The notes below the pieces were generated by a model, which saw only the letters and a list, made by a program, of their open reading frames with translations, had not been told where the DNA came from and did no database searches. This document shows, one piece after another, positions 1 through 64,000 of a stretch of DNA of 64,000 nucleotides. Numbering within the stretch: the stretch's first letter is position 1; each line of letters starts with the position of its first letter. The position numbers and the translations under genes are program-made. The stretch is from Bacillus sp. HMF5848. GTDB taxonomy: Bacteria > Bacillota > Bacilli > Bacillales > HMF5848. Location of the stretch: NCBI RefSeq assembly GCF_003944835.1, contig NZ_RWIV01000001.1:1713501-1777500 (forward strand), given 5' to 3'.

Positions 1-208
1 GACCCATGAAGACATCAAAACCATAGCGGGTTGAAAGCTTCTCGAAAAAATGAGTACGCATAACTAACCCTACAGGATAATCGTTATCTACCACTACAAT
101 GCCATCAATATTTGAGTCTTTATCAAAGGTGTGACTTACTTCAAAGCTTTTTACACTGCTTGTGATCACGGGAACATTTTCCACTATTTCACCAATATGC
201 GTTGTCAA
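1..208 (-). CDS. CBS-type N-terminal fragment of a probable GGDEF/EAL signalling protein (partial, runs off window)
   Basis: An open frame of 69 codons on the minus strand begins at a TTG at 206-208 and is still open at base 1. An AGGAG lies ten bases upstream of the TTG, and an in-frame stop at 239-241 limits further extension. The peptide carries a hydrophobic strand GIVVVDNDYPVGLVMR followed by HFFEKLSTRYGFDVFMG. From memory, this looks like the CBS-like segment found before or between GGDEF/EAL domains in some c-di-GMP proteins. The domain assignment is inference, because only the beginning of the protein is visible. Two other c-di-GMP-type genes lie nearby, at 9.5 and 16 kb. Confidence 0.5.
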   Translation of the reverse strand, partial: MTTHIGEIVENVPVITSSVKSFEVSHTFDKDSNIDGIVVVDNDYPVGLVMRTHFFEKLSTRYGFDVFMG

Positions 209-306
209 TGTCGTTACACTCCTAACAGGGACATCCTGTTACTATTGTACTATAAGTCAGGGGGGAGTAACTGTAAAATTAGTGTAAATTTGTTTGTGAA
301 TATTTA

Positions 307-540
307 CTATTGAGTGAGTATAAACAGAGTTTCCTCAGAATTAAGAGCGGTGACATATGAAATTTGGTAGCCAATTCTAAGAAATTGTGCAATCGTTTCT
401 GCACATGTTACATGCACCGGTTCCATAGGGGCATGTATACTAGAGGAAATTCTTAAAAAGCGATTATTCTTAATATCACACGTAATCATTACGACATGCT
501 TACCAACCCAGGCTGAACCTATCATAGAGTTTCTATTCAT
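307..540 (-). CDS. Small conserved-looking hypothetical protein (77 aa)
   Basis: The frame encodes 77 residues from an ATG at 538-540; GAGGAG sits nine bases before this ATG, so the TTG three codons upstream is a less likely start. The product is soluble-looking, with no membrane segment or signal peptide, and has two cysteines (in ITCDI and VTCAET). It is divergent from the DUF429 gene and shares a roughly 135-base spacer with it. I do not recognise the family. Frame quality and the ribosome binding site are the only support. Confidence 0.55.
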   Translation of the reverse strand: MNRNSMIGSAWVGKHVVMITCDIKNNRFLRISSSIHAPMEPVHVTCAETIAQFLRIGYQISYVTALNSEETLFILTQ

Positions 541-675
541 GTATATCAACTCCTCGTTATAAAAAAGTTTTCTTTTTAGTTATTATGTGTAAAATGGCCT
601 CTTTGCTATAGTATAGGTAACTAGTTATTACAATGTTCATGTTTATGAATATAAAAAGGTGAGGGAGTATGAAAA

Positions 676-1323
676 TTGTATTATGTAGGAATAGATTTAT
701 CTGGCCCAGCCAACAAAAAAGATACATCTTTGGCAGTTTTTTGTGAGATACATAAAAAGGTTGTTTATAAGTGTTTATACAAGAATGTATCAGATTGTGA
801 TATTTTTGAGATTATTGGAGGCTTAGTTAAGCAGGGAAAAGTGAATATTGCTATTGATGCGCCTTTATCGTATCAGGATGGAGGAGGAGATAGAGCACAA
901 GATAAAGAATTGAGAAAAGTTATAAAAGATTTAGGAATGAAAAGTGGGTCAATCATGCCACCAACTTTAACAAAAATGGTATATATTACTTTACGTGGCA
1001 TGTATTTAGCAAGTTTACTTAAAAATGAATATAATAAACAAATCGAAATTGTTGAAGTTCACCCCGGAGCCGTTTTAGCTTTCCGTCTTACGCCGTCCAC
1101 TCGTCATTTATTAGCATACAAGCAATGTGATAATTATTACGAAGAAATACTTCAGCACATTTTCTTCTTACATGAAAGTGGACTAGAGACTAAGCATATT
1201 GAATCTAATCATGATTTAGATGCTTGTTTAGCGGCTTTCGCTTGCTATGAATATAAAGAAAGACGCCATAAATGGATATATCCTGCGCAACCACCGTTTC
1301 ATCGTTATCCACTAATATGTTAG
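676..1323 (+). CDS. DUF429 family protein (predicted RNase H-like fold)
   Basis: The product has 215 residues. It opens with YVGIDLSGPANKKDT, the acidic beta-1 strand typical of DUF429 proteins, followed by IAIDAPLS (Asp61), EVHPGA (127-132) and DLDACLAAFA near 180. This spacing of acidic residues suits an RNase H-like catalytic fold, but no activity is known to me. The start is TTG at 676, nine bases after GGGAG; the ATG at 669 is in another frame. The gene stands alone with a strong terminator after it. The function is unknown; the family call is from motif memory. Confidence 0.7.
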   Translation: MYYVGIDLSGPANKKDTSLAVFCEIHKKVVYKCLYKNVSDCDIFEIIGGLVKQGKVNIAIDAPLSYQDGGGDRAQDKELRKVIKDLGMKSGSIMPPTLTKMVYITLRGMYLASLLKNEYNKQIEIVEVHPGAVLAFRLTPSTRHLLAYKQCDNYYEEILQHIFFLHESGLETKHIESNHDLDACLAAFACYEYKERRHKWIYPAQPPFHRYPLIC

Positions 1324-1354
1324 TGCCAGGCGGATAAGGCCTGGCACAGTTTTT
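1323..1354 (+). terminator. Rho-independent terminator of the DUF429 gene
   Basis: GTGCCAGG and CCTGGCAC form a perfect eight-base-pair stem with a nine-base loop, followed by AGTTTTT. It directly follows the stop codon. Confidence 0.85.
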
Positions 1355-1510
1355 AAGTTCTGTATAAATAATCATCCATGTCTAAGTATTTGTGCCAAAA
1401 CATAAAGTCTTAAGCTACTTAAGGAACATAACTCGTCCCGCTAGTCTGCTTTGTAGGGGGACATGTTAAAAGGGTTGAACCTTGAGTGCCGTCCCTTGTG
1501 CTTTCTAATA

Positions 1511-2788
1511 TTACAGCGTTAATCGTGGTTGCTGAGCAGCAAGTTTGCCTTCTTCCACATTCACTTTTGTTAACAAGTAAATACCAATCAAAAAGAAGAG
1601 AACTAAGGATACAATACCAAATCGACTTGATCCTGTAAGTTGTCCGACTAATGCAAATAAAAATGGACCGAAAATGGCTGAAAACTTACCCATAATACCA
1701 TAAAAGCCAAAAAACTCTGCGTTACGATTCAATGGAACCATACTTCCAAAGATTGAACGACTTAATGCTTGGGCACCACCTTGAACGAAACCAACTGATG
1801 TTGCTAGTATATAAAAATGTAAAGCAGACGACATGAAATAACCAAAAATAACAATTGCTGTATAGACCCATAATGCGAGTATTAATGCACGTTTAGCAGT
1901 AATCTTTGAAGCCAACCAGCCAAACAAGAATGAAAAAGGAATACCGACAAATTGTGTGATTACTAACGCTGCAATTAAATCTGTAGAGCCTATACCTATA
2001 TCTTTACCGTAAATAGTTGCCATTTTGATAATTGTGGAAATTCCATCATTAAATAACCAAAATGCAATAAGAAATATGAATAATTGCTTATAATGGCGGA
2101 TTTCTGTAAATGTGTCTTTTATTCTAGCGAATCCAATTATTATGTATTGTCCCTTTTGTGTTTGAGTTGGTAGCTTTCTTTCTTTTACATGTCTAAAAAG
2201 AGGGATTGAAAATACGAACCACCAGAGTCCAACAGTAACAAAAGAAATCTGAGTAGCGACAAGTGTATTAGGTAGAAAAAATAAACTAGGCTTCATTATC
2301 ATTGCTAAATTGACAATTAATAATAGACCTCCACCTATATATCCGAATGCAAAGCCTCTTGCTGATACTTTATCAATATTCTTTTCTTCTGCAATTTCCG
2401 GTAAGAAAGCATCATAAAAAACGTTAGCCCCCGAAAACCCTACGGTACCTAAAATCATCAATAGAGATGCAAATATAAATTGCCCTTCACCGATAAAGTA
2501 CATGAGAATCGTGGCAATTATACCCATGTAGGCAAAAAAGCGAAGGAATTGCTTTTTGGAGCTACTGTAATCTGAGATTGCTCCTAATATTGGTGCTAGT
2601 ATTGCAACAATTAAAGCAGCGATGGCTGAGGAGTAACCATAATAAGAACTTGCCAATGATTCTGTAGCTCCTTTTGCAGCAACGTCATAATAAAAAACTG
2701 GAAATACTGCTGCCATAACAGTAGTTGCAAAAGCAGAGTTAGCCCAATCATACATTGTCCAACCGAAAATCGCTTTTTTATTTTTCAT
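1511..2788 (-). CDS. MFS transporter, UMF1 (Atg22-like) family
   Basis: This 425-residue protein has about twelve hydrophobic segments. Near its N-terminus it carries GWTMYDWANSAFATTV (9-24), the hallmark of UMF1/Atg22-like permeases; B. subtilis YxiO is of this kind. An MFS-type loop, ASKITAKR, follows the middle segments. The substrate is unknown in bacteria; the yeast relatives export amino acids from the vacuole. The ATG is preceded by GGAGG. The gene is transcribed towards the DUF429 gene and away from cheV. In B. subtilis a different MFS gene (ykuC) lies beside cheV-ykyB, so this may be a local replacement (inference). Confidence 0.85.
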   Translation of the reverse strand: MKNKKAIFGWTMYDWANSAFATTVMAAVFPVFYYDVAAKGATESLASSYYGYSSAIAALIVAILAPILGAISDYSSSKKQFLRFFAYMGIIATILMYFIGEGQFIFASLLMILGTVGFSGANVFYDAFLPEIAEEKNIDKVSARGFAFGYIGGGLLLIVNLAMIMKPSLFFLPNTLVATQISFVTVGLWWFVFSIPLFRHVKERKLPTQTQKGQYIIIGFARIKDTFTEIRHYKQLFIFLIAFWLFNDGISTIIKMATIYGKDIGIGSTDLIAALVITQFVGIPFSFLFGWLASKITAKRALILALWVYTAIVIFGYFMSSALHFYILATSVGFVQGGAQALSRSIFGSMVPLNRNAEFFGFYGIMGKFSAIFGPFLFALVGQLTGSSRFGIVSLVLFFLIGIYLLTKVNVEEGKLAAQQPRLTL

Positions 2789-3128
2789 AAGACCTCCAAG
2801 TGTATTTTTCTTTTAGCTTAGCAAATCATAGCCAAAAATCTACTAGTTTTGCAAAAAATTATTATAAATTTAATATTTCAAGTGAAGAAGCAATATTATG
2901 GAGTGCAGAACCTGAACTAAAGAGAAAAAAGGTCCTATACAACCCAGTTTTAAGTGCGAGGTTAATATTTGTCTTGGCCTTAGGACGTAATTCAAAAAAA
3001 TACTAACTTAGCTGCCACCGTATTTTGCAATATATATATATAAAGAATTGTGAGTACAAACCTTCCTTTCTCGCAAAATTCGACATATAATATAATTAAC
3101 ACAACTCCAATCAGGAAGGACGTTACGG
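2789..3128. other. Intergenic region between divergent MFS and cheV genes
   Basis: This AT-rich spacer contains overlapping TATAAT hexamers at 3086-3096, upstream of cheV, without a clear -35. A 68-codon frame crosses it but has no good ribosome binding site or family resemblance. I see no other structure. Confidence 0.4.
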
Positions 3129-4028
3129 ATGGATTCGAAAAAAGGTATATTACTAGAGAGTGGTACTAATGAATTAGAAATTGTTGAGTTTACTATAGGT
3201 AACAATAAATTTGGCATTAATGTTATTAAAGTAAAAGGAATTATTAATCCTATACCAGTAACAAAAATCCCTCATGCTCATCCTAATGTTGAGGGTATAA
3301 TTGAATTAAGAGGCGAAGTTTTACCAGTGGTTAATTTGATAAGTGCCCTTGGTCTTTCGGCCTCTACAGACTCTTCACATGATAAATTTATCGTATCTGA
3401 ATTTAACAAGCAGAAGATTGTATTTCATGTTAATAATGTTACGCAAATTCATCGTATTTCATGGGAACAAATAGAAAAACCATCTGATTTATACCAAGGT
3501 TTAGAATCTCATGTAACAGGAGTTATTAAACTAAATGATGAGATGATTTTACTTCTCGATTTTGAAAAAATTATTTTTGATATAAACCCTAATGCAGGCT
3601 TTAATGTAGATAAAATAAAGAATGCAACGACAGTTGATCGCTCAAAAAAATCGCTTGTTGTTGCTGAGGATTCACCAATGCTTCGTAAACTTCTATTCGA
3701 CACTTTGAGTGAAGCCGGTTATAGCAACTTAGAGTTTTTTGAGAATGGTAAAGACGCTTTACATTACTTAGAAAGTATTGCCGATAAGGATGTAACATCA
3801 CATGTTCAACTAGTTATTACTGATATTGAAATGCCTCAGATGGATGGACATCATTTAGCTAGACGTATTAAAGCTGATAATAGATTGAGTAAGCTCCCGG
3901 TTGTTATCTTCTCATCGCTTATTACAGACGACTTACGTCATAAAGGTGAAGTAGTAGGTGCAAATGCTCAAGTTAGTAAACCAGAAATTGCTGAATTAGT
4001 AGATATGATTGATAAATATATTTTATAA
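3129..4028 (+). CDS. cheV: Chemotaxis coupling/adaptation protein CheV
   Basis: CheV couples chemoreceptors to the CheA kinase and contributes to adaptation. The 299-residue product has an N-terminal CheW domain (about 10-155), with ELEIVEFTIGNNKFGINV at its start. A C-terminal receiver domain (about 174-299) follows. The receiver is complete: acidic pair Glu180-Asp181, phosphoacceptor Asp232 in ITDIEMPQMDG, Ser262 and Lys284. The length matches B. subtilis CheV. The ATG follows GGAAGGA. The gene converges on ykyB across a shared terminator, as in B. subtilis. Confidence 0.95.
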   Translation: MDSKKGILLESGTNELEIVEFTIGNNKFGINVIKVKGIINPIPVTKIPHAHPNVEGIIELRGEVLPVVNLISALGLSASTDSSHDKFIVSEFNKQKIVFHVNNVTQIHRISWEQIEKPSDLYQGLESHVTGVIKLNDEMILLLDFEKIIFDINPNAGFNVDKIKNATTVDRSKKSLVVAEDSPMLRKLLFDTLSEAGYSNLEFFENGKDALHYLESIADKDVTSHVQLVITDIEMPQMDGHHLARRIKADNRLSKLPVVIFSSLITDDLRHKGEVVGANAQVSKPEIAELVDMIDKYIL

Positions 4029-4033
4029 AACGA

Positions 4034-4067
4034 AAAAACCTTGTGAATATTAATTCACAAGGTTTTT
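4034..4067. terminator. Bidirectional terminator between cheV and ykyB
   Basis: AAAAAACCTTGTGAA pairs with TTCACAAGGTTTTT, giving a long stem with A and T tracts on both sides. It lies between two convergent genes. Confidence 0.85.
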
Positions 4068-4123
4068 GCACTAATAAGGGTTATAGACTATGTCTAGCTC
4101 AAAATTTTAGATATTTGCACTTA

Positions 4124-4591
4124 CTATAAATAAGATTGTCCTAGCCTTTTAAATACAGGTTTTTGATACGTTGGCCTGCGTCTTTGTGGTTTGCTTTCTT
4201 CTACGCCTACATACTTAATTAGTATAGATTTTGCCAATGACAAAGACATATGGACTTTAGGGTTTCGATATGAGTTATTTAATGTTCCTAAGTGTGGAAG
4301 CTTAGAGAAGTCATCTTTTGTAGGAGGCATATGGAAGTAAAATCCTCCTAATGAAACAAGAACATCAGATTGCTGTTGGCTATTTCGTGGGTTGCGAGAG
4401 AAGTGTAACCCTTCTTTCTTAGCTTTACCTTCAGCTAATAATTTTTCTAATGCTTTTCGTTTTAATGTATATAGAAATTTAGGGTCGGGTGCTGTTTTAG
4501 CATGACGGTTTACAATGAAGATTGCTTTTGCGAGGTCTTCAGGCGTAGCTATTGTTGAAGAGGGTTTGCTATCTTTATCGTATTTACTCAC
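4124..4591 (-). CDS. ykyB: YkyB family protein
   Basis: This 155-residue cytoplasmic protein of unknown function matches B. subtilis YkyB (154 residues) in length, in position next to cheV, and in motifs such as IFIVNRHAKTAPDP near residue 25. It is basic at both ends and has no membrane segment or catalytic signature I recognise. The ATG is preceded by GGAGCG. A 200-base spacer separates it from the divergent ppx-ppk operon. Confidence 0.85.
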   Translation of the reverse strand: MSKYDKDSKPSSTIATPEDLAKAIFIVNRHAKTAPDPKFLYTLKRKALEKLLAEGKAKKEGLHFSRNPRNSQQQSDVLVSLGGFYFHMPPTKDDFSKLPHLGTLNNSYRNPKVHMSLSLAKSILIKYVGVEESKPQRRRPTYQKPVFKRLGQSYL

Positions 4592-4748
4592 AGTGTTCGC
4601 TCCTTTCGTTTCTCATAATTATTATACAACCTTGTGATAAAAATGCAACCATATTTGTTGATAATTTCACAATTATCTAACAACTTTAACAAAAATAAAC
4701 GACGAGTCTAAAATTTACAAGGTTTTAAAAAATGAAAAAAATTGAATA

Positions 4749-4757
4749 TGATATAAT
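4749..4757 (+). promoter_or_regulatory. Extended -10 promoter candidate for ppx-ppk
   Basis: TGATATAAT fits the TGnTATAAT extended -10 element, 38 bases before the ppx start codon. I see no good -35, which extended -10 promoters often lack. Confidence 0.4.
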
Positions 4758-4794
4758 AACGTTATTATACAAATAAGAAAAAAGGATGTTTTAA

Positions 4795-6318
4795 TTGCAA
4801 ACTAAATTCGCCATTATAGACATAGGTTCGAATACAATACGATTAGTCATTTACGATTCTGATGAAAGTGGTCGGTTCAAAGAGATTGAAAATATTAAGC
4901 AAGTAGCTCGTTTACGTGACTATTTACTACCTAGTGGTGTGTTGTCTGAGATTGGTATAAATTTATTAGTTCAAACTTTACGAACTCATAGAGATATTAT
5001 GAACCATCATTTTGTTACAAATGTTATTTGTGTTGCTACTGCAACAATACGTCAATCCAGAAATCAGGCTTCTATTATTACAACAGTTGAAGCTGAAACA
5101 GGTTTTAGTTTGAGAATTTTATCAGAATACGAAGAAGCGTTTTATGGATTTTTAGCTGTTAACAATTCTACTCCTTACACAGAAGGTATTACAATTGATA
5201 TAGGTGGAGGAAGTACGGAGATTACATATTTTAAAAACCGCGAATTGATAGCCTATCATAGTTTCCCGTTTGGAGCTTTATCCTTGAAACGTCAATTTGT
5301 TGAAAGTGATATTCCAACTGAAGAGGAAAGGACAAAGCTATTGGCGTTTGTTCGAGAACAGCTCGGTATGCTCCCATGGTTGACAGATCGACGTTTACCA
5401 ATCATTGCAATAGGTGGTAGCGCACGAAACTTAGTGCAGGTTCATCAATTTCTCGTACAATACCCTGTTGCGGGTCTTCATCTATATGAAATGAATGGGC
5501 AGGATATTGTAGATAGCTTAGCTTTTATGCAATCTCAATCATTTGAAGATCTTCAAAAGCTTGAGGCCCTTTCAAAAGATAGAGCTGATATTATATTACC
5601 AGCCGTTCAAGTATTTCATGCATTATATGAAGAGTCTTCTGCTTCCATGTTTGTTTTAAGTCGAAAAGGCTTACGAGATGGAATTTTTTATGAGCAATTA
5701 TTAAAACCGCTGTCTATTCAATATTTTCCTACTATTTATGAAGAAAGCAGCTTTGAACTTCAGCAGGACTTTAATATTGATTTGCAATACACTTTGTCCA
5801 GTTTAAGTTTAGCTAATAAGGTATTCACCCATTTAAAAGAAGAGGGGATTGCATCTTTAACAGAGGGAGACGGTCTATTGCTTCGGAAAGCAGCCTTAGC
5901 GTTTTATTTAGGGTCCTACATTGATGCAGAGGCATCGAGTCAGCATACATTTTATTTATTAGCAAACCGAACGATAGACGGTCTTCGACATCGAGACAGA
6001 GTAAAATTAGCTCTAGTAGCTTCTTATAAAAATAAGCAAGTATTTAAGCAATATATTAGTCCTTTTAAAAACTGGTTTACGAAGACAGAACAGAAAAAGC
6101 TGCGATTACTTGGTTCTATTTTAAAGGTTGCTTACAGTATGAATGCTACAAAGCGAAATATTGTCGACGATATTTCAATGTATCAGGATGAAAACAGCGT
6201 TATTTTTGACGTGTTTTGTAATAAAAATCCTATGGCTGAGGAATATCAAGTGGAAAAACAAAAAAAGCATCTAGAAAAATGTATTAAAAGAAATATATTA
6301 TTTAATTTTACAGTGTGA
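4795..6318 (+). CDS. ppx: Exopolyphosphatase, Ppx/GppA family
   Basis: Ppx removes terminal phosphates from inorganic polyphosphate. The 507-residue product has the actin-like Ppx/GppA fold. DIGSNTIRL (9-17) and DIGGGSTE (135-142) form the phosphate loops, ATATIRQS (81-88) follows the first lobe, and EYEEAF at 111-116 supplies the catalytic glutamate region. The C-terminal half (about 320-507) is the HD-like Ppx_C region. The start is TTG at 4795 behind AAAGGA. The stop is 42 bases before ppk, so synthesis and breakdown of polyphosphate share one operon. B. subtilis 168 has no ppx-ppk pair at this position. Confidence 0.9.
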   Translation: MQTKFAIIDIGSNTIRLVIYDSDESGRFKEIENIKQVARLRDYLLPSGVLSEIGINLLVQTLRTHRDIMNHHFVTNVICVATATIRQSRNQASIITTVEAETGFSLRILSEYEEAFYGFLAVNNSTPYTEGITIDIGGGSTEITYFKNRELIAYHSFPFGALSLKRQFVESDIPTEEERTKLLAFVREQLGMLPWLTDRRLPIIAIGGSARNLVQVHQFLVQYPVAGLHLYEMNGQDIVDSLAFMQSQSFEDLQKLEALSKDRADIILPAVQVFHALYEESSASMFVLSRKGLRDGIFYEQLLKPLSIQYFPTIYEESSFELQQDFNIDLQYTLSSLSLANKVFTHLKEEGIASLTEGDGLLLRKAALAFYLGSYIDAEASSQHTFYLLANRTIDGLRHRDRVKLALVASYKNKQVFKQYISPFKNWFTKTEQKKLRLLGSILKVAYSMNATKRNIVDDISMYQDENSVIFDVFCNKNPMAEEYQVEKQKKHLEKCIKRNILFNFTV

Positions 6319-6359
6319 AGAAAAAAGATGATTATCAACAATAAAGGGTGGATAGTGCT

Positions 6360-8471
6360 ATGGAAGATGGATACTCGCATTTAACTGAATACGATAATCC
6401 TGATTATTACAACAATAGAGAGCTTAGTTGGTTAGCATTTAATGAGCGTGTGTTAGAGGAAGCCTTTGATCATCATAACCCGTTGTTAGAACGGTTAAAG
6501 TTTTTAGCTATATTCGGATCCAATCTCGATGAGTTTTTTATGGTGCGTGTTGCAGGATTAAAAGACCAAGTAAAAGCTGGGTATAATAAACCAGAAAACA
6601 AGGCAGGACTAACTCCTAAACAACAGCTTAAGCAAATATCGGAAAAAAACCATCAACTTGTATTAAGAGCTTATGAATATTTTGAGAATGTGTTAGTTCA
6701 GGAATTGCAAAACGAAAATGTTTATATCCGCAAAATGGAAGAACTAAATGACACACAGCTTAGATTTCTGGAAGACTATTTTAATGAGCAAATATTCCCT
6801 GTACTAACTCCAATGGCTGTAGATGCATATCGTCCATTTCCGATGTTATTAAACAAAAGTCTAAATTTAGCTATTTTATTGGAAGATAAGCAGGCGCCGA
6901 TTGAGGAACAAGAAAAGCTTGCTATTGTTCAAGTTCCCTCAGTTTTGAACAGATTTATTCGTCTTCCATCTTCGACTGATGAGTATGCATATATGTTACT
7001 TGAAGATGTTATTCGCATTCATATTAATAAGCTATTCAAAGGATTTACTATAAAGAGTGCTACTGAATTTCGCATTACAAGAAATGCAGATATGACTATA
7101 CATGAAGAAGGCGCCAGAGACTTACTACGTGAAATAGAGAAAGAGTTAAAAAAGCGTAAGTGGGGGGCTGCTGTTCGATTAGAAATTACTGATAAAGGGG
7201 CAGACCCAAGTGTTTTACAGTTTTTGTTAAAAGCACTAGAAGTTCATGATAAAGATATATACATGTTAAATGGTCCTTTGGACTTAACAGCTTTATTTTC
7301 ATTTTATAAAGAGTTAGAGCAACACAAAGAGAATTTAATTTATGAAGCTCTAATTCCTCAACCACCTAAAGATTTAAAATCTGATGAAGATATTTTTCAG
7401 AAACTATTAGAACAAGATATTTTTTTACATCATCCATACGAATCATTTGAACCTGTTATAGATTTTATATCTGATGCAGCAGATGATGAAAATGTATTGG
7501 CAATTAAATCTACGTTATATCGAGTAAGTGGTGACTCTCCAATTATCGAGGCATTAAAGCGGGCGGCTGAAAATGGAAAGCAGGTCACTGTATTGGTTGA
7601 ATTAAAAGCACGTTTTGATGAAGAAAATAATGTGCAATGGGCAAAGGAGCTTGAAAAGGCTGGATGCCATGTTATATATGGTATGACACACTTGAAAACT
7701 CATAGTAAAATTACTCTTGTCGTTCGTAGAACGCACGGACAAATTGAACGGTTTGTTCACTTAGGCACAGGTAATTACAATGATCAAACGGCAAAAATTT
7801 ACACAGATATGGGGCTTTTAACGGCTAAACGAAAGTTCGGTATAGATGCAACTAATTTCTTTAATTATTTAAGTGGCTATACAGCAAAACCTGATTATCA
7901 CCATTTAGTAGTAGCACCATTTGATATACGAGATACGTTCATTAAGCTGATTGATGAGGAAATTAAATTCCACAAAAGATATAAAAATGGTAGGATTATT
8001 GCCAAAATGAATTCCATAACAGATAAACCGTTAATTATGAAGCTATATGAAGCATCTAGTGCCGGTGTTAAGATAGATTTAATTGTGCGAGGTATTTGCT
8101 GTTTAAAACCTGGAATAAAAGGTGTTAGTGAAAACATACGTGTTCGTAGTATAGTGGGACGCTTTCTTGAACATACTCGTATATTTTATTTTCATCATAA
8201 TGGTGAAGAAAAAATGTATTTATCTTCAGCTGATATGATGACTAGGAATATGATTAAACGAGTTGAAATACTATTTCCTATTTATGAAGGGTTCATAAAA
8301 AAGCGCATTAATAAAATGTTATCAATTGTTTTACAAGATAATATGAAAGCTCGTGAACAAGATAAAGATGGTGTATATCATTACGTAACAAGGCAACAAG
8401 ATGAAGCTATGATTGATTCCCAATTGACATTGTTTAATGCTGTCTACAGTGTTATGGAAGACGAAGAGTAA
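6360..8471 (+). CDS. ppk: Polyphosphate kinase (PPK1)
   Basis: PPK1 polymerises the gamma phosphate of ATP into polyphosphate, reversibly. With ATG at 6360, eight bases after AGGGTGG, the product has 703 residues; a GTG four codons earlier lacks a ribosome binding site. The N-terminal region has the family's [19 protein letters not shown] motif. The two phospholipase-D-like lobes carry the phosphorylated histidine in [10 protein letters not shown] (His448) and the second active-site histidine in [10 protein letters not shown] (His605). Their spacing of 157 residues equals that of the E. coli enzyme as I recall it. It is co-transcribed with ppx and followed by a terminator. Confidence 0.95.
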
Positions 8472-8481
8472 TATGCTTTTG

Positions 8482-8517
8482 AAAGGTTGTCTACTAAATG
8501 GGGCAACCTTGTTTTTT
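8482..8517 (+). terminator. Terminator of the ppx-ppk operon
   Basis: AAGGTTG and CAACCTT form a stem with a 14-base loop, followed by GTTTTTTAT, just after the ppk stop. Confidence 0.75.
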
Positions 8518-8672
8518 ATGTATAAAAAATTTGTATCTTATTCAGAGCTAAGTGTTAATGGGTTATTGCCCTCCACCCAAAGAGTGTTGGAACAATGAGT
8601 TACTATAATGTGTTAATTATATTTCAATAAGGCTAGTACCTTGTAGCACTTTTCATAATAGGAGTTGTTAAT

Positions 8673-9056
8673 ATGATAAAAGACTTTCAGTTGGTCCTGC
8701 TTGTTGGTGCAGGTGGGGGATTAGGCATGGCAATCCGACTAGGTATTGAGCAGTGGTTTTCAAGTACTCATTTTCCAATCGGCACGTTATTTGCAAATGT
8801 TAGCGGGTGCTTTCTAATCGCTATATTTGCTAGCCTATTTGACCACACAGGTCTCCGTTTGTTTTTAACGACGGGGATGTGTGGTGGATTAACTACGATG
8901 TCAACGTTCTCAGCAGGTGTAACAAGCTTAATGAAAGTATCCATGATTACTGCTGTGTTTTATGTCACAATATCTGTTGCAGGGGGCTTTCTTGCTGTTA
9001 TAATTGGAGACTCATTAGGAGACAAAATAAATAACCAGAGGAAGGTACAAGGATGA
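8673..9056 (+). CDS. crcB: Fluoride ion channel/exporter CrcB (Fluc), first copy
   Basis: Fluc proteins are small dual-topology channels that let fluoride leave the cytoplasm. This 127-residue product has four hydrophobic segments. It carries the family signatures GTLFANVSGCFL (pore asparagine) and GMCGGLTTMSTFSAG (the central sodium-site and phenylalanine region). The ATG follows AGGAG. It overlaps the second copy by four bases (ATGA). Bacilli often carry two divergent copies that pair as heterodimers, which the translational coupling here supports. I found no fluoride riboswitch in the 200-base leader. Confidence 0.92.
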   Translation: MIKDFQLVLLVGAGGGLGMAIRLGIEQWFSSTHFPIGTLFANVSGCFLIAIFASLFDHTGLRLFLTTGMCGGLTTMSTFSAGVTSLMKVSMITAVFYVTISVAGGFLAVIIGDSLGDKINNQRKVQG

Positions 9057-9400
9057 TTTGGGCGATCGCTGGAGGAAGCATTGGAGCAATGGCTCGTTAT
9101 ATAACATCTATGATTTTGGCGAAATATATGCGTCCAAGTATAGGTTTAACAGCAACTGTGCTAGTCAATTGTACAGGCTCAGCTTTGTTAGCCCTCATCT
9201 TAACAATTGATGCAAATTTAAGCAACTATATCAGTGTTTTTTTAATAGGCATATGCGGTGGATTTACCACTTTTTCAACGTTTAGTTTGGAATCCCTTCA
9301 ATATTTTAAAATAAGAAATTATAGAGCGTTGTTATTGTATATTAGTAGTACGTTAGTAGGAAGTATTCTCAGTTTTGTTATAGCTTATCAAATGTTCTGA
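9053..9400 (+). CDS. crcB: Fluoride ion channel/exporter CrcB (Fluc), second copy
   Basis: This second Fluc subunit (115 residues) has four membrane segments and the signatures ATVLVNCTGSALLAL and GICGGFTTFSTFSLES, which are clearly divergent from the first copy. Its ATG lies inside the end of the first gene, behind AGAGGAAGG, so the two are translationally coupled. Because Fluc channels are antiparallel dimers, the pair probably makes a heterodimer of fixed opposite orientation (inference). There is no clear terminator before the next gene. Confidence 0.92.
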   Translation: MIWAIAGGSIGAMARYITSMILAKYMRPSIGLTATVLVNCTGSALLALILTIDANLSNYISVFLIGICGGFTTFSTFSLESLQYFKIRNYRALLLYISSTLVGSILSFVIAYQMF

Positions 9401-9506
9401 TGTTTTCTTACAAAATTAGAAAAAGATAGCAGTTCGCCCTTAGTGTCAAAATATGATATTATTATGTCGAAATAGTCGAAAAATATTTATGCGAGGACAT
9501 GATATT

Positions 9507-11546
9507 ATGTTAGCTAGTTCATCGGATTCGTTAAAAGATATTCTATTTGATATTGTCTTGACATATATTGACGACCTTGTTTTTGTGATGAAAGTGGAAT
9601 CGGATGAATCATTTACATATTTATATATGAATGAAAAAGCTTATAAAAAAGCAGGGGTTTCCACTGAAGCAATTGGTAAATGTATGAAAGATGTTTTGTC
9701 AATTAAAGTAGCAAATGATCTAGAAACGTATTATAAAGAAGTATTATGTAATAAAAAATCAATACGCTTTATAGATACGTCAAAGAGTGAAACGGGCCAA
9801 AGTCAATATGAGGAGTCTATATTAACTCCTGTTATAAGTAATACAGGAAAAGTAACACATATCGTCAGTGTAACCCGAGACATAACTGATAAGATAATAG
9901 AAAAACGAAAGCTTGAAGAGAGTGAACAGCGATATAAGTCTTTGTATGACCATAATTTGGACGCAATTTTTTCTTTTGATAAATCAGGCATATTTCAAGG
10001 TTTTAATCCACCATTCTCTCATATAACGGGCTACAAAACTGGTATGCTGAAGTTGTCAATTTATGAATTTATAAGCGAAGAAGACTATAACAAGATAAAT
10101 AATTTAATGACTGATATTTTTAATGGTAAAAGCGCAGAGACTGTTTGTAGAGCCCTCCACAAAAGTGGCCACAAAATTTATCTACACCTTAAAGCAGTAC
10201 CTATTGTTGTTAAGGGTAATGTACAGGGTGCATATGGTATTGCTAGAGATATTACAGAACAACTAAGTAAAGAAGAAATGATAAGATTTATGGCTTATCA
10301 TGATCAAGTTACAGGACTGAGAAATAGAATTTCATTGAAAGACTATTTACATAATGCCGTCGAAGAAGCGAAGCGATTTAATTCTCAAGTGGCAGTAATA
10401 TATTTTGATCTAGACAGATTTAAAAAGGTTAACGATACAATGGGGCATTACGCAGGAGATGAGTTGTTACAGCAGGTAGCGAGGCGATTAGAGTTAATAG
10501 AAAACGAAAAACTTGCTCTTTTTAGATTGAGTGGTGATGAGTTTATTGCTATTGTGACAGATAGTTCATTAGACGAGATTAAGTTATGTGCAGAAAAAAT
10601 CCTAGCTTGCTTTCGTTCACCATTTTTCTTGAAAAGATCTGTTGAGTACTATATTACAGCTAGCTTAGGCATCAGCTTGTATCCATCTGATGGAGAAGAG
10701 CCTCAAATTTTGATTAACAATGCTGATACAGCCATGTATCGTGTGAAGGATTGTGGTAGGGCACATTATCAGTTTTATAGTTTGGAGATGTATAAAGCTT
10801 CTAAAAGAGAAGTTCAACTAGAAGCAGCATTGCGCAAGGCGATAGAAAATAAGGAATTTACTCTTTATTATCAGCCGCGAATAAATATGATAACAAATAC
10901 TGTTACAAGCTATGAAGCTTTACTTCGTTGGAGTAGCCATCAGTTAGGTTTTATTTCACCAGCTGATTTTATACCACTTGCTGAAGATAGTGGACTTATT
11001 ATCCCAATAGGTGAGTGGGTTATTAATGAAGCATGTCGCCAGCTTAAAGAATGTTTGCAGAAAAAGAGCAATGCAAAGCCTATCGCCGTTAATTTGTCCG
11101 CAAAGCAATTTCAACAAGATAACTTAGTTGACATGATCGAAAGCATGGTACGAAAGTACAATGTACCACCTGAACTATTAGAAGTAGAAATTACGGAGAC
11201 AGTTTTACATAATACAGAGAGAACTTTACTTACCTTAGAGAGATTAGCTGCATTCGGAGTGACAATTTCAATAGATGATTTTGGAACAGGATATTCATCA
11301 TTAAGTTATTTGCGAAAGTTTCCTATTCATTCGTTAAAAATAGATCGCTCTTTTATAAAAGGGATTACAACAAATGAAAAAGATGCTGCAATCACTACAA
11401 CGATTATTCATCTAGGAAATAGCTTAGGTTTAGAAGTGATAGCAGAGGGTGTTGAGACAAAACAACAGGTAGATTTTTTGTTGAAAAATCATTGTATTAA
11501 AGCACAAGGATTTTATTACAGTAAACCAAAGCCCTTTAAAAAATAG
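9507..11546 (+). CDS. PAS-PAS-GGDEF-EAL cyclic-di-GMP signalling protein
   Basis: I choose ATG 9507, ten bases after GCGAGG; an in-frame start at 9453 has no ribosome binding site. The 679-residue product has no membrane segment. Two PAS domains come first; the second starts near SEQRYKSLYDHNLDAIFSF. A GGDEF domain follows (signature SGDEF, 342-346), then an EAL domain (Glu470-Ala-Leu in YEALLRW, plus IDDFGTGYSSL and LKIDRSF). The EAL residues look intact, so c-di-GMP hydrolysis is plausible. SGDEF departs from GGDEF by one residue, and such variants can be active or regulatory. The PAS ligand is unknown. Confidence 0.9.
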   Translation: MLASSSDSLKDILFDIVLTYIDDLVFVMKVESDESFTYLYMNEKAYKKAGVSTEAIGKCMKDVLSIKVANDLETYYKEVLCNKKSIRFIDTSKSETGQSQYEESILTPVISNTGKVTHIVSVTRDITDKIIEKRKLEESEQRYKSLYDHNLDAIFSFDKSGIFQGFNPPFSHITGYKTGMLKLSIYEFISEEDYNKINNLMTDIFNGKSAETVCRALHKSGHKIYLHLKAVPIVVKGNVQGAYGIARDITEQLSKEEMIRFMAYHDQVTGLRNRISLKDYLHNAVEEAKRFNSQVAVIYFDLDRFKKVNDTMGHYAGDELLQQVARRLELIENEKLALFRLSGDEFIAIVTDSSLDEIKLCAEKILACFRSPFFLKRSVEYYITASLGISLYPSDGEEPQILINNADTAMYRVKDCGRAHYQFYSLEMYKASKREVQLEAALRKAIENKEFTLYYQPRINMITNTVTSYEALLRWSSHQLGFISPADFIPLAEDSGLIIPIGEWVINEACRQLKECLQKKSNAKPIAVNLSAKQFQQDNLVDMIESMVRKYNVPPELLEVEITETVLHNTERTLLTLERLAAFGVTISIDDFGTGYSSLSYLRKFPIHSLKIDRSFIKGITTNEKDAAITTTIIHLGNSLGLEVIAEGVETKQQVDFLLKNHCIKAQGFYYSKPKPFKK

Positions 11547-11548
11547 AA

Positions 11549-11579
11549 GAGCCGTGCAGTTTGAACTGCGCGGTTTTCT
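11549..11579 (+). terminator. Terminator after the GGDEF-EAL gene
   Basis: GCCGTGCAG and CTGCGCGGTTTTCT form an imperfect GC-rich stem with a six-base loop and a T tract, directly after the stop. Confidence 0.75.
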
Positions 11580-11743
11580 AGGTGATGGGTAAGCGATGTT
11601 TAAACTGTGAGTGTAATACAAGAGTGCGTGACTAACAAGTGCTTTACAATAAGGTCGTAAACAAAACAGTATCTTTTTGGGGTTCGAGGAAACACCATTT
11701 TGTTAATCGTTTGTAATTAATTTCTTTATTCTTCTGTTATACA

Positions 11744-12574
11744 TCATTGCGGTTCGAAGTGAAAGACAGTGATTTCTGGGCGTGCCAGGAATCGGTAAGG
11801 AAGTCTAGTAGTACCAAGCCCTCTGTTTACGTATAGTTTTGCTGATTTAAGCTCATAAAAGCCCTCATAATATGTGGTTGCTTGTGGTGGTGTTATTAGT
11901 GGTCCAACAAAAGGAATTTGGATTTGACCACCGTGACTATGTCCAGATAATTGTAAATCGATAGAATAATTAACAGCAACTTCAAAGACATCAGGTTCGT
12001 GCGCGAGTAATATAGAATACGAATTGGTGTTGAGCTTTGATGTTGCTAAAGTAAAGTCTTCTCTTTTAAACATAGCGTCGTCAATTCCCACGATATTAAA
12101 AGTGCTCCCATCAAGTAATGTAATGGATCTTGTTTCGTTAACAAGTAGTGTAAAATTAGAATCCTCTAAAACTTGTTCGTAAATCTCTGTTCCGTATCCA
12201 CCATGATCATGATTGCCATATACGGCAAATTTGCCTAAAGGAGCATTTAGCTGTTTAAGAACTTCTGGTATTAAATTTGCGTCTGTATAAACATTGGGTT
12301 GATCAATCAAATCTCCCGTGAAAAAAACTATATCGGGTTGAAAACTGTTAATTTTATTAATAATGTGTTGTAAGTCGGCTATATTGTAATAATGGCCAAG
12401 ATGTGTGTCACTAAATTGGACAATAGTAAGGTTTTTAAACCCTTCTTGAATTAAGGGGTGTTGAATGCTATATTCATTGATTTGCAGCCAAGAAGGTTCA
12501 ATGAAACGGGCATACACATAAAGAGAGAATAAAAGAAAAAACGACACAAGCAATTTTTTTGCTAATTTAATCAC
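11744..12574 (-). CDS. ykuE: Membrane-anchored metallophosphoesterase YkuE
   Basis: This 276-residue calcineurin-like phosphoesterase has one N-terminal hydrophobic segment (about 8-22), so the catalytic domain should lie outside the membrane. All metal-ligand motifs are present: Asp56-x-His58 in FSDTHLGH, GD (87-88), GNHDH (120-124), His192 in LLAHEP and GHSHGG (211-216). It resembles B. subtilis YkuE in sequence and neighbourhood. As I recall, YkuE of B. subtilis has a twin-arginine signal; here the N-terminus MIKLAKKLL has no RR pair, which suggests a different export or anchoring route. The substrate is unknown. Confidence 0.88.
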   Translation of the reverse strand: MIKLAKKLLVSFFLLFSLYVYARFIEPSWLQINEYSIQHPLIQEGFKNLTIVQFSDTHLGHYYNIADLQHIINKINSFQPDIVFFTGDLIDQPNVYTDANLIPEVLKQLNAPLGKFAVYGNHDHGGYGTEIYEQVLEDSNFTLLVNETRSITLLDGSTFNIVGIDDAMFKREDFTLATSKLNTNSYSILLAHEPDVFEVAVNYSIDLQLSGHSHGGQIQIPFVGPLITPPQATTYYEGFYELKSAKLYVNRGLGTTRLPYRFLARPEITVFHFEPQ

Positions 12575-12647
12575 ATTTGTACCTACTTTGTAATATGTTT
12601 ATCGGCCTTCTTCAATTATAAACCGCAATTTTAGCTGTGAAAAGCAA

Positions 12648-12682
12648 AATTCTCCTAGCAAGTTTTTGCTAGGAGAATTTAT
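12648..12682 (-). terminator. Terminator of the DoxX gene
   Basis: ATTCTCCTAGCA and TGCTAGGAGAAT form a perfect long stem around a short AGTTTT loop. It lies between the DoxX stop and the start of ykuE, so it mainly ends DoxX transcription. Confidence 0.8.
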
Positions 12683-12687
12683 TTCGT

Positions 12688-13197
12688 TCATATTTTATTT
12701 GTAACAGCGGAATTAGAAGTGTCTTTTTTAAAGATTTTACGGATATAAGGTAGTACGTAATAATCTAAGCCGAATTTTCCAGCGTTAGCACCTGCAACTA
12801 GTATGAAAATTGTAAGTAATGTTAACTGTGGATTAGTGCTTGTTGTACCAGAAAACATGAAAGCAAAATTCATGACTATACCCATCAGTGCTGAGAATGT
12901 TGTGAAAATACCTAGAATTAGAGCTATACCTACTAAAAATTCACCCCAAGGTACGAGGAAGTTGAATAATCCAACGTTTGGAATAGCGAACCCTTCTAAG
13001 AAGCTAGCCCACCAGCCCTGCACAGCAGGATGATCCCCTGTTGCTTTGCCAACAGCACCTTTTAAATAGCCACTTGCATCAAACCCACCGACAATTTTGT
13101 TCCAACCTGCCGTTAACCATGCATAGCCTAAATATAATCTAAAAACAACCATAAGCCCAGCCGCTATATTGTTTTCTCTTAACCATTTAACGATCAT
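12688..13197 (-). CDS. DoxX family membrane protein
   Basis: This 169-residue protein has four hydrophobic segments and DoxX-family features: FRLYLGYAWLTAGWNKI near the N-terminus and LVPWGEFLVGIALILG in the middle. DoxX proteins are integral membrane proteins, some of which are linked to thiosulfate or quinone redox chemistry; the role here is unknown. The ATG follows GGAGCGG. It is a single gene, with its terminator shortly after the stop. Confidence 0.82.
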   Translation of the reverse strand: MIVKWLRENNIAAGLMVVFRLYLGYAWLTAGWNKIVGGFDASGYLKGAVGKATGDHPAVQGWWASFLEGFAIPNVGLFNFLVPWGEFLVGIALILGIFTTFSALMGIVMNFAFMFSGTTSTNPQLTLLTIFILVAGANAGKFGLDYYVLPYIRKIFKKDTSNSAVTNKI

Positions 13198-13475
13198 TTC
13201 AACCCGCTCCTTTTTTTGGTATTTTTCCTGTGCTAACCTTTGTTAGCTTGATAATGAGAAGTACTTCTTGACTTAATAATATCATTTGTGAAGTAAATGA
13301 AAAGTAATGGGAGAACAATGTCACATATCGTTAAAAAAGTTGTGAACTTTTTGAAAACTTTGATTTCAGCTTGTCAAGAATCGCTTTACTTGAATTTGTG
13401 TCTATTTTGTGATAATGTATTAAATATTCAGAAAACAATAACTAAAAAGCATACAACAAAAGCGGGGGATGGGTA

Positions 13476-13700
13476 ATGGTTCGTACAGCGATTGCGTTTA
13501 TCGCATCATTTGTACTTATGGTGTTAGAAACCTTTATCGTTATGAAAATCAAAAATGTTGGCGGTGTGGATTTTGGAAGTATCCAAAACTTTGTCGGTGT
13601 ATGGGCCATGAATTTCTTTTTAGTATTTGCTATTACAACAGATATCAAACTTTGGCTTCAAGAGAAAATGGAAGATTTAGACACTCAAAGGATTGACTAG
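13476..13700 (+). CDS. Small two-segment membrane protein (74 aa), unknown function
   Basis: ATG 13476 lies eight bases after GGGGG and opens a 74-residue frame with two hydrophobic segments (about 3-24 and 38-56). A charged loop, KIKNVGGVDFGS, lies between them and a basic/acidic tail follows. A strong terminator follows the stop, so this is a complete single-gene unit. I do not recognise the family. Overlapping frames on both strands here lack ribosome binding sites. Confidence 0.7.
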   Translation: MVRTAIAFIASFVLMVLETFIVMKIKNVGGVDFGSIQNFVGVWAMNFFLVFAITTDIKLWLQEKMEDLDTQRID

Positions 13701-13709
13701 AGACTAACG

Positions 13710-13745
13710 AAAAGGCTGTTATGCACTTTGCATAACAGCCTTTTG
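13710..13745 (+). terminator. Terminator of the small membrane protein gene
   Basis: AAAAGGCTGTTATGC and GCATAACAGCCTTTT form a near-perfect stem of about 15 base pairs with a T tract. Confidence 0.9.
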
Positions 13746-13965
13746 TCGATACTATAAAAGTATATAGCAGAGACTTCTCGAATGAGAACGTACATTTCGT
13801 TTAGGTTTGAACGTAACAGGAACATTTCCTGTATCTAGCTTTATATATGATATGTTTCATAGATCAAGAGACAAATATAAAACTCTCCAGTTAAAGCACA
13901 AACTGCAATTTCACTTTTTTACCTTCGAATATTTGTCTCTGCTAAGTGGGTGTTAATGTTTTTAG

Positions 13966-15516
13966 TTATATTGTATTCCCGATTATATTAAGTTCCTGTA
14001 GGGACTGCTGTAAATCAGCCTTTATCTGTACTTTGTCACTTAAAATAATACCTAGCTCAATCATGGTGTTAGCTATTTCAGAGCGAATACCAGTTACAAT
14101 GGTTTCGCATCCTAACAATTTAAACCCTTCAATGATTCTAAAAAGGTGAGAAACAACTGCAGTGTCCATATACGCTACGCCAGATAAATCAATAATTATT
14201 TTTTGAAACTTTGCGGTTTCAATTTCTCGTAATGTTTTTTCTTGAAGTCTTTTTGCACGAAAAGTGTCCATAGTCCCAACAATTGGTAAAATGCCAATTG
14301 AATTGGCTAGGGGAATAATAGGAACAGAAAGCTCTTCTATCATTTCTCTTTGAGATATTAAGACAGAGTTTTTGTAATTTGTGTAGCTGAAATGGTAGTG
14401 ACGCACAAATAAGTCCAAATAGTAATTCGTTTTTTTGGTTAGGGAGATAATCTGCTCAATATCAAATTGCTCTTGTAAACGAAAGAAATTATATAGGAAA
14501 TCAGAATATACTTCTCGTAAACTATGAAACCAATCTAGACTAATAATCGACGGTAAATCACTTTTACCCCAAGCTTCACCGAAGTTTTTAGCGATAGTAA
14601 TTAATTCATGCTCAGCATCAGCTTCTAAGTGCGACAAAATGGTATGTGCTGCTTCAAATAATTGATCTTCATTAAAAGGAGAGTCTTCTACTCTTTCAAG
14701 TAGCGATTTTGTTCTATCTTTAATAGTTTTGTCGAAGATTTCTGTATTAGACGAGATAAAATCAAAAAAGGTTTGATTGTTTTCGTAACTTAAATCAGTC
14801 AATTGGTTCACCCCTAGTGTGTTTTGTTCTCGTATTGGAAAATATATTTTGAAAGTTGTACCTTGAGAAAGATCGCTATGTACATCAACACGCGCACCGT
14901 GATTATGTAAAGTTGAAAACACCTGTGTTAGTCCCATACCAGTGCCATTATCCTTTGTTGTAAAAAAAGGAGTTCCTAGTATATTAAGCTTGTCTTTAGG
15001 AATGCCTACACCAGTATCTTGAATAGTAATTAATAGCAAATCTTCTTGTTTTTCGTGGGATATAGTAATGCTGCCTTTATCAGGTATGGCTTCAAAAGCA
15101 TTTTTAATTAAATTAAAGAATGCTTTCTTCAACGCATTGCGTTGACCCAAAACTTTTATCTGTTTATCATAAAAATATGTATGTATGGTGACACGATAAA
15201 TCTCGTTTTGAAAGAGAGCTAGAACTGATTCAAGTTCACTGCACATATTTATAGTTGTATAGGATTCCGTTTTTTGATCGGCTTTAGATACTTGAAGCAT
15301 GTTATTCATTGTCAAAAGAGCGGTGTCAAGCTCTTGTAATGCAATATCTAAGTAGTTATCTTCGTTCGTTTCTTTTACTAACTGCAAAAAGCCTTTGACA
15401 GTCGTTAAAGGATTCCGTACTTCATGCGCAATACCAGCGGCAATTTGTCCAATTGAAGCAAGTTGACTGACACGTATTTTATTATATACATCACTGTGAT
15501 CCCCATTTTGTGACAA
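13966..15516 (-). CDS. Soluble histidine kinase fused to an RsbR-like STAS region
   Basis: This 516-residue protein has no membrane segment. Residues 15-228 are a HisKA/HATPase unit: phosphoacceptor His31 in GIAHEVRNPL, N-box Asn139 in NLIKNAFEAI, G1 DTGVGIP (167-173) and G2 GTGMGL (191-196). Residues 240-390 are helical, like the N-terminal modules of RsbR paralogues. Residues 395-505 are a STAS domain with DLSGVAYMDT and GIRSEIANT. Thr452 and Thr484 fall where RsbR proteins are phosphorylated by RsbT. The start is TTG 15516, ten bases after AAAGGAGGG. It overlaps the RsbT-like gene by 26 bases. Fusion of these modules is unusual; the role is inferred. Confidence 0.85.
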   Translation of the reverse strand: MSQNGDHSDVYNKIRVSQLASIGQIAAGIAHEVRNPLTTVKGFLQLVKETNEDNYLDIALQELDTALLTMNNMLQVSKADQKTESYTTINMCSELESVLALFQNEIYRVTIHTYFYDKQIKVLGQRNALKKAFFNLIKNAFEAIPDKGSITISHEKQEDLLLITIQDTGVGIPKDKLNILGTPFFTTKDNGTGMGLTQVFSTLHNHGARVDVHSDLSQGTTFKIYFPIREQNTLGVNQLTDLSYENNQTFFDFISSNTEIFDKTIKDRTKSLLERVEDSPFNEDQLFEAAHTILSHLEADAEHELITIAKNFGEAWGKSDLPSIISLDWFHSLREVYSDFLYNFFRLQEQFDIEQIISLTKKTNYYLDLFVRHYHFSYTNYKNSVLISQREMIEELSVPIIPLANSIGILPIVGTMDTFRAKRLQEKTLREIETAKFQKIIIDLSGVAYMDTAVVSHLFRIIEGFKLLGCETIVTGIRSEIANTMIELGIILSDKVQIKADLQQSLQELNIIGNTI

Positions 15517-15895
15517 TGATTCTTGTCCCTCCTTTGTTTTTTGTTTGAATATTAAACGAGTCCATCAAACGCTTTACACCTAATAAACCAAGACCTAACC
15601 CCGATGAATTCTTATTGATTTGGCCAGCTAAAATCGCGTCAATATTCGGTATACCGACCCCATTGTCAGTTACTGTAATCTTAATACCATTATTAGGCGA
15701 AGAAATAAATTCACAAGTAAATAGTCCGTTGCTTCTAGAATGAGCTAGGATATTACGGGTTAACTCGGATATAGATACGAGAATTTTTTGTTCGTCAACT
15801 TTTGTAAAGTAAAGCTGGTGCATCTTAATTAGTTTTCTAGCTGTAGATAAAGCTATTAAGATATCATCTTCTCGATTGATTTGAACATTGTACAT
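15491..15895 (-). CDS. RsbT-like serine/threonine switch kinase (anti-sigma-factor type ATPase)
   Basis: From ATG 15895, preceded by GGGGGAT, the product has 134 residues, nearly the length of RsbT (133). It is a single GHKL ATPase domain: N-box ISELTRNILAHS (Glu44, Asn48), G1 VTDNGVGIP (Asp77) and G2 SGLGLGLLGVKRLMD (from 98). The last motif is very close to RsbT of the stressosome. All nucleotide-binding residues are present, so kinase activity is likely. It is the first gene of the operon with the histidine kinase-STAS gene, its probable substrate or partner. I see no RsbS, RsbX or PP2C phosphatase gene nearby. Confidence 0.85.
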   Translation of the reverse strand: MYNVQINREDDILIALSTARKLIKMHQLYFTKVDEQKILVSISELTRNILAHSRSNGLFTCEFISSPNNGIKITVTDNGVGIPNIDAILAGQINKNSSGLGLGLLGVKRLMDSFNIQTKNKGGTRIIVTKWGSQ

Positions 15896-15928
15896 AAGCT
15901 GGTATCCCCCACAATTTTCCACATGTAA

Positions 15929-15957
15929 ATTATACGTAAGATGGAGGGGATTGTAAA
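15929..15957 (-). promoter_or_regulatory. Sigma-A-type promoter of the RsbT-like/kinase operon
   Basis: On the minus strand TTTACA (15957-15952), a 17-base spacer and TATAAT (15934-15929) make a near-consensus promoter, about 34 bases before the RsbT-like start codon. Confidence 0.65.
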
Positions 15958-15976
15958 ATGGTTTAATCCCATTTTA
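15954..15976. promoter_or_regulatory. Perfect inverted repeat, candidate operator between the divergent operons
   Basis: TAAAATGG and CCATTTTA are perfect eight-base arms separated by seven bases. The repeat overlaps the -35 of the RsbT-like operon and lies upstream of ykuI, so a bound regulator could act on both. The binding protein is unknown. Confidence 0.4.
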
Positions 15977-16038
15977 ACTACTACGTCAAAAAAACGAGCT
16001 GTGTTAAAATAGAAAAAACATGTGGGAGGTTAATTTCA

Positions 16039-17253
16039 ATGGATCCACTTGAAATTTTATCAAATATACATATGCTTACACCATATTATCAAGCAGTTTT
16101 TAGCTCGGATGAGCATCGTGTAGTAGGGTATGAGTTGTTAGCGTATTTTAAAGGTGACCAACAGGATCTTCCTATTGGGAGCTTGTTTTTTGATTCATCT
16201 GTTCCTGAGGAATATAGAATTGAAATAGATGATACTGTTTTAGAGATGGCATTGTCAGACATGATTAAAGTAGATGGCAATTTAATTTTATTTATTAATC
16301 GTAATCCTAATTTGTTAATGCAAGGCCAAGGTGAATCAACTTTACAACTGTTGAAGAAATATGAGATTAAAGGTCTAAGGTTAACTAATATTGTTATTGA
16401 AATATCTATGGATGATTTTTCTGGAGATGTTGAGCAGCTGAGTCACCTCCTTCAGTACTACAAAACATACGGGTTGAAGATTGCGGTAGATGATATTGGA
16501 AGAAAAACAAGTAATCTTCAAACTGTAGGACGTTTATCTCCAAATATTATTAGAATAGACCTCCAAAAATTACGCTTACAAACGCAACTTGATACTTATG
16601 AGGATGTGTTATATTCATTTTCGTTGTTAGCAAGACGTGTTGGTGCCACAATTTTATATGAAGATATAGAGGCATCCTATCAATTACATTATGCATGGCG
16701 TAATGGTGGTCGGTATTATCAAGGATATTACTTACATAAGCCTACAAGGCAATTGGTTGAGGTCGATATTCTAAAAGAACGATTAAGAGAAGAATGTCAT
16801 CAGTTTATTGTTTTTGAAAAAAATAGGATAAAAGCGTTGTATGAACTGAGGGATTTATTAAACGAAAGGACTCAAGCTGTAGTTTCTAAAATAAAGAAAG
16901 ATTTACCAATCAATGATTGGCTACTAGAGATTGCAAAAGAATTACAAGATATTAGCTTTCGTCTATATGTGTGTAATGAAGATGGATTTCAATTATCAGC
17001 TAATGTAGAAAAATATGATGATTTTTGGGAAATGAAATTAGATGCATATCAAAAAAATTGGAGCTGGCGTCCGTATTTTTTGGAGAATATTATTCGAATG
17101 AGGCTAAATAATAAAGGATTATTATCCGACCTATATAATGATATCGATAAAGCAGTTACGATACGCACGTTTTCGTTTCCGTTACAAGACAACCAATTTT
17201 TATTTGTGGATTTGAAGTATGAGTATCTTTATGATTTGAATGTACACTTGTAG
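16039..17253 (+). CDS. ykuI: EAL-domain c-di-GMP-binding protein YkuI
   Basis: The 404-residue product closely matches B. subtilis YkuI in length and layout: an N-terminal EAL domain (about 1-245) and a C-terminal PAS-like YkuI_C domain (about 255-404). The EAL signature reads ELL (32-34, in GYELLAYF), and KIAVDDIGRKTSN supplies part of the metal site. B. subtilis YkuI binds c-di-GMP with no clear hydrolase activity, so this may be an effector. The ATG follows GGGAGG. The gene diverges from the RsbT-like/kinase operon across a 143-base spacer with an inverted repeat. Confidence 0.9.
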   Translation: MDPLEILSNIHMLTPYYQAVFSSDEHRVVGYELLAYFKGDQQDLPIGSLFFDSSVPEEYRIEIDDTVLEMALSDMIKVDGNLILFINRNPNLLMQGQGESTLQLLKKYEIKGLRLTNIVIEISMDDFSGDVEQLSHLLQYYKTYGLKIAVDDIGRKTSNLQTVGRLSPNIIRIDLQKLRLQTQLDTYEDVLYSFSLLARRVGATILYEDIEASYQLHYAWRNGGRYYQGYYLHKPTRQLVEVDILKERLREECHQFIVFEKNRIKALYELRDLLNERTQAVVSKIKKDLPINDWLLEIAKELQDISFRLYVCNEDGFQLSANVEKYDDFWEMKLDAYQKNWSWRPYFLENIIRMRLNNKGLLSDLYNDIDKAVTIRTFSFPLQDNQFLFVDLKYEYLYDLNVHL

Positions 17254-17317
17254 TTTATCCAAACCTGAATAGTTTGCTCTGCATGTGAAAGACTACAGGT
17301 AGCAGGAGGTGGTGCAT

Positions 17318-17551
17318 GTGGGTTATGTAACCATGATATTAGCTGTCATTGGTATTATTATCCTAGGTTTTGGACTTGTAATGACATATCGGATTGGTGG
17401 TACACAAGAACGACAAGAAACTAACCTGGATACGGCAGTAGGAGAGAAGGTTCGTAATCATGCAGCCGTCCGTAACCCCATTTTCTTAACGTACATTTTG
17501 TTAGCTGTGCTAATGTTTATTTATATTTCCTATATGAGTTTATCAAAGTAA
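17318..17551 (+). CDS. Small membrane protein downstream of ykuI (77 aa)
   Basis: The start is GTG 17318, eight bases after AGGAGG; an earlier in-frame GTG lies inside that ribosome binding site. The product has two hydrophobic segments (about 3-22 and 54-71). Between them is a polar stretch with TYRIGGTQERQETN and a HAAVRNP motif. It lies 64 bases after ykuI and is probably co-transcribed. An IS-end hairpin starts ten bases after its stop and serves as terminator. I do not recognise the family. Confidence 0.65.
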   Translation: MGYVTMILAVIGIIILGFGLVMTYRIGGTQERQETNLDTAVGEKVRNHAAVRNPIFLTYILLAVLMFIYISYMSLSK

Positions 17552-17561
17552 AAGAAGGTGT

Positions 17562-17977
17562 CCCAAAACTTACGTTTTGGGGCATTTTGTATGTAGAACT
17601 TTAAAGTAAAGATAAAAGTGTATTCTAATAGTGTTGTGATTTCGCTCCATTGCGCGCGCATTCGGCGGGGTGGCCGTGATCCTTCTCGCCTTTATACTGC
17701 ACTCTGTCAATATTCCTGCAGGACGTTGATTAGGCTTCTTCGGGCTTACACCGCACGAAGAAAATGCCATAGCATTTTCGAGGAGTCGCGCGCATTCCGC
17801 TACAATCAGCAATGTACGAAACATTGTATATTCAGATGATTAAAAATAAACATAAAAAAATAAGAAGCACGTCTTTCTTAATATAATGTAGTTACCACAC
17901 ACATTACCGAAAGTACGAACTTCTTATGGATTAAGATATAACATAAATAAACTGGTGCTACCACTCTACTTATGTCA
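17562..17977 (+). mobile_element. Truncated copy of an IS1182-type element (end, leader and start codon only)
   Basis: The stretch is co-linear with the left part of the element at 35231-36289. It starts with the hairpin end GTGTCCCAAAAC / GTTTTGGGGC (17562-17590), includes the palindromic repeat at 17634-17810 and the hairpin at 17862-17925, and then runs into ATGGATTAA and GTGCTACCA. The similarity then jumps to TATGTCA, so nearly all the transposase is deleted. The TGATATAAT promoter of the larger copy reads TAATATAAT here. I could not identify a right end. Confidence 0.6.
17634..17810 (+). repeat. Palindromic intergenic repeat, family A (inside IS-like copy)
   Basis: It begins GTTGTGATTTCGCTCCATTG and ends in CGCATTCCGCTACAATCAGC, which are imperfect inverted ends. 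The interior shares GACGTTGATTAGGCTTCTTC with the copy at 36038-36224. It is more GC-rich than the flanks and has no credible gene. Confidence 0.7.
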
Positions 17978-18099
17978 TTTTATATAAGTTAACGTCAGTT
18001 TATGAATAATAGTGACACTATTTTGCGAACGATTGTCCCGACACACGCCTTAAATCGTTGATACAATATGGATACATTAATGAGGCTGGAGGAAAAGTT

Positions 18100-18735
18100 A
18101 TGAAAAAAACATCAATTATTACAATGATTATTCTGATATTTTTATTGTTATCAATAGGACAAGCGTTGGCGAATAATACCATTTCAAATGATGACGTTTT
18201 TAATTTTCTACAAGAGGCATCTGCAGCTCAACTTACTTTGGCAACAGATTTTCACAGCTTAGATGATGTTAATGCTACCTTATCTAGTTACTTTACTGAA
18301 GAGTATATCACTGAATTTACAGCTGATCATGTTTATGAAGAAGATGAAGGTTACATCGTGTATGGGACAGATGTATCTGCTACATTTATCCCGTTTTTTT
18401 CTTATGATGACAGGACAAAAGTGCAATGGAACGAAAGTCAAAGTGAAATATATGTATACGAGTGGTTTACTTATGAAGATGATAGTCCGTATTGGTTTGA
18501 AGACCAATTTACTGTTACAGTTATACAGCTCTCTAAAACAGGCTGGCTTATTTCTAATCAATTCTCAACAAAAAGTGACCCACTATTATTAGAAAAAAAT
18601 GAAATGAGAACTGTAATAGTGGATCAAACTTCACAACAAACAGATATACATATTACAGAAGTAAAGAGACATGCTCAAGCTACAATCGACTCCATTAGTA
18701 TAGCATTAGCAGGATTTTCAATAGAAAAAAAGTAA
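18100..18735 (+). CDS. Secreted protein of unknown function (211 aa)
   Basis: ATG 18100 follows GGAGGAAA; an earlier in-frame start has no ribosome binding site. The product starts with MKKTSIITMIILIFLLLS and a likely signal-peptidase site after ALA (near residue 24). It is then an acidic, soluble-looking domain with several YEDD-type stretches. No cysteine follows the hydrophobic segment, so it is secreted rather than a lipoprotein. Bacilli have comparable secreted proteins near ykuI, but I cannot assign a family with confidence. The gene is flanked on both sides by repeat-rich DNA. Confidence 0.65.
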   Translation: MKKTSIITMIILIFLLLSIGQALANNTISNDDVFNFLQEASAAQLTLATDFHSLDDVNATLSSYFTEEYITEFTADHVYEEDEGYIVYGTDVSATFIPFFSYDDRTKVQWNESQSEIYVYEWFTYEDDSPYWFEDQFTVTVIQLSKTGWLISNQFSTKSDPLLLEKNEMRTVIVDQTSQQTDIHITEVKRHAQATIDSISIALAGFSIEKK

Positions 18736-18761
18736 ATATCGTATTGTTTTATTTATCTCTC

Positions 18762-19069
18762 GCTCTGTTAGACTTCGGTGTTGATTTTCGCTCCATTGCA
18801 CTCGCTTTCCGCGGGGTGGCCGTGAGCCTCCGACGCACAGTACATCCGGCTAGTGCCGACAATGCGCCAGGACGGCGCGTTGTTGTCGGCCTCAGGCTTT
18901 GCCTTACGGGGTCTCTCACGACTGCCACTATTTCTCGCTAAGGCTCGCACGATACAGGTCAGAAAGACGTTGCCACAGGATGTGGCGCTCTTAGTCTTTC
19001 GTCTTCTAGCGTGCATTCCGCTGCAATCAAAATTAAACAAAAAATCAACATTCACCTTTAACACAGCCT
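18762..19069 (+). repeat. Palindromic intergenic repeat, family A, with longer inverted termini
   Basis: Arms of 27 bases at 18762-18788 and 19041-19067 match at 20 positions as inverted repeats and end in GTTGATTTT. Inside are TCGCTCCATTGCACTCGC on the left and GCGTGCATTCCGCTGCAATC on the right, related to the repeats at 17634 and 36038. The GC-rich interior includes CCACAGGATGTGG. Frames across it look like artefacts of its composition. The terminal inverted repeats make it MITE-like. Confidence 0.65.
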
Positions 19070-19198
19070 AATCTTTAAAGAAGCTAACACCATCAATAAG
19101 AAAATAGAATAACAGATCCTTCTAAATGGTACGATTTTTGCGATGGAAAGCGTTTTTGATAATATGGTTTAATGAACAAGTTGTTTTGCAATAATAAT

Positions 19199-20164
19199 TT
19201 ATGCTTGCATTTCTTTTTTCTTTAGATAATCAATTAACCCCATCGCACATACTTGTAAATCTAAGGATAAAATTTCAAAGATAGGGTGTGCTTGTGGGAG
19301 TTTCCCAACCTCACTATATTCCTTTACTGTATGTAACAATTGGTTTTTGATGGCTATAATTTGATCTGAAAGTGGTTTGTCGTAGCAAGTAGCAAGAGTT
19401 GAAGTGGCAGTTTCGACAAATTTAGGGATCCAACTCTTTACTTGTGAAAAGGTCTCTTCAACATCCTCAGTCATACCAAAATGGCCGAAATAGATACGAG
19501 AAGGTTCCAAGTCAGCTAGTTTGTCGATGGAATGCATCATCACTTCAGGGTTGAATTGATTTGGTGAAGTAGATGGCAAGTATAGCCTTATATTATCTGC
19601 TTGAGTTTCGTGATAAAAAATTCCTACTGTATCTCCTGTGAAAATTCCTTTGCTTTTAGGGTCATACATGCTAAAATGATGATTCGCATGTCCTGGGGTA
19701 TCTAAGAAGATCAAATTTCTAGTTCCAATATTTAAAGTATCTTTATCATGCATGACTATGATTTGCCCCTCTTGAATTGGTATAATAGGTGAAAAGAGCT
19801 TTTCAAACTCTTTACCATATACCATCTTGGCCCCTGCTATAAGCTTGGAAGGGTCGATCAAATGTCTTGCCCCTTTTGGATGAACGATCACTTTGGCATT
19901 AGGGCAATGATCTAACAATAAGCCGCAACCACCTGCGTGATCTAAGTGAATATGTGTTACAATAATATAAGAAATATCCTCGGGATTTACATTTAGCTGC
20001 TTCAGGCCTTCTAATATGTATGGGACCGAGGGGCTAGCAGATGTCTCAATAAGTGTGATCTTATCATCTTTGATAACATAGGATCCCGTGCGGCCAACAC
20101 GCTTTAAGTCATATGCATCAATTAAGAAAATATCATCCGTTAATCTTTGCGGTGAAAGTAACAT
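19199..20164 (-). CDS. MBL-fold metallo-hydrolase
   Basis: This 321-residue protein has the metallo-beta-lactamase signature THIHLDHAGG (the HxHxDH motif) near residue 70. Later metal ligands are HANHH in DTPGHANHH, GDT in IFTGDTVG, and YFGHFG near residue 225. The family includes thioesterases, glyoxalases and lactonases; nothing in the sequence fixes the substrate. The ATG follows AAGGAGG. It is a single gene, divergent from the ykuJ cluster and bordered by a family A repeat on its 3' side. Confidence 0.85.
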   Translation of the reverse strand: MLLSPQRLTDDIFLIDAYDLKRVGRTGSYVIKDDKITLIETSASPSVPYILEGLKQLNVNPEDISYIIVTHIHLDHAGGCGLLLDHCPNAKVIVHPKGARHLIDPSKLIAGAKMVYGKEFEKLFSPIIPIQEGQIIVMHDKDTLNIGTRNLIFLDTPGHANHHFSMYDPKSKGIFTGDTVGIFYHETQADNIRLYLPSTSPNQFNPEVMMHSIDKLADLEPSRIYFGHFGMTEDVEETFSQVKSWIPKFVETATSTLATCYDKPLSDQIIAIKNQLLHTVKEYSEVGKLPQAHPIFEILSLDLQVCAMGLIDYLKKKEMQA

Positions 20165-20308
20165 GCTAAGACCTCCTTGTTTAGTATGTATGCCTTATTA
20201 TTGTATCACACGTTTTAAAGATTCAGAATTATTGTTGTTTGGATAAAAAATCCTATATAGTAGTAAACTTTTAAATGAGAGTGTGTGGAAAGGGGTTAAT
20301 TAATAAAT

Positions 20309-20548
20309 ATGTCACAGTTACTAGGTATTATTAACAGATTACAAAACATGCAAGAACAAGGTACAATCAATGGTGATGCACCACAACGTTTTTTTGAAAG
20401 GGATGGCGTTCGTATGTGCAGCGTGTCATTTCACCAACATTCAAATACGTTCCAACTTGAAATTTACAAAGATGGCGAAAAGCCAAAATCATATCAATTT
20501 GACAATATTGACATGATTGCGATAGAGATTTACGATTTATTGAACTAA
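20309..20548 (+). CDS. ykuJ: YkuJ family protein (DUF1797)
   Basis: This 79-residue protein matches B. subtilis YkuJ in length, in its start MSQLLGIINRLQNMQ, and in being the first gene of the ykuJ-ykuK-abbA-ykuL series. It is a small soluble alpha/beta protein of unknown function. AAAGGGG precedes the ATG by about 12 bases. The next gene starts 17 bases after its stop. Confidence 0.88.
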   Translation: MSQLLGIINRLQNMQEQGTINGDAPQRFFERDGVRMCSVSFHQHSNTFQLEIYKDGEKPKSYQFDNIDMIAIEIYDLLN

Positions 20549-20565
20549 TATAAGTAGGTGGAAGC

Positions 20566-20955
20566 ATGAAGGAAAATGTTGAGGAATATTTAGACCGTGG
20601 ATTACAAGGCACACCAGAATTAAGGCGTGCTGAGAGACAAGAATACTTAACCGTTTTTCGCGAGCGAATAATCCTAGCATTATCAGATAAGCAGGTTAGA
20701 AATGCCCGAATATACGAGCCTATTGTAAAGGAAATGAAGCATTACTCAAAGGCTCACCTTTATGTTGATGGAGAATTAAATTATACATACTTGTCTAAAT
20801 ATGTAAAGCTGGCCCAAGGAATGGGGGTACCAATTACAATCGTTAATGATGTATCCACTCACACTGACATTGGCCTGGTTTTAGCTGTTGATTATGCTAT
20901 AGACAAGAGTGAAATTTTAATTGATGATGAGAAATTTCAAAGGGGGCTGAAGTGA
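20566..20955 (+). CDS. YueI family protein (DUF1694)
   Basis: This 129-residue protein resembles B. subtilis YueI: a helical start (EEYLDRGLQGTPELRRAER), then FRERIILALSDKQV, a hydrophobic strand with DGELNY, and a C-terminal GVPITIVNDVSTHTDIGLVLA. The function is unknown. In B. subtilis yueI lies elsewhere, so its place between ykuJ and ykuK is a local difference. AGGTGG precedes the ATG. The next small gene begins two bases after its stop, so they are probably co-translated. Confidence 0.78.
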   Translation: MKENVEEYLDRGLQGTPELRRAERQEYLTVFRERIILALSDKQVRNARIYEPIVKEMKHYSKAHLYVDGELNYTYLSKYVKLAQGMGVPITIVNDVSTHTDIGLVLAVDYAIDKSEILIDDEKFQRGLK

Positions 20956-20957
20956 TT

Positions 20958-21110
20958 ATGACAAGAGTTTCACCAAAAGTTATATGTCCCTCCTGCGGAG
21001 ATTCAGCTTATTTAGAGCAAGTTCTTACAGCGCAATCCAATCAAAATGTTATATATACTTGCAAAGAATGTCGCTACAAACAATCCGATATACATACAAG
21101 TAAAGGCTAA
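20958..21110 (+). CDS. 50-residue zinc-ribbon protein
   Basis: The ATG at 20958 begins two bases after the YueI-like stop, behind GGGGG. The product has two CxxC knuckles, Cys10/Cys13 (CPSC) and Cys35/Cys38 (CKEC), 21 residues apart, as in a zinc ribbon. Basic residues follow the second knuckle, which would suit nucleic-acid or ribosome binding (inference). It is too short for most gene finders. I do not recognise a named family. Confidence 0.65.
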   Translation: MTRVSPKVICPSCGDSAYLEQVLTAQSNQNVIYTCKECRYKQSDIHTSKG

Positions 21111-21250
21111 AAGAGAGCTCTAATGTAAGATGATGTTTGTTCGTATCATTCTATTGCTTGCCTGTCCTGACTTTATACATAAATTTTGACACCATATTTG
21201 TATTTTTGTACATATAATGGGATAAGAATGTATAAAAAAAGGAGGACATA

Positions 21251-21772
21251 ATGAACGAGCAAGATATAGCGTTTTATAATGTTTCGGAAGGTCATATGTC
21301 GTTAGAAACGGTTGTTGCCAGAATGAAACAATTTATTAAAATGGATCCTCGCTGTCATTATGTTATTTCAGTAGGAACAGATTCTCAAGTTCACGCTACA
21401 GAAACTAGATTCATTAGTGCCCTGCATATTCATAGGGTAGGGAAAGGTGCTTGGGGCTGTTTGAAAAACTTTACAGTAACTCGTCCGATTACGAGTTTGC
21501 GTGAAAAAATAACTCTAGAAACGGCATTAAGTCAAGAGTTAGCATGCTTGTTGTCTGACGATTATTTAGAAGACATCACTGATATTTTATTACAATATGC
21601 TCATGAAGGTGCAGATTTAAGCTTTGAGGTTCATTTGGATATTGGCAATAAAGGTGCAACAAAAGATTTAATTCATGATATGACTGGACGGATTGCCGCT
21701 ATGGGATTTGCAACTAAAATTAAGCCTGATTCTTATGCTGCGACTAGTTATGCCAATCGCTATACAAAGTAA
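21251..21772 (+). CDS. ykuK: YkuK family protein (DUF458, RNase H-like)
   Basis: This 173-residue protein matches B. subtilis YkuK (172). Its core strand HYVISVGTDSQVHA and the later VHLDIGNKGATKDLI carry the conserved acidic residues of an RNase H-like fold, with GFATKIKPDSYAAT near the end. Its biochemical function is unknown. The ATG follows AGGAGG. It lies 140 bases after the zinc-ribbon gene and 60 bases before abbA, in the order seen in B. subtilis. Confidence 0.88.
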   Translation: MNEQDIAFYNVSEGHMSLETVVARMKQFIKMDPRCHYVISVGTDSQVHATETRFISALHIHRVGKGAWGCLKNFTVTRPITSLREKITLETALSQELACLLSDDYLEDITDILLQYAHEGADLSFEVHLDIGNKGATKDLIHDMTGRIAAMGFATKIKPDSYAATSYANRYTK

Positions 21773-21832
21773 GCCCTCCTTAGAATATGGCATGACACAA
21801 GCGCATAAGTTCAAATAGGAGGGGGAAACTTT

Positions 21833-22042
21833 ATGAATTCCATTAATGAAAAAGCTGTATGGTCTAGACTGACGAATGATGAACGTGAACTATTACTAGA
21901 ATGTTTGTTCAATCAAAAGGTTGCTATCGATATTGTTAGTGCAGAAATTTCTGATATGGAATGTGAAAGAAAACAATTAGACGAGCTAAAGGTAAAGCAA
22001 TTGTCATCTTTGTACTACCGACTTTGTGAAGAAGTATTTTAA
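21833..22042 (+). CDS. abbA: AbrB antirepressor AbbA
   Basis: AbbA binds the transition-state regulator AbrB and keeps it off DNA; in B. subtilis it is induced through Spo0A. The 69-residue product is all-helical, and its pattern (LTNDERELLLECLFNQKVAI, then ISDMECERKQ and LSSLYYRL) matches AbbA (65 residues). Its position between ykuK and ykuL is also the same. GGAGGGGG precedes the ATG. A terminator follows directly. Confidence 0.82.
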   Translation: MNSINEKAVWSRLTNDERELLLECLFNQKVAIDIVSAEISDMECERKQLDELKVKQLSSLYYRLCEEVF

Positions 22043-22053
22043 TCTTTATTACT

Positions 22054-22082
22054 GAACTGACCAACTTAAGGTCAGTTTTTTT
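22054..22082 (+). terminator. Terminator after abbA
   Basis: AACTGACC and GGTCAGTT form a perfect eight-base-pair stem with a seven-base loop, followed by a T tract. Confidence 0.85.
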
Positions 22083-22170
22083 GCCGTACAGAAAATGTAA
22101 ACATACGGATTCACCTTTTTTATGTTACAATTGAAACCGTAAAGTTTATGAAAAGTTAGGGGAATGCATC

Positions 22171-22617
22171 ATGTTAAGCCTTGATAGCAATCAATTTTCT
22201 CAAGCAAGAATTGAGCATCTACTAATACCTTCTGAAAAAGTTGCTCATGTGCAAATAGGTAACAACTTAAACCATGCATTATTAGTTCTGATAAAGACAG
22301 GGTATACAGCTATCCCTGTATTAGATATGAAATTTATGTTGCGTGGGCTCATAAGTACCAATATGATACTAGATTCAATACTTGGCTTAGAGCGAATCGA
22401 GTATGAAAAATTGGACGTCATGAAGGTTGAAGATGTGATGAACAAAGAAATACCAAGATTACAACTCAAAGATAAGTTACTGAAAGGGCTAGACTTAACT
22501 GTCAACCATCCTTTTATTTGTGTAGAAAATGAGCAAGGATATTTTGAGGGTATTCTAACAAGACGGGCGATTTTAAAGCAGCTGAATCGTCATTTACGCC
22601 AACTGAATAAAGATTAA
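22171..22617 (+). CDS. darB: CBS-domain c-di-AMP receptor DarB (CbpB, YkuL)
   Basis: This 148-residue protein consists of two CBS motifs and matches B. subtilis YkuL in length and position before ccpC. There, DarB binds c-di-AMP, and in its free form it activates Rel and pyruvate carboxylase. The first CBS motif contains KTGYTAIPVLD (near 46-56); the second ends in NHPFICVENEQGYFEGILTRRAIL. GTTAGGGG precedes the ATG. It was probably once adjacent to ccpC; here an MFS gene lies between them. Confidence 0.85.
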   Translation: MLSLDSNQFSQARIEHLLIPSEKVAHVQIGNNLNHALLVLIKTGYTAIPVLDMKFMLRGLISTNMILDSILGLERIEYEKLDVMKVEDVMNKEIPRLQLKDKLLKGLDLTVNHPFICVENEQGYFEGILTRRAILKQLNRHLRQLNKD

Positions 22618-22621
22618 GAAC

Positions 22622-22696
22622 AAGGCTGTTCAAAGTAAATGCAAAACCATTCTGTCTGAGGACGCGTATGGGGGGCAATTGAACGGCCTCTGTTTT
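22622..22696 (+). terminator. Possible long-loop terminator after darB
   Basis: AGGCTGTTCAA (22623-22633) and TTGAACGGCCT (22679-22689) are inverted repeats with a 45-base loop, followed by CTGTTTTATAT. Confidence 0.4.
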
Positions 22697-22760
22697 ATAT
22701 TTGAGTGTTTTTTTATACATAGTGTTTTTACATGAACAAAATAATAGGGGGAGCAATGAT

Positions 22761-24284
22761 TTGAAGAATAGCTTAAAAACAAACCGTCCTCTAGTGTTAG
22801 CCTCAGTTATTCTTGCTATGTTTTTAGCTGCAATAGAAGCAACTATTGTGTCAACGGCTATGCCAGCAATTGCAGCGGATTTAGAAGATTTTTCGCTTTA
22901 TAGTTGGGTGTTTTCTGCTTATTTATTAATGAATGCCGTTACGGTATTAATCTATGGAAAGTTGTCAGACCTATTTGGAAGAAAACCTATTATTGTATTT
23001 GGAATCATTATTTTTATGTTAGGCTCTATATTATGCGGATTTGCAACATCTATGGAAATGTTAATTGCTTTTCGTTTTTTGCAGGGAGCAGGTGCTGGTG
23101 CAGTTATGCCAATTGCATCTACTATCGTAGGTGATATATATACAAAAGAAGAACGAGCCAAAATACAAGGATATTTATCAAGCGTTTGGGGGATATCAGC
23201 TATAACTGGTCCAGCTCTTGGAGGATTAATAGTTGAATACTTAAGCTGGCATTATGTGTTTTGGATTAACATCCCTCTAGGTATACTTGCTATAATGGGC
23301 ATTGTACTATTTCTTCATGAGGATATTACAAAGAAAAAGCATATTATTGACTATCAGGGAGCTGTTTTATTACTTATTTCTATAAGTACACTTATGTTTG
23401 TTTTAGTAGAAGGTGGTGTCCATTATGAATGGACATCTTGGCAAATTATTACTCTTTCTATTGTTTGTCTTACAGCTACCGTTTTGTTTTTCTTCCAAGA
23501 GAAGCGTGCATATGAACCAATGCTTCCGTTAGACATATGGAACAATCGGTCAATTGTAATTGCTAACATAACCGCCTTAACTACAGGCGCTATGTTAATT
23601 GGGATATCGAGCTTTTTACCAGCATTTGTGCAAGGTGTAATGGAACGAACACCAATAGTGGCTGGATTTACGTTAACAACAATGTCAATAGGCTGGCCTA
23701 TCGCTGCAACCTTTGCTGGACAAATGCTTCTGAAAATTGGATATCGTAAGACGGCAGTTCTAGGCGGATTAGGTTTATTAATAGGAAGCTCAATCTTTGT
23801 TACATTAACAGCAGAAGCAGGACCTGTTATTGCCGCGGTTGGCTCCTTTTTTATTGGAGTAGGAATGGGTCTTACAACTACTGCCTTTATTGTTTCCATT
23901 CAAACAGCTGTCAGCTGGCAAAGAAGAGGTGTAGCAACCGCATCTTTTATGTTCATGAGAACAATCGGAAGTACTATTGGAGCTGCTTTGCTAGGTGGTA
24001 TTTTAAATTCTCGTTTATATCAACATATTGCATCAAGCAACGAGGTGAACTCAGCTAATTTAAACCTTGATGCAACTACTGTGTTGTTAGATGCGCAAAG
24101 AAGATCTGCTTTACCAATTGAACTAAAACAATTGCTACAAGAAGGACTATCGATTGCATTACATAATGTGTATGTTGTAGTAGGGATATTTGCACTGGTT
24201 AGTATGGTTGTAATATTTTTATTACCAAAATCTGAAGAGAGTGACAATCAATCAAATCAATTAAAGCAAACTCGAACATCCTAA
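22761..24284 (+). CDS. MFS multidrug efflux transporter, DHA2 (14-segment) family
   Basis: I choose TTG 22761, seven bases after GGGGGAG; the upstream in-frame extension would translate the leader. The 507-residue product has about fourteen hydrophobic segments. It carries the DHA2 motifs AAIEATIVSTAMPAIAADL (motif D1), GKLSDLFGRKP (motif A) and GVWGISAITGPALGG-like motif C near residue 140. These proteins are proton-coupled drug exporters; the substrate cannot be read from sequence. It separates darB from ccpC, which adjoin in B. subtilis, so it is an insertion or a relocated gene. Confidence 0.85.
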   Translation: MKNSLKTNRPLVLASVILAMFLAAIEATIVSTAMPAIAADLEDFSLYSWVFSAYLLMNAVTVLIYGKLSDLFGRKPIIVFGIIIFMLGSILCGFATSMEMLIAFRFLQGAGAGAVMPIASTIVGDIYTKEERAKIQGYLSSVWGISAITGPALGGLIVEYLSWHYVFWINIPLGILAIMGIVLFLHEDITKKKHIIDYQGAVLLLISISTLMFVLVEGGVHYEWTSWQIITLSIVCLTATVLFFFQEKRAYEPMLPLDIWNNRSIVIANITALTTGAMLIGISSFLPAFVQGVMERTPIVAGFTLTTMSIGWPIAATFAGQMLLKIGYRKTAVLGGLGLLIGSSIFVTLTAEAGPVIAAVGSFFIGVGMGLTTTAFIVSIQTAVSWQRRGVATASFMFMRTIGSTIGAALLGGILNSRLYQHIASSNEVNSANLNLDATTVLLDAQRRSALPIELKQLLQEGLSIALHNVYVVVGIFALVSMVVIFLLPKSEESDNQSNQLKQTRTS

Positions 24285-24352
24285 TTGTTACTTATAATTT
24301 TATTTAAGATATGGGAAGACTTCTGAGACAAATTTGGTAAGGTGGTGATGCG

Positions 24353-25228
24353 ATGCAATTGTCTGAAATGGAAATGCTAGTAGTGCTTGCTAATGAAATG
24401 AATATGAGAAAGGCTGCTGAACGGTTATTTGTTTCTCAGCCTGCCCTTAGTCAACGTCTTCAATCAATAGAAAAATCATGGGGATGTCAAATTTTCTTAA
24501 GATCCCAAAAAGGTTTAACACTTACACCTGCTGGTGAACGTATAGTGCTATATGCCCGAAATATGATTGAGCAAGAAGCTAAGTTAAGAGAAGAGCTTCA
24601 GTTTATTGATAAGGAGATATACGGTACTTTACGACTAGCGGTTGCAAGCATTATTGGGCAAAATTGGTTACCTAAAATATTAAAGACATATGTACAAGCA
24701 TATCCACATGCTCGTGTATCTTTGTTGACTGGATGGAGCAGTGAAATGGTGCAGAGTGTGTACGATGACACTGTGCATTTGGGTATTATTAGAGGGCAAA
24801 CGGATTGGAAAGGATTTAAGGAGCACATTTTAACTGACAAGTTGTATCTAGTCGATACTGAAATAACAAACTTTAACGACGTACTAAAGACAGAGCGTCC
24901 GTTTATTCAATTCAAGAGTGACTCGTCATATTATCAGGAAATCCAAAATTGGTGGCATCGACAGTTTCAGACAGCTCCGAAACGAACGATTGTTGTGGAT
25001 CAAATTGAAACATGTAAACAGATGACATTTCATGGTATTGGGTATGCTATATTACCATCAGTGATTCTGGACGAATCAGATATTCAAATAAATAAGATTC
25101 CATTACTAGATGAATATGGAATGCCAATGTGTAGGGATACTTGGGTTATTGGTTATGAATCAACGATGCAGCTAAAACAAGTACAAGCATTTATAGACAT
25201 AGTAAGGGCGGCTTCTACAAACGAATAA
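24353..25228 (+). CDS. ccpC: LysR-type regulator CcpC (citrate-responsive)
   Basis: CcpC represses citB and citZ and responds to citrate in Bacillus. The 291-residue product matches it closely: the winged-helix domain (1-60) has MLVVLANEMNMRKAAERLF and SQPALSQRLQSIEKSWG. The effector domain (about 90-285) keeps ASIIGQNWLPKILKTYV, LLTGWSSEMVQSVYDD and DQIETCKQMTFHGIGYAIL. GGTGGTGATG lies just before the ATG. It is transcribed in the direction of dapH, whose own promoter appears right after its stop. Confidence 0.92.
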   Translation: MQLSEMEMLVVLANEMNMRKAAERLFVSQPALSQRLQSIEKSWGCQIFLRSQKGLTLTPAGERIVLYARNMIEQEAKLREELQFIDKEIYGTLRLAVASIIGQNWLPKILKTYVQAYPHARVSLLTGWSSEMVQSVYDDTVHLGIIRGQTDWKGFKEHILTDKLYLVDTEITNFNDVLKTERPFIQFKSDSSYYQEIQNWWHRQFQTAPKRTIVVDQIETCKQMTFHGIGYAILPSVILDESDIQINKIPLLDEYGMPMCRDTWVIGYESTMQLKQVQAFIDIVRAASTNE

Positions 25229-25229
25229 C

Positions 25230-25258
25230 TTGTCACATAGACTTTCGTCTGGTACAGT
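25230..25258 (+). promoter_or_regulatory. Candidate sigma-A promoter of dapH
   Basis: TTGTCA, a 17-base spacer and TACAGT lie just after the ccpC stop, 46 bases before the dapH start codon. Confidence 0.45.
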
Positions 25259-25304
25259 AATAAATTGTAGACCATTTTGAAATGATCATGAAGGAGGAAT
25301 ACAT

Positions 25305-26027
25305 ATGAATATGATGGATGCAAATGAAATTATATCTTTTATACAAAATAGCGTTAAAAAAACACCGGTAAAGGTGTATGTAAAAGGAAATGTAACAGGG
25401 ATTAACTTTGGAGACGACGCTAAAGTTTTTACATTTGGTAGTGAGTCTGCTGTAGTATTTGGTGAGTGGAAGGACGTAAAGGTAGCACTTGACAATAACA
25501 AAGGTGCTATCGAAGACTATGTTGTTGAGAATGACCGTCGAAACTCAGCTATTCCAATGCTTGATATGAAGAATATTAAAGCACGTATTGAGCCAGGTGC
25601 CATTATTCGTGATCAAGTTGAAATTGGTGACAACGCGGTAATTATGATGGGAGCTTCCATTAATATAGGCTCTGTAATCGGCGAAGGTACTATGATTGAT
25701 ATGAATGTAGTTCTTGGTGGTCGTGCGACGGTAGGTAAGAACTGTCATATCGGTGCGGGGTCTGTTTTAGCTGGAGTAATCGAGCCGCCATCTGCAAAGC
25801 CTGTAATAGTTGAAGACGATGTTGTTATTGGCGCAAATGCTGTAATATTAGAAGGTGTGACAGTTGGTAAAGGAGCTGTTGTAGCTGCTGGCGCAATTGT
25901 TATTGAAGATGTGCCAGCTTATACTGTAGTGGCTGGTACACCAGCGCGCGTTATTAAGAAAATTGATGAGAAAACTAAGTCTAAAACGGAAATTAAAAAA
26001 GAACTCCGTCAATTAAACGAAGAGTAA
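25305..26027 (+). CDS. dapH: Tetrahydrodipicolinate N-acetyltransferase DapH
   Basis: DapH acetylates tetrahydrodipicolinate with acetyl-CoA in the acetylase branch of diaminopimelate and lysine synthesis. The 240-residue product has the usual N-terminal alpha/beta domain (1-90). A left-handed beta-helix of hexapeptide repeats follows (about 95-215, e.g. [20 protein letters not shown] and [18 protein letters not shown]). GGAGG precedes the ATG. The deacetylase gene dapL follows within about 60 bases, so two steps of the branch are encoded together. Confidence 0.95.
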
Positions 26028-26033
26028 GATGTG

Positions 26034-26060
26034 AGAGCGTGGATATCCTCCGCGCTCTTG
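26034..26060 (+). promoter_or_regulatory. Stem-loop in the dapH-dapL spacer
   Basis: GAGCGTGG and CCGCGCTC form an eight-base-pair stem with one G-T pair and a seven-base loop, six bases after the dapH stop. TTGTTAT follows, so it could attenuate read-through into dapL or protect the dapH mRNA end. Confidence 0.45.
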
Positions 26061-26087
26061 TTATATAGGTGCGAAAGGAAGATACTT

Positions 26088-27206
26088 GTGGATCAATTTG
26101 ATTACATTGCTATAAGACGTGCTTTACATAAAATACCAGAAGTTGGTTTTCAAGAGTACAAAACTCAACAATATTTACTCAACTTTTTAGCTTCTTTACC
26201 AAGTCAAAGGATAAATGTGAAAACATGGAAAACAGGTATATTTGTAAAAGTCAATGGTACCGATCCAACACGCATGATAGGATATCGTTGCGACATCGAC
26301 GGATTGCCCATTACAGAAGCTACGAACTTAGAATTTTCATCTACGCATGATGGCTTTATGCATGCGTGTGGTCATGACTTTCATATGACGATTGCCTTAG
26401 GCATATTAACCCATTTTGTTCATCATCCTGTTAAAGAGGATTTATTGTTTATTTTTCAGCCAGCAGAAGAAGGGCCGGGTGGAGCAGAGCCAATGTTGAA
26501 ATCAGACATAATGCAAAATTGGCGTCCCGATTTTGTATTTGCTTTACATATAGCTCCTGAATATCCGGTTGGAACTATAGCTTTACGAGAAGGATTGTTA
26601 TTTGCAAATACATCTGAATTATTCATTGATTTAGAAGGAAAAGGGGGCCATGCTGCCTATCCACATCGCACAAATGATATGGTAGTTGCTGCAAGCTATT
26701 TAGTAACGCAACTACAATCCGTTGTAGCAAGAAACATTGATCCTTTAGACAGTGGAGTTGTTACAGTAGGAAAATTAACAAGTGGGACAGTACAGAATAT
26801 CATCGCAGAAAAGGCGAGGCTTGAAGGTACTATTCGTACGCTCACACCTACTTCCATGGTACTTATAAAAAGAAGGATTGAAGAATTAACAAAAGGAATA
26901 GAAGTAGGATTTTCATGTAAAGCAACAATTGATTATGGATCTTCATATTACCAAGTGTATAATGATGAAGAGCTTTCACGCCATTTTATGAACTTTGCAA
27001 ACGATTTAGTTAATGTTATTGAATGTTCCGAATCTATGACAGGAGAAGATTTTGGATATATGTTAAAAGAAATACCAGGTTTCATGTTTTGGTTAGGTGT
27101 TAACTCACCACAAGGTTTACATCATGCGCAACTAAATCCGGATGAAGAAGCCATTCCTGTTGCAATAAACTTATTGGTTCGTTATTTTAATACTATTGCT
27201 TCATAA
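26088..27206 (+). CDS. ykuR: N-acetyldiaminopimelate deacetylase DapL-type (YkuR)
   Basis: This M20-family amidohydrolase removes the acetyl group from N-acetyl-LL-diaminopimelate. The start is GTG 26088 behind AAAGGAAG; an upstream in-frame extension would translate the dapH-dapL stem-loop. The 372-residue product has [11 protein letters not shown], the metal motif HACGHDFHM and PAEEGPGG, with [10 protein letters not shown] in the dimerisation lid and MTGEDFGYM near the C-terminus. These match B. subtilis YkuR in sequence and context after dapH. Confidence 0.93.
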
Positions 27207-27229
27207 CATTAATTAATAAGTAAAAGTTT

Positions 27230-27287
27230 CTATCTATTTCAGTTTGTTCGAATAAAGTAATGCTTTATTAGACAAATTAATAGATAG
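27230..27287 (+). promoter_or_regulatory. Long stem-loop directly before the ykuS ribosome binding site
   Basis: CTATCTATT, TTTGT and AATAAAG (27230-27257) pair in order with CTTTATT, ACAAA and AATAGATAG (27263-27287). This gives 21 base pairs with two small internal loops and a five-base apex. GGGAGGTG follows immediately, so the stem could stabilise the mRNA or modulate ribosome access. Confidence 0.55.
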
Positions 27288-27303
27288 GGAGGTGTTTTTA
27301 CAT

Positions 27304-27546
27304 ATGCAAACTATTGGTGTAGAAGGTTCATTAACAAATGTACAAGAAGCATTACGTCAGAAAGGTTATAACGTAGTAGCTTTAAAAGGTGAGGATGACG
27401 CTAAAGGTTGTGACTGTTGTGTGGTAACAGGACTAGATTCAAACATTATGGGTATCGCTAACACAGTTACAGCTGGCTCTGTTATCGAAGCAAACGGTTT
27501 GTCTGCAGATGAAGTTTGTCAAGCAGTAGAAACACGTTTACGCTAA
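27304..27546 (+). CDS. ykuS: YkuS family protein (UPF0180)
   Basis: This 80-residue protein is close to B. subtilis YkuS (81 residues). It has the family core [27 protein letters not shown] (broken here into two motifs: [11 protein letters not shown] and [14 protein letters not shown]) and [12 protein letters not shown] at the end. The clustered cysteines suggest metal or redox chemistry, but the function is unknown. ATG 27304 is chosen because GGGAGGTG lies nine bases before it. It is convergent with ykuT across a shared terminator. Confidence 0.88.
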
Positions 27547-27570
27547 TGAAACTAAAGGATAGTAAAAAAT

Positions 27571-27596
27571 AAAAAACCGGGAGCTCCCGGTTTTTT
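27571..27596. terminator. Bidirectional terminator between ykuS and ykuT
   Basis: AAAAAACCGGGAG and CTCCCGGTTTTTT form a nearly loop-free perfect inverted repeat between two convergent genes. Confidence 0.9.
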
Positions 27597-27606
27597 ATTT
27601 TAATTT

Positions 27607-28455
27607 TTATTGTTGTTGTGACTTTTCGACATATACTTGGTGTGGAAATGGGATTTCTATTCCATTCTTATCAAGTGCTTCTTTAAGGGCTTTGCGTAAT
27701 TTCCTTTCAACCGCCCATTGTTGCATATTTTCCGTTTTAGCAATAATACGGATAACAACATCTGAAGCCCCTAGTGTTTGTACACCAATAACATTTGGTC
27801 CCTCTTTAAGAGCTGGTTCATTTTTAGCTATTTCATCACATGTATTTTGTAAAACTTCAATAGCGTGGTCAATATTTTCATCATACGCTATACCAATATC
27901 AACAAGGGCACGCATATTACCACGAGAGTGATTGGAGAGACTAGCTATTTGCCTATTCGGTACATAGTGTAACGTACCATCAAAACCTCTAATTTGTGTT
28001 GTGCGTAAGCCTACTTCTTCTACGATACCTGAGAAGCTTGCTAATGTGACATAATCATCAACTTCAAATTGTTTTTCAATTAATATGAAGAATCCTGTCA
28101 CTACATCACTAACTAGACCTTGTGCTCCAAATCCAATGGCTAGTCCGACAATTCCAGCTCCTGCTAAAATGGCAGTCATTTTAATACCGAACATTTCTAA
28201 AACTGTCACAAAAAATAAGAAAATTAATGTATATTGAAAGATGTTGTTAACAAGCTTGTGAAGTGTTTTAGTTCTACCAGGTGCCATATCTCGTTTTTCA
28301 GCTAGCCTGTCAAACAAACGTGTTATAAGTTTACTACCAATAGATTTAACTATTAGGAAAACAATGTAAAATATTATTAGTTTAAGTAACAATAATCCTG
28401 CCTTAGTTAATAACGCATAATAATCAAAATTTAGTATTTGTTGTTGAATATCCAT
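27607..28455 (-). CDS. ykuT: Small-conductance mechanosensitive channel, MscS family (YkuT)
   Basis: The start is ATG 28455 with AAAGGGTCG upstream; an earlier in-frame start has no ribosome binding site. The 282-residue product has three hydrophobic segments, then the pore helix [19 protein letters not shown] of MscS proteins. The beta domain follows ([24 protein letters not shown]), with [11 protein letters not shown]. It releases solutes on hypo-osmotic shock in this family. The position between ykuS and ykuU is as in B. subtilis. Confidence 0.9.
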
Positions 28456-28846
28456 CTGTTTCGACCCTTTCTGTGTTGGTAGACTATTAATAAAAAATGT
28501 AAACAAATTGTTGTTTTTTCTAGATAGAAAGTGTTTTAACCATGGTATTTTTGTACCCTCAACTTGTTCGTGTTAAACTTAATACTAGTAGTCCTGTTAA
28601 AATTAGCTAGATTTATTCTTCCTAATAAATACGGTAGCATACATTTAATATTTTCTCAAAAGATACGTTTAAATATTTCATAGCCTGGATATACAATTAA
28701 AGGTTTATAACTAGGTCTTAGTCAATATTTATAGAGTTTCACTTCCATTTTTTTTGAAAATAGCCCCTTTATTATAGTGAAAACTGAGTTTCAGGGGGAT
28801 TATACATAAGTAAAGATCTTAATCATTTTTATGGAGGGAAATACAT
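28456..28846. other. Spacer between divergent ykuT and ykuU
   Basis: This 391-base AT-rich spacer holds the promoters of two divergent genes. TTATTATAGTGAAAA around 28770 is a weak -10-like or PerR-box-like match that I do not trust. I see no gene or stable structure. Confidence 0.35.
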
Positions 28847-29389
28847 ATGGCAGAGCGTATGGTAGGGAAGCAAGCTCCACGTTTTGAAATGGAAGCTGTG
28901 TTAGCAAATGGGGAATTTGGTAAAGTTAGCTTAGAGGAAAATATGAAAAATGATAAGTGGACTGTCCTGTTTTTTTATCCGCTAGACTTCACTTTCGTTT
29001 GTCCTACAGAAATTACCGCCATTTCTGATCGCTATGATGAATTTGAGGACTTAGACGCTGAGGTTATTGGTGTATCTACGGACTCAAAGTTCTCTCACAA
29101 AGCATGGATTGACACACCGCGTGATAAGAATGGTTTAGGAGGTATTAAGTACCCACTTGCTGCAGATTTAACTCATCAGATTTCTCGAGACTATGGAGTT
29201 TTAATTGAAGAAGAAGGTGTAGCTTTGCGTGGACTATTCATTGTTAATCCTGATGGTGAACTTCAATATCAAGTAATATTCCATAACAACATTGGACGTG
29301 ATGTCGATGAAACATTACGTGTTCTTCAAGCATTACAAACGGGTGGCTTATGTCCTGCTAACTGGAAGCCAGGACAAAATACTTTATAA
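28847..29389 (+). CDS. ykuU: Two-cysteine peroxiredoxin YkuU
   Basis: This 180-residue AhpC/Prx1-type peroxiredoxin reduces hydrogen and organic peroxides. The peroxidatic Cys52 lies in FTFVCPTE and the resolving Cys169 in GGLCPANWKPG, so it is a typical 2-Cys enzyme. The ATG follows GGAGGG. A thioredoxin-like gene, ykuV, follows, suggesting that the partner which recycles it is encoded next door (inference from the B. subtilis arrangement). Confidence 0.93.
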   Translation: MAERMVGKQAPRFEMEAVLANGEFGKVSLEENMKNDKWTVLFFYPLDFTFVCPTEITAISDRYDEFEDLDAEVIGVSTDSKFSHKAWIDTPRDKNGLGGIKYPLAADLTHQISRDYGVLIEEEGVALRGLFIVNPDGELQYQVIFHNNIGRDVDETLRVLQALQTGGLCPANWKPGQNTL

Positions 29390-29485
29390 TTACATGCTAA
29401 CTATACTAAATAAAGGGGTTTAACAAGTTGTTAGGCTCTTTTTTAAAAAGCCTATACGTAATTTATGGAAAGGGTGAATGTTGTC

Positions 29486-29941
29486 ATGAAACTACGTGAA
29501 CCAATACCTGAACTCACAGGTGCAACAACTTGGTTAAATAGAGAATTAACGCGTGACCAACTAATAGGAGAAAAACCAACACTTATACATTTTTGGTCAA
29601 TAAGCTGTCACTTGTGTAAGGAAGCTATGCCTCAAGTGAATCAATTCCGTGATAACTATAAAAATCAGCTAAATGTTATGGCTGTTCATATGCCTCGTTC
29701 AGAAAAAGATTTAGATATAACCGAAATAGAAAAAGTAGCAAAAGACCATGACATAACACAACCTATCTATGTTGACAACGATCACAAGTTAACGAACGAA
29801 TTTGAAAATCAATATGTACCTGCATATTATGTGTTTGACAACACAGGGCAGCTTCGACACTTTCAAGCTGGTGGAAGTGGTATGAGGATGCTTGAAAAAC
29901 GTGTTAACCGCGTTTTAGATGAAATGAATAAAACAGAATAA
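29486..29941 (+). CDS. ykuV: Thiol-disulfide oxidoreductase YkuV
   Basis: The product has 151 residues from ATG 29486, behind AAAGGGTG; this matches the MKLR start of B. subtilis YkuV, and an in-frame ATG seven codons earlier is less likely. It has a thioredoxin fold with the active-site pair Cys41-HL-Cys44 in WSISCHLCKEAM and a cis-proline region YVPAYYVFD. There is no signal peptide, so it acts in the cytoplasm, probably as a reductant for proteins such as YkuU. Confidence 0.92.
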   Translation: MKLREPIPELTGATTWLNRELTRDQLIGEKPTLIHFWSISCHLCKEAMPQVNQFRDNYKNQLNVMAVHMPRSEKDLDITEIEKVAKDHDITQPIYVDNDHKLTNEFENQYVPAYYVFDNTGQLRHFQAGGSGMRMLEKRVNRVLDEMNKTE

Positions 29942-29952
29942 CAAAGTAATTT

Positions 29953-29983
29953 AAAAGGTCGAATTTATTGTTCGATCTTTTTT
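29953..29983 (+). terminator. Terminator after ykuV
   Basis: AAAAGGTCGAA and TTCGATCTTTTTT form a stem with a seven-base loop and a T tract. Confidence 0.85.
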
Positions 29984-30585
29984 GCTATGAAAAAAACGTC
30001 TACGCTTTACATAAGTAAAAGATTTGAAGAGACATCATTTTTCTAGGTCATAAGCCGCCTAAGTCTGAAAGCCTACTTAGTGACGATGGACCTCTATGAG
30101 AAAGCTATAATGAGGAATATTCAAGCTGATTTAATGTAGTTCAGTAGTACAAAGCCTATACGTCAGCGCTGCTGTTACCTTGTAAGTTAATGAACAAAAT
30201 GTTTGCGATCTCTTCATGGATAGCAACTTATGCACATTAACAGTTTATTAACCGATAGTTCCGTGTTTTGTTATATATGACAACGATCATTCTGCCTTTA
30301 AACTGGTATTTATAAGAGGTCGTTAATGAAAAATAAGGGTTGGAGCTTAATTAGAGGGCAAGCGCTTTACGTTGTTGACGCTTAAGAATCTTTTTTACAT
30401 ACTACTTAGCGGTTCTGAACTGACAATCTAAGCTTTATAGATAAGATAGAGCTTCAAATGCTATGTGGTTTTTAGCAACTTCTAAAAAAAAGTTAGTAAA
30501 TTAGTGGAAAAATATTTCGGAATTCGATATATTTATATATACGTATTTTTTTATTAAATATATACACGTTTAAGGGGGGAGTTAT
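29984..30585. other. 600-base gap without a recognisable gene
   Basis: No open frame with a ribosome binding site is visible on either strand. GGCAAGCGCTTTACG at about 30358 loosely resembles a CcpA site, and AGGTC/GACCT elements near 30047-30093 could pair weakly. The region may be decayed sequence; it ends in the AT-rich leader of the ABC transporter genes. Confidence 0.35.
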
Positions 30586-32337
30586 GTGGATACGTTCAAA
30601 AAATTAAAGGAATTTTATTGGCCATATCGTCATTATTTTTATTGGTCGTTATTTTCTTTACTTTTTGTCACACTCATTACTGTTGTTTATCCTATTGTAT
30701 TGCAGTTTACAATTGATGAAGTAGTGCTTGCTGAACAATATGAGTATGTACCATATCTTGCAATAGGCTTTATTTTAGTAATGGCGATAAAAGGTATCGC
30801 AACATACTTCAATCAATACTTAGGAGATTTGTTTGGAATTACGTCTGTATATAAATTACGTAATTCACTATATGAAAAGTTGCAATACCTACCATTTCGT
30901 TATTATGATAATGCGAAAACTGGAGATTTAATGTCAAGGCTCACTGCTGATGTAGAAGGCTTTCGTTTTTTCTTATCATTCGGGTTTTCGGAGCTTATTC
31001 GATTTACTTTAATTATTTTTATTTCATTAGGCGTTATGTTTTATTATTCTGTGCCATTAACTATCGTAACAATGTTAGCGATGCCTTTCTTAATAATAGT
31101 GACATGGAAATTCGAAAAACAAGTGCATCCTGCTTTTCGCGGGATTAGAAAGTCTTTTGGGAAATTGAATACAAATGTACAAGAAAATTTAAGCGGAATA
31201 AATACAGTGAAATCTTTATCAAGAGAAGATTTTGAGATTAATAAATTTAATAACTCAAATAATGACTATAAGGAAAAATATATCTTTACCTCAAACGTTT
31301 GGGCTAAGTTTTTTCCGCTTATGGAGTTCATCGGTAATTTATGTGTTGTTGCACTCCTCTCATATGGAGGATACTTAGTTATTCAAGGTGAGGTAAAACC
31401 AGGAGAACTAGTAGCGTTTTTTAGTCTTGTTTGGTATATTATCTGGCCATTAGTAAATTTAGGTTTTGTTATTAATTTATTCTCTCAATCTAAAGCATCT
31501 GGTGAAAGATTACTAGAAATTCTTGAAGCGAAGGAAGATATAACAAATAAGGAAGATTCCATTGATGTAAATAGACTCAATGGCCATGTACAGTTTAATG
31601 ATGTAACGTTGCAGTATGCTGAGGATAATAATGCTGCATTAGAAAACATAAGCTTTGATGCCAACCCTGGTGCCGTTATTGGGCTGATTGGTTCAACAGG
31701 TTCGGGAAAAACGAGTGTAACGCAATTAATTACTCGTTTTTATGAACCTGCTAAAGGTAGTGTATTAATTGATGGCATTGATGTAAAAGAATATTCTTTA
31801 AAGACTCTTCGAAAAAATATTGGCTTTGTTTTGCAAGAGTCATTTCTATTTTCTTCTTCAATTCGGGCGAATATTTCATACGGTAGACCTGACGCATCAA
31901 TGGAAGAAATTATTGATGCAGCAAAAAGAGCACAAGCACACGAGTTTATTATGGAATTGCCAGATCAATACGACACGATGCTGGGGGAAAGAGGATTAGG
32001 GTTATCGGGAGGTCAAAAGCAACGTATAGCCATTGCTCGGGCTATTTGTGTGAATCCAAGCATTCTAATTTTAGACGATGCAACAAGCGCAGTTGATATG
32101 GAAACAGAGTTTAAGATTCAAAATGCCCTTAAGGAAGTAATGAAGGGGCGGACTACTTTCATTATTGCGCATCGCATTTCTTCGTTAAAGCATGCAGATG
32201 AAATCCTTGTTTTAGAGGAGGGCGTTATCGCAGAAAGAGGTACGCATGAGCAATTACTAACAAATAATGGCCCTTATCAACGTATCTACGACATTCAATA
32301 CAAAGATAAAGGTTTAATTGAAGCCGAAGCGAGGTGA
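30586..32337 (+). CDS. ABC exporter half-transporter with degenerate Walker B (YknU-like)
   Basis: This 583-residue half-transporter has a six-segment membrane domain (about 1-310) and a nucleotide-binding domain: Walker A GSTGSGKT (369-376), signature LSGGQ (473-477), Walker B ILILDD and H-loop IIAHRIS. Asp498 stands where the catalytic glutamate should be, so its own site is degenerate. The start is GTG 30586 after GGGGGGAG. It is followed at once by its partner gene. Length and position after ykuV suggest YknU of B. subtilis, but YfiB-type exporters are similar. Probable role: export of hydrophobic compounds. Confidence 0.88.
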   Translation: MDTFKKLKEFYWPYRHYFYWSLFSLLFVTLITVVYPIVLQFTIDEVVLAEQYEYVPYLAIGFILVMAIKGIATYFNQYLGDLFGITSVYKLRNSLYEKLQYLPFRYYDNAKTGDLMSRLTADVEGFRFFLSFGFSELIRFTLIIFISLGVMFYYSVPLTIVTMLAMPFLIIVTWKFEKQVHPAFRGIRKSFGKLNTNVQENLSGINTVKSLSREDFEINKFNNSNNDYKEKYIFTSNVWAKFFPLMEFIGNLCVVALLSYGGYLVIQGEVKPGELVAFFSLVWYIIWPLVNLGFVINLFSQSKASGERLLEILEAKEDITNKEDSIDVNRLNGHVQFNDVTLQYAEDNNAALENISFDANPGAVIGLIGSTGSGKTSVTQLITRFYEPAKGSVLIDGIDVKEYSLKTLRKNIGFVLQESFLFSSSIRANISYGRPDASMEEIIDAAKRAQAHEFIMELPDQYDTMLGERGLGLSGGQKQRIAIARAICVNPSILILDDATSAVDMETEFKIQNALKEVMKGRTTFIIAHRISSLKHADEILVLEEGVIAERGTHEQLLTNNGPYQRIYDIQYKDKGLIEAEAR

Positions 32338-32348
32338 CAGAAACTGTT

Positions 32349-34169
32349 ATGGAAAAAGACAAAAAGACAAGTAAAATAAAAGAAAGATTTCAATATTCTA
32401 CTGATCAAGCGATTGATAAACCGTTTAACTGGACTCAGATGATGCGCTTATTATCTTATGTTAAGCCCTATTCAAAGAGTTTATTGCCACTTTCGTTCAT
32501 AGCAGTTATTATTTCTACAGCTGTTCGATTATTTGTGCCAATATTAATTGGTATTTATGCAATTGATAAAGCTATCGCACAGAAGAATATGTCAGTTTTG
32601 TTTTGGATTGTTGCTAGCATAGGTGTATTGTATCTTTTATCATACGTGGCTAACTTTCTAAGAATTCGTTGGATGAATCTGTTAGGTCAAGGAGTCATAT
32701 ATGATTTAAGGAAACACCTTTTTCAGCATGTTCAAACATTATCTCATCGTTTTTTTGATAGTCGTTCAGCTGGTAGTATATTAGTTCGTATTATGAATGA
32801 TATTAACTCTTTGCAGGAGCTGTTTACGAACGGTGTTATTAATTTATTAATGGACATTATATTACTTGTGGGGATTTTTGTTATTCTTTTTATCATAAGT
32901 CCGCCACTAACTTTGGCAATTATGATTATTTTGCCTATAATGTTCTTTATTTCTACTAGTTTACGAAAACATATTCGTAAGTCGTGGCAGAAGGTAAGAA
33001 TTAAACAATCTAAGCTCAATTCCCATTTAAATGAGAGTATTCAAGGAATTCGAGTCACGCAATCATATACTCAAGAGCAAGAAAATATGAAGTTTTTTGA
33101 TGGAGTGAATACTGAGAATTTTGAAAGTTGGCGAGATGCTTCACAAAAAAATGCCATGTTTAGACCATTTGTTGAAATGTCAAATGCTATTGGTACAGCG
33201 ATTTTATTATGGTATGGTACACATTTGATTTCAGGTAATAGTTTATCTGTAGGTGAATTTGTTTCTTTTGCATTTTATTTAGGAATGTTTTGGGAGCCTA
33301 TTTCGCGATTAGGGCAAATATACAATCAACTATTAATTGCCATGGCTTCCTCAGAGCGGATATTTGAGTTTTTAGATGAAGAGCCGATTGTAGGAGAAAA
33401 ACAAAATGCGATGCCACTTGCAAACATGAAAGGTCAAATAGAATTTAAAGATGTTGAATTTTCATATGATAATAAACGTCAAGCGTTGAAAACTATTTCA
33501 TTTACCATTGGGGCAGGGCAAACAGTTGCATTAGTAGGACACACCGGATCTGGTAAGTCAACTATAGCTAATTTAATAAGTCGCTTTTATGATCCTACAG
33601 CTGGCTCAGTACAAATAGATGGTCATGATTTAAGAGATGTTACGCTGAAAAGTATACGTAATCAAATCAGCTTTGTGCTACAAGATACGTTTATTTTCTC
33701 TGGTACAATCATGGAAAATATTCGTTTTGGAAATCCAGAAGCTACTGATGAGGCAGTTATTGAAGCGGCAAAAGCTGTAGGTGCTCATCCGTTTATAGAA
33801 AATCTGCCTAATGGCTATCAAACAGAAGTAGAAGAGCGAGGCAATGTACTTTCTGTTGGTCAACGTCAGTTGTTGTCCTTTGCGCGTGCGTTATTAGCGG
33901 ATCCTCGGATTATTATTCTAGATGAAGCAACTGCAAGTATTGACACCGAAACTGAAATTATTATTCAGAATGCTTTAAAGCGCCTTCTTAAAGATAGAAC
34001 AGCAATAATTATTGCACATAGGTTATCAACAATACGAGATGCAGACCATATTTTTGTTTTGGAAAATGGATCAATGCTTGAACAAGGTAATCATAATGGA
34101 TTGATGGAACAAAGAGGTAAGTATTACGAATTAGTTAAATCTCAATTTAAAATGCTTGAGGTAGGATGA
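32349..34169 (+). CDS. ABC exporter half-transporter, catalytic partner (YknV-like)
   Basis: ATG 32349 lies eleven bases after AGGTGA, which overlaps the preceding stop; an earlier GTG overlapping that stop lacks a ribosome binding site. The 606-residue product has a six-segment domain and a complete catalytic Walker B (Asp525-Glu526) with Walker A GHTGSGKST (397-405). Its signature is LSVGQ (501-505) rather than LSGGQ. Together with the first subunit this gives one consensus and one degenerate ATP site, as in heterodimeric exporters such as TM287/288 and BmrCD. The N-terminal 35 residues are a polar extension. Confidence 0.88.
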   Translation: MEKDKKTSKIKERFQYSTDQAIDKPFNWTQMMRLLSYVKPYSKSLLPLSFIAVIISTAVRLFVPILIGIYAIDKAIAQKNMSVLFWIVASIGVLYLLSYVANFLRIRWMNLLGQGVIYDLRKHLFQHVQTLSHRFFDSRSAGSILVRIMNDINSLQELFTNGVINLLMDIILLVGIFVILFIISPPLTLAIMIILPIMFFISTSLRKHIRKSWQKVRIKQSKLNSHLNESIQGIRVTQSYTQEQENMKFFDGVNTENFESWRDASQKNAMFRPFVEMSNAIGTAILLWYGTHLISGNSLSVGEFVSFAFYLGMFWEPISRLGQIYNQLLIAMASSERIFEFLDEEPIVGEKQNAMPLANMKGQIEFKDVEFSYDNKRQALKTISFTIGAGQTVALVGHTGSGKSTIANLISRFYDPTAGSVQIDGHDLRDVTLKSIRNQISFVLQDTFIFSGTIMENIRFGNPEATDEAVIEAAKAVGAHPFIENLPNGYQTEVEERGNVLSVGQRQLLSFARALLADPRIIILDEATASIDTETEIIIQNALKRLLKDRTAIIIAHRLSTIRDADHIFVLENGSMLEQGNHNGLMEQRGKYYELVKSQFKMLEVG

Positions 34170-34174
34170 TGATA

Positions 34175-34211
34175 AAAAACAAGGTTAACGTAATGTTAGC
34201 CTTGTTTTTTG
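34175..34211 (+). terminator. Terminator after the ABC exporter genes
   Basis: AAAACAAGGTTAAC pairs imperfectly with GTTAGCCTTGTTTTTT, directly after the stop. Confidence 0.8.
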
Positions 34212-34559
34212 TGCAATTATATAATACAAAAGCATACAACCAGACACGTAGAATATAGTCTATTTCAATGCCCGAACGATAAAATTTCTTACGATAAGTC
34301 AAAACTACCACGCTTTGTATTTCCTTTTATATGGTTTGCTCGGACGACTAAGACCGCGTAATAAAGCAATGCTAAAGCGATACGCTTGTTGTGTTGTTCA
34401 GTGACACGCCTCTAACAGGATGTGAAGGTTTGAGGCGTTGCATTAGGACGGCGCCATCCTTAGCTTGAAATGCGGCGCATCACGTTTTCCTATGTTTATT
34501 ACTTAAATAATGTGTGATACAATTATTGCCGTAGCTAGCATATATTTGGAGGAATAATT
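34212..34559. other. Spacer before ktrC with GC-richer patch
   Basis: ACGCCTC (34406-34412) and GAGGCGT (34432-34438) form a stem around ACAGGATGTG, and AGGACGGCGC occurs at 34446. Both motifs also appear inside the family A repeat at 18762-19069, so this may be a very decayed relative. I see no c-di-AMP riboswitch here. Confidence 0.35.
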
Positions 34560-35222
34560 GTGAAAAAAGAATTTGCAGTCATTGGCTTAGGGCGATTTGG
34601 AGGCAGTATATGTAGGGAATTAAGTGAAGAAGGCCTCGAAGTTCTCGCATTGGACCTTGATGCTGATAAAGTAAACGAGTATTCTTCAATTGCATCGCAT
34701 GCTGTAGTTGGAGATTCTACAGATGAAAATGTTTTAAAAAGCTTAGGGATTCGAAATTTCGATCATGTCATTGTGGCTATAGGAGACAACATACAAGCTA
34801 GTATTTTAACGACGCTGATTCTTAAAGAGCTTGGAGTAAGAAACATTACTGTAAAAGCAACAAATGATTATCATGAAAAAGTACTAGCTAAAATTGGTGC
34901 AGATCAAATCGTCCATCCTGAACGTGATATGGGACGTCGAATTGCTCATAATATCATATCAAATAATGTTCTTGATTATTTAGAGTTATCTGATGAGCAT
35001 AGTATTGTAGAAATTGTAGCTAGTGAAAAGGTTATAGGTCACTCTTTAATTGATTTAGATATTCGAGCAAGATACGGTGTAAATATTATGGCTATAAAAC
35101 GTGGTAAAGAAGTTATTGTTTCACCACAAGCAATTGAGGTGATTCAAAAGGGCGATGTTTTAATTGTCATTGGGGCTGATACGGATATAAATCGTTTTGA
35201 AAAACACTTAATAAATGTGTAG
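34560..35222 (+). CDS. ktrC: Potassium channel regulatory subunit KtrC (RCK/TrkA family)
   Basis: KtrC is the cytosolic ring-forming subunit that gates the Ktr potassium channel, usually with KtrD. The 220-residue product has an N-terminal nucleotide-binding fold with GLGRFGG (9-15) and the acidic end of beta-2, DLDADK. Its C-terminal RCK_C domain (about 135-220) is the part that binds c-di-AMP in this family. The start is GTG 34560 after GGAGG. It closely matches B. subtilis KtrC. The membrane partner gene is not in this window. Confidence 0.93.
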   Translation: MKKEFAVIGLGRFGGSICRELSEEGLEVLALDLDADKVNEYSSIASHAVVGDSTDENVLKSLGIRNFDHVIVAIGDNIQASILTTLILKELGVRNITVKATNDYHEKVLAKIGADQIVHPERDMGRRIAHNIISNNVLDYLELSDEHSIVEIVASEKVIGHSLIDLDIRARYGVNIMAIKRGKEVIVSPQAIEVIQKGDVLIVIGADTDINRFEKHLINV

Positions 35223-35230
35223 AAAAAGAG

Positions 35231-35282
35231 ACTGTTCCAAAAGGTCATAATTAGTTGCCCTTTTGGGACAATTTTTTTTTAT
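35231..35282 (+). terminator. Terminator of ktrC formed by the IS end
   Basis: TGTTCCAAAAGG and CCCTTTTGGGACA form a stem of about twelve base pairs followed by ATTTTTTTTT, ten bases after the ktrC stop. The same sequence is the right end of the IS remnant. Confidence 0.8.
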
Positions 35283-35347
35283 GCTGGAAATATCTATTTT
35301 CTCAATTAAAATTTGTCTCAGAGTACCTTTCGTTACTCCTACTTAAC

Positions 35348-35926
35348 CTATATCACTTCTTTATCCTTTATTTGGTTAGATATTTTGTGCCATTTTCTCA
35401 AATTGTGGGCAGCACAAAGCAGGCCAAAGTCTATTGTATTTTTTGACAGGCCGTTCATTCGAAAACGTGAGTAATTATTGTTGTATCAGTTGACCAAAGA
35501 CGGGCTCGACATCTATCTTTCTCTGTTGATATTTTACTTGCCCTTCTTCTTGTAATAGGTTGATGATAGAAAAGAACAAACGTCTCATAGATTATATCCT
35601 TCATGCGCTCCGAACGGAAGCGGTTACTGGTACGGAAATAGGGTTGCTTTATTGCCAGAAAGCCACATAAAGTAAATATTTTGTGTTAATTGGTCTGCCA
35701 TTTTACGAGAGGTATATATTTTGTTCGCATATGCAAACAGAATCACTTTTAACATCATACGAGGGGGGATATGGTGGACGGCCCCCACCAGGATGAAGGT
35801 TGATAAAGAGAGAGGGACTCATTTTATCAACCGACAGGTCTATTAGGTGACATAAGTGATTTTGTGGAATGAGAATAGCAATATCCATTGGTAGCACTAG
35901 TTGATTTGTGTATACTCTTGATACAT
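35348..35926 (-). pseudogene. IS1182-family transposase pseudogene (frameshifts, large internal deletion)
   Basis: Pieces in changing frames spell an IS1182-type transposase. The N-terminus is LPMDIAILIPQNHLCHLID, then GGGRPPYPP, ENIYFMWLSGN-like NIYFMWLSGNKA, and NLLQEEGQVKYQ. This jumps straight to RKIDVEPVFGQL, then RFRMNGLSKNTIDFG and AAHNLRKW at the C-terminus. The region between VKYQ and RKIDVEP, which should hold most of the DDE core, is gone. One-base losses occur after the ninth codon and after FGQL. It cannot make an active protein. Confidence 0.82.
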
Positions 35927-35991
35927 AAGAAGTTCGTCCTTTCGTAATGTTGGTGTGGTAACTACATTATATCAAGAAAGACGAGCTTCTT
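35927..35991 (-). promoter_or_regulatory. Hairpin sequestering the transposase RBS, with promoter in its left arm
   Basis: On the minus strand AAGAAG, CGTC, TTTC and AATGT pair with ACATT, GAAA, GACG and CTTCTT, and the ATG follows directly. The ribosome binding site GAAAGGA lies in the right arm. The extended -10 TGATATAAT (35974-35966) lies in the left arm, so RNA started there would lack the left arm. The hairpin is conserved at 17862-17925. Confidence 0.6.
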
Positions 35992-36037
35992 TTTTTATGC
36001 ATATTTTTCAGCCTAGAATATAATGTTTCGTACCTTG

Positions 36038-36224
36038 TTGATTGTAGCGGAATGCGCTCGACTCCCCGAAAATGCTATTGCATTTTCTTCGTGCGATGTT
36101 AGCCCGAAGAAGCCTAATCAACGTCCTGCGGGAAATAGTGGCAGGCGTGAGACCCCGCAAGGCGTAGCCTGAGGAGGCTCACGGCCACCCCGCGGAAAGC
36201 GAGCGCAATGAAGCGGAAATCAAC
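36038..36224 (-). repeat. Palindromic intergenic repeat, family A (inside the IS remnant)
   Basis: Read on the minus strand it starts GTTGATTTCCGCTTCATTGC, continues CCGCGGGGTGGCCGTGAGCC, and ends CGCATTCCGCTACAATCAAC. It is the best-preserved copy here. Similar sequences recur between genes of other Bacillaceae as far as I remember. Confidence 0.72.
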
Positions 36225-36252
36225 ATCAAGGTACAATGCAATTCTTTACTCA

Positions 36253-36290
36253 AAAAAAAAGGACCCCAAAACGTTAGTTTTGGGACACCC
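36253..36290 (-). terminator. Terminator downstream of rnjA formed by the IS left end
   Basis: On the minus strand GTGTCCCAAAAC, a short TAAC loop and GTTTTGGGGTCC form a stem followed by nine T residues, about 75 bases after the rnjA stop. It is also the left terminus of the IS remnant. Confidence 0.8.
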
Positions 36291-36362
36291 TCTTTTATGT
36301 GATAAGCAATGTAATCACGTTGACGACAATAGATTGAAATTATAATTATTGTCGACTTAATT

Positions 36363-38030
36363 TTAAATTTCCATGATGATCGGTAAGATCATTGGACGAC
36401 GCTTTGTTTTTTCATATAAGAACGGAGCAAGTGTATCAGTAATTTCGTTTTTAATTTCTGACCATTGACTTGTACGGCGTTCAAGCATCTTGTTAAGGTT
36501 TTTTGAAATAAGTGCCTGTGCGTCGTTTATTAAATCTCCCGACTCCCTCATGTATACGAAACCTCGAGAGATAATATCAGGCCCAGCAACTATTTTAAAT
36601 TCTTTCATGTTAATGCTTACAACGACGATAACAAGTCCTTCTTCTGATAAAATCCGGCGGTCTCGTAAAACAATGTTACCGATATCTCCGATGCCGCTTC
36701 CGTCAATGTAAACAGAACCTGAAGGGATTTTTCCTGCGATAGAGGCTTCTTTATCATTTAACGCCAATACTTCACCATTATCCATGATAAAGCAATTTTC
36801 TTTAGGAACTCCACAATCAACAGCTAGTTTAGCGTGCATTATTTGCATGCGATACTCCCCGTGTATTGGCATAAAGTATTTTGGCTTCATTAGCCTAAGC
36901 ATAAGTTTTTGTTCTTCTTGTCCACCATGTCCAGAAGTATGAATGTCATTAATTGATCCATGAATAACCTCAGCACCAGCTTTGTATAACATGTTAATTG
37001 TACGTGACACACTTATCGTATTTCCTGGAATAGGAGATGAAGAAAATACAACTGTATCGCCTGGGATAATTTGGATTTGTCTATGTGTGCCGTTAGCTAT
37101 TCTCGACAGTGCAGCCATTGGCTCACCCTGACTTCCGGTACATAATATAACCACTTCATTTGCCGGTGTTCTATTAAGTTGTTGCGTATCAATAAATGTT
37201 TCTTTAGGACAACGGATGTAACCTAGGTTATATCCAATGTCTATAGCTGCTTCCATACTACGACCAAATACAGCTATTTTTCGATTATTTTGTACTGCTG
37301 ATTCCACTACTTGTTGTAAACGGTGGATATTTGAAGCAAATGTGGCAAAAATGATACGTCCATCTACTTTTCTAAAGATGTCATTTATACTTTCACCAAC
37401 ACGACGTTCCGACATTGTAAAATTAGGTATTTCGCTATTTGTACTGTCTGACAGTAAGCAAAGCACACCTTCTTTTCCAATTTCAGCCATTTTAGTTAAA
37501 TTTGCAGGCTCACCTACAGGCGTGAAGTCAAACTTAAAGTCTCCTGTATGAACAATATTTCCTGCTGGTGTTCGAACAACAATCCCATAACTATCTGGTA
37601 TACTGTGCGTTGTTCTAAAAAAGGATATAGACGTATTTTTGAAAGAAATATCTTCTTCCTCTTTAATTTCAATTAATTTTGTTTTACGTAATAATCCGTG
37701 CTCTTCTAGCTTATTACGAAGTAATCCTAAAGCGAGCTTACCTCCGTATATCGGTATGTTAAGCTCACGTAATAGATAAGGAATTCCGCCGATGTGGTCT
37801 TCGTGACCATGTGTAATAAATAACCCTTTTATTTGTTCTTGATTTTTAACTAAATACGTATAATCAGGAATAACGTAATCAATTCCTAATAATTCATCTT
37901 CGGGGAACTTTATCCCGGCATCAATTAGTATTATTTCGTCTTGATATTGCACACCGTACGTATTTTTTCCAATCTCCCCAAGCCCTCCTAGGGCAAAAAC
38001 TGCTGTTTGATCATGCTTTAAAAATTTCAT
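36363..38030 (-). CDS. rnjA: Ribonuclease J1
   Basis: RNase J1 is the 5'-to-3' exonuclease and endonuclease central to Bacillus mRNA decay and maturation. With ATG 38030 the product has 555 residues, the length of B. subtilis RNase J1; an in-frame TTG three codons earlier overlaps the rpoY stop. The beta-lactamase motif [10 protein letters not shown] (73-82) gives His74, His76, Asp78 and His79. The beta-CASP part has [18 protein letters not shown] and [13 protein letters not shown], followed by the C-terminal domain. It lies five bases after rpoY, as in other Bacilli. Confidence 0.96.
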
Positions 38031-38035
38031 TCGTC

Positions 38036-38245
38036 TCAATTCTCCAATACAATAAAGTTTTCTGATTGCTGTTCATATTGTAAATATTGTTCGCTGATTG
38101 GCTCAATATACTCTATGTTGTATCCTTTATCAAATAATTTCTTTCTGACAGCTCTTTCAGTTTCTGCTTCAACGTACGCTGTTTTTGTATTTTCTCGTAC
38201 AGGTACTTCATAAGAACTTTCTTGATAATAAACTTTAAATATCAT
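38036..38245 (-). CDS. rpoY: RNA polymerase epsilon subunit
   Basis: This 69-residue acidic protein matches YkzG/Rpo[20 protein letters not shown] at the start and [21 protein letters not shown] in the middle. The epsilon subunit binds core RNA polymerase in Firmicutes. The ATG follows GGAGAGA. The pairing with rnjA is the standard one and links transcription with RNA turnover in one operon. Confidence 0.92.
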
Positions 38246-38632
38246 CTTTTTTCTCTCCTCGTTTGCATAAAGTCCTCTAGAAAGAGGTTATTTATTTTGT
38301 TTAAAAGAAAAACTTCAAAGTTAAGTTGAAGTTTTTATGTGCCTTCAGACTTTTCTTTCTAGTTAGTATTTAATTTAAGAATAAAAGTTAAATACATTAC
38401 CGCCTAAGTGTTGCTACAATCTTAATGGTGAAAACATTTAAAGCTCAAATTTTATATGTCGGAAACACATCAAAATTTAATAAGTGATAGTCGCTCTTTA
38501 CAAGATTATTACCTTTTATTAGTTAGAAGTGGAACTGTCCTAAAAGAAACACTTACCTATTATATAAAATATAAACAAAATTTGCATGTTTTTTCCGCGC
38601 TATCTTTCTTAACAATACTATACCATAAATAA
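38246..38632. other. Spacer upstream of rpoY-rnjA
   Basis: AAAACTTCAA and TTGAAGTTTTT (38309-38336) form a small terminator-like hairpin. It could act on the minus strand, before rpoY, or on the plus strand. The rest is AT-rich without a credible frame; it should hold the rpoY-rnjA promoter. Confidence 0.4.
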
Positions 38633-38657
38633 TGAGCCCTTCAAAAGAAGGGCTCTA
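38633..38657 (-). terminator. Terminator-like hairpin after the micro-ORF
   Basis: GAGCCCTTC and GAAGGGCTC form a perfect nine-base-pair stem with a four-base loop. On the minus strand the sequence after it is ATTATTTATGG, a weak T tract. It lies 21 bases after the micro-ORF stop. Confidence 0.6.
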
Positions 38658-38678
38658 TTAGTTCGGACAAGTAAAGTT

Positions 38679-38750
38679 TTAAGCAATCATCTTTTTTCTT
38701 AACAGGTCTTTCCATTGGGCTGCAAGTTTTTTTCTGAGTTTTTTTAACAT
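38679..38750 (-). CDS. Candidate 23-residue basic amphipathic micro-protein
   Basis: ATG 38750 is preceded by AAGGAAGTGAT at a good distance and opens a 23-codon frame: MLKKLRKKLAAQWKDL followed by LRKKMIA and a TAA. Ten residues are Lys or Arg, and the hydrophobic residues fall on one helical face, so an amphipathic helix that touches a membrane or RNA is plausible. A perfect hairpin follows. Nothing else explains the RBS-ORF-hairpin order in this spacer. I do not recognise the peptide. Confidence 0.5.
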   Translation of the reverse strand: MLKKLRKKLAAQWKDLLRKKMIA

Positions 38751-38991
38751 GTCCGATCACTTCCTTCTAATTTCATAAATACTAATCTTGTCCGGCGAAA
38801 TTTTATATACTGGGTGTTTCCCCTTCTCTTATTTATATTATATGACATTTTTCTATGAAATTTCGTGGCTATTTTTGGAAATATCGTTAACTTTCTTTTA
38901 AATTACTGGAAAAACTCAACTATAATTGACCAATTATAAAAATTAACGTACGCTAAAGTCATTGAATTGCTAAGAGTATGGAGGAAATTTA

Positions 38992-39762
38992 ATGAATTCA
39001 ATTGTATTTTTTGATATTGACGGTACTATTCTTAACGAAAACAAACAGATACCGTTATCAACTTTAGCTGCTATTGAAAAACTACAACAAAAAGGTATAT
39101 ATACGGCAATAGCCACAGGCAGAGGTCCTTTTATGTTTGAGGATTTAAGGCGCACTTTGAAAATAGATAGTTATGTTAGTTTTAATGGACAATTTGTTGT
39201 TGTAGATAATGAACCAATCTATAAAAATCCTTTACAAAAAGAAAAAATTCATGAGTTAACATTACTAGCAAGAAGAAATGATCACCCATTAGTATTTATG
39301 ACTAATGAAACAATGAGGGCAAATCATAGCGATCATTCTTATATCCACGAAGGGTTAAATAGTTTGTTATTTAACCATCCACCATATGATCCGCAATATT
39401 ATGAAAAACAAGATGTGTATCAATCGTTACTTTTTTGTCAAACAGGTGAAGAGCAAGTTTATTTAGAAAAGTTTACAGATTTTCAAATTATCCGATGGCA
39501 TAATGTATCTGTCGATATTATTCCGAAGGGCGGTTCAAAGGCTGAAGGGATTAAAAAAATAATTGAGAAGTTTGGACTACAAAAGGAGCAAGTATACGCT
39601 TTTGGTGATGGTCTCAATGATTTGGAAATGTTAGAGTTTGTTGGTACGGGGGTTGCAATGGGAAACGGGCACCCTAAAGCAAAAGAGGCGAGTGATTTTG
39701 TTACAAAATCGGTTGATGAAGATGGAATTGAGTACGGCTTGAAAAAACTAGGTTTGTTATAA
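38992..39762 (+). CDS. ykrA: HAD-superfamily (Cof-type) phosphatase YkrA
   Basis: This 256-residue HAD hydrolase of the Cof/IIB subfamily has motif I FFDIDGTIL (Asp8, Asp10), motif II ATGRG, lysine motif KGGSKAEGIKK and motif IV FGDGLNDLEML. The cap domain lies between residues 85 and 175. Family members dephosphorylate sugar phosphates or cofactors; the substrate here is unknown. It matches YkrA of B. subtilis in size and place. AGGAAA precedes the ATG. A family B repeat follows the stop. Confidence 0.9.
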   Translation: MNSIVFFDIDGTILNENKQIPLSTLAAIEKLQQKGIYTAIATGRGPFMFEDLRRTLKIDSYVSFNGQFVVVDNEPIYKNPLQKEKIHELTLLARRNDHPLVFMTNETMRANHSDHSYIHEGLNSLLFNHPPYDPQYYEKQDVYQSLLFCQTGEEQVYLEKFTDFQIIRWHNVSVDIIPKGGSKAEGIKKIIEKFGLQKEQVYAFGDGLNDLEMLEFVGTGVAMGNGHPKAKEASDFVTKSVDEDGIEYGLKKLGLL

Positions 39763-39770
39763 AAGACTTT

Positions 39771-39890
39771 GTCTAGCTCCAGCGCCCTAGCCCTCGAGGT
39801 CTTCAGCCGTCCCACTTCGGAGGGAAGACCCTTTCCTGCGGGGTACTTCTTAAGCTGGTGAGGGCAGAACAAGGCGCTTGCGCTTTTTCT
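39771..39890 (+). repeat. Intergenic repeat, family B (GTCTAGCTCCAGCGCC type)
   Basis: It begins GTCTAGCTCCAGCGCC, contains AGCCGTCCCACTTCGGAGG and TTAAGCTGGTGAGGGC, and ends AACAAGGCGCTTGCGCTTTTTC. It is GC-richer than its surroundings and partly self-complementary. I remember very similar sequences from intergenic regions of other Bacillaceae. The final GCGC hairpin with T tract could end ykrA transcription. Confidence 0.65.
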
Positions 39891-40034
39891 TAACTACTTA
39901 GCAATATGAGTTGGCTAAAATTTTTCAGGGTAATCATTCTTTATTTAGACACATTCCGTTTGCTTTGACTTTGCGAAAGAGGCACAAATAAGACTGCTCA
40001 TATGTTACGAGCAGTCATACTGTATCCTATGATA

Positions 40035-40589
40035 TCAAGCATTAAATGGAGTTGCGTTGTCAGGCTCTGTGAAAGGATTGTCTTTATTTATATGATCATA
40101 AAACATAATACCATTTAAATGATCTATCTCATGTTGGAAGACTATTGCTGCTAATCCCTTTAATCGCAATTGTACTTCTTTACCATCTAAAGTAGTACCT
40201 TTTACTGTAACTCTTGCGTAACGAGGAACATATCCAGGGACATCTCGATCAACAGATAAACAGCCTTCTCCAGTTGATAAGTAGGTTTTCTCAACAGAAT
40301 GACTAACTATTTTTGGGTTAAACAATGCGTAGCTATACAATTTGTCATTCTCATCAGTTACATGAACAGCTATCATTCGTTTTAGTACGTTGATTTGTGG
40401 GGCAGCTAAGCCAATTCCGGGCCGTAGTCCGTATTTTTCTGCAATTTCGGGATCTTGACTATTAATTACATAGTCATGCATGTTTTTTAATGTTTGCTTA
40501 TCTTGTTCAGAAGCAGGTAATATTACTTGATTTGCTGTCATTCGTAAGGAAGGGTGCCCTTCCTTTATAATATCTTTCATCAAAATCAT
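40035..40589 (-). CDS. def: Peptide deformylase (DefB/YkrB type)
   Basis: Peptide deformylase removes the formyl group from new proteins. The 184-residue product has all three motifs: GIGLAAPQ (58-65), EGCLSV (Cys110) and HEIDHL (His153, Glu154, His157). The long insert before motif II is typical of the Gram-positive type II enzymes. The ATG at 40589 gives MILMKDI, aligned with the B. subtilis start; AGGAGATGA lies upstream. It stands alone, divergent from ykyA. Confidence 0.95.
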
Positions 40590-40926
40590 TTTTGAGTGTC
40601 ATCTCCTATTATTAGATACATTACATATAGTCTATCAAAACTAAGGGGAAAAGTTAATTAACTTAAAAATTGATTTTCATAAATACTTGTTTTTATTGCT
40701 CATGGACAAGCACATAACTTTATAATTAACTTCATATTATGGGATATAATATATTCCAATTAGTTTTAATCTTATGTTATCGGATACATTTTCTAGCGTA
40801 AAAGTTCTCTTAGTTTTGAAGTATTTTAACAAAAAAAGTCGCAGTCTTATAATTTTATCATGATTTAGTTGCGAATGTTGACGTAAAATTTTATAGTAGT
40901 AATGGGAAAGGTAGGAGATTAAAAAC
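40590..40926. other. Spacer between divergent def and ykyA
   Basis: AT-rich region that must hold both promoters. Apart from the ykyA promoter candidate at 40869-40897 I see no gene or strong structure. Confidence 0.35.
40869..40897 (+). promoter_or_regulatory. Candidate sigma-A promoter of ykyA
   Basis: TTGCGA, a 17-base spacer and TATAGT lie about 30 bases before the ykyA start codon. Confidence 0.45.
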
Positions 40927-41610
40927 GTGAGAAAGTTTTCATTCAGACTATTAATTTTTCTTAGTGTTTTAACAATTATAGGTTGTAGTCGTGGTCCATC
41001 AGCAGAGGAAGAAGTATATGCCCAGCTTGAAAAAGTAGTAACATTAGAAGAAGTATTTGAGCAGCAACAAGAGCCTTTAGTTGCTTTAGAACAGCAAGAA
41101 AAAGAAATTTATAATGAAATAATTGCGCTAAGTATGAAAGAATTTGATAAGATTGTTTCTTTATCTAAAGAAGCGATCGCAATAACGAATAAACGCCAAG
41201 AACACTTGAATAAAGAAAAAGAAAGTATAGAAGCGGCTAAAGTTGCATTTGAGAAAACGAAAGCCAGTATTGATACTATCAAGGAAGAGGCTTTAAAGAA
41301 ACAAGCTCTAGAATTGTATGAATTAATGAAAGGTCGTTATGAAGCGTATGATGAGCTTTATACACATTATCAAGAAGCTTTATCAGAAGATAAGAAGTTG
41401 TACGAAATGTTTCAAAATGAAGACCTAACGCTAGATGTACTAGAAACTCAAATTAACAAAATTAATGAAATGTACGATAAAGTGATAGCAGCAAATGAAC
41501 GTTTTAACGATTTCACAAACAAGTACAACAATTCCAAATTAGATTTTTACAAGGCAGCAGGTTTAGATGTAACATATAGTCAAGAAACAGAAGATACTAA
41601 GAGTAATTAA
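40927..41610 (+). CDS. ykyA: YkyA family lipoprotein (putative cell-wall-binding)
   Basis: This 227-residue protein has a lipoprotein signal peptide with the lipid-attachment Cys20 in TIIGCSRG. After it comes an almost entirely helical, charged region with coiled-coil character. It matches YkyA of B. subtilis and lies just before pdhA as there. Its role at the outer face of the membrane is unknown. The start is GTG 40927, nine bases after GGAG. A terminator follows the stop. Confidence 0.88.
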   Translation: MRKFSFRLLIFLSVLTIIGCSRGPSAEEEVYAQLEKVVTLEEVFEQQQEPLVALEQQEKEIYNEIIALSMKEFDKIVSLSKEAIAITNKRQEHLNKEKESIEAAKVAFEKTKASIDTIKEEALKKQALELYELMKGRYEAYDELYTHYQEALSEDKKLYEMFQNEDLTLDVLETQINKINEMYDKVIAANERFNDFTNKYNNSKLDFYKAAGLDVTYSQETEDTKSN

Positions 41611-41626
41611 TTACGAAGTATCTTAA

Positions 41627-41657
41627 AACACCAAGAGTAACCATCTTGGTGTTTTTC
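41627..41657 (+). terminator. Terminator after ykyA
   Basis: ACACCAAG and CTTGGTGT form an eight-base-pair stem followed by TTTTTC. Confidence 0.8.
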
Positions 41658-43119
<1,462 letters not shown>

Positions 43120-43122
43120 GCT

Positions 43123-44100
43123 ATGGCGCAAATGACAATGATTCAAGCCATTACAGATGCACTTCGGGTTGAATTGAAAAATGACCCGAATGTTCTTGTG
43201 TTTGGTGAAGATGTTGGTCTAAACGGCGGGGTTTTCCGCGCAACAGAAGGATTACAGAAAGAATTTGGCGAAGATCGTGTATTTGATACACCATTAGCTG
43301 AATCTGGAATTGGTGGTCTGGCTGTTGGTCTTTCACTTCAAGGCTTCCGTCCTGTACCAGAGATTCAATTCTTCGGCTTCGTGTATGAAGTAATGGATTC
43401 TATTAGTGGTCAAATGGCACGCTTGCGTTATCGTTCAGGTGGTGCTTACAATCAACCAATAACTGTTCGTTCACCATTTGGTGGCGGTGTACATACACCT
43501 GAACTTCATGCAGATAGCTTAGAAGGTCTAATGGCACAACAGCCTGGATTGAAGGTTGTTATTCCATCAACTCCTTATGATGCAAAAGGACTCTTAATCG
43601 CTGCTATCCGTGATAACGATCCTGTTATATTCTTAGAGCACATGAAGCTTTACCGTTCATTCCGTCAAGATGTTCCAGAAGGTGACTATACGATTGAAAT
43701 TGGAAAAGCTGATGTTAAACGTGAAGGTACAGATTTATCGATTATCACTTACGGAGCAATGGTGCATGAGTCTTTGAAAGCTGCTGATGAGCTCGAAAAA
43801 GAAGGATATTCGGTAGAAGTAGTGGATCTTCGTACTGTATCACCGCTTGATATTCCAACTATTGTGGCATCTGTTGAGAAAACAGGTCGAGCTATTGTTG
43901 TACAAGAAGCTCAAAAGCAAGCTGGAGTGGCTGCAAATGTTGTTGCAGAGATTAATGACCGCGCTATACTAAGTCTTGAAGCACCAGTACTGCGTGTTGC
44001 TGCACCTGACACAGTGTTTGCTTTCTCAGCTGCTGAAGGTGTTTGGCTTCCAAATTATAAAGATGTAATTGAAACTGCTAAAAAAGTTCTTGAATTTTAA
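43123..44100 (+). CDS. pdhB: Pyruvate dehydrogenase E1 component, beta subunit
   Basis: This 325-residue transketolase-like subunit completes the E1 heterotetramer. Conserved parts include [18 protein letters not shown] near the start, the EIQFFGF strand, [18 protein letters not shown], and a C-terminal domain with [11 protein letters not shown]. The ATG is three bases after the pdhA stop, with AAGGAG inside the pdhA end, so the two are translationally coupled. A perfect 25-base palindrome follows its stop before pdhC. Confidence 0.97.
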
Positions 44101-44110
44101 ATGAAAATAT

Positions 44111-44135
44111 AAAGGAGTATAACTTATACTCCTTT
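44111..44135 (+). promoter_or_regulatory. Perfect 25-base palindrome between pdhB and pdhC
   Basis: AAAGGAGTATAA and TTATACTCCTTT are perfect arms around a single central C. No T tract follows, so in RNA it is more likely an mRNA-stability or processing element than a terminator. The arm contains an AAAGGAG that could be a decoy ribosome binding site. Confidence 0.6.
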
Positions 44136-44173
44136 CCACTATAACTTGTACTCAAATGAAGGAGGCGGATTTC

Positions 44174-45493
44174 GTGGCGTTTGAATTTAAACTGCCTGAT
44201 ATCGGTGAGGGTATACACGAAGGTGAAATCGTTAAATGGTTCGTAAAGCCTGGTGATGAAGTAGATGAAGATGACGTATTATGTGAAGTTCAGAATGATA
44301 AAGCTGTTGTAGAAATTCCATCCCCGGTCAAAGGGAAGGTTCTTGAAGTGCTTGTAGAAGAAGGAACTGTAGCAGTAGTTGGAGATACATTAATAAAATT
44401 TGATGCTCCTGGATACGAAGACTTAAAGTTCAAAGGGCAAGACGACAGTGAAGAGAAACAACCTGAGCAAGAAGCACAAGCTAATCAGCCAACTGTCGAA
44501 GAAGCTCCTTCTCATAATGAAGAAGTAGATGAAACAACTCGTGTAATAGCTATGCCATCTGTACGTAAATATGCGCGTGAAAAGAAGGTTGACATCCGCA
44601 AGGTTAAAGGTTCTGGTAAAAATGGCAGAATCATCAAAGATGATGTTGATTCATACTTAAGCGGTGGAATTGTAGAAGCGCCACAAGCTGCAACTTCTAC
44701 AAAAGAAGCGGAAACTACAACTGTAGCAGCAGAGAAAGAAACAAAACAAGAAACAAAACAGCCAGCTAAACAACCAATTCCAGCTGGACAATATCCAGAA
44801 ACACGTGAGAAGATGAGTGGTATTCGTAAAGCGATTGCTAAAGCAATGGTAAACTCAAAACAAACAGCTCCTCACGTTACATTAATGGATGAAATTGATG
44901 TAACAAAGCTTGTTACACACCGAAAGAAGTTCAAAGAGACTGCTGCAAACAAAGGTATTAAATTAACATATCTGCCATATGTTGTAAAAGCGCTAACGTC
45001 AGCTCTACGTGAATATCCAATGTTAAATACATCATTAGATGATGCTACTGATGAAATAGTTCACAAACATTATTTTAATATTGGAATTGCTGCAGATACT
45101 GACAAAGGCTTACTTGTTCCTGTTGTTAAGGATGCTGACCGTAAATCAATTTTCTCTATCTCATCTGAAATCAATGAATTAGCTGTTAAAGCACGTGATG
45201 GAAAGTTAGCTGGAGATGACATGAAGGGCGCTTCTTGTACAATCACAAATATTGGATCAGCAGGTGGTCAATGGTTTACACCAGTTATTAATCACCCTGA
45301 AGTAGCTATTTTAGGAATTGGACGTATCGCTGATAAACCAGTAGTACGTGATGGCGAAATTGTAGTAGCGCCAGTATTGGCTTTATCTTTAAGCTTTGAT
45401 CATAGACTGATTGACGGTGCAACAGCACAATATGCTTTAAATCATATTAAGCAACTGTTAAGTGATCCAGAGCTAATGCTTATGGAGGTGTAA
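44174..45493 (+). CDS. pdhC: Dihydrolipoyllysine acetyltransferase (pyruvate dehydrogenase E2)
   Basis: E2 transfers the acetyl group to CoA and forms the core of the complex. From GTG 44174, behind GGAGGCGG, the product has 439 residues. It has one lipoyl domain (1-80, lipoylated Lys43 in NDKAVVE), an acidic and Ala/Thr-rich linker, a peripheral-subunit-binding domain (about 125-160, [12 protein letters not shown]), and a second linker. The catalytic domain (about 210-439) has SFDHRLIDG (His410, Asp414). It follows pdhB by 73 bases that contain a palindrome. Confidence 0.97.
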
Positions 45494-45497
45494 AGAA

Positions 45498-46907
45498 ATG
45501 GTAGTAGGAGATTTCCCGATTGAAATTGATACACTCATTGTTGGAGCGGGTCCTGGTGGGTATGTAGCTGCAATTCGTGCGGCACAGCTAGGCCAAAAAG
45601 TAACGGTTGTTGAAAAAGGTGAGCTTGGTGGTGTATGTCTTAATGTGGGTTGTATTCCATCTAAAGCATTAATTTCAGCCGGTCATCGTTATGAGGTTGC
45701 TCAGCATTCTGGTGATATTGGAATTACTGTCGAAAATATAAAAGTTGATTTTTCTAAGGTTCAAGCTTGGAAAAGTGGCGTTGTCAAAAAGCTAACTGGC
45801 GGTGTAGAAGGTCTTCTTAAAGGCAATAAAGTTGACATTGTAAAAGGCGAGGCATATTTTGTAGACTCTGAGACAGTTCGTGTAATGGATGAAAATTCAG
45901 CACAAACGTATAAGTTTAAAAATGCAATCATAGCAACTGGCTCAACACCAATTGAGTTACCAGCTTTCAAATACTCAAAACGTGTTATTGATTCAACTGG
46001 TGCTCTAAATTTAGACGAAATACCAAAGAAAATGGTTGTCATTGGTGGCGGCTACATTGGTACGGAGTTAGGTACAGCTTATGCTAACTTTGGTACTGAA
46101 GTTACTATCCTTGAAGGGGCTGACGAAATCCTTTCTGGATTTGAAAAGCAAATGAGTGCTATTGTAAAACGCCGCTTGAAAAAGAAAGGCGTAACAATTC
46201 ACACGAATGCGATTGGTAAAGGTGTAGAAGAAACAGCGGACGGTGTTAAAGTAACGTTTGAAGTTAAAGGTAATACAGAAACTGTTGAAGCTGATTATGT
46301 ATTAGTAACTGTTGGTCGTAGACCTAATACATCTGAACTTGGTTTAGAACAAGTTGGTGTGAAAATGTCGGATCGTGGTGTAATTGAAATTGATAAGCAG
46401 TGTCGTACATCTGTATCTAACATTTATGCAATTGGTGACATTGTTGAAGGACCACCATTAGCTCATAAAGCATCTTATGAAGGTAAAATTGCAGCTGAAG
46501 CAATCTCAGGTCACTCAGCAGAAATAGATTATCACGCAATACCAGCTGTTGTTTTCTCAGATCCTGAATGTGCTTCTGTTGGGTACTTCGAAAAAGAAGC
46601 TCAAGATCAAGGTATTGATGTGTTAACAGCTAAGTTCCCATTTGGTGCAAATGGTCGTGCACTAGCTCTTAACGAAACGGACGGATTCTTAAAGTTAGTT
46701 ACACGTAAAGAAGATGGCCTATTAATCGGTGCTCAAATTGTAGGACCAAACGCATCAGATATGATTGCTGAATTAGGTTTAGCTATTGAAGCTGGTATGA
46801 CTGTTGAAGATATTGCCATGACTATTCATGCTCATCCAACCCTAGGTGAAATTACGATGGAGGCAGCAGAAGTTGCTCTAGGTATGCCAATTCATATAGT
46901 AAAATAA
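45498..46907 (+). CDS. pdhD: Dihydrolipoyl dehydrogenase (E3)
   Basis: E3 reoxidises the lipoyl groups with FAD and NAD. The 469-residue product has the FAD site [15 protein letters not shown] near 16-30, the redox disulfide Cys47/Cys52 in [13 protein letters not shown], the NAD site [12 protein letters not shown], and the catalytic HAHPTLGE near 444-451. The ATG is four bases after the pdhC stop, with GGAGGTG upstream. It is the last gene of the operon and ends in a strong terminator. Confidence 0.97.
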
Positions 46908-46917
46908 ATTAGAAAAA

Positions 46918-46946
46918 AAGAAGCCTTAAATGGGCTTCTTTTTTTA
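46918..46946 (+). terminator. Terminator of the pdhABCD operon
   Basis: AAGAAGCC and GGGCTTCTT form a stem with a short loop, followed by seven T residues. Confidence 0.85.
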
Positions 46947-47056
46947 AAAAAATATACGTTAAATTATCTAAAGAAAATAATTAGAGGCATAACTTTATAG
47001 CCCAGTTTTGTCTAGTAATCTAGTAGACATACATTTTGGGTTCATAATGCTTCATA

Positions 47057-47440
47057 TTAGTTTTCAAATGTTTGGTTAATGACGGTTACAATTTGATCCT
47101 TTGTATGTGGACCTACGATTTCTGCTACCACTTGGCTATCTTTAATGATAATTAAGGCTGGTGGTGTGACTATATTATATGTTCGATATGTTTGTTTTTC
47201 CTCTGGAGGAATAACTTCCATCTCACGCCAAACATCGGGGAAATTCTTTTTAAATTCTAATAAAGCATCATAATAATCACTTTCTTCATAAATATTATTT
47301 TCGTCACTAAAAAATAGTATCTGCTTTTCGTTCGAGGCTTCTGTAAAGTTCCGTCCTATTTGTCCAATTCCGTTCACATGCGTGCATGAGGATAATACAA
47401 CTGTGAACATAGCAAAAACGATGACTAGCCTTTCAATCAA
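47057..47440 (-). CDS. slp: Small lipoprotein with thioredoxin-like features (Slp-like)
   Basis: This 127-residue product has a lipoprotein signal (Cys19 in VVLSSCTH). The rest looks like a shortened thioredoxin fold: QILFFSDENN as first strand, a proline-containing TPPALIII strand, and DSQVVAEIVG near the end. The CxxC motif is absent. Size and position between pdhD and speA suggest Slp of B. subtilis, though sequence similarity is modest from memory. The start is TTG 47440 behind GGGGGG. Unlike the pdh genes it is on the minus strand. Confidence 0.6.
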   Translation of the reverse strand: MIERLVIVFAMFTVVLSSCTHVNGIGQIGRNFTEASNEKQILFFSDENNIYEESDYYDALLEFKKNFPDVWREMEVIPPEEKQTYRTYNIVTPPALIIIKDSQVVAEIVGPHTKDQIVTVINQTFEN

Positions 47441-47545
47441 TTTGCACGCCCCCCTTATACACGATCATTTTCTTCTATTTTACCATGTAGCTAAAAGGAA
47501 ATTGGACTTGTTATACAATTGTTACATAAATGAAATGAATTAGCA

Positions 47546-48622
47546 TCATCTGTTATATAACTTATTATTTGTTTCATGATAAGTTTTTTCTTTCCTCATC
47601 AATTTTTCAAGTTCTTCAAGTTCGTCTGAGATGGAGAGAATTTCGTAAAGTAACACAGTTTCATTTGAAAAATGATGATGATACTTTGTTGAAGATGAGT
47701 TATTGTCTTTTATTGTATCTTTCAATTGCCAAAATGCATTATCAAGTGCCTTTATTGTCTCTTCGTGATCAGGAGGTAACTGATGTTTTATATTCTGTAA
47801 GGTATCAACAAAACTCACTGTCACTTTTTTTAATAAAGTAAGAGTATCTTTAGGGAAATGATAAGAATTATTCTTTGAGAATTGTAAGTTCCCTAAATGG
47901 TGTATAATCTGCTCTAAAATAGCTAATTTTTTTTGCATCAATTGAAATTCACGTATATCTGCTGTTGTATGTCGGTGGAATTTCCATTCTTGTCTTTGAT
48001 ATTGTGAAAGTTGATATGTGTTTTGTAAGTCTACTAATAAACTGTTGTATCTTTTTTTTATCATGCTTCGTTTTGATGGATTATTGTTAAGAGAAACTAG
48101 ACACGTTTCACTGAAAATTTGGGCAGTATTAACAAAAAGTCGGTCAACTGATTTTGAAATACTTGGAGTGAAATTTGGTGGTAGTATACTAATATTTACA
48201 ATAGTTGATACAATTAACCCAATCATCGTCGTGCCTAATCTACTTATAAAAGCAAATAAAAAGTGATCCCCCGTTATAGGTATCATCGCTACAGCTGTTA
48301 ACGTCGCGACAAGTATCCCTGCTTCAAGGCGTAGCTTATAGCATAGTAATATAGTCAGAGTAGCGGATAGCGCATATGTAAGAGGAGAATGACCCAATAA
48401 ATATGTAAGGCTCATTGATATAGCAGCACCAATTGCAGAAGCAGGAAAACGGATAATCCCCTTTTTTATTGAATCCTGTGCCGTTGGTTCAATTGTTACA
48501 ATAGCTGTAATAACAGCAAAAACGACGGGCATTTCCAGGTAACTACAAATAGTAGCTGTTATAAATACAGCAAGTCCAGTTTTGAAAATACGCCCTCCAA
48601 AAAATCTAAAACGCTTATTCAT
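47546..48622 (-). CDS. Aromatic acid exporter family membrane protein (ArAE/DUF939, YgaE-like)
   Basis: This 358-residue protein has an N-terminal membrane domain with about five or six segments (15-150) and a long cytoplasmic helical region (160-350). The start GGRIFKTGLAVFITATICSYL and the loop TIEPTAQDSIKKGIIRFPAS are typical of the ArAE_1 / UPF0421 family, such as YgaE. The transported compound is unknown. The ATG follows AAGGAGC. It diverges from the deacetylase gene and is not part of the B. subtilis pdh-slp-speA order. Confidence 0.82.
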   Translation of the reverse strand: MNKRFRFFGGRIFKTGLAVFITATICSYLEMPVVFAVITAIVTIEPTAQDSIKKGIIRFPASAIGAAISMSLTYLLGHSPLTYALSATLTILLCYKLRLEAGILVATLTAVAMIPITGDHFLFAFISRLGTTMIGLIVSTIVNISILPPNFTPSISKSVDRLFVNTAQIFSETCLVSLNNNPSKRSMIKKRYNSLLVDLQNTYQLSQYQRQEWKFHRHTTADIREFQLMQKKLAILEQIIHHLGNLQFSKNNSYHFPKDTLTLLKKVTVSFVDTLQNIKHQLPPDHEETIKALDNAFWQLKDTIKDNNSSSTKYHHHFSNETVLLYEILSISDELEELEKLMRKEKTYHETNNKLYNR

Positions 48623-48773
48623 TTGTAAAGCTCCTTAAAATTAGTTCTATAATTATAATATAGTAACATTAACCTTAATGGTATCCTCAAAATAGGTAAA
48701 AGTATCGAAGGACATTATATTTAAATCCATGTATAATAAATTGTAATTAACAAGAAAAGGGGAATACTATATT

Positions 48774-49673
48774 ATGCTTAAATACATCAAAGTACTTGCA
48801 ACAAGTGTATTTTTATTATCTGCATGTGGTACTAATGAAATAGTAGACAAAGATATACAAAAACAGGATTCGACTGATATTAGTGAAGTAGTACAAGAAA
48901 AAGAAACAGTTGATGAGGAGAATAGTCAGCAAGACGAATCTCAAGATGAATCTGTTAACAATGAACAAACAGAAGCAGATGGTACCTCGGACTCTAGTCA
49001 AACAGAAGATTCTACAGAGCAAACAGAAGTAATTGAACCAGAATATAAGCTGAATACAGGTAATTGGGGAATTGAACCTATTGGGGATGCTAACCCAGAT
49101 GTTGTATTACTAACAATAGATGATGCGCCAGATAAGCATGCAGTTGAAATGGCAAAAATCCTTGATAAATTAAATGTTAAAGCTATTTTCTTCGTAAATG
49201 GTCATTTTTTGGATACGCCTGAGGAAGAAGAAAAGCTAAGACTGATTCATGAGTTAGGTTTTCCTATAGGTAACCACACGATGTCCCATCCGAAATTAAA
49301 AGACTTGACTGAAGAAGAACAATACAATGAAATTGTAAAATTAAATGATAGGATAGAAGAAATTATAGGCGAGCGTCCTAAATTTTTCCGAGCCCCTTTT
49401 GGTATAAATACAGATTATAGTAGACAGGTTGTAAAGCAGGAAGGTATGCTTCTAATGAACTGGTCTTATGGGTATGATTGGGAGTCTCAATATATGTCAG
49501 CGCCAGAATTAACTGATATTATGGTGAACACACCCTATTTAAAAACAGGGGCTAATTTATTAATGCATGACCGTGAATGGACCAAGGATAGCTTAGAGGG
49601 GATTGTATCGGGCCTTAAAGCAAAAGGATATGAGATTGTAAATCCTGACTCAATTTTAATAGAAGAAAAATAA
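48774..49673 (+). CDS. Polysaccharide deacetylase lipoprotein (CE4/NodB domain)
   Basis: This 299-residue lipoprotein has its lipid-attachment Cys18 in LLSACGTN, followed by a low-complexity acidic spacer rich in Glu, Gln, Asp and Thr (about 24-90). A NodB domain follows. Catalytic motifs are TIDDAPD (Asp116, Asp117), NHTMSH (His168, His172), RAPFG (206-210) and LLMHD (His265). The first motif has Ala instead of Gly before Pro, a tolerated change. Substrate candidates are peptidoglycan or surface glycans. The ATG follows AAGGGG. Confidence 0.88.
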   Translation: MLKYIKVLATSVFLLSACGTNEIVDKDIQKQDSTDISEVVQEKETVDEENSQQDESQDESVNNEQTEADGTSDSSQTEDSTEQTEVIEPEYKLNTGNWGIEPIGDANPDVVLLTIDDAPDKHAVEMAKILDKLNVKAIFFVNGHFLDTPEEEEKLRLIHELGFPIGNHTMSHPKLKDLTEEEQYNEIVKLNDRIEEIIGERPKFFRAPFGINTDYSRQVVKQEGMLLMNWSYGYDWESQYMSAPELTDIMVNTPYLKTGANLLMHDREWTKDSLEGIVSGLKAKGYEIVNPDSILIEEK

Positions 49674-49690
49674 TATTCATTAATAAAAAA

Positions 49691-49719
49691 ATAAAAGCGG
49701 CCAAGTAGGCCGCTTTTAT
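49691..49719. terminator. Bidirectional terminator between the deacetylase and DUF1885 genes
   Basis: ATAAAAGCGGCC and GGCCGCTTTTAT form a perfect twelve-base-pair stem with a five-base loop between convergent genes. Confidence 0.88.
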
Positions 49720-50126
49720 CTTTTATAAAAATACATTATTCTACCATTAAATAATTGCAATTCGCCTTGTAGCTTTTTACCTAAAAATTTACAAAATTCA
49801 TTCGCTTTACCTTTATCGCCAAAAGTAGCTCCGTCCGGTAAGGTAATTTGAATATAAGCTGGTTGCTCATGCTTCTCACTTACCCCAACAGCAATCAAAT
49901 TATAACGTTGGTCATTTGAGCATTTCAAATAGAACCACTTACCTTTACCTTCTTCCGTTTCCTTAAGGATATATGGAAAGGCAGCTCCTTCATATTGCCA
50001 ATCAAGCTGCTTCCCTGTTTTCGTAGTTATCGCTTTGTAGTATGTAAATAATTCTTTTACTTCATCAAGCGTTATACATTGTTTGTTTGAAGCAGGAACT
50101 AACTTAATAAATGCTGTTTGAGCCAT
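49716..50126 (-). CDS. DUF1885 family protein
   Basis: This 136-residue soluble protein has the features I associate with DUF1885 of Bacilli: AFIKLVPASNKQCITLDEV at the start, FTYYKAITTKTGKQL, and a C-terminal GDKGKANEFCKFLGKKLQ before ELQLFNGRIMYFY. The function is unknown. GGGGGC lies upstream of the ATG. Its stop lies within the shared bidirectional terminator. Confidence 0.75.
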   Translation of the reverse strand: MAQTAFIKLVPASNKQCITLDEVKELFTYYKAITTKTGKQLDWQYEGAAFPYILKETEEGKGKWFYLKCSNDQRYNLIAVGVSEKHEQPAYIQITLPDGATFGDKGKANEFCKFLGKKLQGELQLFNGRIMYFYKR

Positions 50127-50353
50127 TAAAATGCCCCCTATTTTAATTTATTCTGTTGTACCTTACTAATCATTCTTCTCCCATTGTCTAACAATATTAT
50201 TCTAGCATTGTTTATAATTGACTGACAATGAAATTACAGTTATTTATTATAAGAGCCGATGAGTATGCCCTAGCTTGTTGGATCTACTATGTGACTTCAA
50301 TTGATAAAATAAAAGCTTTGTTGAAGGAATAGCTGATGAGTTTTAATACTTTT

Positions 50354-50483
50354 TGATTGTAGAACAACGCATGAAACTCCTTTTCGAAGAGCAATAGAGG
50401 GGATACCCATAGGCGCTTGCACTAAGGATTTTCCCCAAAACGCCCGCCGAAAGTGAGTGCAGTAGTAGAGTGAGAGTTAATAG
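50354..50483 (-). repeat. Strongly decayed family A repeat
   Basis: GATTGTAGAACAACGCATGA at one end and CGAAAGTGAGTGCAGTAG at the other recall GATTGTAGCGGAATGCGC and CGAAAGCGAGCGCAATG-like ends of the better copies. Most of the GC-rich core has been lost. As at 17.6 and 36.2 kb, an IS-end hairpin lies just outside it. Confidence 0.4.
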
Positions 50484-50502
50484 TAATTTCGATTACAAAA
50501 AA

Positions 50503-50535
50503 GTGCCCCAAAACGTTAGTTTTGGGACACCCTCT
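50503..50535 (-). terminator. IS-end-type hairpin terminating the DUF3055 gene
   Basis: On the minus strand GTGTCCCAAAAC, a TAAC loop and GTTTTGGGGCAC form a stem, followed by TTTTTTG. It begins about ten bases after the DUF3055 stop. It is almost identical to the hairpin at 36253-36290 and related to that at 17562. Confidence 0.78.
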
Positions 50536-50544
50536 TAAAGTGAC

Positions 50545-50844
50545 TTATTCGTATTGTGCTTCTAGTGAGATGGCTGGTAAATTTTCAAGGAAAAAGTCGG
50601 CGAGGTCACTTGCTTCTTCTGTGGTTTCAATGCGGAAAACTTTTTGTAAATAATCAAGGTCTTCAATATCATTTGGGTCTAATAGTGTTGAACGCCCTGT
50701 TTGCATACAAATTACTAATGGTTTCCCAAAAAACATATTTGTATAAACGATGCCAAAGTCATAGCGAACATCATTCGTAGTTATGCCGACAAAACGAGCC
50801 TTCACGTTTTCGTGCTCATCATAGAGTTTTTCAATCAGATTCAT
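50545..50844 (-). CDS. DUF3055 family protein
   Basis: This 99-residue protein matches my memory of DUF3055 (SAV4209-like, Bacilli): LYDEHENVKARFVGITT, RYDFGIVYTNMFFGKPLV and MQTGRSTLLDPND. It is a small soluble protein of unknown function. The ATG follows AGGAGG at a good distance. It is a single-gene unit on the minus strand downstream of speA. Confidence 0.8.
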   Translation of the reverse strand: MNLIEKLYDEHENVKARFVGITTNDVRYDFGIVYTNMFFGKPLVICMQTGRSTLLDPNDIEDLDYLQKVFRIETTEEASDLADFFLENLPAISLEAQYE

Positions 50845-51111
50845 AGGGTTTACCTCCTTTTTATTTATATAAAAAAAATGCCCTAAAAAAGCGTATAGGT
50901 TTAATCAATATTATAACTCTTTTCACAATTTAATTCAAACTATTTAAAACAATTAAACTGTTATTCTTTGTTAATTGATTTTTCATTTGTATTTTCAGGA
51001 AGAAGTTTTCTAAAAAAAAGGCTGATAAAAGAGGGATGTCGATTTTTTTAATTAATAGTGATCGTTGCGAAATGCGCGATATAAAGACGAAAGACAAAAA
51101 ATCCCATAGAC
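50845..51111. other. Spacer between speA and the DUF3055 gene
   Basis: AT-rich sequence that should contain the DUF3055 promoter. I see no frame with a ribosome binding site and no strong hairpin before the speA terminator. Confidence 0.35.
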
Positions 51112-51147
51112 ATTAAGCCGTCCCCCTGAGGAGGACGGCTTAAAGCA
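51112..51147 (-). terminator. Terminator after speA
   Basis: TTAAGCCGTCC and GGACGGCTTAA form a perfect eleven-base-pair stem. On the minus strand the T tract follows only after about 20 bases, so termination may be incomplete. Confidence 0.65.
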
Positions 51148-51164
51148 TCTAGTTGATTTTTTTC

Positions 51165-52649
51165 TTATCTTATTGCTTTAAATTCTTTTAGTACTCGTAG
51201 TGTTTTTAATTCTGGATCTTCAGGTCCTTGAACAGGAAGTCCGACCTCTAAATTTGTTTCAATATACTTTAGATTTTCTTCAGTAATAATTTCACCCGGG
51301 ATAAAAATAGGGATACCCGGTGGATATACCATTATAAATTCTGCAATAATTCGACCAGCTGAGTCCTCATAAGGAACAACTTCTGTTTCAGCGTAAAAAG
51401 CATCTCGAGGTGTTACAGCCAAAACTGGTATATCAGGTAACAGTACGTCAGGAGTGACGCCTTTATCAGCCTGATGACGGTATTGGGTTGCAAGCTCTTC
51501 TAAAGCTTGTACAAGAAGCTCTGTTTCCTTTTCAGTATCCCCTGGTGTTATAAGGCAAAGGATGTTGTATAAATCTGAAAGCTCAACTTCAATATTATAT
51601 TTATTTCTTAACCACTTCTCAACCTCATATCCTGTAATCCCTAACTCTTTTATTGAAACGATAAGTTTTGTTGGGTCAAGGTCATGTGTTGCTTTTGTGC
51701 CCAAAATTTCCCTGCCGATACAATGTAAGTGAGGGATTTTATTAATTTTCTCTCTCGTTTTGTTTGCAAGCTGTATTGCTTTTTCAGCTAGTTCATGTCC
51801 TTCAGTTGCTAGACGTTTACGAGCAACGTCTAGTGAAGCAAGTAACAAGTATGAAGTGGATGTTGTTGTTAACATACTCAAAATTGATTGCACTCTGTTA
51901 GCAGAAACTAGTCCTTCTTTAACATTTAAGATTGAGCTTTGCGTCATTGAGCCACCAAGCTTATGAACGCTTGTTGCAGCCATATCAGCACCTGCTTGCA
52001 TAGCTGAAGGGGGTAACCCTTCGTGAAAGTGTATATGTACACCATGTGCCTCATCAACAAGTACTGGTACGTTATATGAATGTGCTATTTCAACAATCGT
52101 GGTTAAATCTCCCGCAATACCAAAGTAAGTAGGATTAATTACTAAAACTGCTTTAGCATCAGGATGTTGTGCAAGTGCTTTTGAAACAGCATCAGTTGTA
52201 ATGCCATGGGAGATTCCTAATTCTTTATCTATCTCAGGGTGAATGAAAACGGGTATGGCTCCTGAGAAGACTATAGCTGTCATAACAGATTTATGAACGT
52301 TACGAGGAACTATAATTTTATCTCCCGGCCGACATACAGCCATCACCATTGTCATAATAGCTCCACTTGTACCTTGGACAGAAAAGAATGTATAATCTGC
52401 GCCGAAGGCTTCTGCTGCAAGCTCTTGTGCTTCTTTAATCATGCCTTTAGGTGAATGCAAATCATCAAGTGGGCCTATGTTGATTAAGTCGATGGATAGT
52501 GCATTATCACCGATAAATTGCCGAAATTGCTGATCCATTCCAGCACCTTTTTTATGTCCAGGAATATGAAATTGTATTGGATTACGCTTAGCGTGTTCAA
52601 CTAATCCCGTAAATAAGGGAGTTTCAAATTGTGACAAGTTAGTCAACAC
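51165..52649 (-). CDS. speA: Arginine decarboxylase (Orn/Lys/Arg decarboxylase family)
   Basis: SpeA converts arginine to agmatine, the first step of spermidine synthesis in Bacillus. The 494-residue product is a fold-type I PLP enzyme: IPGHKKGAGM near the start, SVQGTSGAIMTMVMA for phosphate binding, LVDEAHGVHIHF (PLP aspartate) and Lys230 in SVHKLGGSMTQSS, which forms the Schiff base. The C-terminal domain has VYPPGIPIFIPGE. The length matches B. subtilis SpeA (490). The ATG follows GAGGTG. Confidence 0.94.
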   Translation of the reverse strand: MLTNLSQFETPLFTGLVEHAKRNPIQFHIPGHKKGAGMDQQFRQFIGDNALSIDLINIGPLDDLHSPKGMIKEAQELAAEAFGADYTFFSVQGTSGAIMTMVMAVCRPGDKIIVPRNVHKSVMTAIVFSGAIPVFIHPEIDKELGISHGITTDAVSKALAQHPDAKAVLVINPTYFGIAGDLTTIVEIAHSYNVPVLVDEAHGVHIHFHEGLPPSAMQAGADMAATSVHKLGGSMTQSSILNVKEGLVSANRVQSILSMLTTTSTSYLLLASLDVARKRLATEGHELAEKAIQLANKTREKINKIPHLHCIGREILGTKATHDLDPTKLIVSIKELGITGYEVEKWLRNKYNIEVELSDLYNILCLITPGDTEKETELLVQALEELATQYRHQADKGVTPDVLLPDIPVLAVTPRDAFYAETEVVPYEDSAGRIIAEFIMVYPPGIPIFIPGEIITEENLKYIETNLEVGLPVQGPEDPELKTLRVLKEFKAIR

Positions 52650-52821
52650 CTCTTACTTATATTTTATAAAACAAGATGCATTATATCATTTTGTTATTAA
52701 TGTGAAAAGAAATATATATTCTTAAGTTTCTCAAAAAAAGATTAATTATCCTGTTGCAGGGCTGATACGTATTATTAAAGAATATATACTTAAGTAAAGC
52801 AGAAAAGGAGAGGATTGCAAA

Positions 52822-53781
52822 ATGAGATGGCGAACGAAAGTGACAGATTTGCTAGGAATAGAGTTTCCGATCATTCAAGGTGGGTTAGCCTATCTAGCGT
52901 ACGCTGAATTGGCTGGTGCTGTATCGAATGCTGGGGGACTAGGCCAAATAACTGCTATGTCTTTAGAGAGTCCTGAAAAGCTCCGTCAAGAAATAAAAAA
53001 AGTAAGATTATTGACAAGTAAACCGTTCGGTGTTAATTTTGCAATTGGTCAACAGGATAGACGATTTGATCATATGCTTGATGTCGCAATCGAGGAGCAA
53101 GTACCTGTAATTTCTGTCACAGGAGGGAATCCAGCTCCTTTGTTACAACGATTAGAGCATACTTCAATTAAAAAACTAGTGTTAGTAGCAGCAAAGCGCC
53201 AAGCACAGAAAGCAGAACAATTAGGTGCGGATGCAGTTATGGTTGTCGGTCAAGAAGGTGGAGGGCACTTAGGACGTGATGATGTGGGCACTATGGTTTT
53301 AGTTCCTCAGGTTGTCGACGCAGTTCAAATACCTGTCATTGCATCGGGCGGGATTGGAGATGGCAGAGGGTTGGTGGCAGCTATTGCTTTAGGAGCAGAA
53401 GGGATAGAGATGGGCACGCGTTTCATTGCTACAAAGGAATGCTTACACGCTCACGAGTTATATAAGAAAGCCTTGATAACTAGTAATGAAACAGATACTG
53501 TAGTTATAAAACGTAGTCTTGGTGCTCCAGCTCGTGCGCTTCGAAATAATTTCACGGAAAAAATACTAGAACTTGAACAATCACAACCAAGCTATGAGGA
53601 ATTAAGACAGTATATCAGTGGTGAAGCAAACAAACGCTATATATATGATGGAGCCCAACATGAGGGGTTTGCTTGGGCTGGTCAGGCTACAGGGTTGATT
53701 CATGATGTTCCAACAGTTGATCTCCTTTTCAAAAGGATGATAGTACAAGCAGAAGAGATACGAACTAAATGGGCAAAATAA
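52822..53781 (+). CDS. FMN-dependent nitronate monooxygenase / FabK-like oxidoreductase
   Basis: This 319-residue TIM-barrel flavoprotein has GIEFPIIQGGLAYLAYAELA and VSNAGGLGQI at the start. Near the middle come GADAVMVVGQEGGGHLG and VPVIASGGIGDGRGLVAAIALGAEG-type phosphate binding (in IPVIASGGIGDG), then GTRFIATKEC. These are shared by nitronate monooxygenases and enoyl-ACP reductase FabK, and the sequence alone does not decide between them. The ATG follows GGAGAGG. The stop overlaps the region before yktA, which is probably co-transcribed. Confidence 0.85.
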   Translation: MRWRTKVTDLLGIEFPIIQGGLAYLAYAELAGAVSNAGGLGQITAMSLESPEKLRQEIKKVRLLTSKPFGVNFAIGQQDRRFDHMLDVAIEEQVPVISVTGGNPAPLLQRLEHTSIKKLVLVAAKRQAQKAEQLGADAVMVVGQEGGGHLGRDDVGTMVLVPQVVDAVQIPVIASGGIGDGRGLVAAIALGAEGIEMGTRFIATKECLHAHELYKKALITSNETDTVVIKRSLGAPARALRNNFTEKILELEQSQPSYEELRQYISGEANKRYIYDGAQHEGFAWAGQATGLIHDVPTVDLLFKRMIVQAEEIRTKWAK

Positions 53782-53798
53782 AACGAGGTGAATTAAGC

Positions 53799-54068
53799 TT
53801 GGATTATACATATCCAATATTAGCAGATTGGACAACAGAAGAGATTGTTGATGTTATTTCTTTCTTTGAAGCGATCGAAAAGGCAAATGAAACAGGTACT
53901 AAAAGAGAAGAATTAATGGATAAATATCGTCGTTTTAAGGAAATCGTACCTAGTAAAGCTGAAGAAAAACAGATTTGCAGTGAATTTGAAGAACAGAGCG
54001 GTTATTCTACGTATCGAACAATGCAGCTTGCTAAAAGCAGTGATGTAGGAAGTACGATAAAATTATAA
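53799..54068 (+). CDS. yktA: UPF0223 family protein YktA
   Basis: The start is TTG 53799, seven bases after GAGGTGA; an in-frame ATG upstream lies inside the preceding gene. The 89-residue product is helical and matches YktA: PILADWTTEEIVDVISFFEA, then YRRFKEIVPSKAEEKQICSE and FEEQSGYSTYRTMQ. The function is unknown. It follows the flavoprotein gene by 17 bases; in B. subtilis it lies next to yktB. Confidence 0.88.
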   Translation: MDYTYPILADWTTEEIVDVISFFEAIEKANETGTKREELMDKYRRFKEIVPSKAEEKQICSEFEEQSGYSTYRTMQLAKSSDVGSTIKL

Positions 54069-54539
54069 CCATTAGAAAGTACAACCCAATTCATTAGGAC
54101 TAATGACGACACGATTCTGGCGGAACGACGTGAAATTTATTAATCTGTTAGAGGTATGGCGACAAATACTGAACAAACCATCTATAGCTAAAATATTTAT
54201 TCCCTTCACTATTAAAGGATCGAGAACATAGAGTTCCGATCCTTTAATAATAATGTAAGAAACCTCGGCCTATCTTTGGTGCCTAACCCATTTTAACTTT
54301 CATACTAATTTTCCCCGTGTATTGTATAAAGCATTGTTTTTTTCTATAAGGGTAAGGGTAGTTTATTAATATCTCGTAGATCATAAGCTAATCCCATATG
54401 ACGCCCTTGCGACTTTTAGCTTAAGAAGTGAAGGACAAAGTATCCTAATTGATAAAAAAAACTGTCATTTAAGAGGTTGCTTGCTTAATCACTTAACCGT
54501 ATGGAGTTATGCTTTTCTGAGGTTTCTCCTTCTAACGTA
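54069..54539. other. 470-base spacer between convergent yktA and yktB
   Basis: A strong hairpin lies at 54211-54249. The rest has no frame with a ribosome binding site on either strand. The spacer is unusually long for two convergent genes and may contain decayed sequence. Confidence 0.35.
54211..54249. terminator. Terminator-like hairpin between yktA and yktB
   Basis: ATTAAAGGATCG and CGATCCTTTAAT form a perfect twelve-base-pair stem. GAAC and GTTC inside the loop can pair further. Confidence 0.6.
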
Positions 54540-55163
54540 TTAGAAAGCTTTTCGATAAAAGGGTAATAAAGATTGAAAAGTTTCTCTAACATTTGCAAGA
54601 AATGCCTGTCCATCATGCAAAATCGGATCATTATGCTGAAAATGTTTTCCTATCAATAATTCAGCTTTTTTAACATCGCGAAGGCGAACGAGTAACTGTT
54701 CCCAGTTATTTTCTGTTAAATCACCTATAGAGAGAGCCTCTTTTTTTGTATGGTCTACAGAAATTTTGTAATTAGTAGGTAATTGTGCGAACAGCTTTGA
54801 ACTTTCATTTAAATAATTGGTAGCAATTTCTTGTTTTCTAGGTAACTCATATATTAATGCATGCCAAATAAAAACGTGATCATCAAATACACCAATTTGG
54901 AAGTGAGGGTGTTTTTTATAACCTCTTTTGTCGTGGCAAAACGCCATCCATGTATCTTTTGGTGGATTAACTGTTCTTCTAGCGTGTTTAGCAATATGTA
55001 CATACATTTCTTGACCAGTTATCATAGCCATGTCATCAACGAGTTCTGACCCGATTGCTTTAAATTTTGGTTGAATACGTTCTTGAATGGCAGTCATACG
55101 TGTATCAAGGCCTTCAATATTAAATGTATCAAAATCTTCCTTACTGAATCCTGAAAAACTCAA
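54540..55163 (-). CDS. yktB: DUF1054 / UPF0637 family protein YktB
   Basis: This 207-residue soluble protein matches YktB (212 residues): FSGFSKEDFDTFNIEGLDTRM at the start (two motifs, SGFSKEDFDTF and GLDTRM), ARRTVNPPKDTWMAF, KHPHFQIGVFDDHVFIW, and LLPFYRKAF at the end. The function is unknown. GGGAGG lies before the ATG. It diverges from ykzI. Confidence 0.88.
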   Translation of the reverse strand: MSFSGFSKEDFDTFNIEGLDTRMTAIQERIQPKFKAIGSELVDDMAMITGQEMYVHIAKHARRTVNPPKDTWMAFCHDKRGYKKHPHFQIGVFDDHVFIWHALIYELPRKQEIATNYLNESSKLFAQLPTNYKISVDHTKKEALSIGDLTENNWEQLLVRLRDVKKAELLIGKHFQHNDPILHDGQAFLANVRETFQSLLPFYRKAF

Positions 55164-55320
55164 TTTACATACCTCCCTTTATTAAAATTTTATCATATAA
55201 ACAATGTTGGCCCAAAATTATAAGTTTTTTAATCATATTTGTTGCGTTATTTAAGAAAACATCATAAAATATAAAAAATCAGAAAATTTAGATATAATAT
55301 TTGGAAGGGGTGCAATATTA

Positions 55321-55524
55321 ATGAAAAAAGTAATGAATTCTGAAGCTGGAACTGTCGAAACAGGAAGGCGCCAAGCGGTGTTACGATTAGAAATTGATTA
55401 TGAACTTGCCACCCTATTTGATGCGATGCAAACTGATGATTGTGATACGATAAAAAAGTGTAAACAAAATTTACAAAATTTAAGAGAAGAAATGATTCAT
55501 GTGGCAAAATACGAGGCGAGTTAA
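55321..55524 (+). CDS. Small YkzI-like protein (67 aa)
   Basis: The ATG at 55321 is preceded by GGAAGGGG and opens a 67-residue frame. The central EAGTVETGRRQAVLRLEIDYEL segment (as SEAGTVETGRRQAV and LRLEIDYELATLFDAM) is compact and probably helical, with paired cysteines further on. Its size and place between yktB and suhB suggest B. subtilis YkzI. The function is unknown. A strong terminator follows at once. Confidence 0.72.
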   Translation: MKKVMNSEAGTVETGRRQAVLRLEIDYELATLFDAMQTDDCDTIKKCKQNLQNLREEMIHVAKYEAS

Positions 55525-55560
55525 AGAAAAGTGACTGTGTAAAAGCAGTCACTTTTCTTT
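55525..55560 (+). terminator. Terminator after the YkzI-like gene
   Basis: AGAAAAGTGACTG and CAGTCACTTTTCT form a perfect 13-base-pair stem with a T-rich tail. Confidence 0.9.
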
Positions 55561-55932
55561 GACCAGATAATAATGAAATTAAGATTATAGATTAACCGAA
55601 CGAGAAAGCCCATGCAGGTCGGAGGCGTCTTTAGACGTGGGCTGGAAGTGGGGGCAAATAAGGAGTGCCACGTTGATGGGAAAATAGTTAATAAAGATTA
55701 ACTATTATTAACGATAAGTCAACATTGAGCACGTGTCTTTTATTTTAAATGGATTGCTTCGACAACCAGGGAGGCCGAGAGGTCGTTGAGTTTTTTGTCA
55801 ATTAGCCCGTACGATGATGCTAAACGGACGCTTTCTCTATAAATGAACCGATGCTTTTATATAATGGTATAGATTGGTGTATGATACAATTACAAAGAGA
55901 TATAATTTGTTCGTAAGAAAGGAGTTATTAGA
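55561..55932. other. Leader region of suhB with GC-richer, possibly structured patches
   Basis: AGCCCA ... CGTC TTTA GACG ... TGGGCT at 55607-55643 forms a nested hairpin. A second GC-rich patch, CAACCAGGGAGGCCGAGAGG, lies near 55760. I see no frame with a ribosome binding site. This may be a decayed repeat or an RNA leader; neither is shown. Confidence 0.35.
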
Positions 55933-56745
55933 TTGGCGCAACAATGGGATCATATTGATACAACAGCGAGAGAATGGATATATGAAGCTAGTGAGCGGAT
56001 TCGCGCCTCATTTGCTAATAAATTAACGATAACAAGTAAATCTAACAAAGATGATTTAGTTACAAATATTGACCAAGAAACAGAGAAATTTTTCATACAT
56101 AACATTTCTACTACATTTCCCAACCACAAGGTTTTGGGGGAAGAGGGGTTTGGTGATTCGCTTTCAACTTTAGATGGAACAGTTTGGATTATTGATCCGA
56201 TAGATGGGACTATGAATTTTGTTCACCAACAAAGGAATTTCATGATATCGATTGGAGTTTATCATAATGGTGTGGGGATGTTAGGTTATATATATGATGT
56301 GATACATAACGAATTATTTTCAGCTCAAAAAGGCAAGGGAGCGTTTCTAAACGACCAAAAGCTCAAACTCTTGTGTGACGTAAATTTGTCAGAGTCTATT
56401 ATTGGCATGAATGCGACTTGGGTAATGAGTAGACAAGACGGAAGGAAAAATATGTTAGCTGAATTAGCGAATGATGTACGTGGAACTCGCTCATACGGAT
56501 CAGCAGCATTGGAGATAGCTTATATTGCCGCGGGGTGGCTAGATGGATATATTACAAAGCGTTTGTCACCGTGGGACTATGCAGCAGGTCTAGTTTTATT
56601 ACAAGAAGTAGGTGGAATGGCTACAAACATGAATGGGGATCCTTTGTCTCTGTTGCATCAGGATTCGTTTTTTGCAGCCAATAATTGCTTACATGAAAAG
56701 ATATTAAATGATTACTTGAAAAAGCAGGAAGTTGAAGAATCATGA
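55933..56745 (+). CDS. suhB: Inositol-1-monophosphatase family protein (SuhB, YktC)
   Basis: This 270-residue metal-dependent phosphatase has Glu70-Glu71 in LGEEGFG, the metal motif WIIDPIDGTMNF (Asp88, Asp91), and SPWDYAAGLVLLQEVGG near 210-225. It hydrolyses inositol or related sugar monophosphates in this family and matches YktC of B. subtilis. The start is TTG 55933 after AAAGGAG. It converges on ylaF across a shared terminator. Confidence 0.92.
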   Translation: MAQQWDHIDTTAREWIYEASERIRASFANKLTITSKSNKDDLVTNIDQETEKFFIHNISTTFPNHKVLGEEGFGDSLSTLDGTVWIIDPIDGTMNFVHQQRNFMISIGVYHNGVGMLGYIYDVIHNELFSAQKGKGAFLNDQKLKLLCDVNLSESIIGMNATWVMSRQDGRKNMLAELANDVRGTRSYGSAALEIAYIAAGWLDGYITKRLSPWDYAAGLVLLQEVGGMATNMNGDPLSLLHQDSFFAANNCLHEKILNDYLKKQEVEES

Positions 56746-56792
56746 AAAAGAGGTTGCCTTCGGAAAGTGTTAGTACACTAAGGCAACCTTTT
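56745..56792. terminator. Bidirectional terminator between suhB and ylaF
   Basis: AAAAAGAGGTTGCCTT and AAGGCAACCTTTT pair, with a second small stem GTGTTAGTACAC in the loop. It lies between convergent genes. Confidence 0.82.
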
Positions 56793-56800
56793 AGCTCATT

Positions 56801-56986
56801 CTATAATTTACCGGCACGTTGTAATTTTTTCTTTGTCATAAATCCTGCGCCCATAATAATTATTACGGCGAGTAAGGAACCTATTATCCCTAAAGCATGT
56901 CCCTCAGCAATGAAGATTCCCACTAATGACATTGCGATAACACCGGCAATAGCGAAAATCAACATAGTTATGTTTAGTAGTTGCAA
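56801..56986 (-). CDS. ylaF: Small membrane protein YlaF (DUF5325)
   Basis: This 61-residue protein has two hydrophobic segments (about 3-25 and 31-50) joined by IAEGHALG, then a basic tail KKKLQRAGKL. Size and location before typA match YlaF of B. subtilis. The function is unknown. GGAGGG lies before the ATG. Confidence 0.82.
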   Translation of the reverse strand: MQLLNITMLIFAIAGVIAMSLVGIFIAEGHALGIIGSLLAVIIIMGAGFMTKKKLQRAGKL

Positions 56987-57070
56987 CTGTAACCCTCCTC
57001 AGGTTTTTTTACCCAATTAACTTATATTTTTCATACTACATCATATATTTCTTATTTTCCACTGTCATTG

Positions 57071-57079
57071 TGGTATAAT
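57071..57079 (+). promoter_or_regulatory. Extended -10 promoter candidate for typA
   Basis: TGGTATAAT fits TGnTATAAT and lies 49 bases before the typA start codon. Confidence 0.5.
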
Positions 57080-57127
57080 AACTGAGTTATACTAAACATA
57101 AAGAATATCCACAGGAGATGAAACTGA

Positions 57128-58966
57128 TTGAATACACGAAATGATATTAGAAACATTGCAATAATTGCCCACGTAGACCATGGGAAAACAACATTGGTTG
57201 ATAAGTTGCTTCACCAATCAGGTACGTTCCGTTCTAATGAACTAGTAGAAGAACGTGCAATGGACCGTAATGACCTTGAACGCGAACGTGGTATTACAAT
57301 ATTAGCCAAAAATACCGCGATAAATTATAAAGATACAAGAATTAATATTATGGACACACCTGGTCATGCTGATTTTGGTGGCGAGGTTGAACGTATTATG
57401 AAGATGGTTGACGGTGTATTGCTAGTTGTCGACGCTTATGAAGGCTGTATGCCACAAACAAGATTTGTGTTAAAGAAGGCGCTTGAACAAAATTTGCGAC
57501 CAATTGTTGTTGTAAACAAAATTGACCGTGATTTTGCGAGACCTGAGGAAGTAGTTGACGAAGTTCTAGATTTATTTATAGAATTGGACGCTCATGATGA
57601 ACAATTAGACTTTCCTGTTGTTTACGCATCAGCATTAAAGGGCACAGCCAGTACCGATCCTCATCAGCAAGATGAAGACATGACTGCATTGTTTGAGGCA
57701 GTTATCGAGCATGTGCCGGCACCTCTTGACAATGCGGATGAACCGTTACAATTCCAAGTAGCATTACTTGATTATAATGATTATGTGGGGCGTATCGGTA
57801 TTGGTCGCGTATTCAGAGGAACGATGAAGGTGGGACAATCAGTTGCTTTAATGAAGCTAGATGGTTCAGCAAAAAACTTCCGGGTCACAAAGATTTTTGG
57901 ATTTGTAGGCTTAAAACGTGTTGAAATCCAAGAAGCACATGCTGGAGATATTGTTGCCGTTTCTGGGATGGAAGACATTAACGTAGGAGAAACAGTTTGT
58001 CCAGTTGATGCAATGGATCCACTACCTGTTTTACGAATAGACGAGCCTACTTTACAAATGACTTTTCTTGTAAATAATAGTCCGTTTGCAGGTAGAGAAG
58101 GTAAATATGTCACAGCTCGAAAGATTGAAGAACGTTTACGTGCTCAATTAGAAACAGATGTAAGCTTACGTGTTGAGAACACCGATTCTCCAGATGCTTG
58201 GGTTGTTTCTGGTCGTGGTGAGTTACATTTATCTATTCTAATTGAAAATATGCGACGTGAAGGCTATGAGTTACAAGTATCAAAGCCAGAGGTAATTATA
58301 AAAGAAGTTGATGGAGTAACGTCTGAACCAGTAGAACGCTGTCAAATTGATATACCTGAAGAGTATATGGGTTCTGTCATAGAGTCATTAGGTGTGCGAA
58401 AAGGCGAAATGCTTGATATGATTAACAATGGGAACGGTCAAGTACGTCTTGTATTTAACGTACCTGCACGTGGGCTTATCGGATACACGACAGAATTTTT
58501 AACTTTAACTAGAGGGTATGGTATATTAAATCATACATTTGACAGTTATCAACCAGTCCAACCAGGCCAAGTTGGTGGTCGTCGTCAAGGCGTGCTAGTT
58601 TCAATGGAAAACGGTAAGTCAAGTACGTATGGTATTATGCAGATTGAAGACCGTGGTGTAATTTTCATTGAGCCTGGTAGAGAAGTGTACGAAGGTATGA
58701 TTGTTGGAGAGCACAGCCGTGAAAATGACCTTGATGTAAATGTTTGTAAGGTTAAGCATGCTACAAATGTACGTTCAGCAACAAAAGACCAAACAGTAAG
58801 TATGAAAAAGCCTCGAATTATGTCGTTAGAGCAATCTTTAGAATATTTGAATGACGATGAGTATTGTGAGATTACACCAGAATCGATTCGTCTTCGTAAA
58901 AAAGCACTTGATAAATCAGAGCGTGAAAGACTTGCGAGAAAGAAAAAGTACGCAGATCAAAAGTAG
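57128..58966 (+). CDS. typA: Translational GTPase TypA (BipA)
   Basis: TypA/BipA is a ribosome-binding GTPase linked to ribosome assembly and stress adaptation. The 612-residue product has the G1 motif AHVDHGKTTL (14-23), the effector ERERGITI, the G3 DTPGHADFGGEVER and the G4 NKID. EF-G-like domains and the TypA-specific C-terminus follow (RGLIGYTTEFLTLTRGYG, GVLVSMENGKSSTYGI). The start is TTG 57128 after AGGAGATGA. The gene ends in its own terminator before ylaH. Confidence 0.96.
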   Translation: MNTRNDIRNIAIIAHVDHGKTTLVDKLLHQSGTFRSNELVEERAMDRNDLERERGITILAKNTAINYKDTRINIMDTPGHADFGGEVERIMKMVDGVLLVVDAYEGCMPQTRFVLKKALEQNLRPIVVVNKIDRDFARPEEVVDEVLDLFIELDAHDEQLDFPVVYASALKGTASTDPHQQDEDMTALFEAVIEHVPAPLDNADEPLQFQVALLDYNDYVGRIGIGRVFRGTMKVGQSVALMKLDGSAKNFRVTKIFGFVGLKRVEIQEAHAGDIVAVSGMEDINVGETVCPVDAMDPLPVLRIDEPTLQMTFLVNNSPFAGREGKYVTARKIEERLRAQLETDVSLRVENTDSPDAWVVSGRGELHLSILIENMRREGYELQVSKPEVIIKEVDGVTSEPVERCQIDIPEEYMGSVIESLGVRKGEMLDMINNGNGQVRLVFNVPARGLIGYTTEFLTLTRGYGILNHTFDSYQPVQPGQVGGRRQGVLVSMENGKSSTYGIMQIEDRGVIFIEPGREVYEGMIVGEHSRENDLDVNVCKVKHATNVRSATKDQTVSMKKPRIMSLEQSLEYLNDDEYCEITPESIRLRKKALDKSERERLARKKKYADQK

Positions 58967-58990
58967 GTCAGTCTAATTAAACAATCTCAT

Positions 58991-59021
58991 AAACAGGGCG
59001 CGTTAAAGTGCCCTGTTTTTC
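58991..59021 (+). terminator. Terminator after typA
   Basis: AAACAGGGCGC and GTGCCCTGTTTTT form a stem with a short AT-rich loop and a T tract. Confidence 0.85.
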
Positions 59022-59043
59022 TAAAAGGTAGAGGGGGATTATT

Positions 59044-59355
59044 GTGATTGCGGAAAGGCTATCATTTTTTGCAGCGTTGTTCAGAGTTGATGAGAACCCT
59101 GAGTTAGGAATGTGGCTACTTTACATAACTATTTTTATATTGTCTGTTGTCGTTTATAAGTTAGGTTTCGCTCAAAAACTATCGGTCTTTAAATCAATTA
59201 TTATTTACGTATTCTTAGCGCTAGGTTGTACAATCTTAACATTTTTAGGAGCTTTTCTTCCTGTAGCTGAAGGGCTACTTGTTGCTGCGGGAATTTTAGT
59301 AGCATATAAGGTAAGGTTACGTAAATTTAAACAAGAGCAAGCTAGCAAGCGTTAA
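59044..59355 (+). CDS. ylaH: YlaH-like membrane protein
   Basis: This 103-residue protein has three hydrophobic segments. The pattern [40 protein letters not shown] (separate segments) and [17 protein letters not shown] matches YlaH of B. subtilis (105 residues) after typA. The function is unknown. The start is GTG 59044 behind AGGGGG. The next gene begins 13 bases after its stop. Confidence 0.83.
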
Positions 59356-59368
59356 AGGGGGAAGACTT

Positions 59369-59656
59369 GTGAAGTCCTTACAAGATGCTTTATACAATTG
59401 GTTAACCATTAAAGTTGTCAGCGACGCTAGACCAGATGATTATGCAGCGAAAGATACGTATCAGTTATTCAATGACATTCTAGTTAACACTCATCATGTA
59501 AGTGATATTGTTATTCATAAGGATGATGTCATGTATCAATTGACCTTTAAGCAAGATAATGAAGCAAAAACTGCAAGATTTCCTGTAGAACTAATTGATT
59601 GTATTTTAGAACAAATACAAAGTGAACCAGAAAAATATAAGAATTATCCAAAATAA
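59369..59656 (+). CDS. Hypothetical protein downstream of ylaH (95 aa)
   Basis: The frame starts at GTG 59369 behind AAAGGGGG and encodes a soluble 95-residue protein. It has a helical start (LQDALYNWLTIKVVSD), two beta-like strands (DIVIHKDDVMYQLTF) and a helical end (LIDCILEQIQSE). It lies 13 bases after ylaH and is surely co-transcribed. I do not recognise a family. A terminator overlaps its stop. Confidence 0.72.
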   Translation: MKSLQDALYNWLTIKVVSDARPDDYAAKDTYQLFNDILVNTHHVSDIVIHKDDVMYQLTFKQDNEAKTARFPVELIDCILEQIQSEPEKYKNYPK

Positions 59657-59688
59657 ACAGGTTTTGCTTTTGCAATACCTGTTTATTT
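59651..59688. terminator. Bidirectional terminator at the end of the ylaH operon
   Basis: AAATAAACAGGT and ACCTGTTTATTT form a perfect twelve-base-pair stem, between convergent genes. Confidence 0.8.
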
Positions 59689-60132
59689 GCTAACTTTATT
59701 TGTAATAATAAAGGATAATGATAAAATCAATGCAAAAAGGATATGACCGACAACCCACCAAAAAAATGCTATAAAATCTGTTAAGGCTGGCGTGTCTTTT
59801 TGTGACAGGTATGTAAGGGGAAAGTAAAGGAAAAAGGTTGGTAGTGTAATAGCAAAACAAATAACTACAACTTTTAGTGGAGACATAATAGGTAGCTTAA
59901 ATAATAAGAATGCTACAACAATACCTAATAACCAAGCAATAATCATGTGGAATAAAAATTCAATGATTTCTGGCCAAGCTATGTCACCAATAGCAGGAAT
60001 AAAATCTACATTTAATAGGAGAGTATACACTTTAATATCAGTGAAACTCTCCACCAGTTTTAAAAAGACTCCTAGTGCTACCCCGCTAAACGTACCTGCA
60101 ATAAAGCCATCTCGTAGTAGTTTACCAGTCAT
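59683..60132 (-). CDS. Hypothetical membrane protein (149 aa) overlapping the end of ylaI
   Basis: I choose ATG 60132, twelve bases after GGGGG; an ATG four codons earlier leaves no space from that ribosome binding site, and the longer frame would run far into ylaI. The product has four hydrophobic segments with a short basic start, TGKLLRDGFIAG. It overlaps the last codons of ylaI, so translational coupling is likely. The layout (four segments, GFIAGTFSGVALG) recalls small YagU/YqhR-type membrane proteins, but I cannot name the family. Confidence 0.65.
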   Translation of the reverse strand: MTGKLLRDGFIAGTFSGVALGVFLKLVESFTDIKVYTLLLNVDFIPAIGDIAWPEIIEFLFHMIIAWLLGIVVAFLLFKLPIMSPLKVVVICFAITLPTFFLYFPLTYLSQKDTPALTDFIAFFWWVVGHILFALILSLSFIITNKVSK

Positions 60133-60322
60133 CTTTTTTTTCATCCCCCTTATATAAACGAAATTGGCCGGTTTCCAGCCTTTCTTTTGTCTTTTTTGCA
60201 ATTCGCTCATGACATGGTTGGCACATATACGTATGAATAGGCCTGTTTCTGAGTTTTTTTGCAGCTAGAATATGATCGTCTAATTGTTCAATTTGGTCAC
60301 ATATAACACATTTTACTCGCAT
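60122..60322 (-). CDS. ylaI: Zinc-binding small protein YlaI
   Basis: This 66-residue protein has two zinc knuckles, Cys5-x2-Cys8 (CVIC) and Cys34-x2-Cys37 (CQPC), with basic residues between and after them. Size, motif and position in the yla cluster match YlaI (DUF2197). The function is unknown. GGAGG lies before the ATG. Its last codons overlap the start of the following membrane protein gene. Confidence 0.85.
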   Translation of the reverse strand: MRVKCVICDQIEQLDDHILAAKKLRNRPIHTYMCQPCHERIAKKTKERLETGQFRLYKGDEKKDDW

Positions 60323-60491
60323 ACATTCAACCTCCTTTTTATAAAAAGAAAATAAGTAATTATATTGCTCTTATACTTGAAAAAGTATAACATGTTTTTA
60401 AGATTTCGTCTTATTTTTATGTTTTCATCTGGTTTTCCCTACATAAATATATAATACATAAATAGAAGTAAACATAAAGGAGGTATATACG

Positions 60492-60947
60492 TTGGCAAAT
60501 GAAGTTGAGAATCATTTGATAGCACCATTATTTGAAGCTATGCAACAAGAAAGGTTTGTTACTATTGCGACAATTGATCATGAGTCAAAATGTCCCAATG
60601 TCAGCGCTATATCATGGATATTCGCACGTGACCCTCGGTGCCTAGTTTTTGCAGTTGATAATCGGTCGCGAATTTTTCAAAATATTATTTACGACAACAA
60701 AGTAGTTGTATCAATAATTTCTAACGAATCTTGTTATTCTATTTCAGGAAAAGTATCTTTGTTAGTGGAAGAGATGAAGGAAACACCTTTACCTTTAGCG
60801 AAGTTAGAAATTCATATTGATGAAGTGCGAGATGTTATGTTCTATGGCTCTAAGATTATTGGTGAACCGAATTATGACAAAACATATGACGCGGAAGCGG
60901 CTGTAACTCTTGATAAGCAGGTTATGACAGCTCTTAGAAAAAAATAA
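60492..60947 (+). CDS. ylaL: Pyridoxamine 5'-phosphate oxidase-like protein YlaL
   Basis: This 151-residue protein has the split-barrel flavin-binding fold: ERFVTIATIDHESKCPNVSA (strands 1-2), SWIFARDPRCLVFAVDNRS and GKVSLLVEEM. The C-terminal EVRDVMFYGSKI and PNYDKTYD resemble YlaL of B. subtilis. Whether it binds FMN, F420 or heme is not known. The start is TTG 60492 behind AAAGGAGG. It is divergent from ylaI; in B. subtilis ylaL follows ylaK, so the local order differs. Confidence 0.8.
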   Translation: MANEVENHLIAPLFEAMQQERFVTIATIDHESKCPNVSAISWIFARDPRCLVFAVDNRSRIFQNIIYDNKVVVSIISNESCYSISGKVSLLVEEMKETPLPLAKLEIHIDEVRDVMFYGSKIIGEPNYDKTYDAEAAVTLDKQVMTALRKK

Positions 60948-60952
60948 TGAAT

Positions 60953-60989
60953 AAAACAAAGCGACGATTGTTATTTGTCGCTTTGTTTT
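60953..60989 (+). terminator. Terminator after ylaL
   Basis: AAAACAAAGCGAC and GTCGCTTTGTTTT form a perfect 13-base-pair stem with an eleven-base loop. Confidence 0.88.
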
Positions 60990-61158
60990 GTATTTTAGAA
61001 AAAGTAGTAAGTGATATTGAACTTATCGTTTAACTATAAGAGTTGACAGATTGAAGCATAGAGTTTTTTCCTAAGTCATAAGTGGATTTCCTCTAGAAGC
61101 ATGAAGTTCAACAGCCTAGGCTTGTCTATTCTCGCACAGTTGCATTCTCGTGTTTTTC

Positions 61159-61764
61159 CTAAGGTTTTTGATTAGGTGTTGCTTGATCTTTTTGTTCATT
61201 GTCAAGTTTTTGTTGCTCATTGCTATTTAACTGTTGTTCGTTTTCTTCTGTTGGTGTTACATTATCATTATCAAGCACCTCGCTAGGAAGCTCTGGAACT
61301 ACACGACCTACTATCGCTGCTAATTCATCTAATATGCCTACAATGGGTTGTCCGCTTTCAATTTCTTTTCCCATTTCACGAAGTCTTTCCGTAACATCGG
61401 GGTCAGCTACAATCACAGCATTAGAGCCATGAGGGTCCTTTTTTAATGCCTCTGCAACAGTATATTTAATAGTACTTACGCGAGACCTATCTAAATCTGC
61501 ATCTACATCAATCCCTACTACAGCATAGTTACCTACCACTACAGCTGTAGCATCCTTCACCGTAGGGACGCTTGTTGCAAGTTCCACTAAATGCTTTGCA
61601 ATATCTTGACCAGAGTATGTTTCTTCTTTATTAGTAATTGAATTTTTTACATGAATGGTTTTCGCATTCGGGTTTTCTTCAAACGCACTTTCTTTTTCAG
61701 CGTTTGCACAGGCTGACAACATAATTAAGAAGATGACTGTTACCAATATAGATAATCGATTCAA
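61159..61764 (-). CDS. ylaJ: YhcN/YlaJ family sporulation lipoprotein
   Basis: The start is TTG 61764, eight bases after GAAGGAG; the upstream in-frame TTG would include that ribosome binding site. The 201-residue product has a lipoprotein signal with the lipid cysteine in IMLSACANA (near residue 20). A conserved YhcN/YlaJ domain follows: DATAVVVGNYAVVGIDVDAD and GSNAVIVADPDVTERLREMG. The C-terminal tail is rich in Asn, Gln and Glu. Members of this family are found in spores. It diverges from ylaK. Confidence 0.85.
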   Translation of the reverse strand: MNRLSILVTVIFLIMLSACANAEKESAFEENPNAKTIHVKNSITNKEETYSGQDIAKHLVELATSVPTVKDATAVVVGNYAVVGIDVDADLDRSRVSTIKYTVAEALKKDPHGSNAVIVADPDVTERLREMGKEIESGQPIVGILDELAAIVGRVVPELPSEVLDNDNVTPTEENEQQLNSNEQQKLDNEQKDQATPNQKP

Positions 61765-62016
61765 ATTTATCACTCCTTCGATCAATTAGAAGTATTATTT
61801 TTTAAAAAAAACGCGTGAATGCTTGCTGCGTCTATCGTACAGGCACTTTGCCTGACAAAACACAATATATAGTCTCATCTTATTGTTCAAATATCCTTCT
61901 ATCTTTATGCATTTTTTCATATATTTTATAAACGGCGAACCGCGTAAAGTTATGAAGACATCTAAGGTTTGTTAAAGTGAAACTCAGTTAAATCTTTTGA
62001 TCAGGGGGCCTTACGA

Positions 62017-63351
62017 TTGAGCAAAATTTATATTTTAGACACGAATGTTTTACTACAAGACCCATATTCCATATTCTCATTTGAAGAAAACGAGGTTGTC
62101 ATTCCAGCGGTTGTATTAGAAGAGGTTGATTCGAAAAAACGTTATATGGATGAAATAGGGAGAAATGCTAGGCAAGTGTCAAAAATAATTGACGGACTCA
62201 GGGTAAGCGGTCGTCTACACGAAAAAATCACGTTAGAAAATGGTGGTAGTCTTCGGATTGAACTCAATCACCGAGCATTTCACGAATTACAAGATATTTT
62301 TATCGAAAAGACGAATGATAATCGAATTTTGGCTGTAGCTAAGAATCTGCATAATGAAGAGCACGAAAAGGCTAAAGAAAATCAAAAAAGAGTCATTATA
62401 GTAAGTAAAGATGCACTAGTAAGAGTAAAGGCAGACGCGATAGGTATAGAGGCAGAAGACTTTCTAAGTGATAGAGTGGTGGAGGTAGATCATCTGTATG
62501 ATGGGTTTATTGATTTTTACATACAAAAGGATGTCCTATCTAGTTTTTACGAAAAGGGAGAAATTTCCTTATCGGAATTAGCGAATCATCCGTTCTATCC
62601 TAATCAATTTATTGTTATGAAGGATGCTTTAGGTGGGTCTGCTTCTGCTATTGGAGTGGTATCTAGCTGCGGGAAAAAGGTGAAAAGATTAATATTTAAT
62701 CAAGACCATATTTGGGGGATTCGCCCTCGTAATGTGCAGCAAACGATGGCATTTGAATTATTACTTAGGGATGACATTCCGTTAGTTACGATGATTGGGA
62801 AGGCTGGAACAGGTAAAACATTATTAGCATTAGCAGCGGGGCTTATGCTTAGTGAAGATACAAGGCGCTATAAAAAGCTATTGGTTGCTCGACCGATTGT
62901 ACCTGTTGGGAAGGACATAGGATACCTACCAGGAGAAAAGGAAGAAAAGCTACGACCATGGATGCAACCAATATACGATAATTTAGAGTTTTTATTTAAT
63001 ACTAAGAAACCCGGGGAGTTAGATGCCATTTTAGCTGGCATGGGATCTATTGAGGTTGAAGCCTTAACATATATTAGAGGGAGAAGTATACCTGAACAGT
63101 ATATTATTATTGACGAAGCACAAAATTTAACGAAACATGAAGTGAAAACAATACTAACTCGAGTCGGTGAGAAAAGTAAGATTGTTTTAATGGGCGATCC
63201 AGAGCAAATAGACCATCCTTATTTAGACGAGTACAACAATGGCTTATCATATGTTGTAGAGAAGTTTAAGGATGAAAAAATTGCTGGGCATGTACGGCTT
63301 GTTAAAGGAGAAAGATCTGGTTTAGCGCAGTTAGCTGCAACGATACTATAA
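62017..63351 (+). CDS. ylaK: PIN domain-PhoH ATPase (PhoH2, YlaK)
   Basis: PhoH2 proteins join a PIN ribonuclease domain to a PhoH ATPase and act as RNA-unwinding nucleases in related bacteria. The 444-residue product has the PIN domain at 1-140 (Asp8 in ILDTNVLLQD, Glu35 in VVLEEVD, later NDNRILAVA). The PhoH domain at about 240-440 has Walker A GKAGTGKT (261-268), ARPIVPVGKDIGYLPGEKEEK (in two motifs) and YIIIDEAQN. The start is TTG 62017 behind AGGGGG. There is no antitoxin gene next to it, unlike the mycobacterial PhoAT-PhoH2 pair. Confidence 0.92.
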   Translation: MSKIYILDTNVLLQDPYSIFSFEENEVVIPAVVLEEVDSKKRYMDEIGRNARQVSKIIDGLRVSGRLHEKITLENGGSLRIELNHRAFHELQDIFIEKTNDNRILAVAKNLHNEEHEKAKENQKRVIIVSKDALVRVKADAIGIEAEDFLSDRVVEVDHLYDGFIDFYIQKDVLSSFYEKGEISLSELANHPFYPNQFIVMKDALGGSASAIGVVSSCGKKVKRLIFNQDHIWGIRPRNVQQTMAFELLLRDDIPLVTMIGKAGTGKTLLALAAGLMLSEDTRRYKKLLVARPIVPVGKDIGYLPGEKEEKLRPWMQPIYDNLEFLFNTKKPGELDAILAGMGSIEVEALTYIRGRSIPEQYIIIDEAQNLTKHEVKTILTRVGEKSKIVLMGDPEQIDHPYLDEYNNGLSYVVEKFKDEKIAGHVRLVKGERSGLAQLAATIL

Positions 63352-63410
63352 GATTATTACTGCATTGTGGACGCCTTTCGCAGTTCTTCTTGATGAATCA
63401 TCAGTTAATA

Positions 63411-63447
63411 AAACCGACAGCACAGCTATCATTGTGTTGTCGGTTGT
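63411..63447 (+). terminator. Hairpin after ylaK
   Basis: AACCGACAGCACA pairs with TGTGTTGTCGGTT across an eight-base loop. There is no T tract after it, so it may protect the mRNA end instead of terminating. Confidence 0.45.
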
Positions 63448-63494
63448 TAAATGTTCAGATAGTAAAGTCAGCATTAATGCACATAAGGAGCAAT

Positions 63495-63992
63495 CTATTC
63501 AACAATAAATTTTCTAACATCGGTAATAGGAGCTTCTTTATTAGATCCATCATGAAAATATACGTGAATAGGTCCATCTTCTTTAAGAGGGGAACCGTTT
63601 TTGGAAAAAGCTATAATTAAATTAAATGCATTTCTAAGCGATACAGTATGTGTTTCAGTTGTGGTAACTATATGCACTTGTTTTGCCGTTGAAGTTGGTT
63701 CAGCATTCCTGAGAAATCGATGGAATTCTATTGCTAATGAACCTTCGAGTAATTGTTGCTTTTTGTATTGAGTTTCAGATCGAAACGTTTGCGGGTATAC
63801 ACTTCCCTCTTGGATCTCCCTTTGCCACTGTCGTGAAACAGGAGTGCTTTTTTCTTCTGTTAGGACGTTGTTATCATTTTTGTCTTCAAAAAACGATTCT
63901 AAAGGCTTTTTGTCATCATCGAACACCCAAACACCTGGGTCAAGAGTTATCTTAAATGCAACATTTCCTTCAATGGTTAATAAAGTATCCAC
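63495..63992 (-). CDS. Conserved hypothetical protein, possibly truncated at its N-terminus by the window
   Basis: The visible frame gives 165 residues from GTG 63992, but it stays open to the window end, so the true start could lie outside. The product is soluble: ITLDPGVWVFDDDKKPLESF near the start, SRQWQREIQEGSVYPQT in the middle, and AFNLIIAFSKNGSPLKEDGP followed by VYFHDGSN at the end. I recall related Bacillus proteins of this size, some loosely annotated as peptidyl-prolyl isomerases, but I see no isomerase motif and treat the function as unknown. Confidence 0.65.
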   Translation of the reverse strand: MDTLLTIEGNVAFKITLDPGVWVFDDDKKPLESFFEDKNDNNVLTEEKSTPVSRQWQREIQEGSVYPQTFRSETQYKKQQLLEGSLAIEFHRFLRNAEPTSTAKQVHIVTTTETHTVSLRNAFNLIIAFSKNGSPLKEDGPIHVYFHDGSNKEAPITDVRKFIVE

Positions 63993-64000
63993 AATATTCC

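Follow-up and report, generated by a model that had tools for sequence, protein, structure and literature searches.

What does an RsbT-type switch kinase control when the gene that it overlaps encodes a histidine kinase fused to an RsbR-like protein, and which part of such a pair is the input and which the output? The question is raised by a locus in the window analysed here, a stretch of 64,000 nucleotides from Bacillus sp. HMF5848. Among the known recipients of stressosome signals are sigma-B, enzymes of cyclic-di-GMP, and two-component proteins that are separate from the stressosome, and how RsbT acts on histidine kinases is an open question (PMC9237108). In Bacillus subtilis, RsbT phosphorylates T171 of RsbRA, and T205 under extreme stress, and the release of RsbT activates RsbU (PMC3944199). 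A preliminary description of the locus had proposed a compact stressosome-like switch, in which partner switching is tuned by histidine phosphorylation or by ATP state.

The gene pair and its host genome

The coordinates, the strand, and the 26-base overlap of rsbT with the kinase gene given in the preliminary description were all correct on re-reading (Table 1). The gene for the fusion protein, named HK-RsbR, begins with a TTG codon that has a strong Shine-Dalgarno sequence within rsbT. Upstream, a putative sigma-A-like promoter ends 33 bp before the ATG of rsbT, and the inverted repeat at its -35 hexamer may be an operator; the repeat is short, and a chance origin is conceivable.

Table 1. 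Positions of the gene pair, its upstream signals, and the domains of HK-RsbR in the window
Feature	Position	Strand	Details
RsbT-type switch kinase gene, 134 aa	15491..15895 (stop codon included)	minus	ATG at 15895; coding span without stop 15494-15895
HK-RsbR fusion gene, 516 aa	13966..15516 (stop codon included)	minus	TTG at 15516; coding span without stop 13969-15516
Overlap of rsbT 3' end and HK-RsbR 5' end	15491-15516		26 bp
Shine-Dalgarno sequence of HK-RsbR, AAAGGAGGG	about 15526-15535		within rsbT
Candidate sigma-A-like promoter of the two-gene unit, TTTACA-17-TATAAT	15929..15957	minus	11/12 consensus positions, match only
8-bp inverted repeat TAAAATGG/CCATTTTA	15954..15976		overlaps -35 hexamer before rsbT
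HisKA, residues 23-77	15285..15450	minus	Pfam 23-81, E 1.4e-12; phosphoacceptor His31
HATPase_c, residues 125-229	14830..15144	minus	Pfam E 2.1e-20
Helical sensor domain of the RsbR N-terminal type, with linker helix, about residues 240-395	14332..14797	minus	model helices, 7b0u
STAS, about residues 396-506	13999..14331	minus	Pfam 404-490, E 5.6e-17
Thr452 codon	14161-14163	minus	in STAS
Thr484 codon	14065-14067	minus	in STAS

The pair is flanked by a PAS-PAS-GGDEF-EAL gene (window 9453-11546) and an EAL-YkuI_C gene (16039-17253), whose order is kept in close relatives (9/29 and 8/29 loci, respectively). The flanking GGDEF-EAL, YkuI-type, and phosphoesterase genes are common only to the closest relatives of the window, not to the pair's carriers in other genera.

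No RsbS, RsbX, or response-regulator gene adjoins the window pair, as had been claimed, and the claim can be extended to the whole genome for other stressosome parts. The host has a single RsbT gene, a search with the RsbR half returned no second RsbR (the only STAS relative was SpoIIAA, at 0.001), and no RsbU_N was found over the cut-off, either in the host or in the four f19/g86 genomes carrying the pair. The remaining single-domain STAS proteins of the host do not adjoin an RsbT. RsbS was found beside none of the pairs read, the host locus included, and judged by RsbS the pair is not a stressosome.

The sigB-like gene of the host (L230, G000:C1:250000-266000, 8159-8908) scores just under the cut-off of the SigB model and stands alone between ndoA/mazF-like and tex-like genes, with neither rsbRST-rsbU-rsbV-rsbW nor rsbX there. 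In B. subtilis, the ndoA-tex interval is the site of the rsb operon. The host carries spoIIAA-spoIIAB-sigF and a SpoIIE-type protein, and is therefore very likely a spore former. Its genome has further partner-switch sets: in L002 (G000:C1:2470533-2473826), a STAS gene comes after the gene of a PAS-PP2C protein whose C-terminus is an anti-sigma-type ATPase, and in L008 (G000:C1:961131-964421), a membrane PP2C adjoins an RsbW-like/STAS pair.

The RsbT-type switch kinase

The 134-residue protein contains HATPase_c and HATPase_c_2 domains, and a profile built from 16 of its relatives matches SpoIIAB at 1.8e-10. Its N box, G1, and G2 residues (E44, N48, D77, G79, G81, G99, G101, and G103) are invariant. 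As expected of an RsbT, the protein is a GHKL ATPase of SpoIIAB-like fold in which none of the three boxes is damaged. It shares 34-43% identity with RsbTs of sigB clusters and 26% with the SpoIIAB-region match of the host. In a tree of RsbTs only, it groups with the RsbTs linked to HK-RsbR, apart from those of sigB clusters; this split has 99% SH-aLRT support, but the tree is supportive rather than final, because several long branches meet near the fork.

The HK-RsbR protein

The N-terminal half of the 516-residue protein is a soluble histidine kinase with an intact His31, N box, G1, and G2, all of them conserved across 25 aligned copies. Among solved structures, the best match of the kinase half is KinB and that of the STAS half is RsbR. 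Over residues 383-495, the similarity to RsbR STAS domains of solved structure reaches E 1e-21, residues 382-490 match the NCBIfam model of YtvA at 4e-23, and standalone RsbR-like proteins of about 280 residues align to residues 232-512 with 30-34% identity. The AlphaFold2 model (mean pLDDT 74.6) shows an all-helical middle and a STAS fold, with an arrangement of the domains that is unreliable because pTM is 0.40. The structural alignment of residues 249-515 of this model with the full-length RsbR of Listeria (7b0u) spans 257 residues and has a Z of 17.6, and the helical middle therefore fits the N-terminal domain of RsbR. The match to 7b0u was obtained in two structural searches and agrees with the sequence, while the VIA-align table covers mostly the kinase part.

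As modelled, then, the protein is a complete RsbR, sensor domain included, placed C-terminal to a soluble histidine kinase. It has the helical (globin-like) N-terminal domain and the STAS domain of an RsbR co-antagonist. Thr452 lies in a D-T-A motif and Thr484 in an N-T motif, and from alignment and family knowledge we take them to be the equivalents of T171 and T205 of RsbRA. The intact kinase, the RsbR-like region with a STAS fold, the two threonines at positions phosphorylated by RsbT, and the presence of both phospho-chemistries in one polypeptide had all been claimed before, and all are borne out by the domain make-up, the motifs, and the conservation described here.

Distribution and linkage of the pair

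The family-level sample consisted of the source genome only. The wider samples comprised 299 genomes at the order level and 399 genomes of Bacilli, from 146 genera, at the class level. Full-length HK-RsbR was found in 26 of the 299 order-level genomes, the source genome not counted, and at the class level, where a match at E <= 1e-85 was required, in 43/399 genomes spread over 32 of the 146 genera. In total, 68 copies were collected, and the 65 with an in-frame STAS were used for the tree.

An RsbT gene is linked to 35 of the 65 tree copies. In 34 of them, the RsbT frame overlaps the 5' end of HK-RsbR, and the remaining one is L156, whose linked RsbT is divergent and interrupted. The outer neighbours of the pair vary from genus to genus, and the RsbT/HK-RsbR pair is thus a conserved unit. 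A second class has no linked RsbT and consists mainly of one clade of 22 copies and another of 3. Two findings that, by the preliminary description, would have refuted it, a missing STAS fold and a lack of conserved gene pairing, did not materialise.

Several variants of the architecture were also encountered. Five RsbT-linked copies (L084, L086, L087, L088, and L089) form a subclass that is extended at the N-terminus by about 110 residues, which may be a PAS-like sensor, and that has an RsbT branch of its own. In L091 (G003:C20, 6207-7462), the HK-RsbR gene behind an intact RsbT has decayed to a broken remnant, while another HK-RsbR, one without RsbT (L083), is retained in that genome. In L166, L175, and L176, a STAS frame directly follows the frame of the kinase and RsbR N-terminal domain, which may reflect decay or a genuine separation into two genes; as STAS persists there as an adjacent reading frame, these copies were rejected as STAS-less kinases. 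L090 was likewise rejected as a case in which separate genes naturally encode the kinase and RsbR, its frameshift lying inside the kinase. L036 to L038 and similar matches are PAS-histidine kinases that have only the kinase core in common with HK-RsbR, and a contig scan with the single protein as query gave unrelated histidine kinases only.

The STAS threonine motif and the presence of RsbT

The acceptor motif, D451-T452...[N/D]483-T484, was scored as a whole, because drift leaves a threonine in the aligned column of several RsbT-less copies; a perfect split by threonine columns was rejected for the same reason. Copies were regarded as RsbT-associated (39) when RsbT was linked (35), when the motif was kept without an adjacent RsbT (3), or when the copy lay at a contig end (1). 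The motif is intact in 36/39 RsbT-associated copies and in 0/25 RsbT-less ones, a correlation of little formal power on the tree, because the RsbT-less copies trace back to only some two or three independent loss events; an independent-pairs test on the 65-copy tree had too few events for significance. When only linked RsbTs are counted, 32 of the 35 copies have the motif. The exceptions are L157, which lacks both threonines, and L153 and L156, which lack Thr484.

The loss of constraint is concentrated in the STAS domain. When 497 columns were ranked, without preselection, by the constraint lost in the absence of RsbT, T418, T452, K422, and T484 came first, and all of the top 20 fell within STAS. 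Within the RsbT-less clade, pairwise identity averages 64.5% in the kinase, 60% in the RsbR sensor, and 53% in STAS, as opposed to 59%, 34%, and 61% in RsbT-associated copies, so that STAS is the most constrained part only where RsbT is present. The kinase residues, namely His31 and those of the N box, G1, and G2, show no variation in 25/25 RsbT-less copies.

Three copies, in G427, G332, and G407, keep both threonines although no RsbT adjoins them, and each of these genomes has an RsbT elsewhere. In G427 and G332 this distant RsbT is a solo gene that falls inside the HK-linked RsbT clade, as predicted from the kept motif, and G407 is ambiguous, with one RsbT in a sigB cluster and another branching near the RsbTs of the N-extended subclass. 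G053, G007, G260, and G090 have a sigB-cluster RsbT and have lost the motif, so a sigB-cluster RsbT does not maintain it. In a further locus (L207 in G311, about 1782-4531), a standalone RsbR-STAS gene with an intact motif, apparently frameshifted, is followed by RsbT and then by an HK-RsbR without the motif (K452, I484); the roles look divided between the two copies.

Conserved linkage, a separate RsbT clade, and the co-loss of the STAS motif with RsbT together support RsbT as the partner of HK-RsbR, in agreement with the earlier suggestion. For the proposed binding and phosphorylation of the RsbR-type STAS by RsbT, the co-loss is indirect support.

Phosphotransfer specificity and proposed mechanism

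The specificity residues of the window kinase (T38, T39, G42, F43, Q45, and L46) read TTGFQL. TAGFQL occupies these positions in 48/65 copies, and T[A/S/T]GFQL in nearly all. According to Davidson et al., the verified Spo0F kinases KinA and KinE have TAGFQL, KinD has TGGFQL, and the experimentally tested Dtox_1918 has TTGFQL; the verified sporulation kinases are all orphans (PMC6136694). The window kinase thus has the residues of verified Spo0F kinases, being the same as Dtox_1918 and one residue off KinA. It is also an orphan HisKA-HATPase protein: no response-regulator gene was found near any HK-RsbR copy read. At least two other kinases of the host have TTGFQL as well, so these residues mark the sporulation-kinase group rather than a proven target. 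Judged by them, Spo0F is the most likely acceptor of the phosphoryl group.

We consider it reasonably probable that the pair is a dedicated unit, in which RsbT controls an orphan cytoplasmic sporulation-type histidine kinase through its fused C-terminal RsbR, with Spo0F as the likely recipient. RsbT would bind the STAS domain of HK-RsbR and phosphorylate Thr452, with Thr484 as a presumed second site. STAS phosphorylation, together with the signal read by the RsbR sensor domain, would set the conformation of the RsbR dimer, which would in turn switch His31 autophosphorylation in the HisKA/HATPase part, and the phosphoryl group would pass from His31 to Spo0F of the sporulation phosphorelay. The legs of this model that sequence analysis establishes are the domains, the catalytic residues, the linkage, the motif co-loss, the orphan status, and the Spo0F-type residues.

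Thus RsbT and RsbR are probably the input and the histidine kinase the output, with a sign of regulation that can only be inferred. This direction is suggested by the kinase core, which is invariant in the 25 motif-less copies, and by its Spo0F-kinase residues; the same evidence speaks against histidine phosphorylation tuning partner switching as the output. It is also suggested by the searches that found no RsbU_N and no RsbS, and by the histidine kinase being the sole enzyme attached to RsbR and outlasting RsbT. The compact stressosome-like switch proposed at the outset had the parts right, but its direction was probably reversed. Alternatively, HK-RsbR could be mainly a platform for sensing and sequestering, with signal-released RsbT as the output, which would activate some other protein, such as a PP2C phosphatase, in the manner of the sigma-B pathway. 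RsbR/RsbS and RsbT have this very role in B. subtilis (PMC3944199), and the host has possible targets in its seven strong SpoIIE-type phosphatase matches, yet this arrangement is unlikely: neither the host nor the four f19/g86 pair carriers have an RsbU_N over the cut-off, no RsbS, which is the holder of RsbT in known stressosomes, was found, and the kinase stays invariant in the 25 copies without a linked RsbT, so that it has a function of its own.

If the same RsbT/RsbR-controlled kinase is accepted, its phosphate might go not to Spo0F but to a different response regulator. An orphan kinase can act on a range of receivers, and the specificity residues are degenerate (PMC6136694). We nevertheless regard this as improbable, given T[A/S/T]GFQL in nearly all copies, unlike the direct Spo0A kinases of the same study, and the lack of a response-regulator gene near any copy read. 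That HK-RsbR is an extra RsbR paralogue of an ordinary sigma-B stressosome, sharing the RsbS and RsbT of the sigB cluster, would suit the many carrier genomes that possess an RsbU_N protein and a sigB-cluster RsbT, but is very improbable, being contradicted for the host by its solitary sigB-like gene and elsewhere by the motif loss in G053, G007, G260, and G090 and by the separate clade of HK-linked RsbTs.

With sensor, RsbT target, and kinase in one polypeptide, the action of RsbT on histidine kinases becomes testable with two purified proteins, and the family supplies a natural contrast in the orthologues that have retained the kinase but no longer have RsbT or the acceptor motif of STAS. 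If the output of the dedicated unit is Spo0F, general-stress parts would be wired directly into the sporulation decision, and the distribution suggests such a rewiring of stress-sensing parts in many Bacilli. A wider interpretation, which we advance tentatively and with slightly less than even confidence, is that of an RsbS-free reduced stressosome: RsbT would phosphorylate the STAS domain of a Spo0F kinase, a Ser/Thr switch would gate the histidine kinase in a two-protein loop that partly decides sporulation in many Bacilli, and sigma-B machinery would have been recruited to the Spo0 phosphorelay.

Comparison with known systems

The families involved (RsbT, RsbR, and an orphan sporulation-type kinase) are known. 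In the literature searched, which mostly excluded subscription papers, so that absence from it is weak evidence, the architecture and wiring were not found described: there was no published family with this architecture, no RsbR-histidine kinase fusion, no RsbS-free RsbT-RsbR pair, and no stressosome part acting on a sporulation kinase.

Several systems resemble the pair in part. Like the B. cereus RsbK-RsbY system, it involves a histidine kinase as a stress input in the place of the stressosome. To our knowledge, RsbK has no STAS or RsbT part. It also differs in being a hybrid kinase, which includes a receiver domain and hands phosphate on to RsbY (PMC4574943, PMC9912610). In other phyla, stressosome parts are likewise tied to histidine kinases, namely in RSTX modules beside HisKA/REC proteins and in histidine kinases with RsbU_N (PMC9237108, PMC12143880). 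In RSTX modules, RsbR, RsbS, and RsbT occur separately, with the kinase gene lying downstream, whereas in the window RsbR lies within the kinase, with no RsbS or RsbU_N. YtvA, a LOV-STAS paralogue of RsbR, also joins a sensory domain to an RsbR-type STAS, but HK-RsbR, which has no LOV domain, combines a histidine kinase with the complete sensor domain of RsbR.

With KinA to KinE, the window kinase shares an orphan HisKA-HATPase core and T[A/T]GFQL, and KinB is the best solved match of its kinase half; the sensor of HK-RsbR is the C-terminal RsbR, in contrast to their N-terminal PAS or membrane domains, and an RsbT is linked to it. Finally, the RsbRA-RsbS-RsbT stressosome of B. subtilis is similar in its RsbT-type kinase, its helical sensor with STAS, and its two STAS threonines, while the window pair is set apart by the absence of RsbS, RsbX, and RsbU, by an RsbR fused behind a histidine kinase, and by its probable output, His-Asp phosphotransfer.
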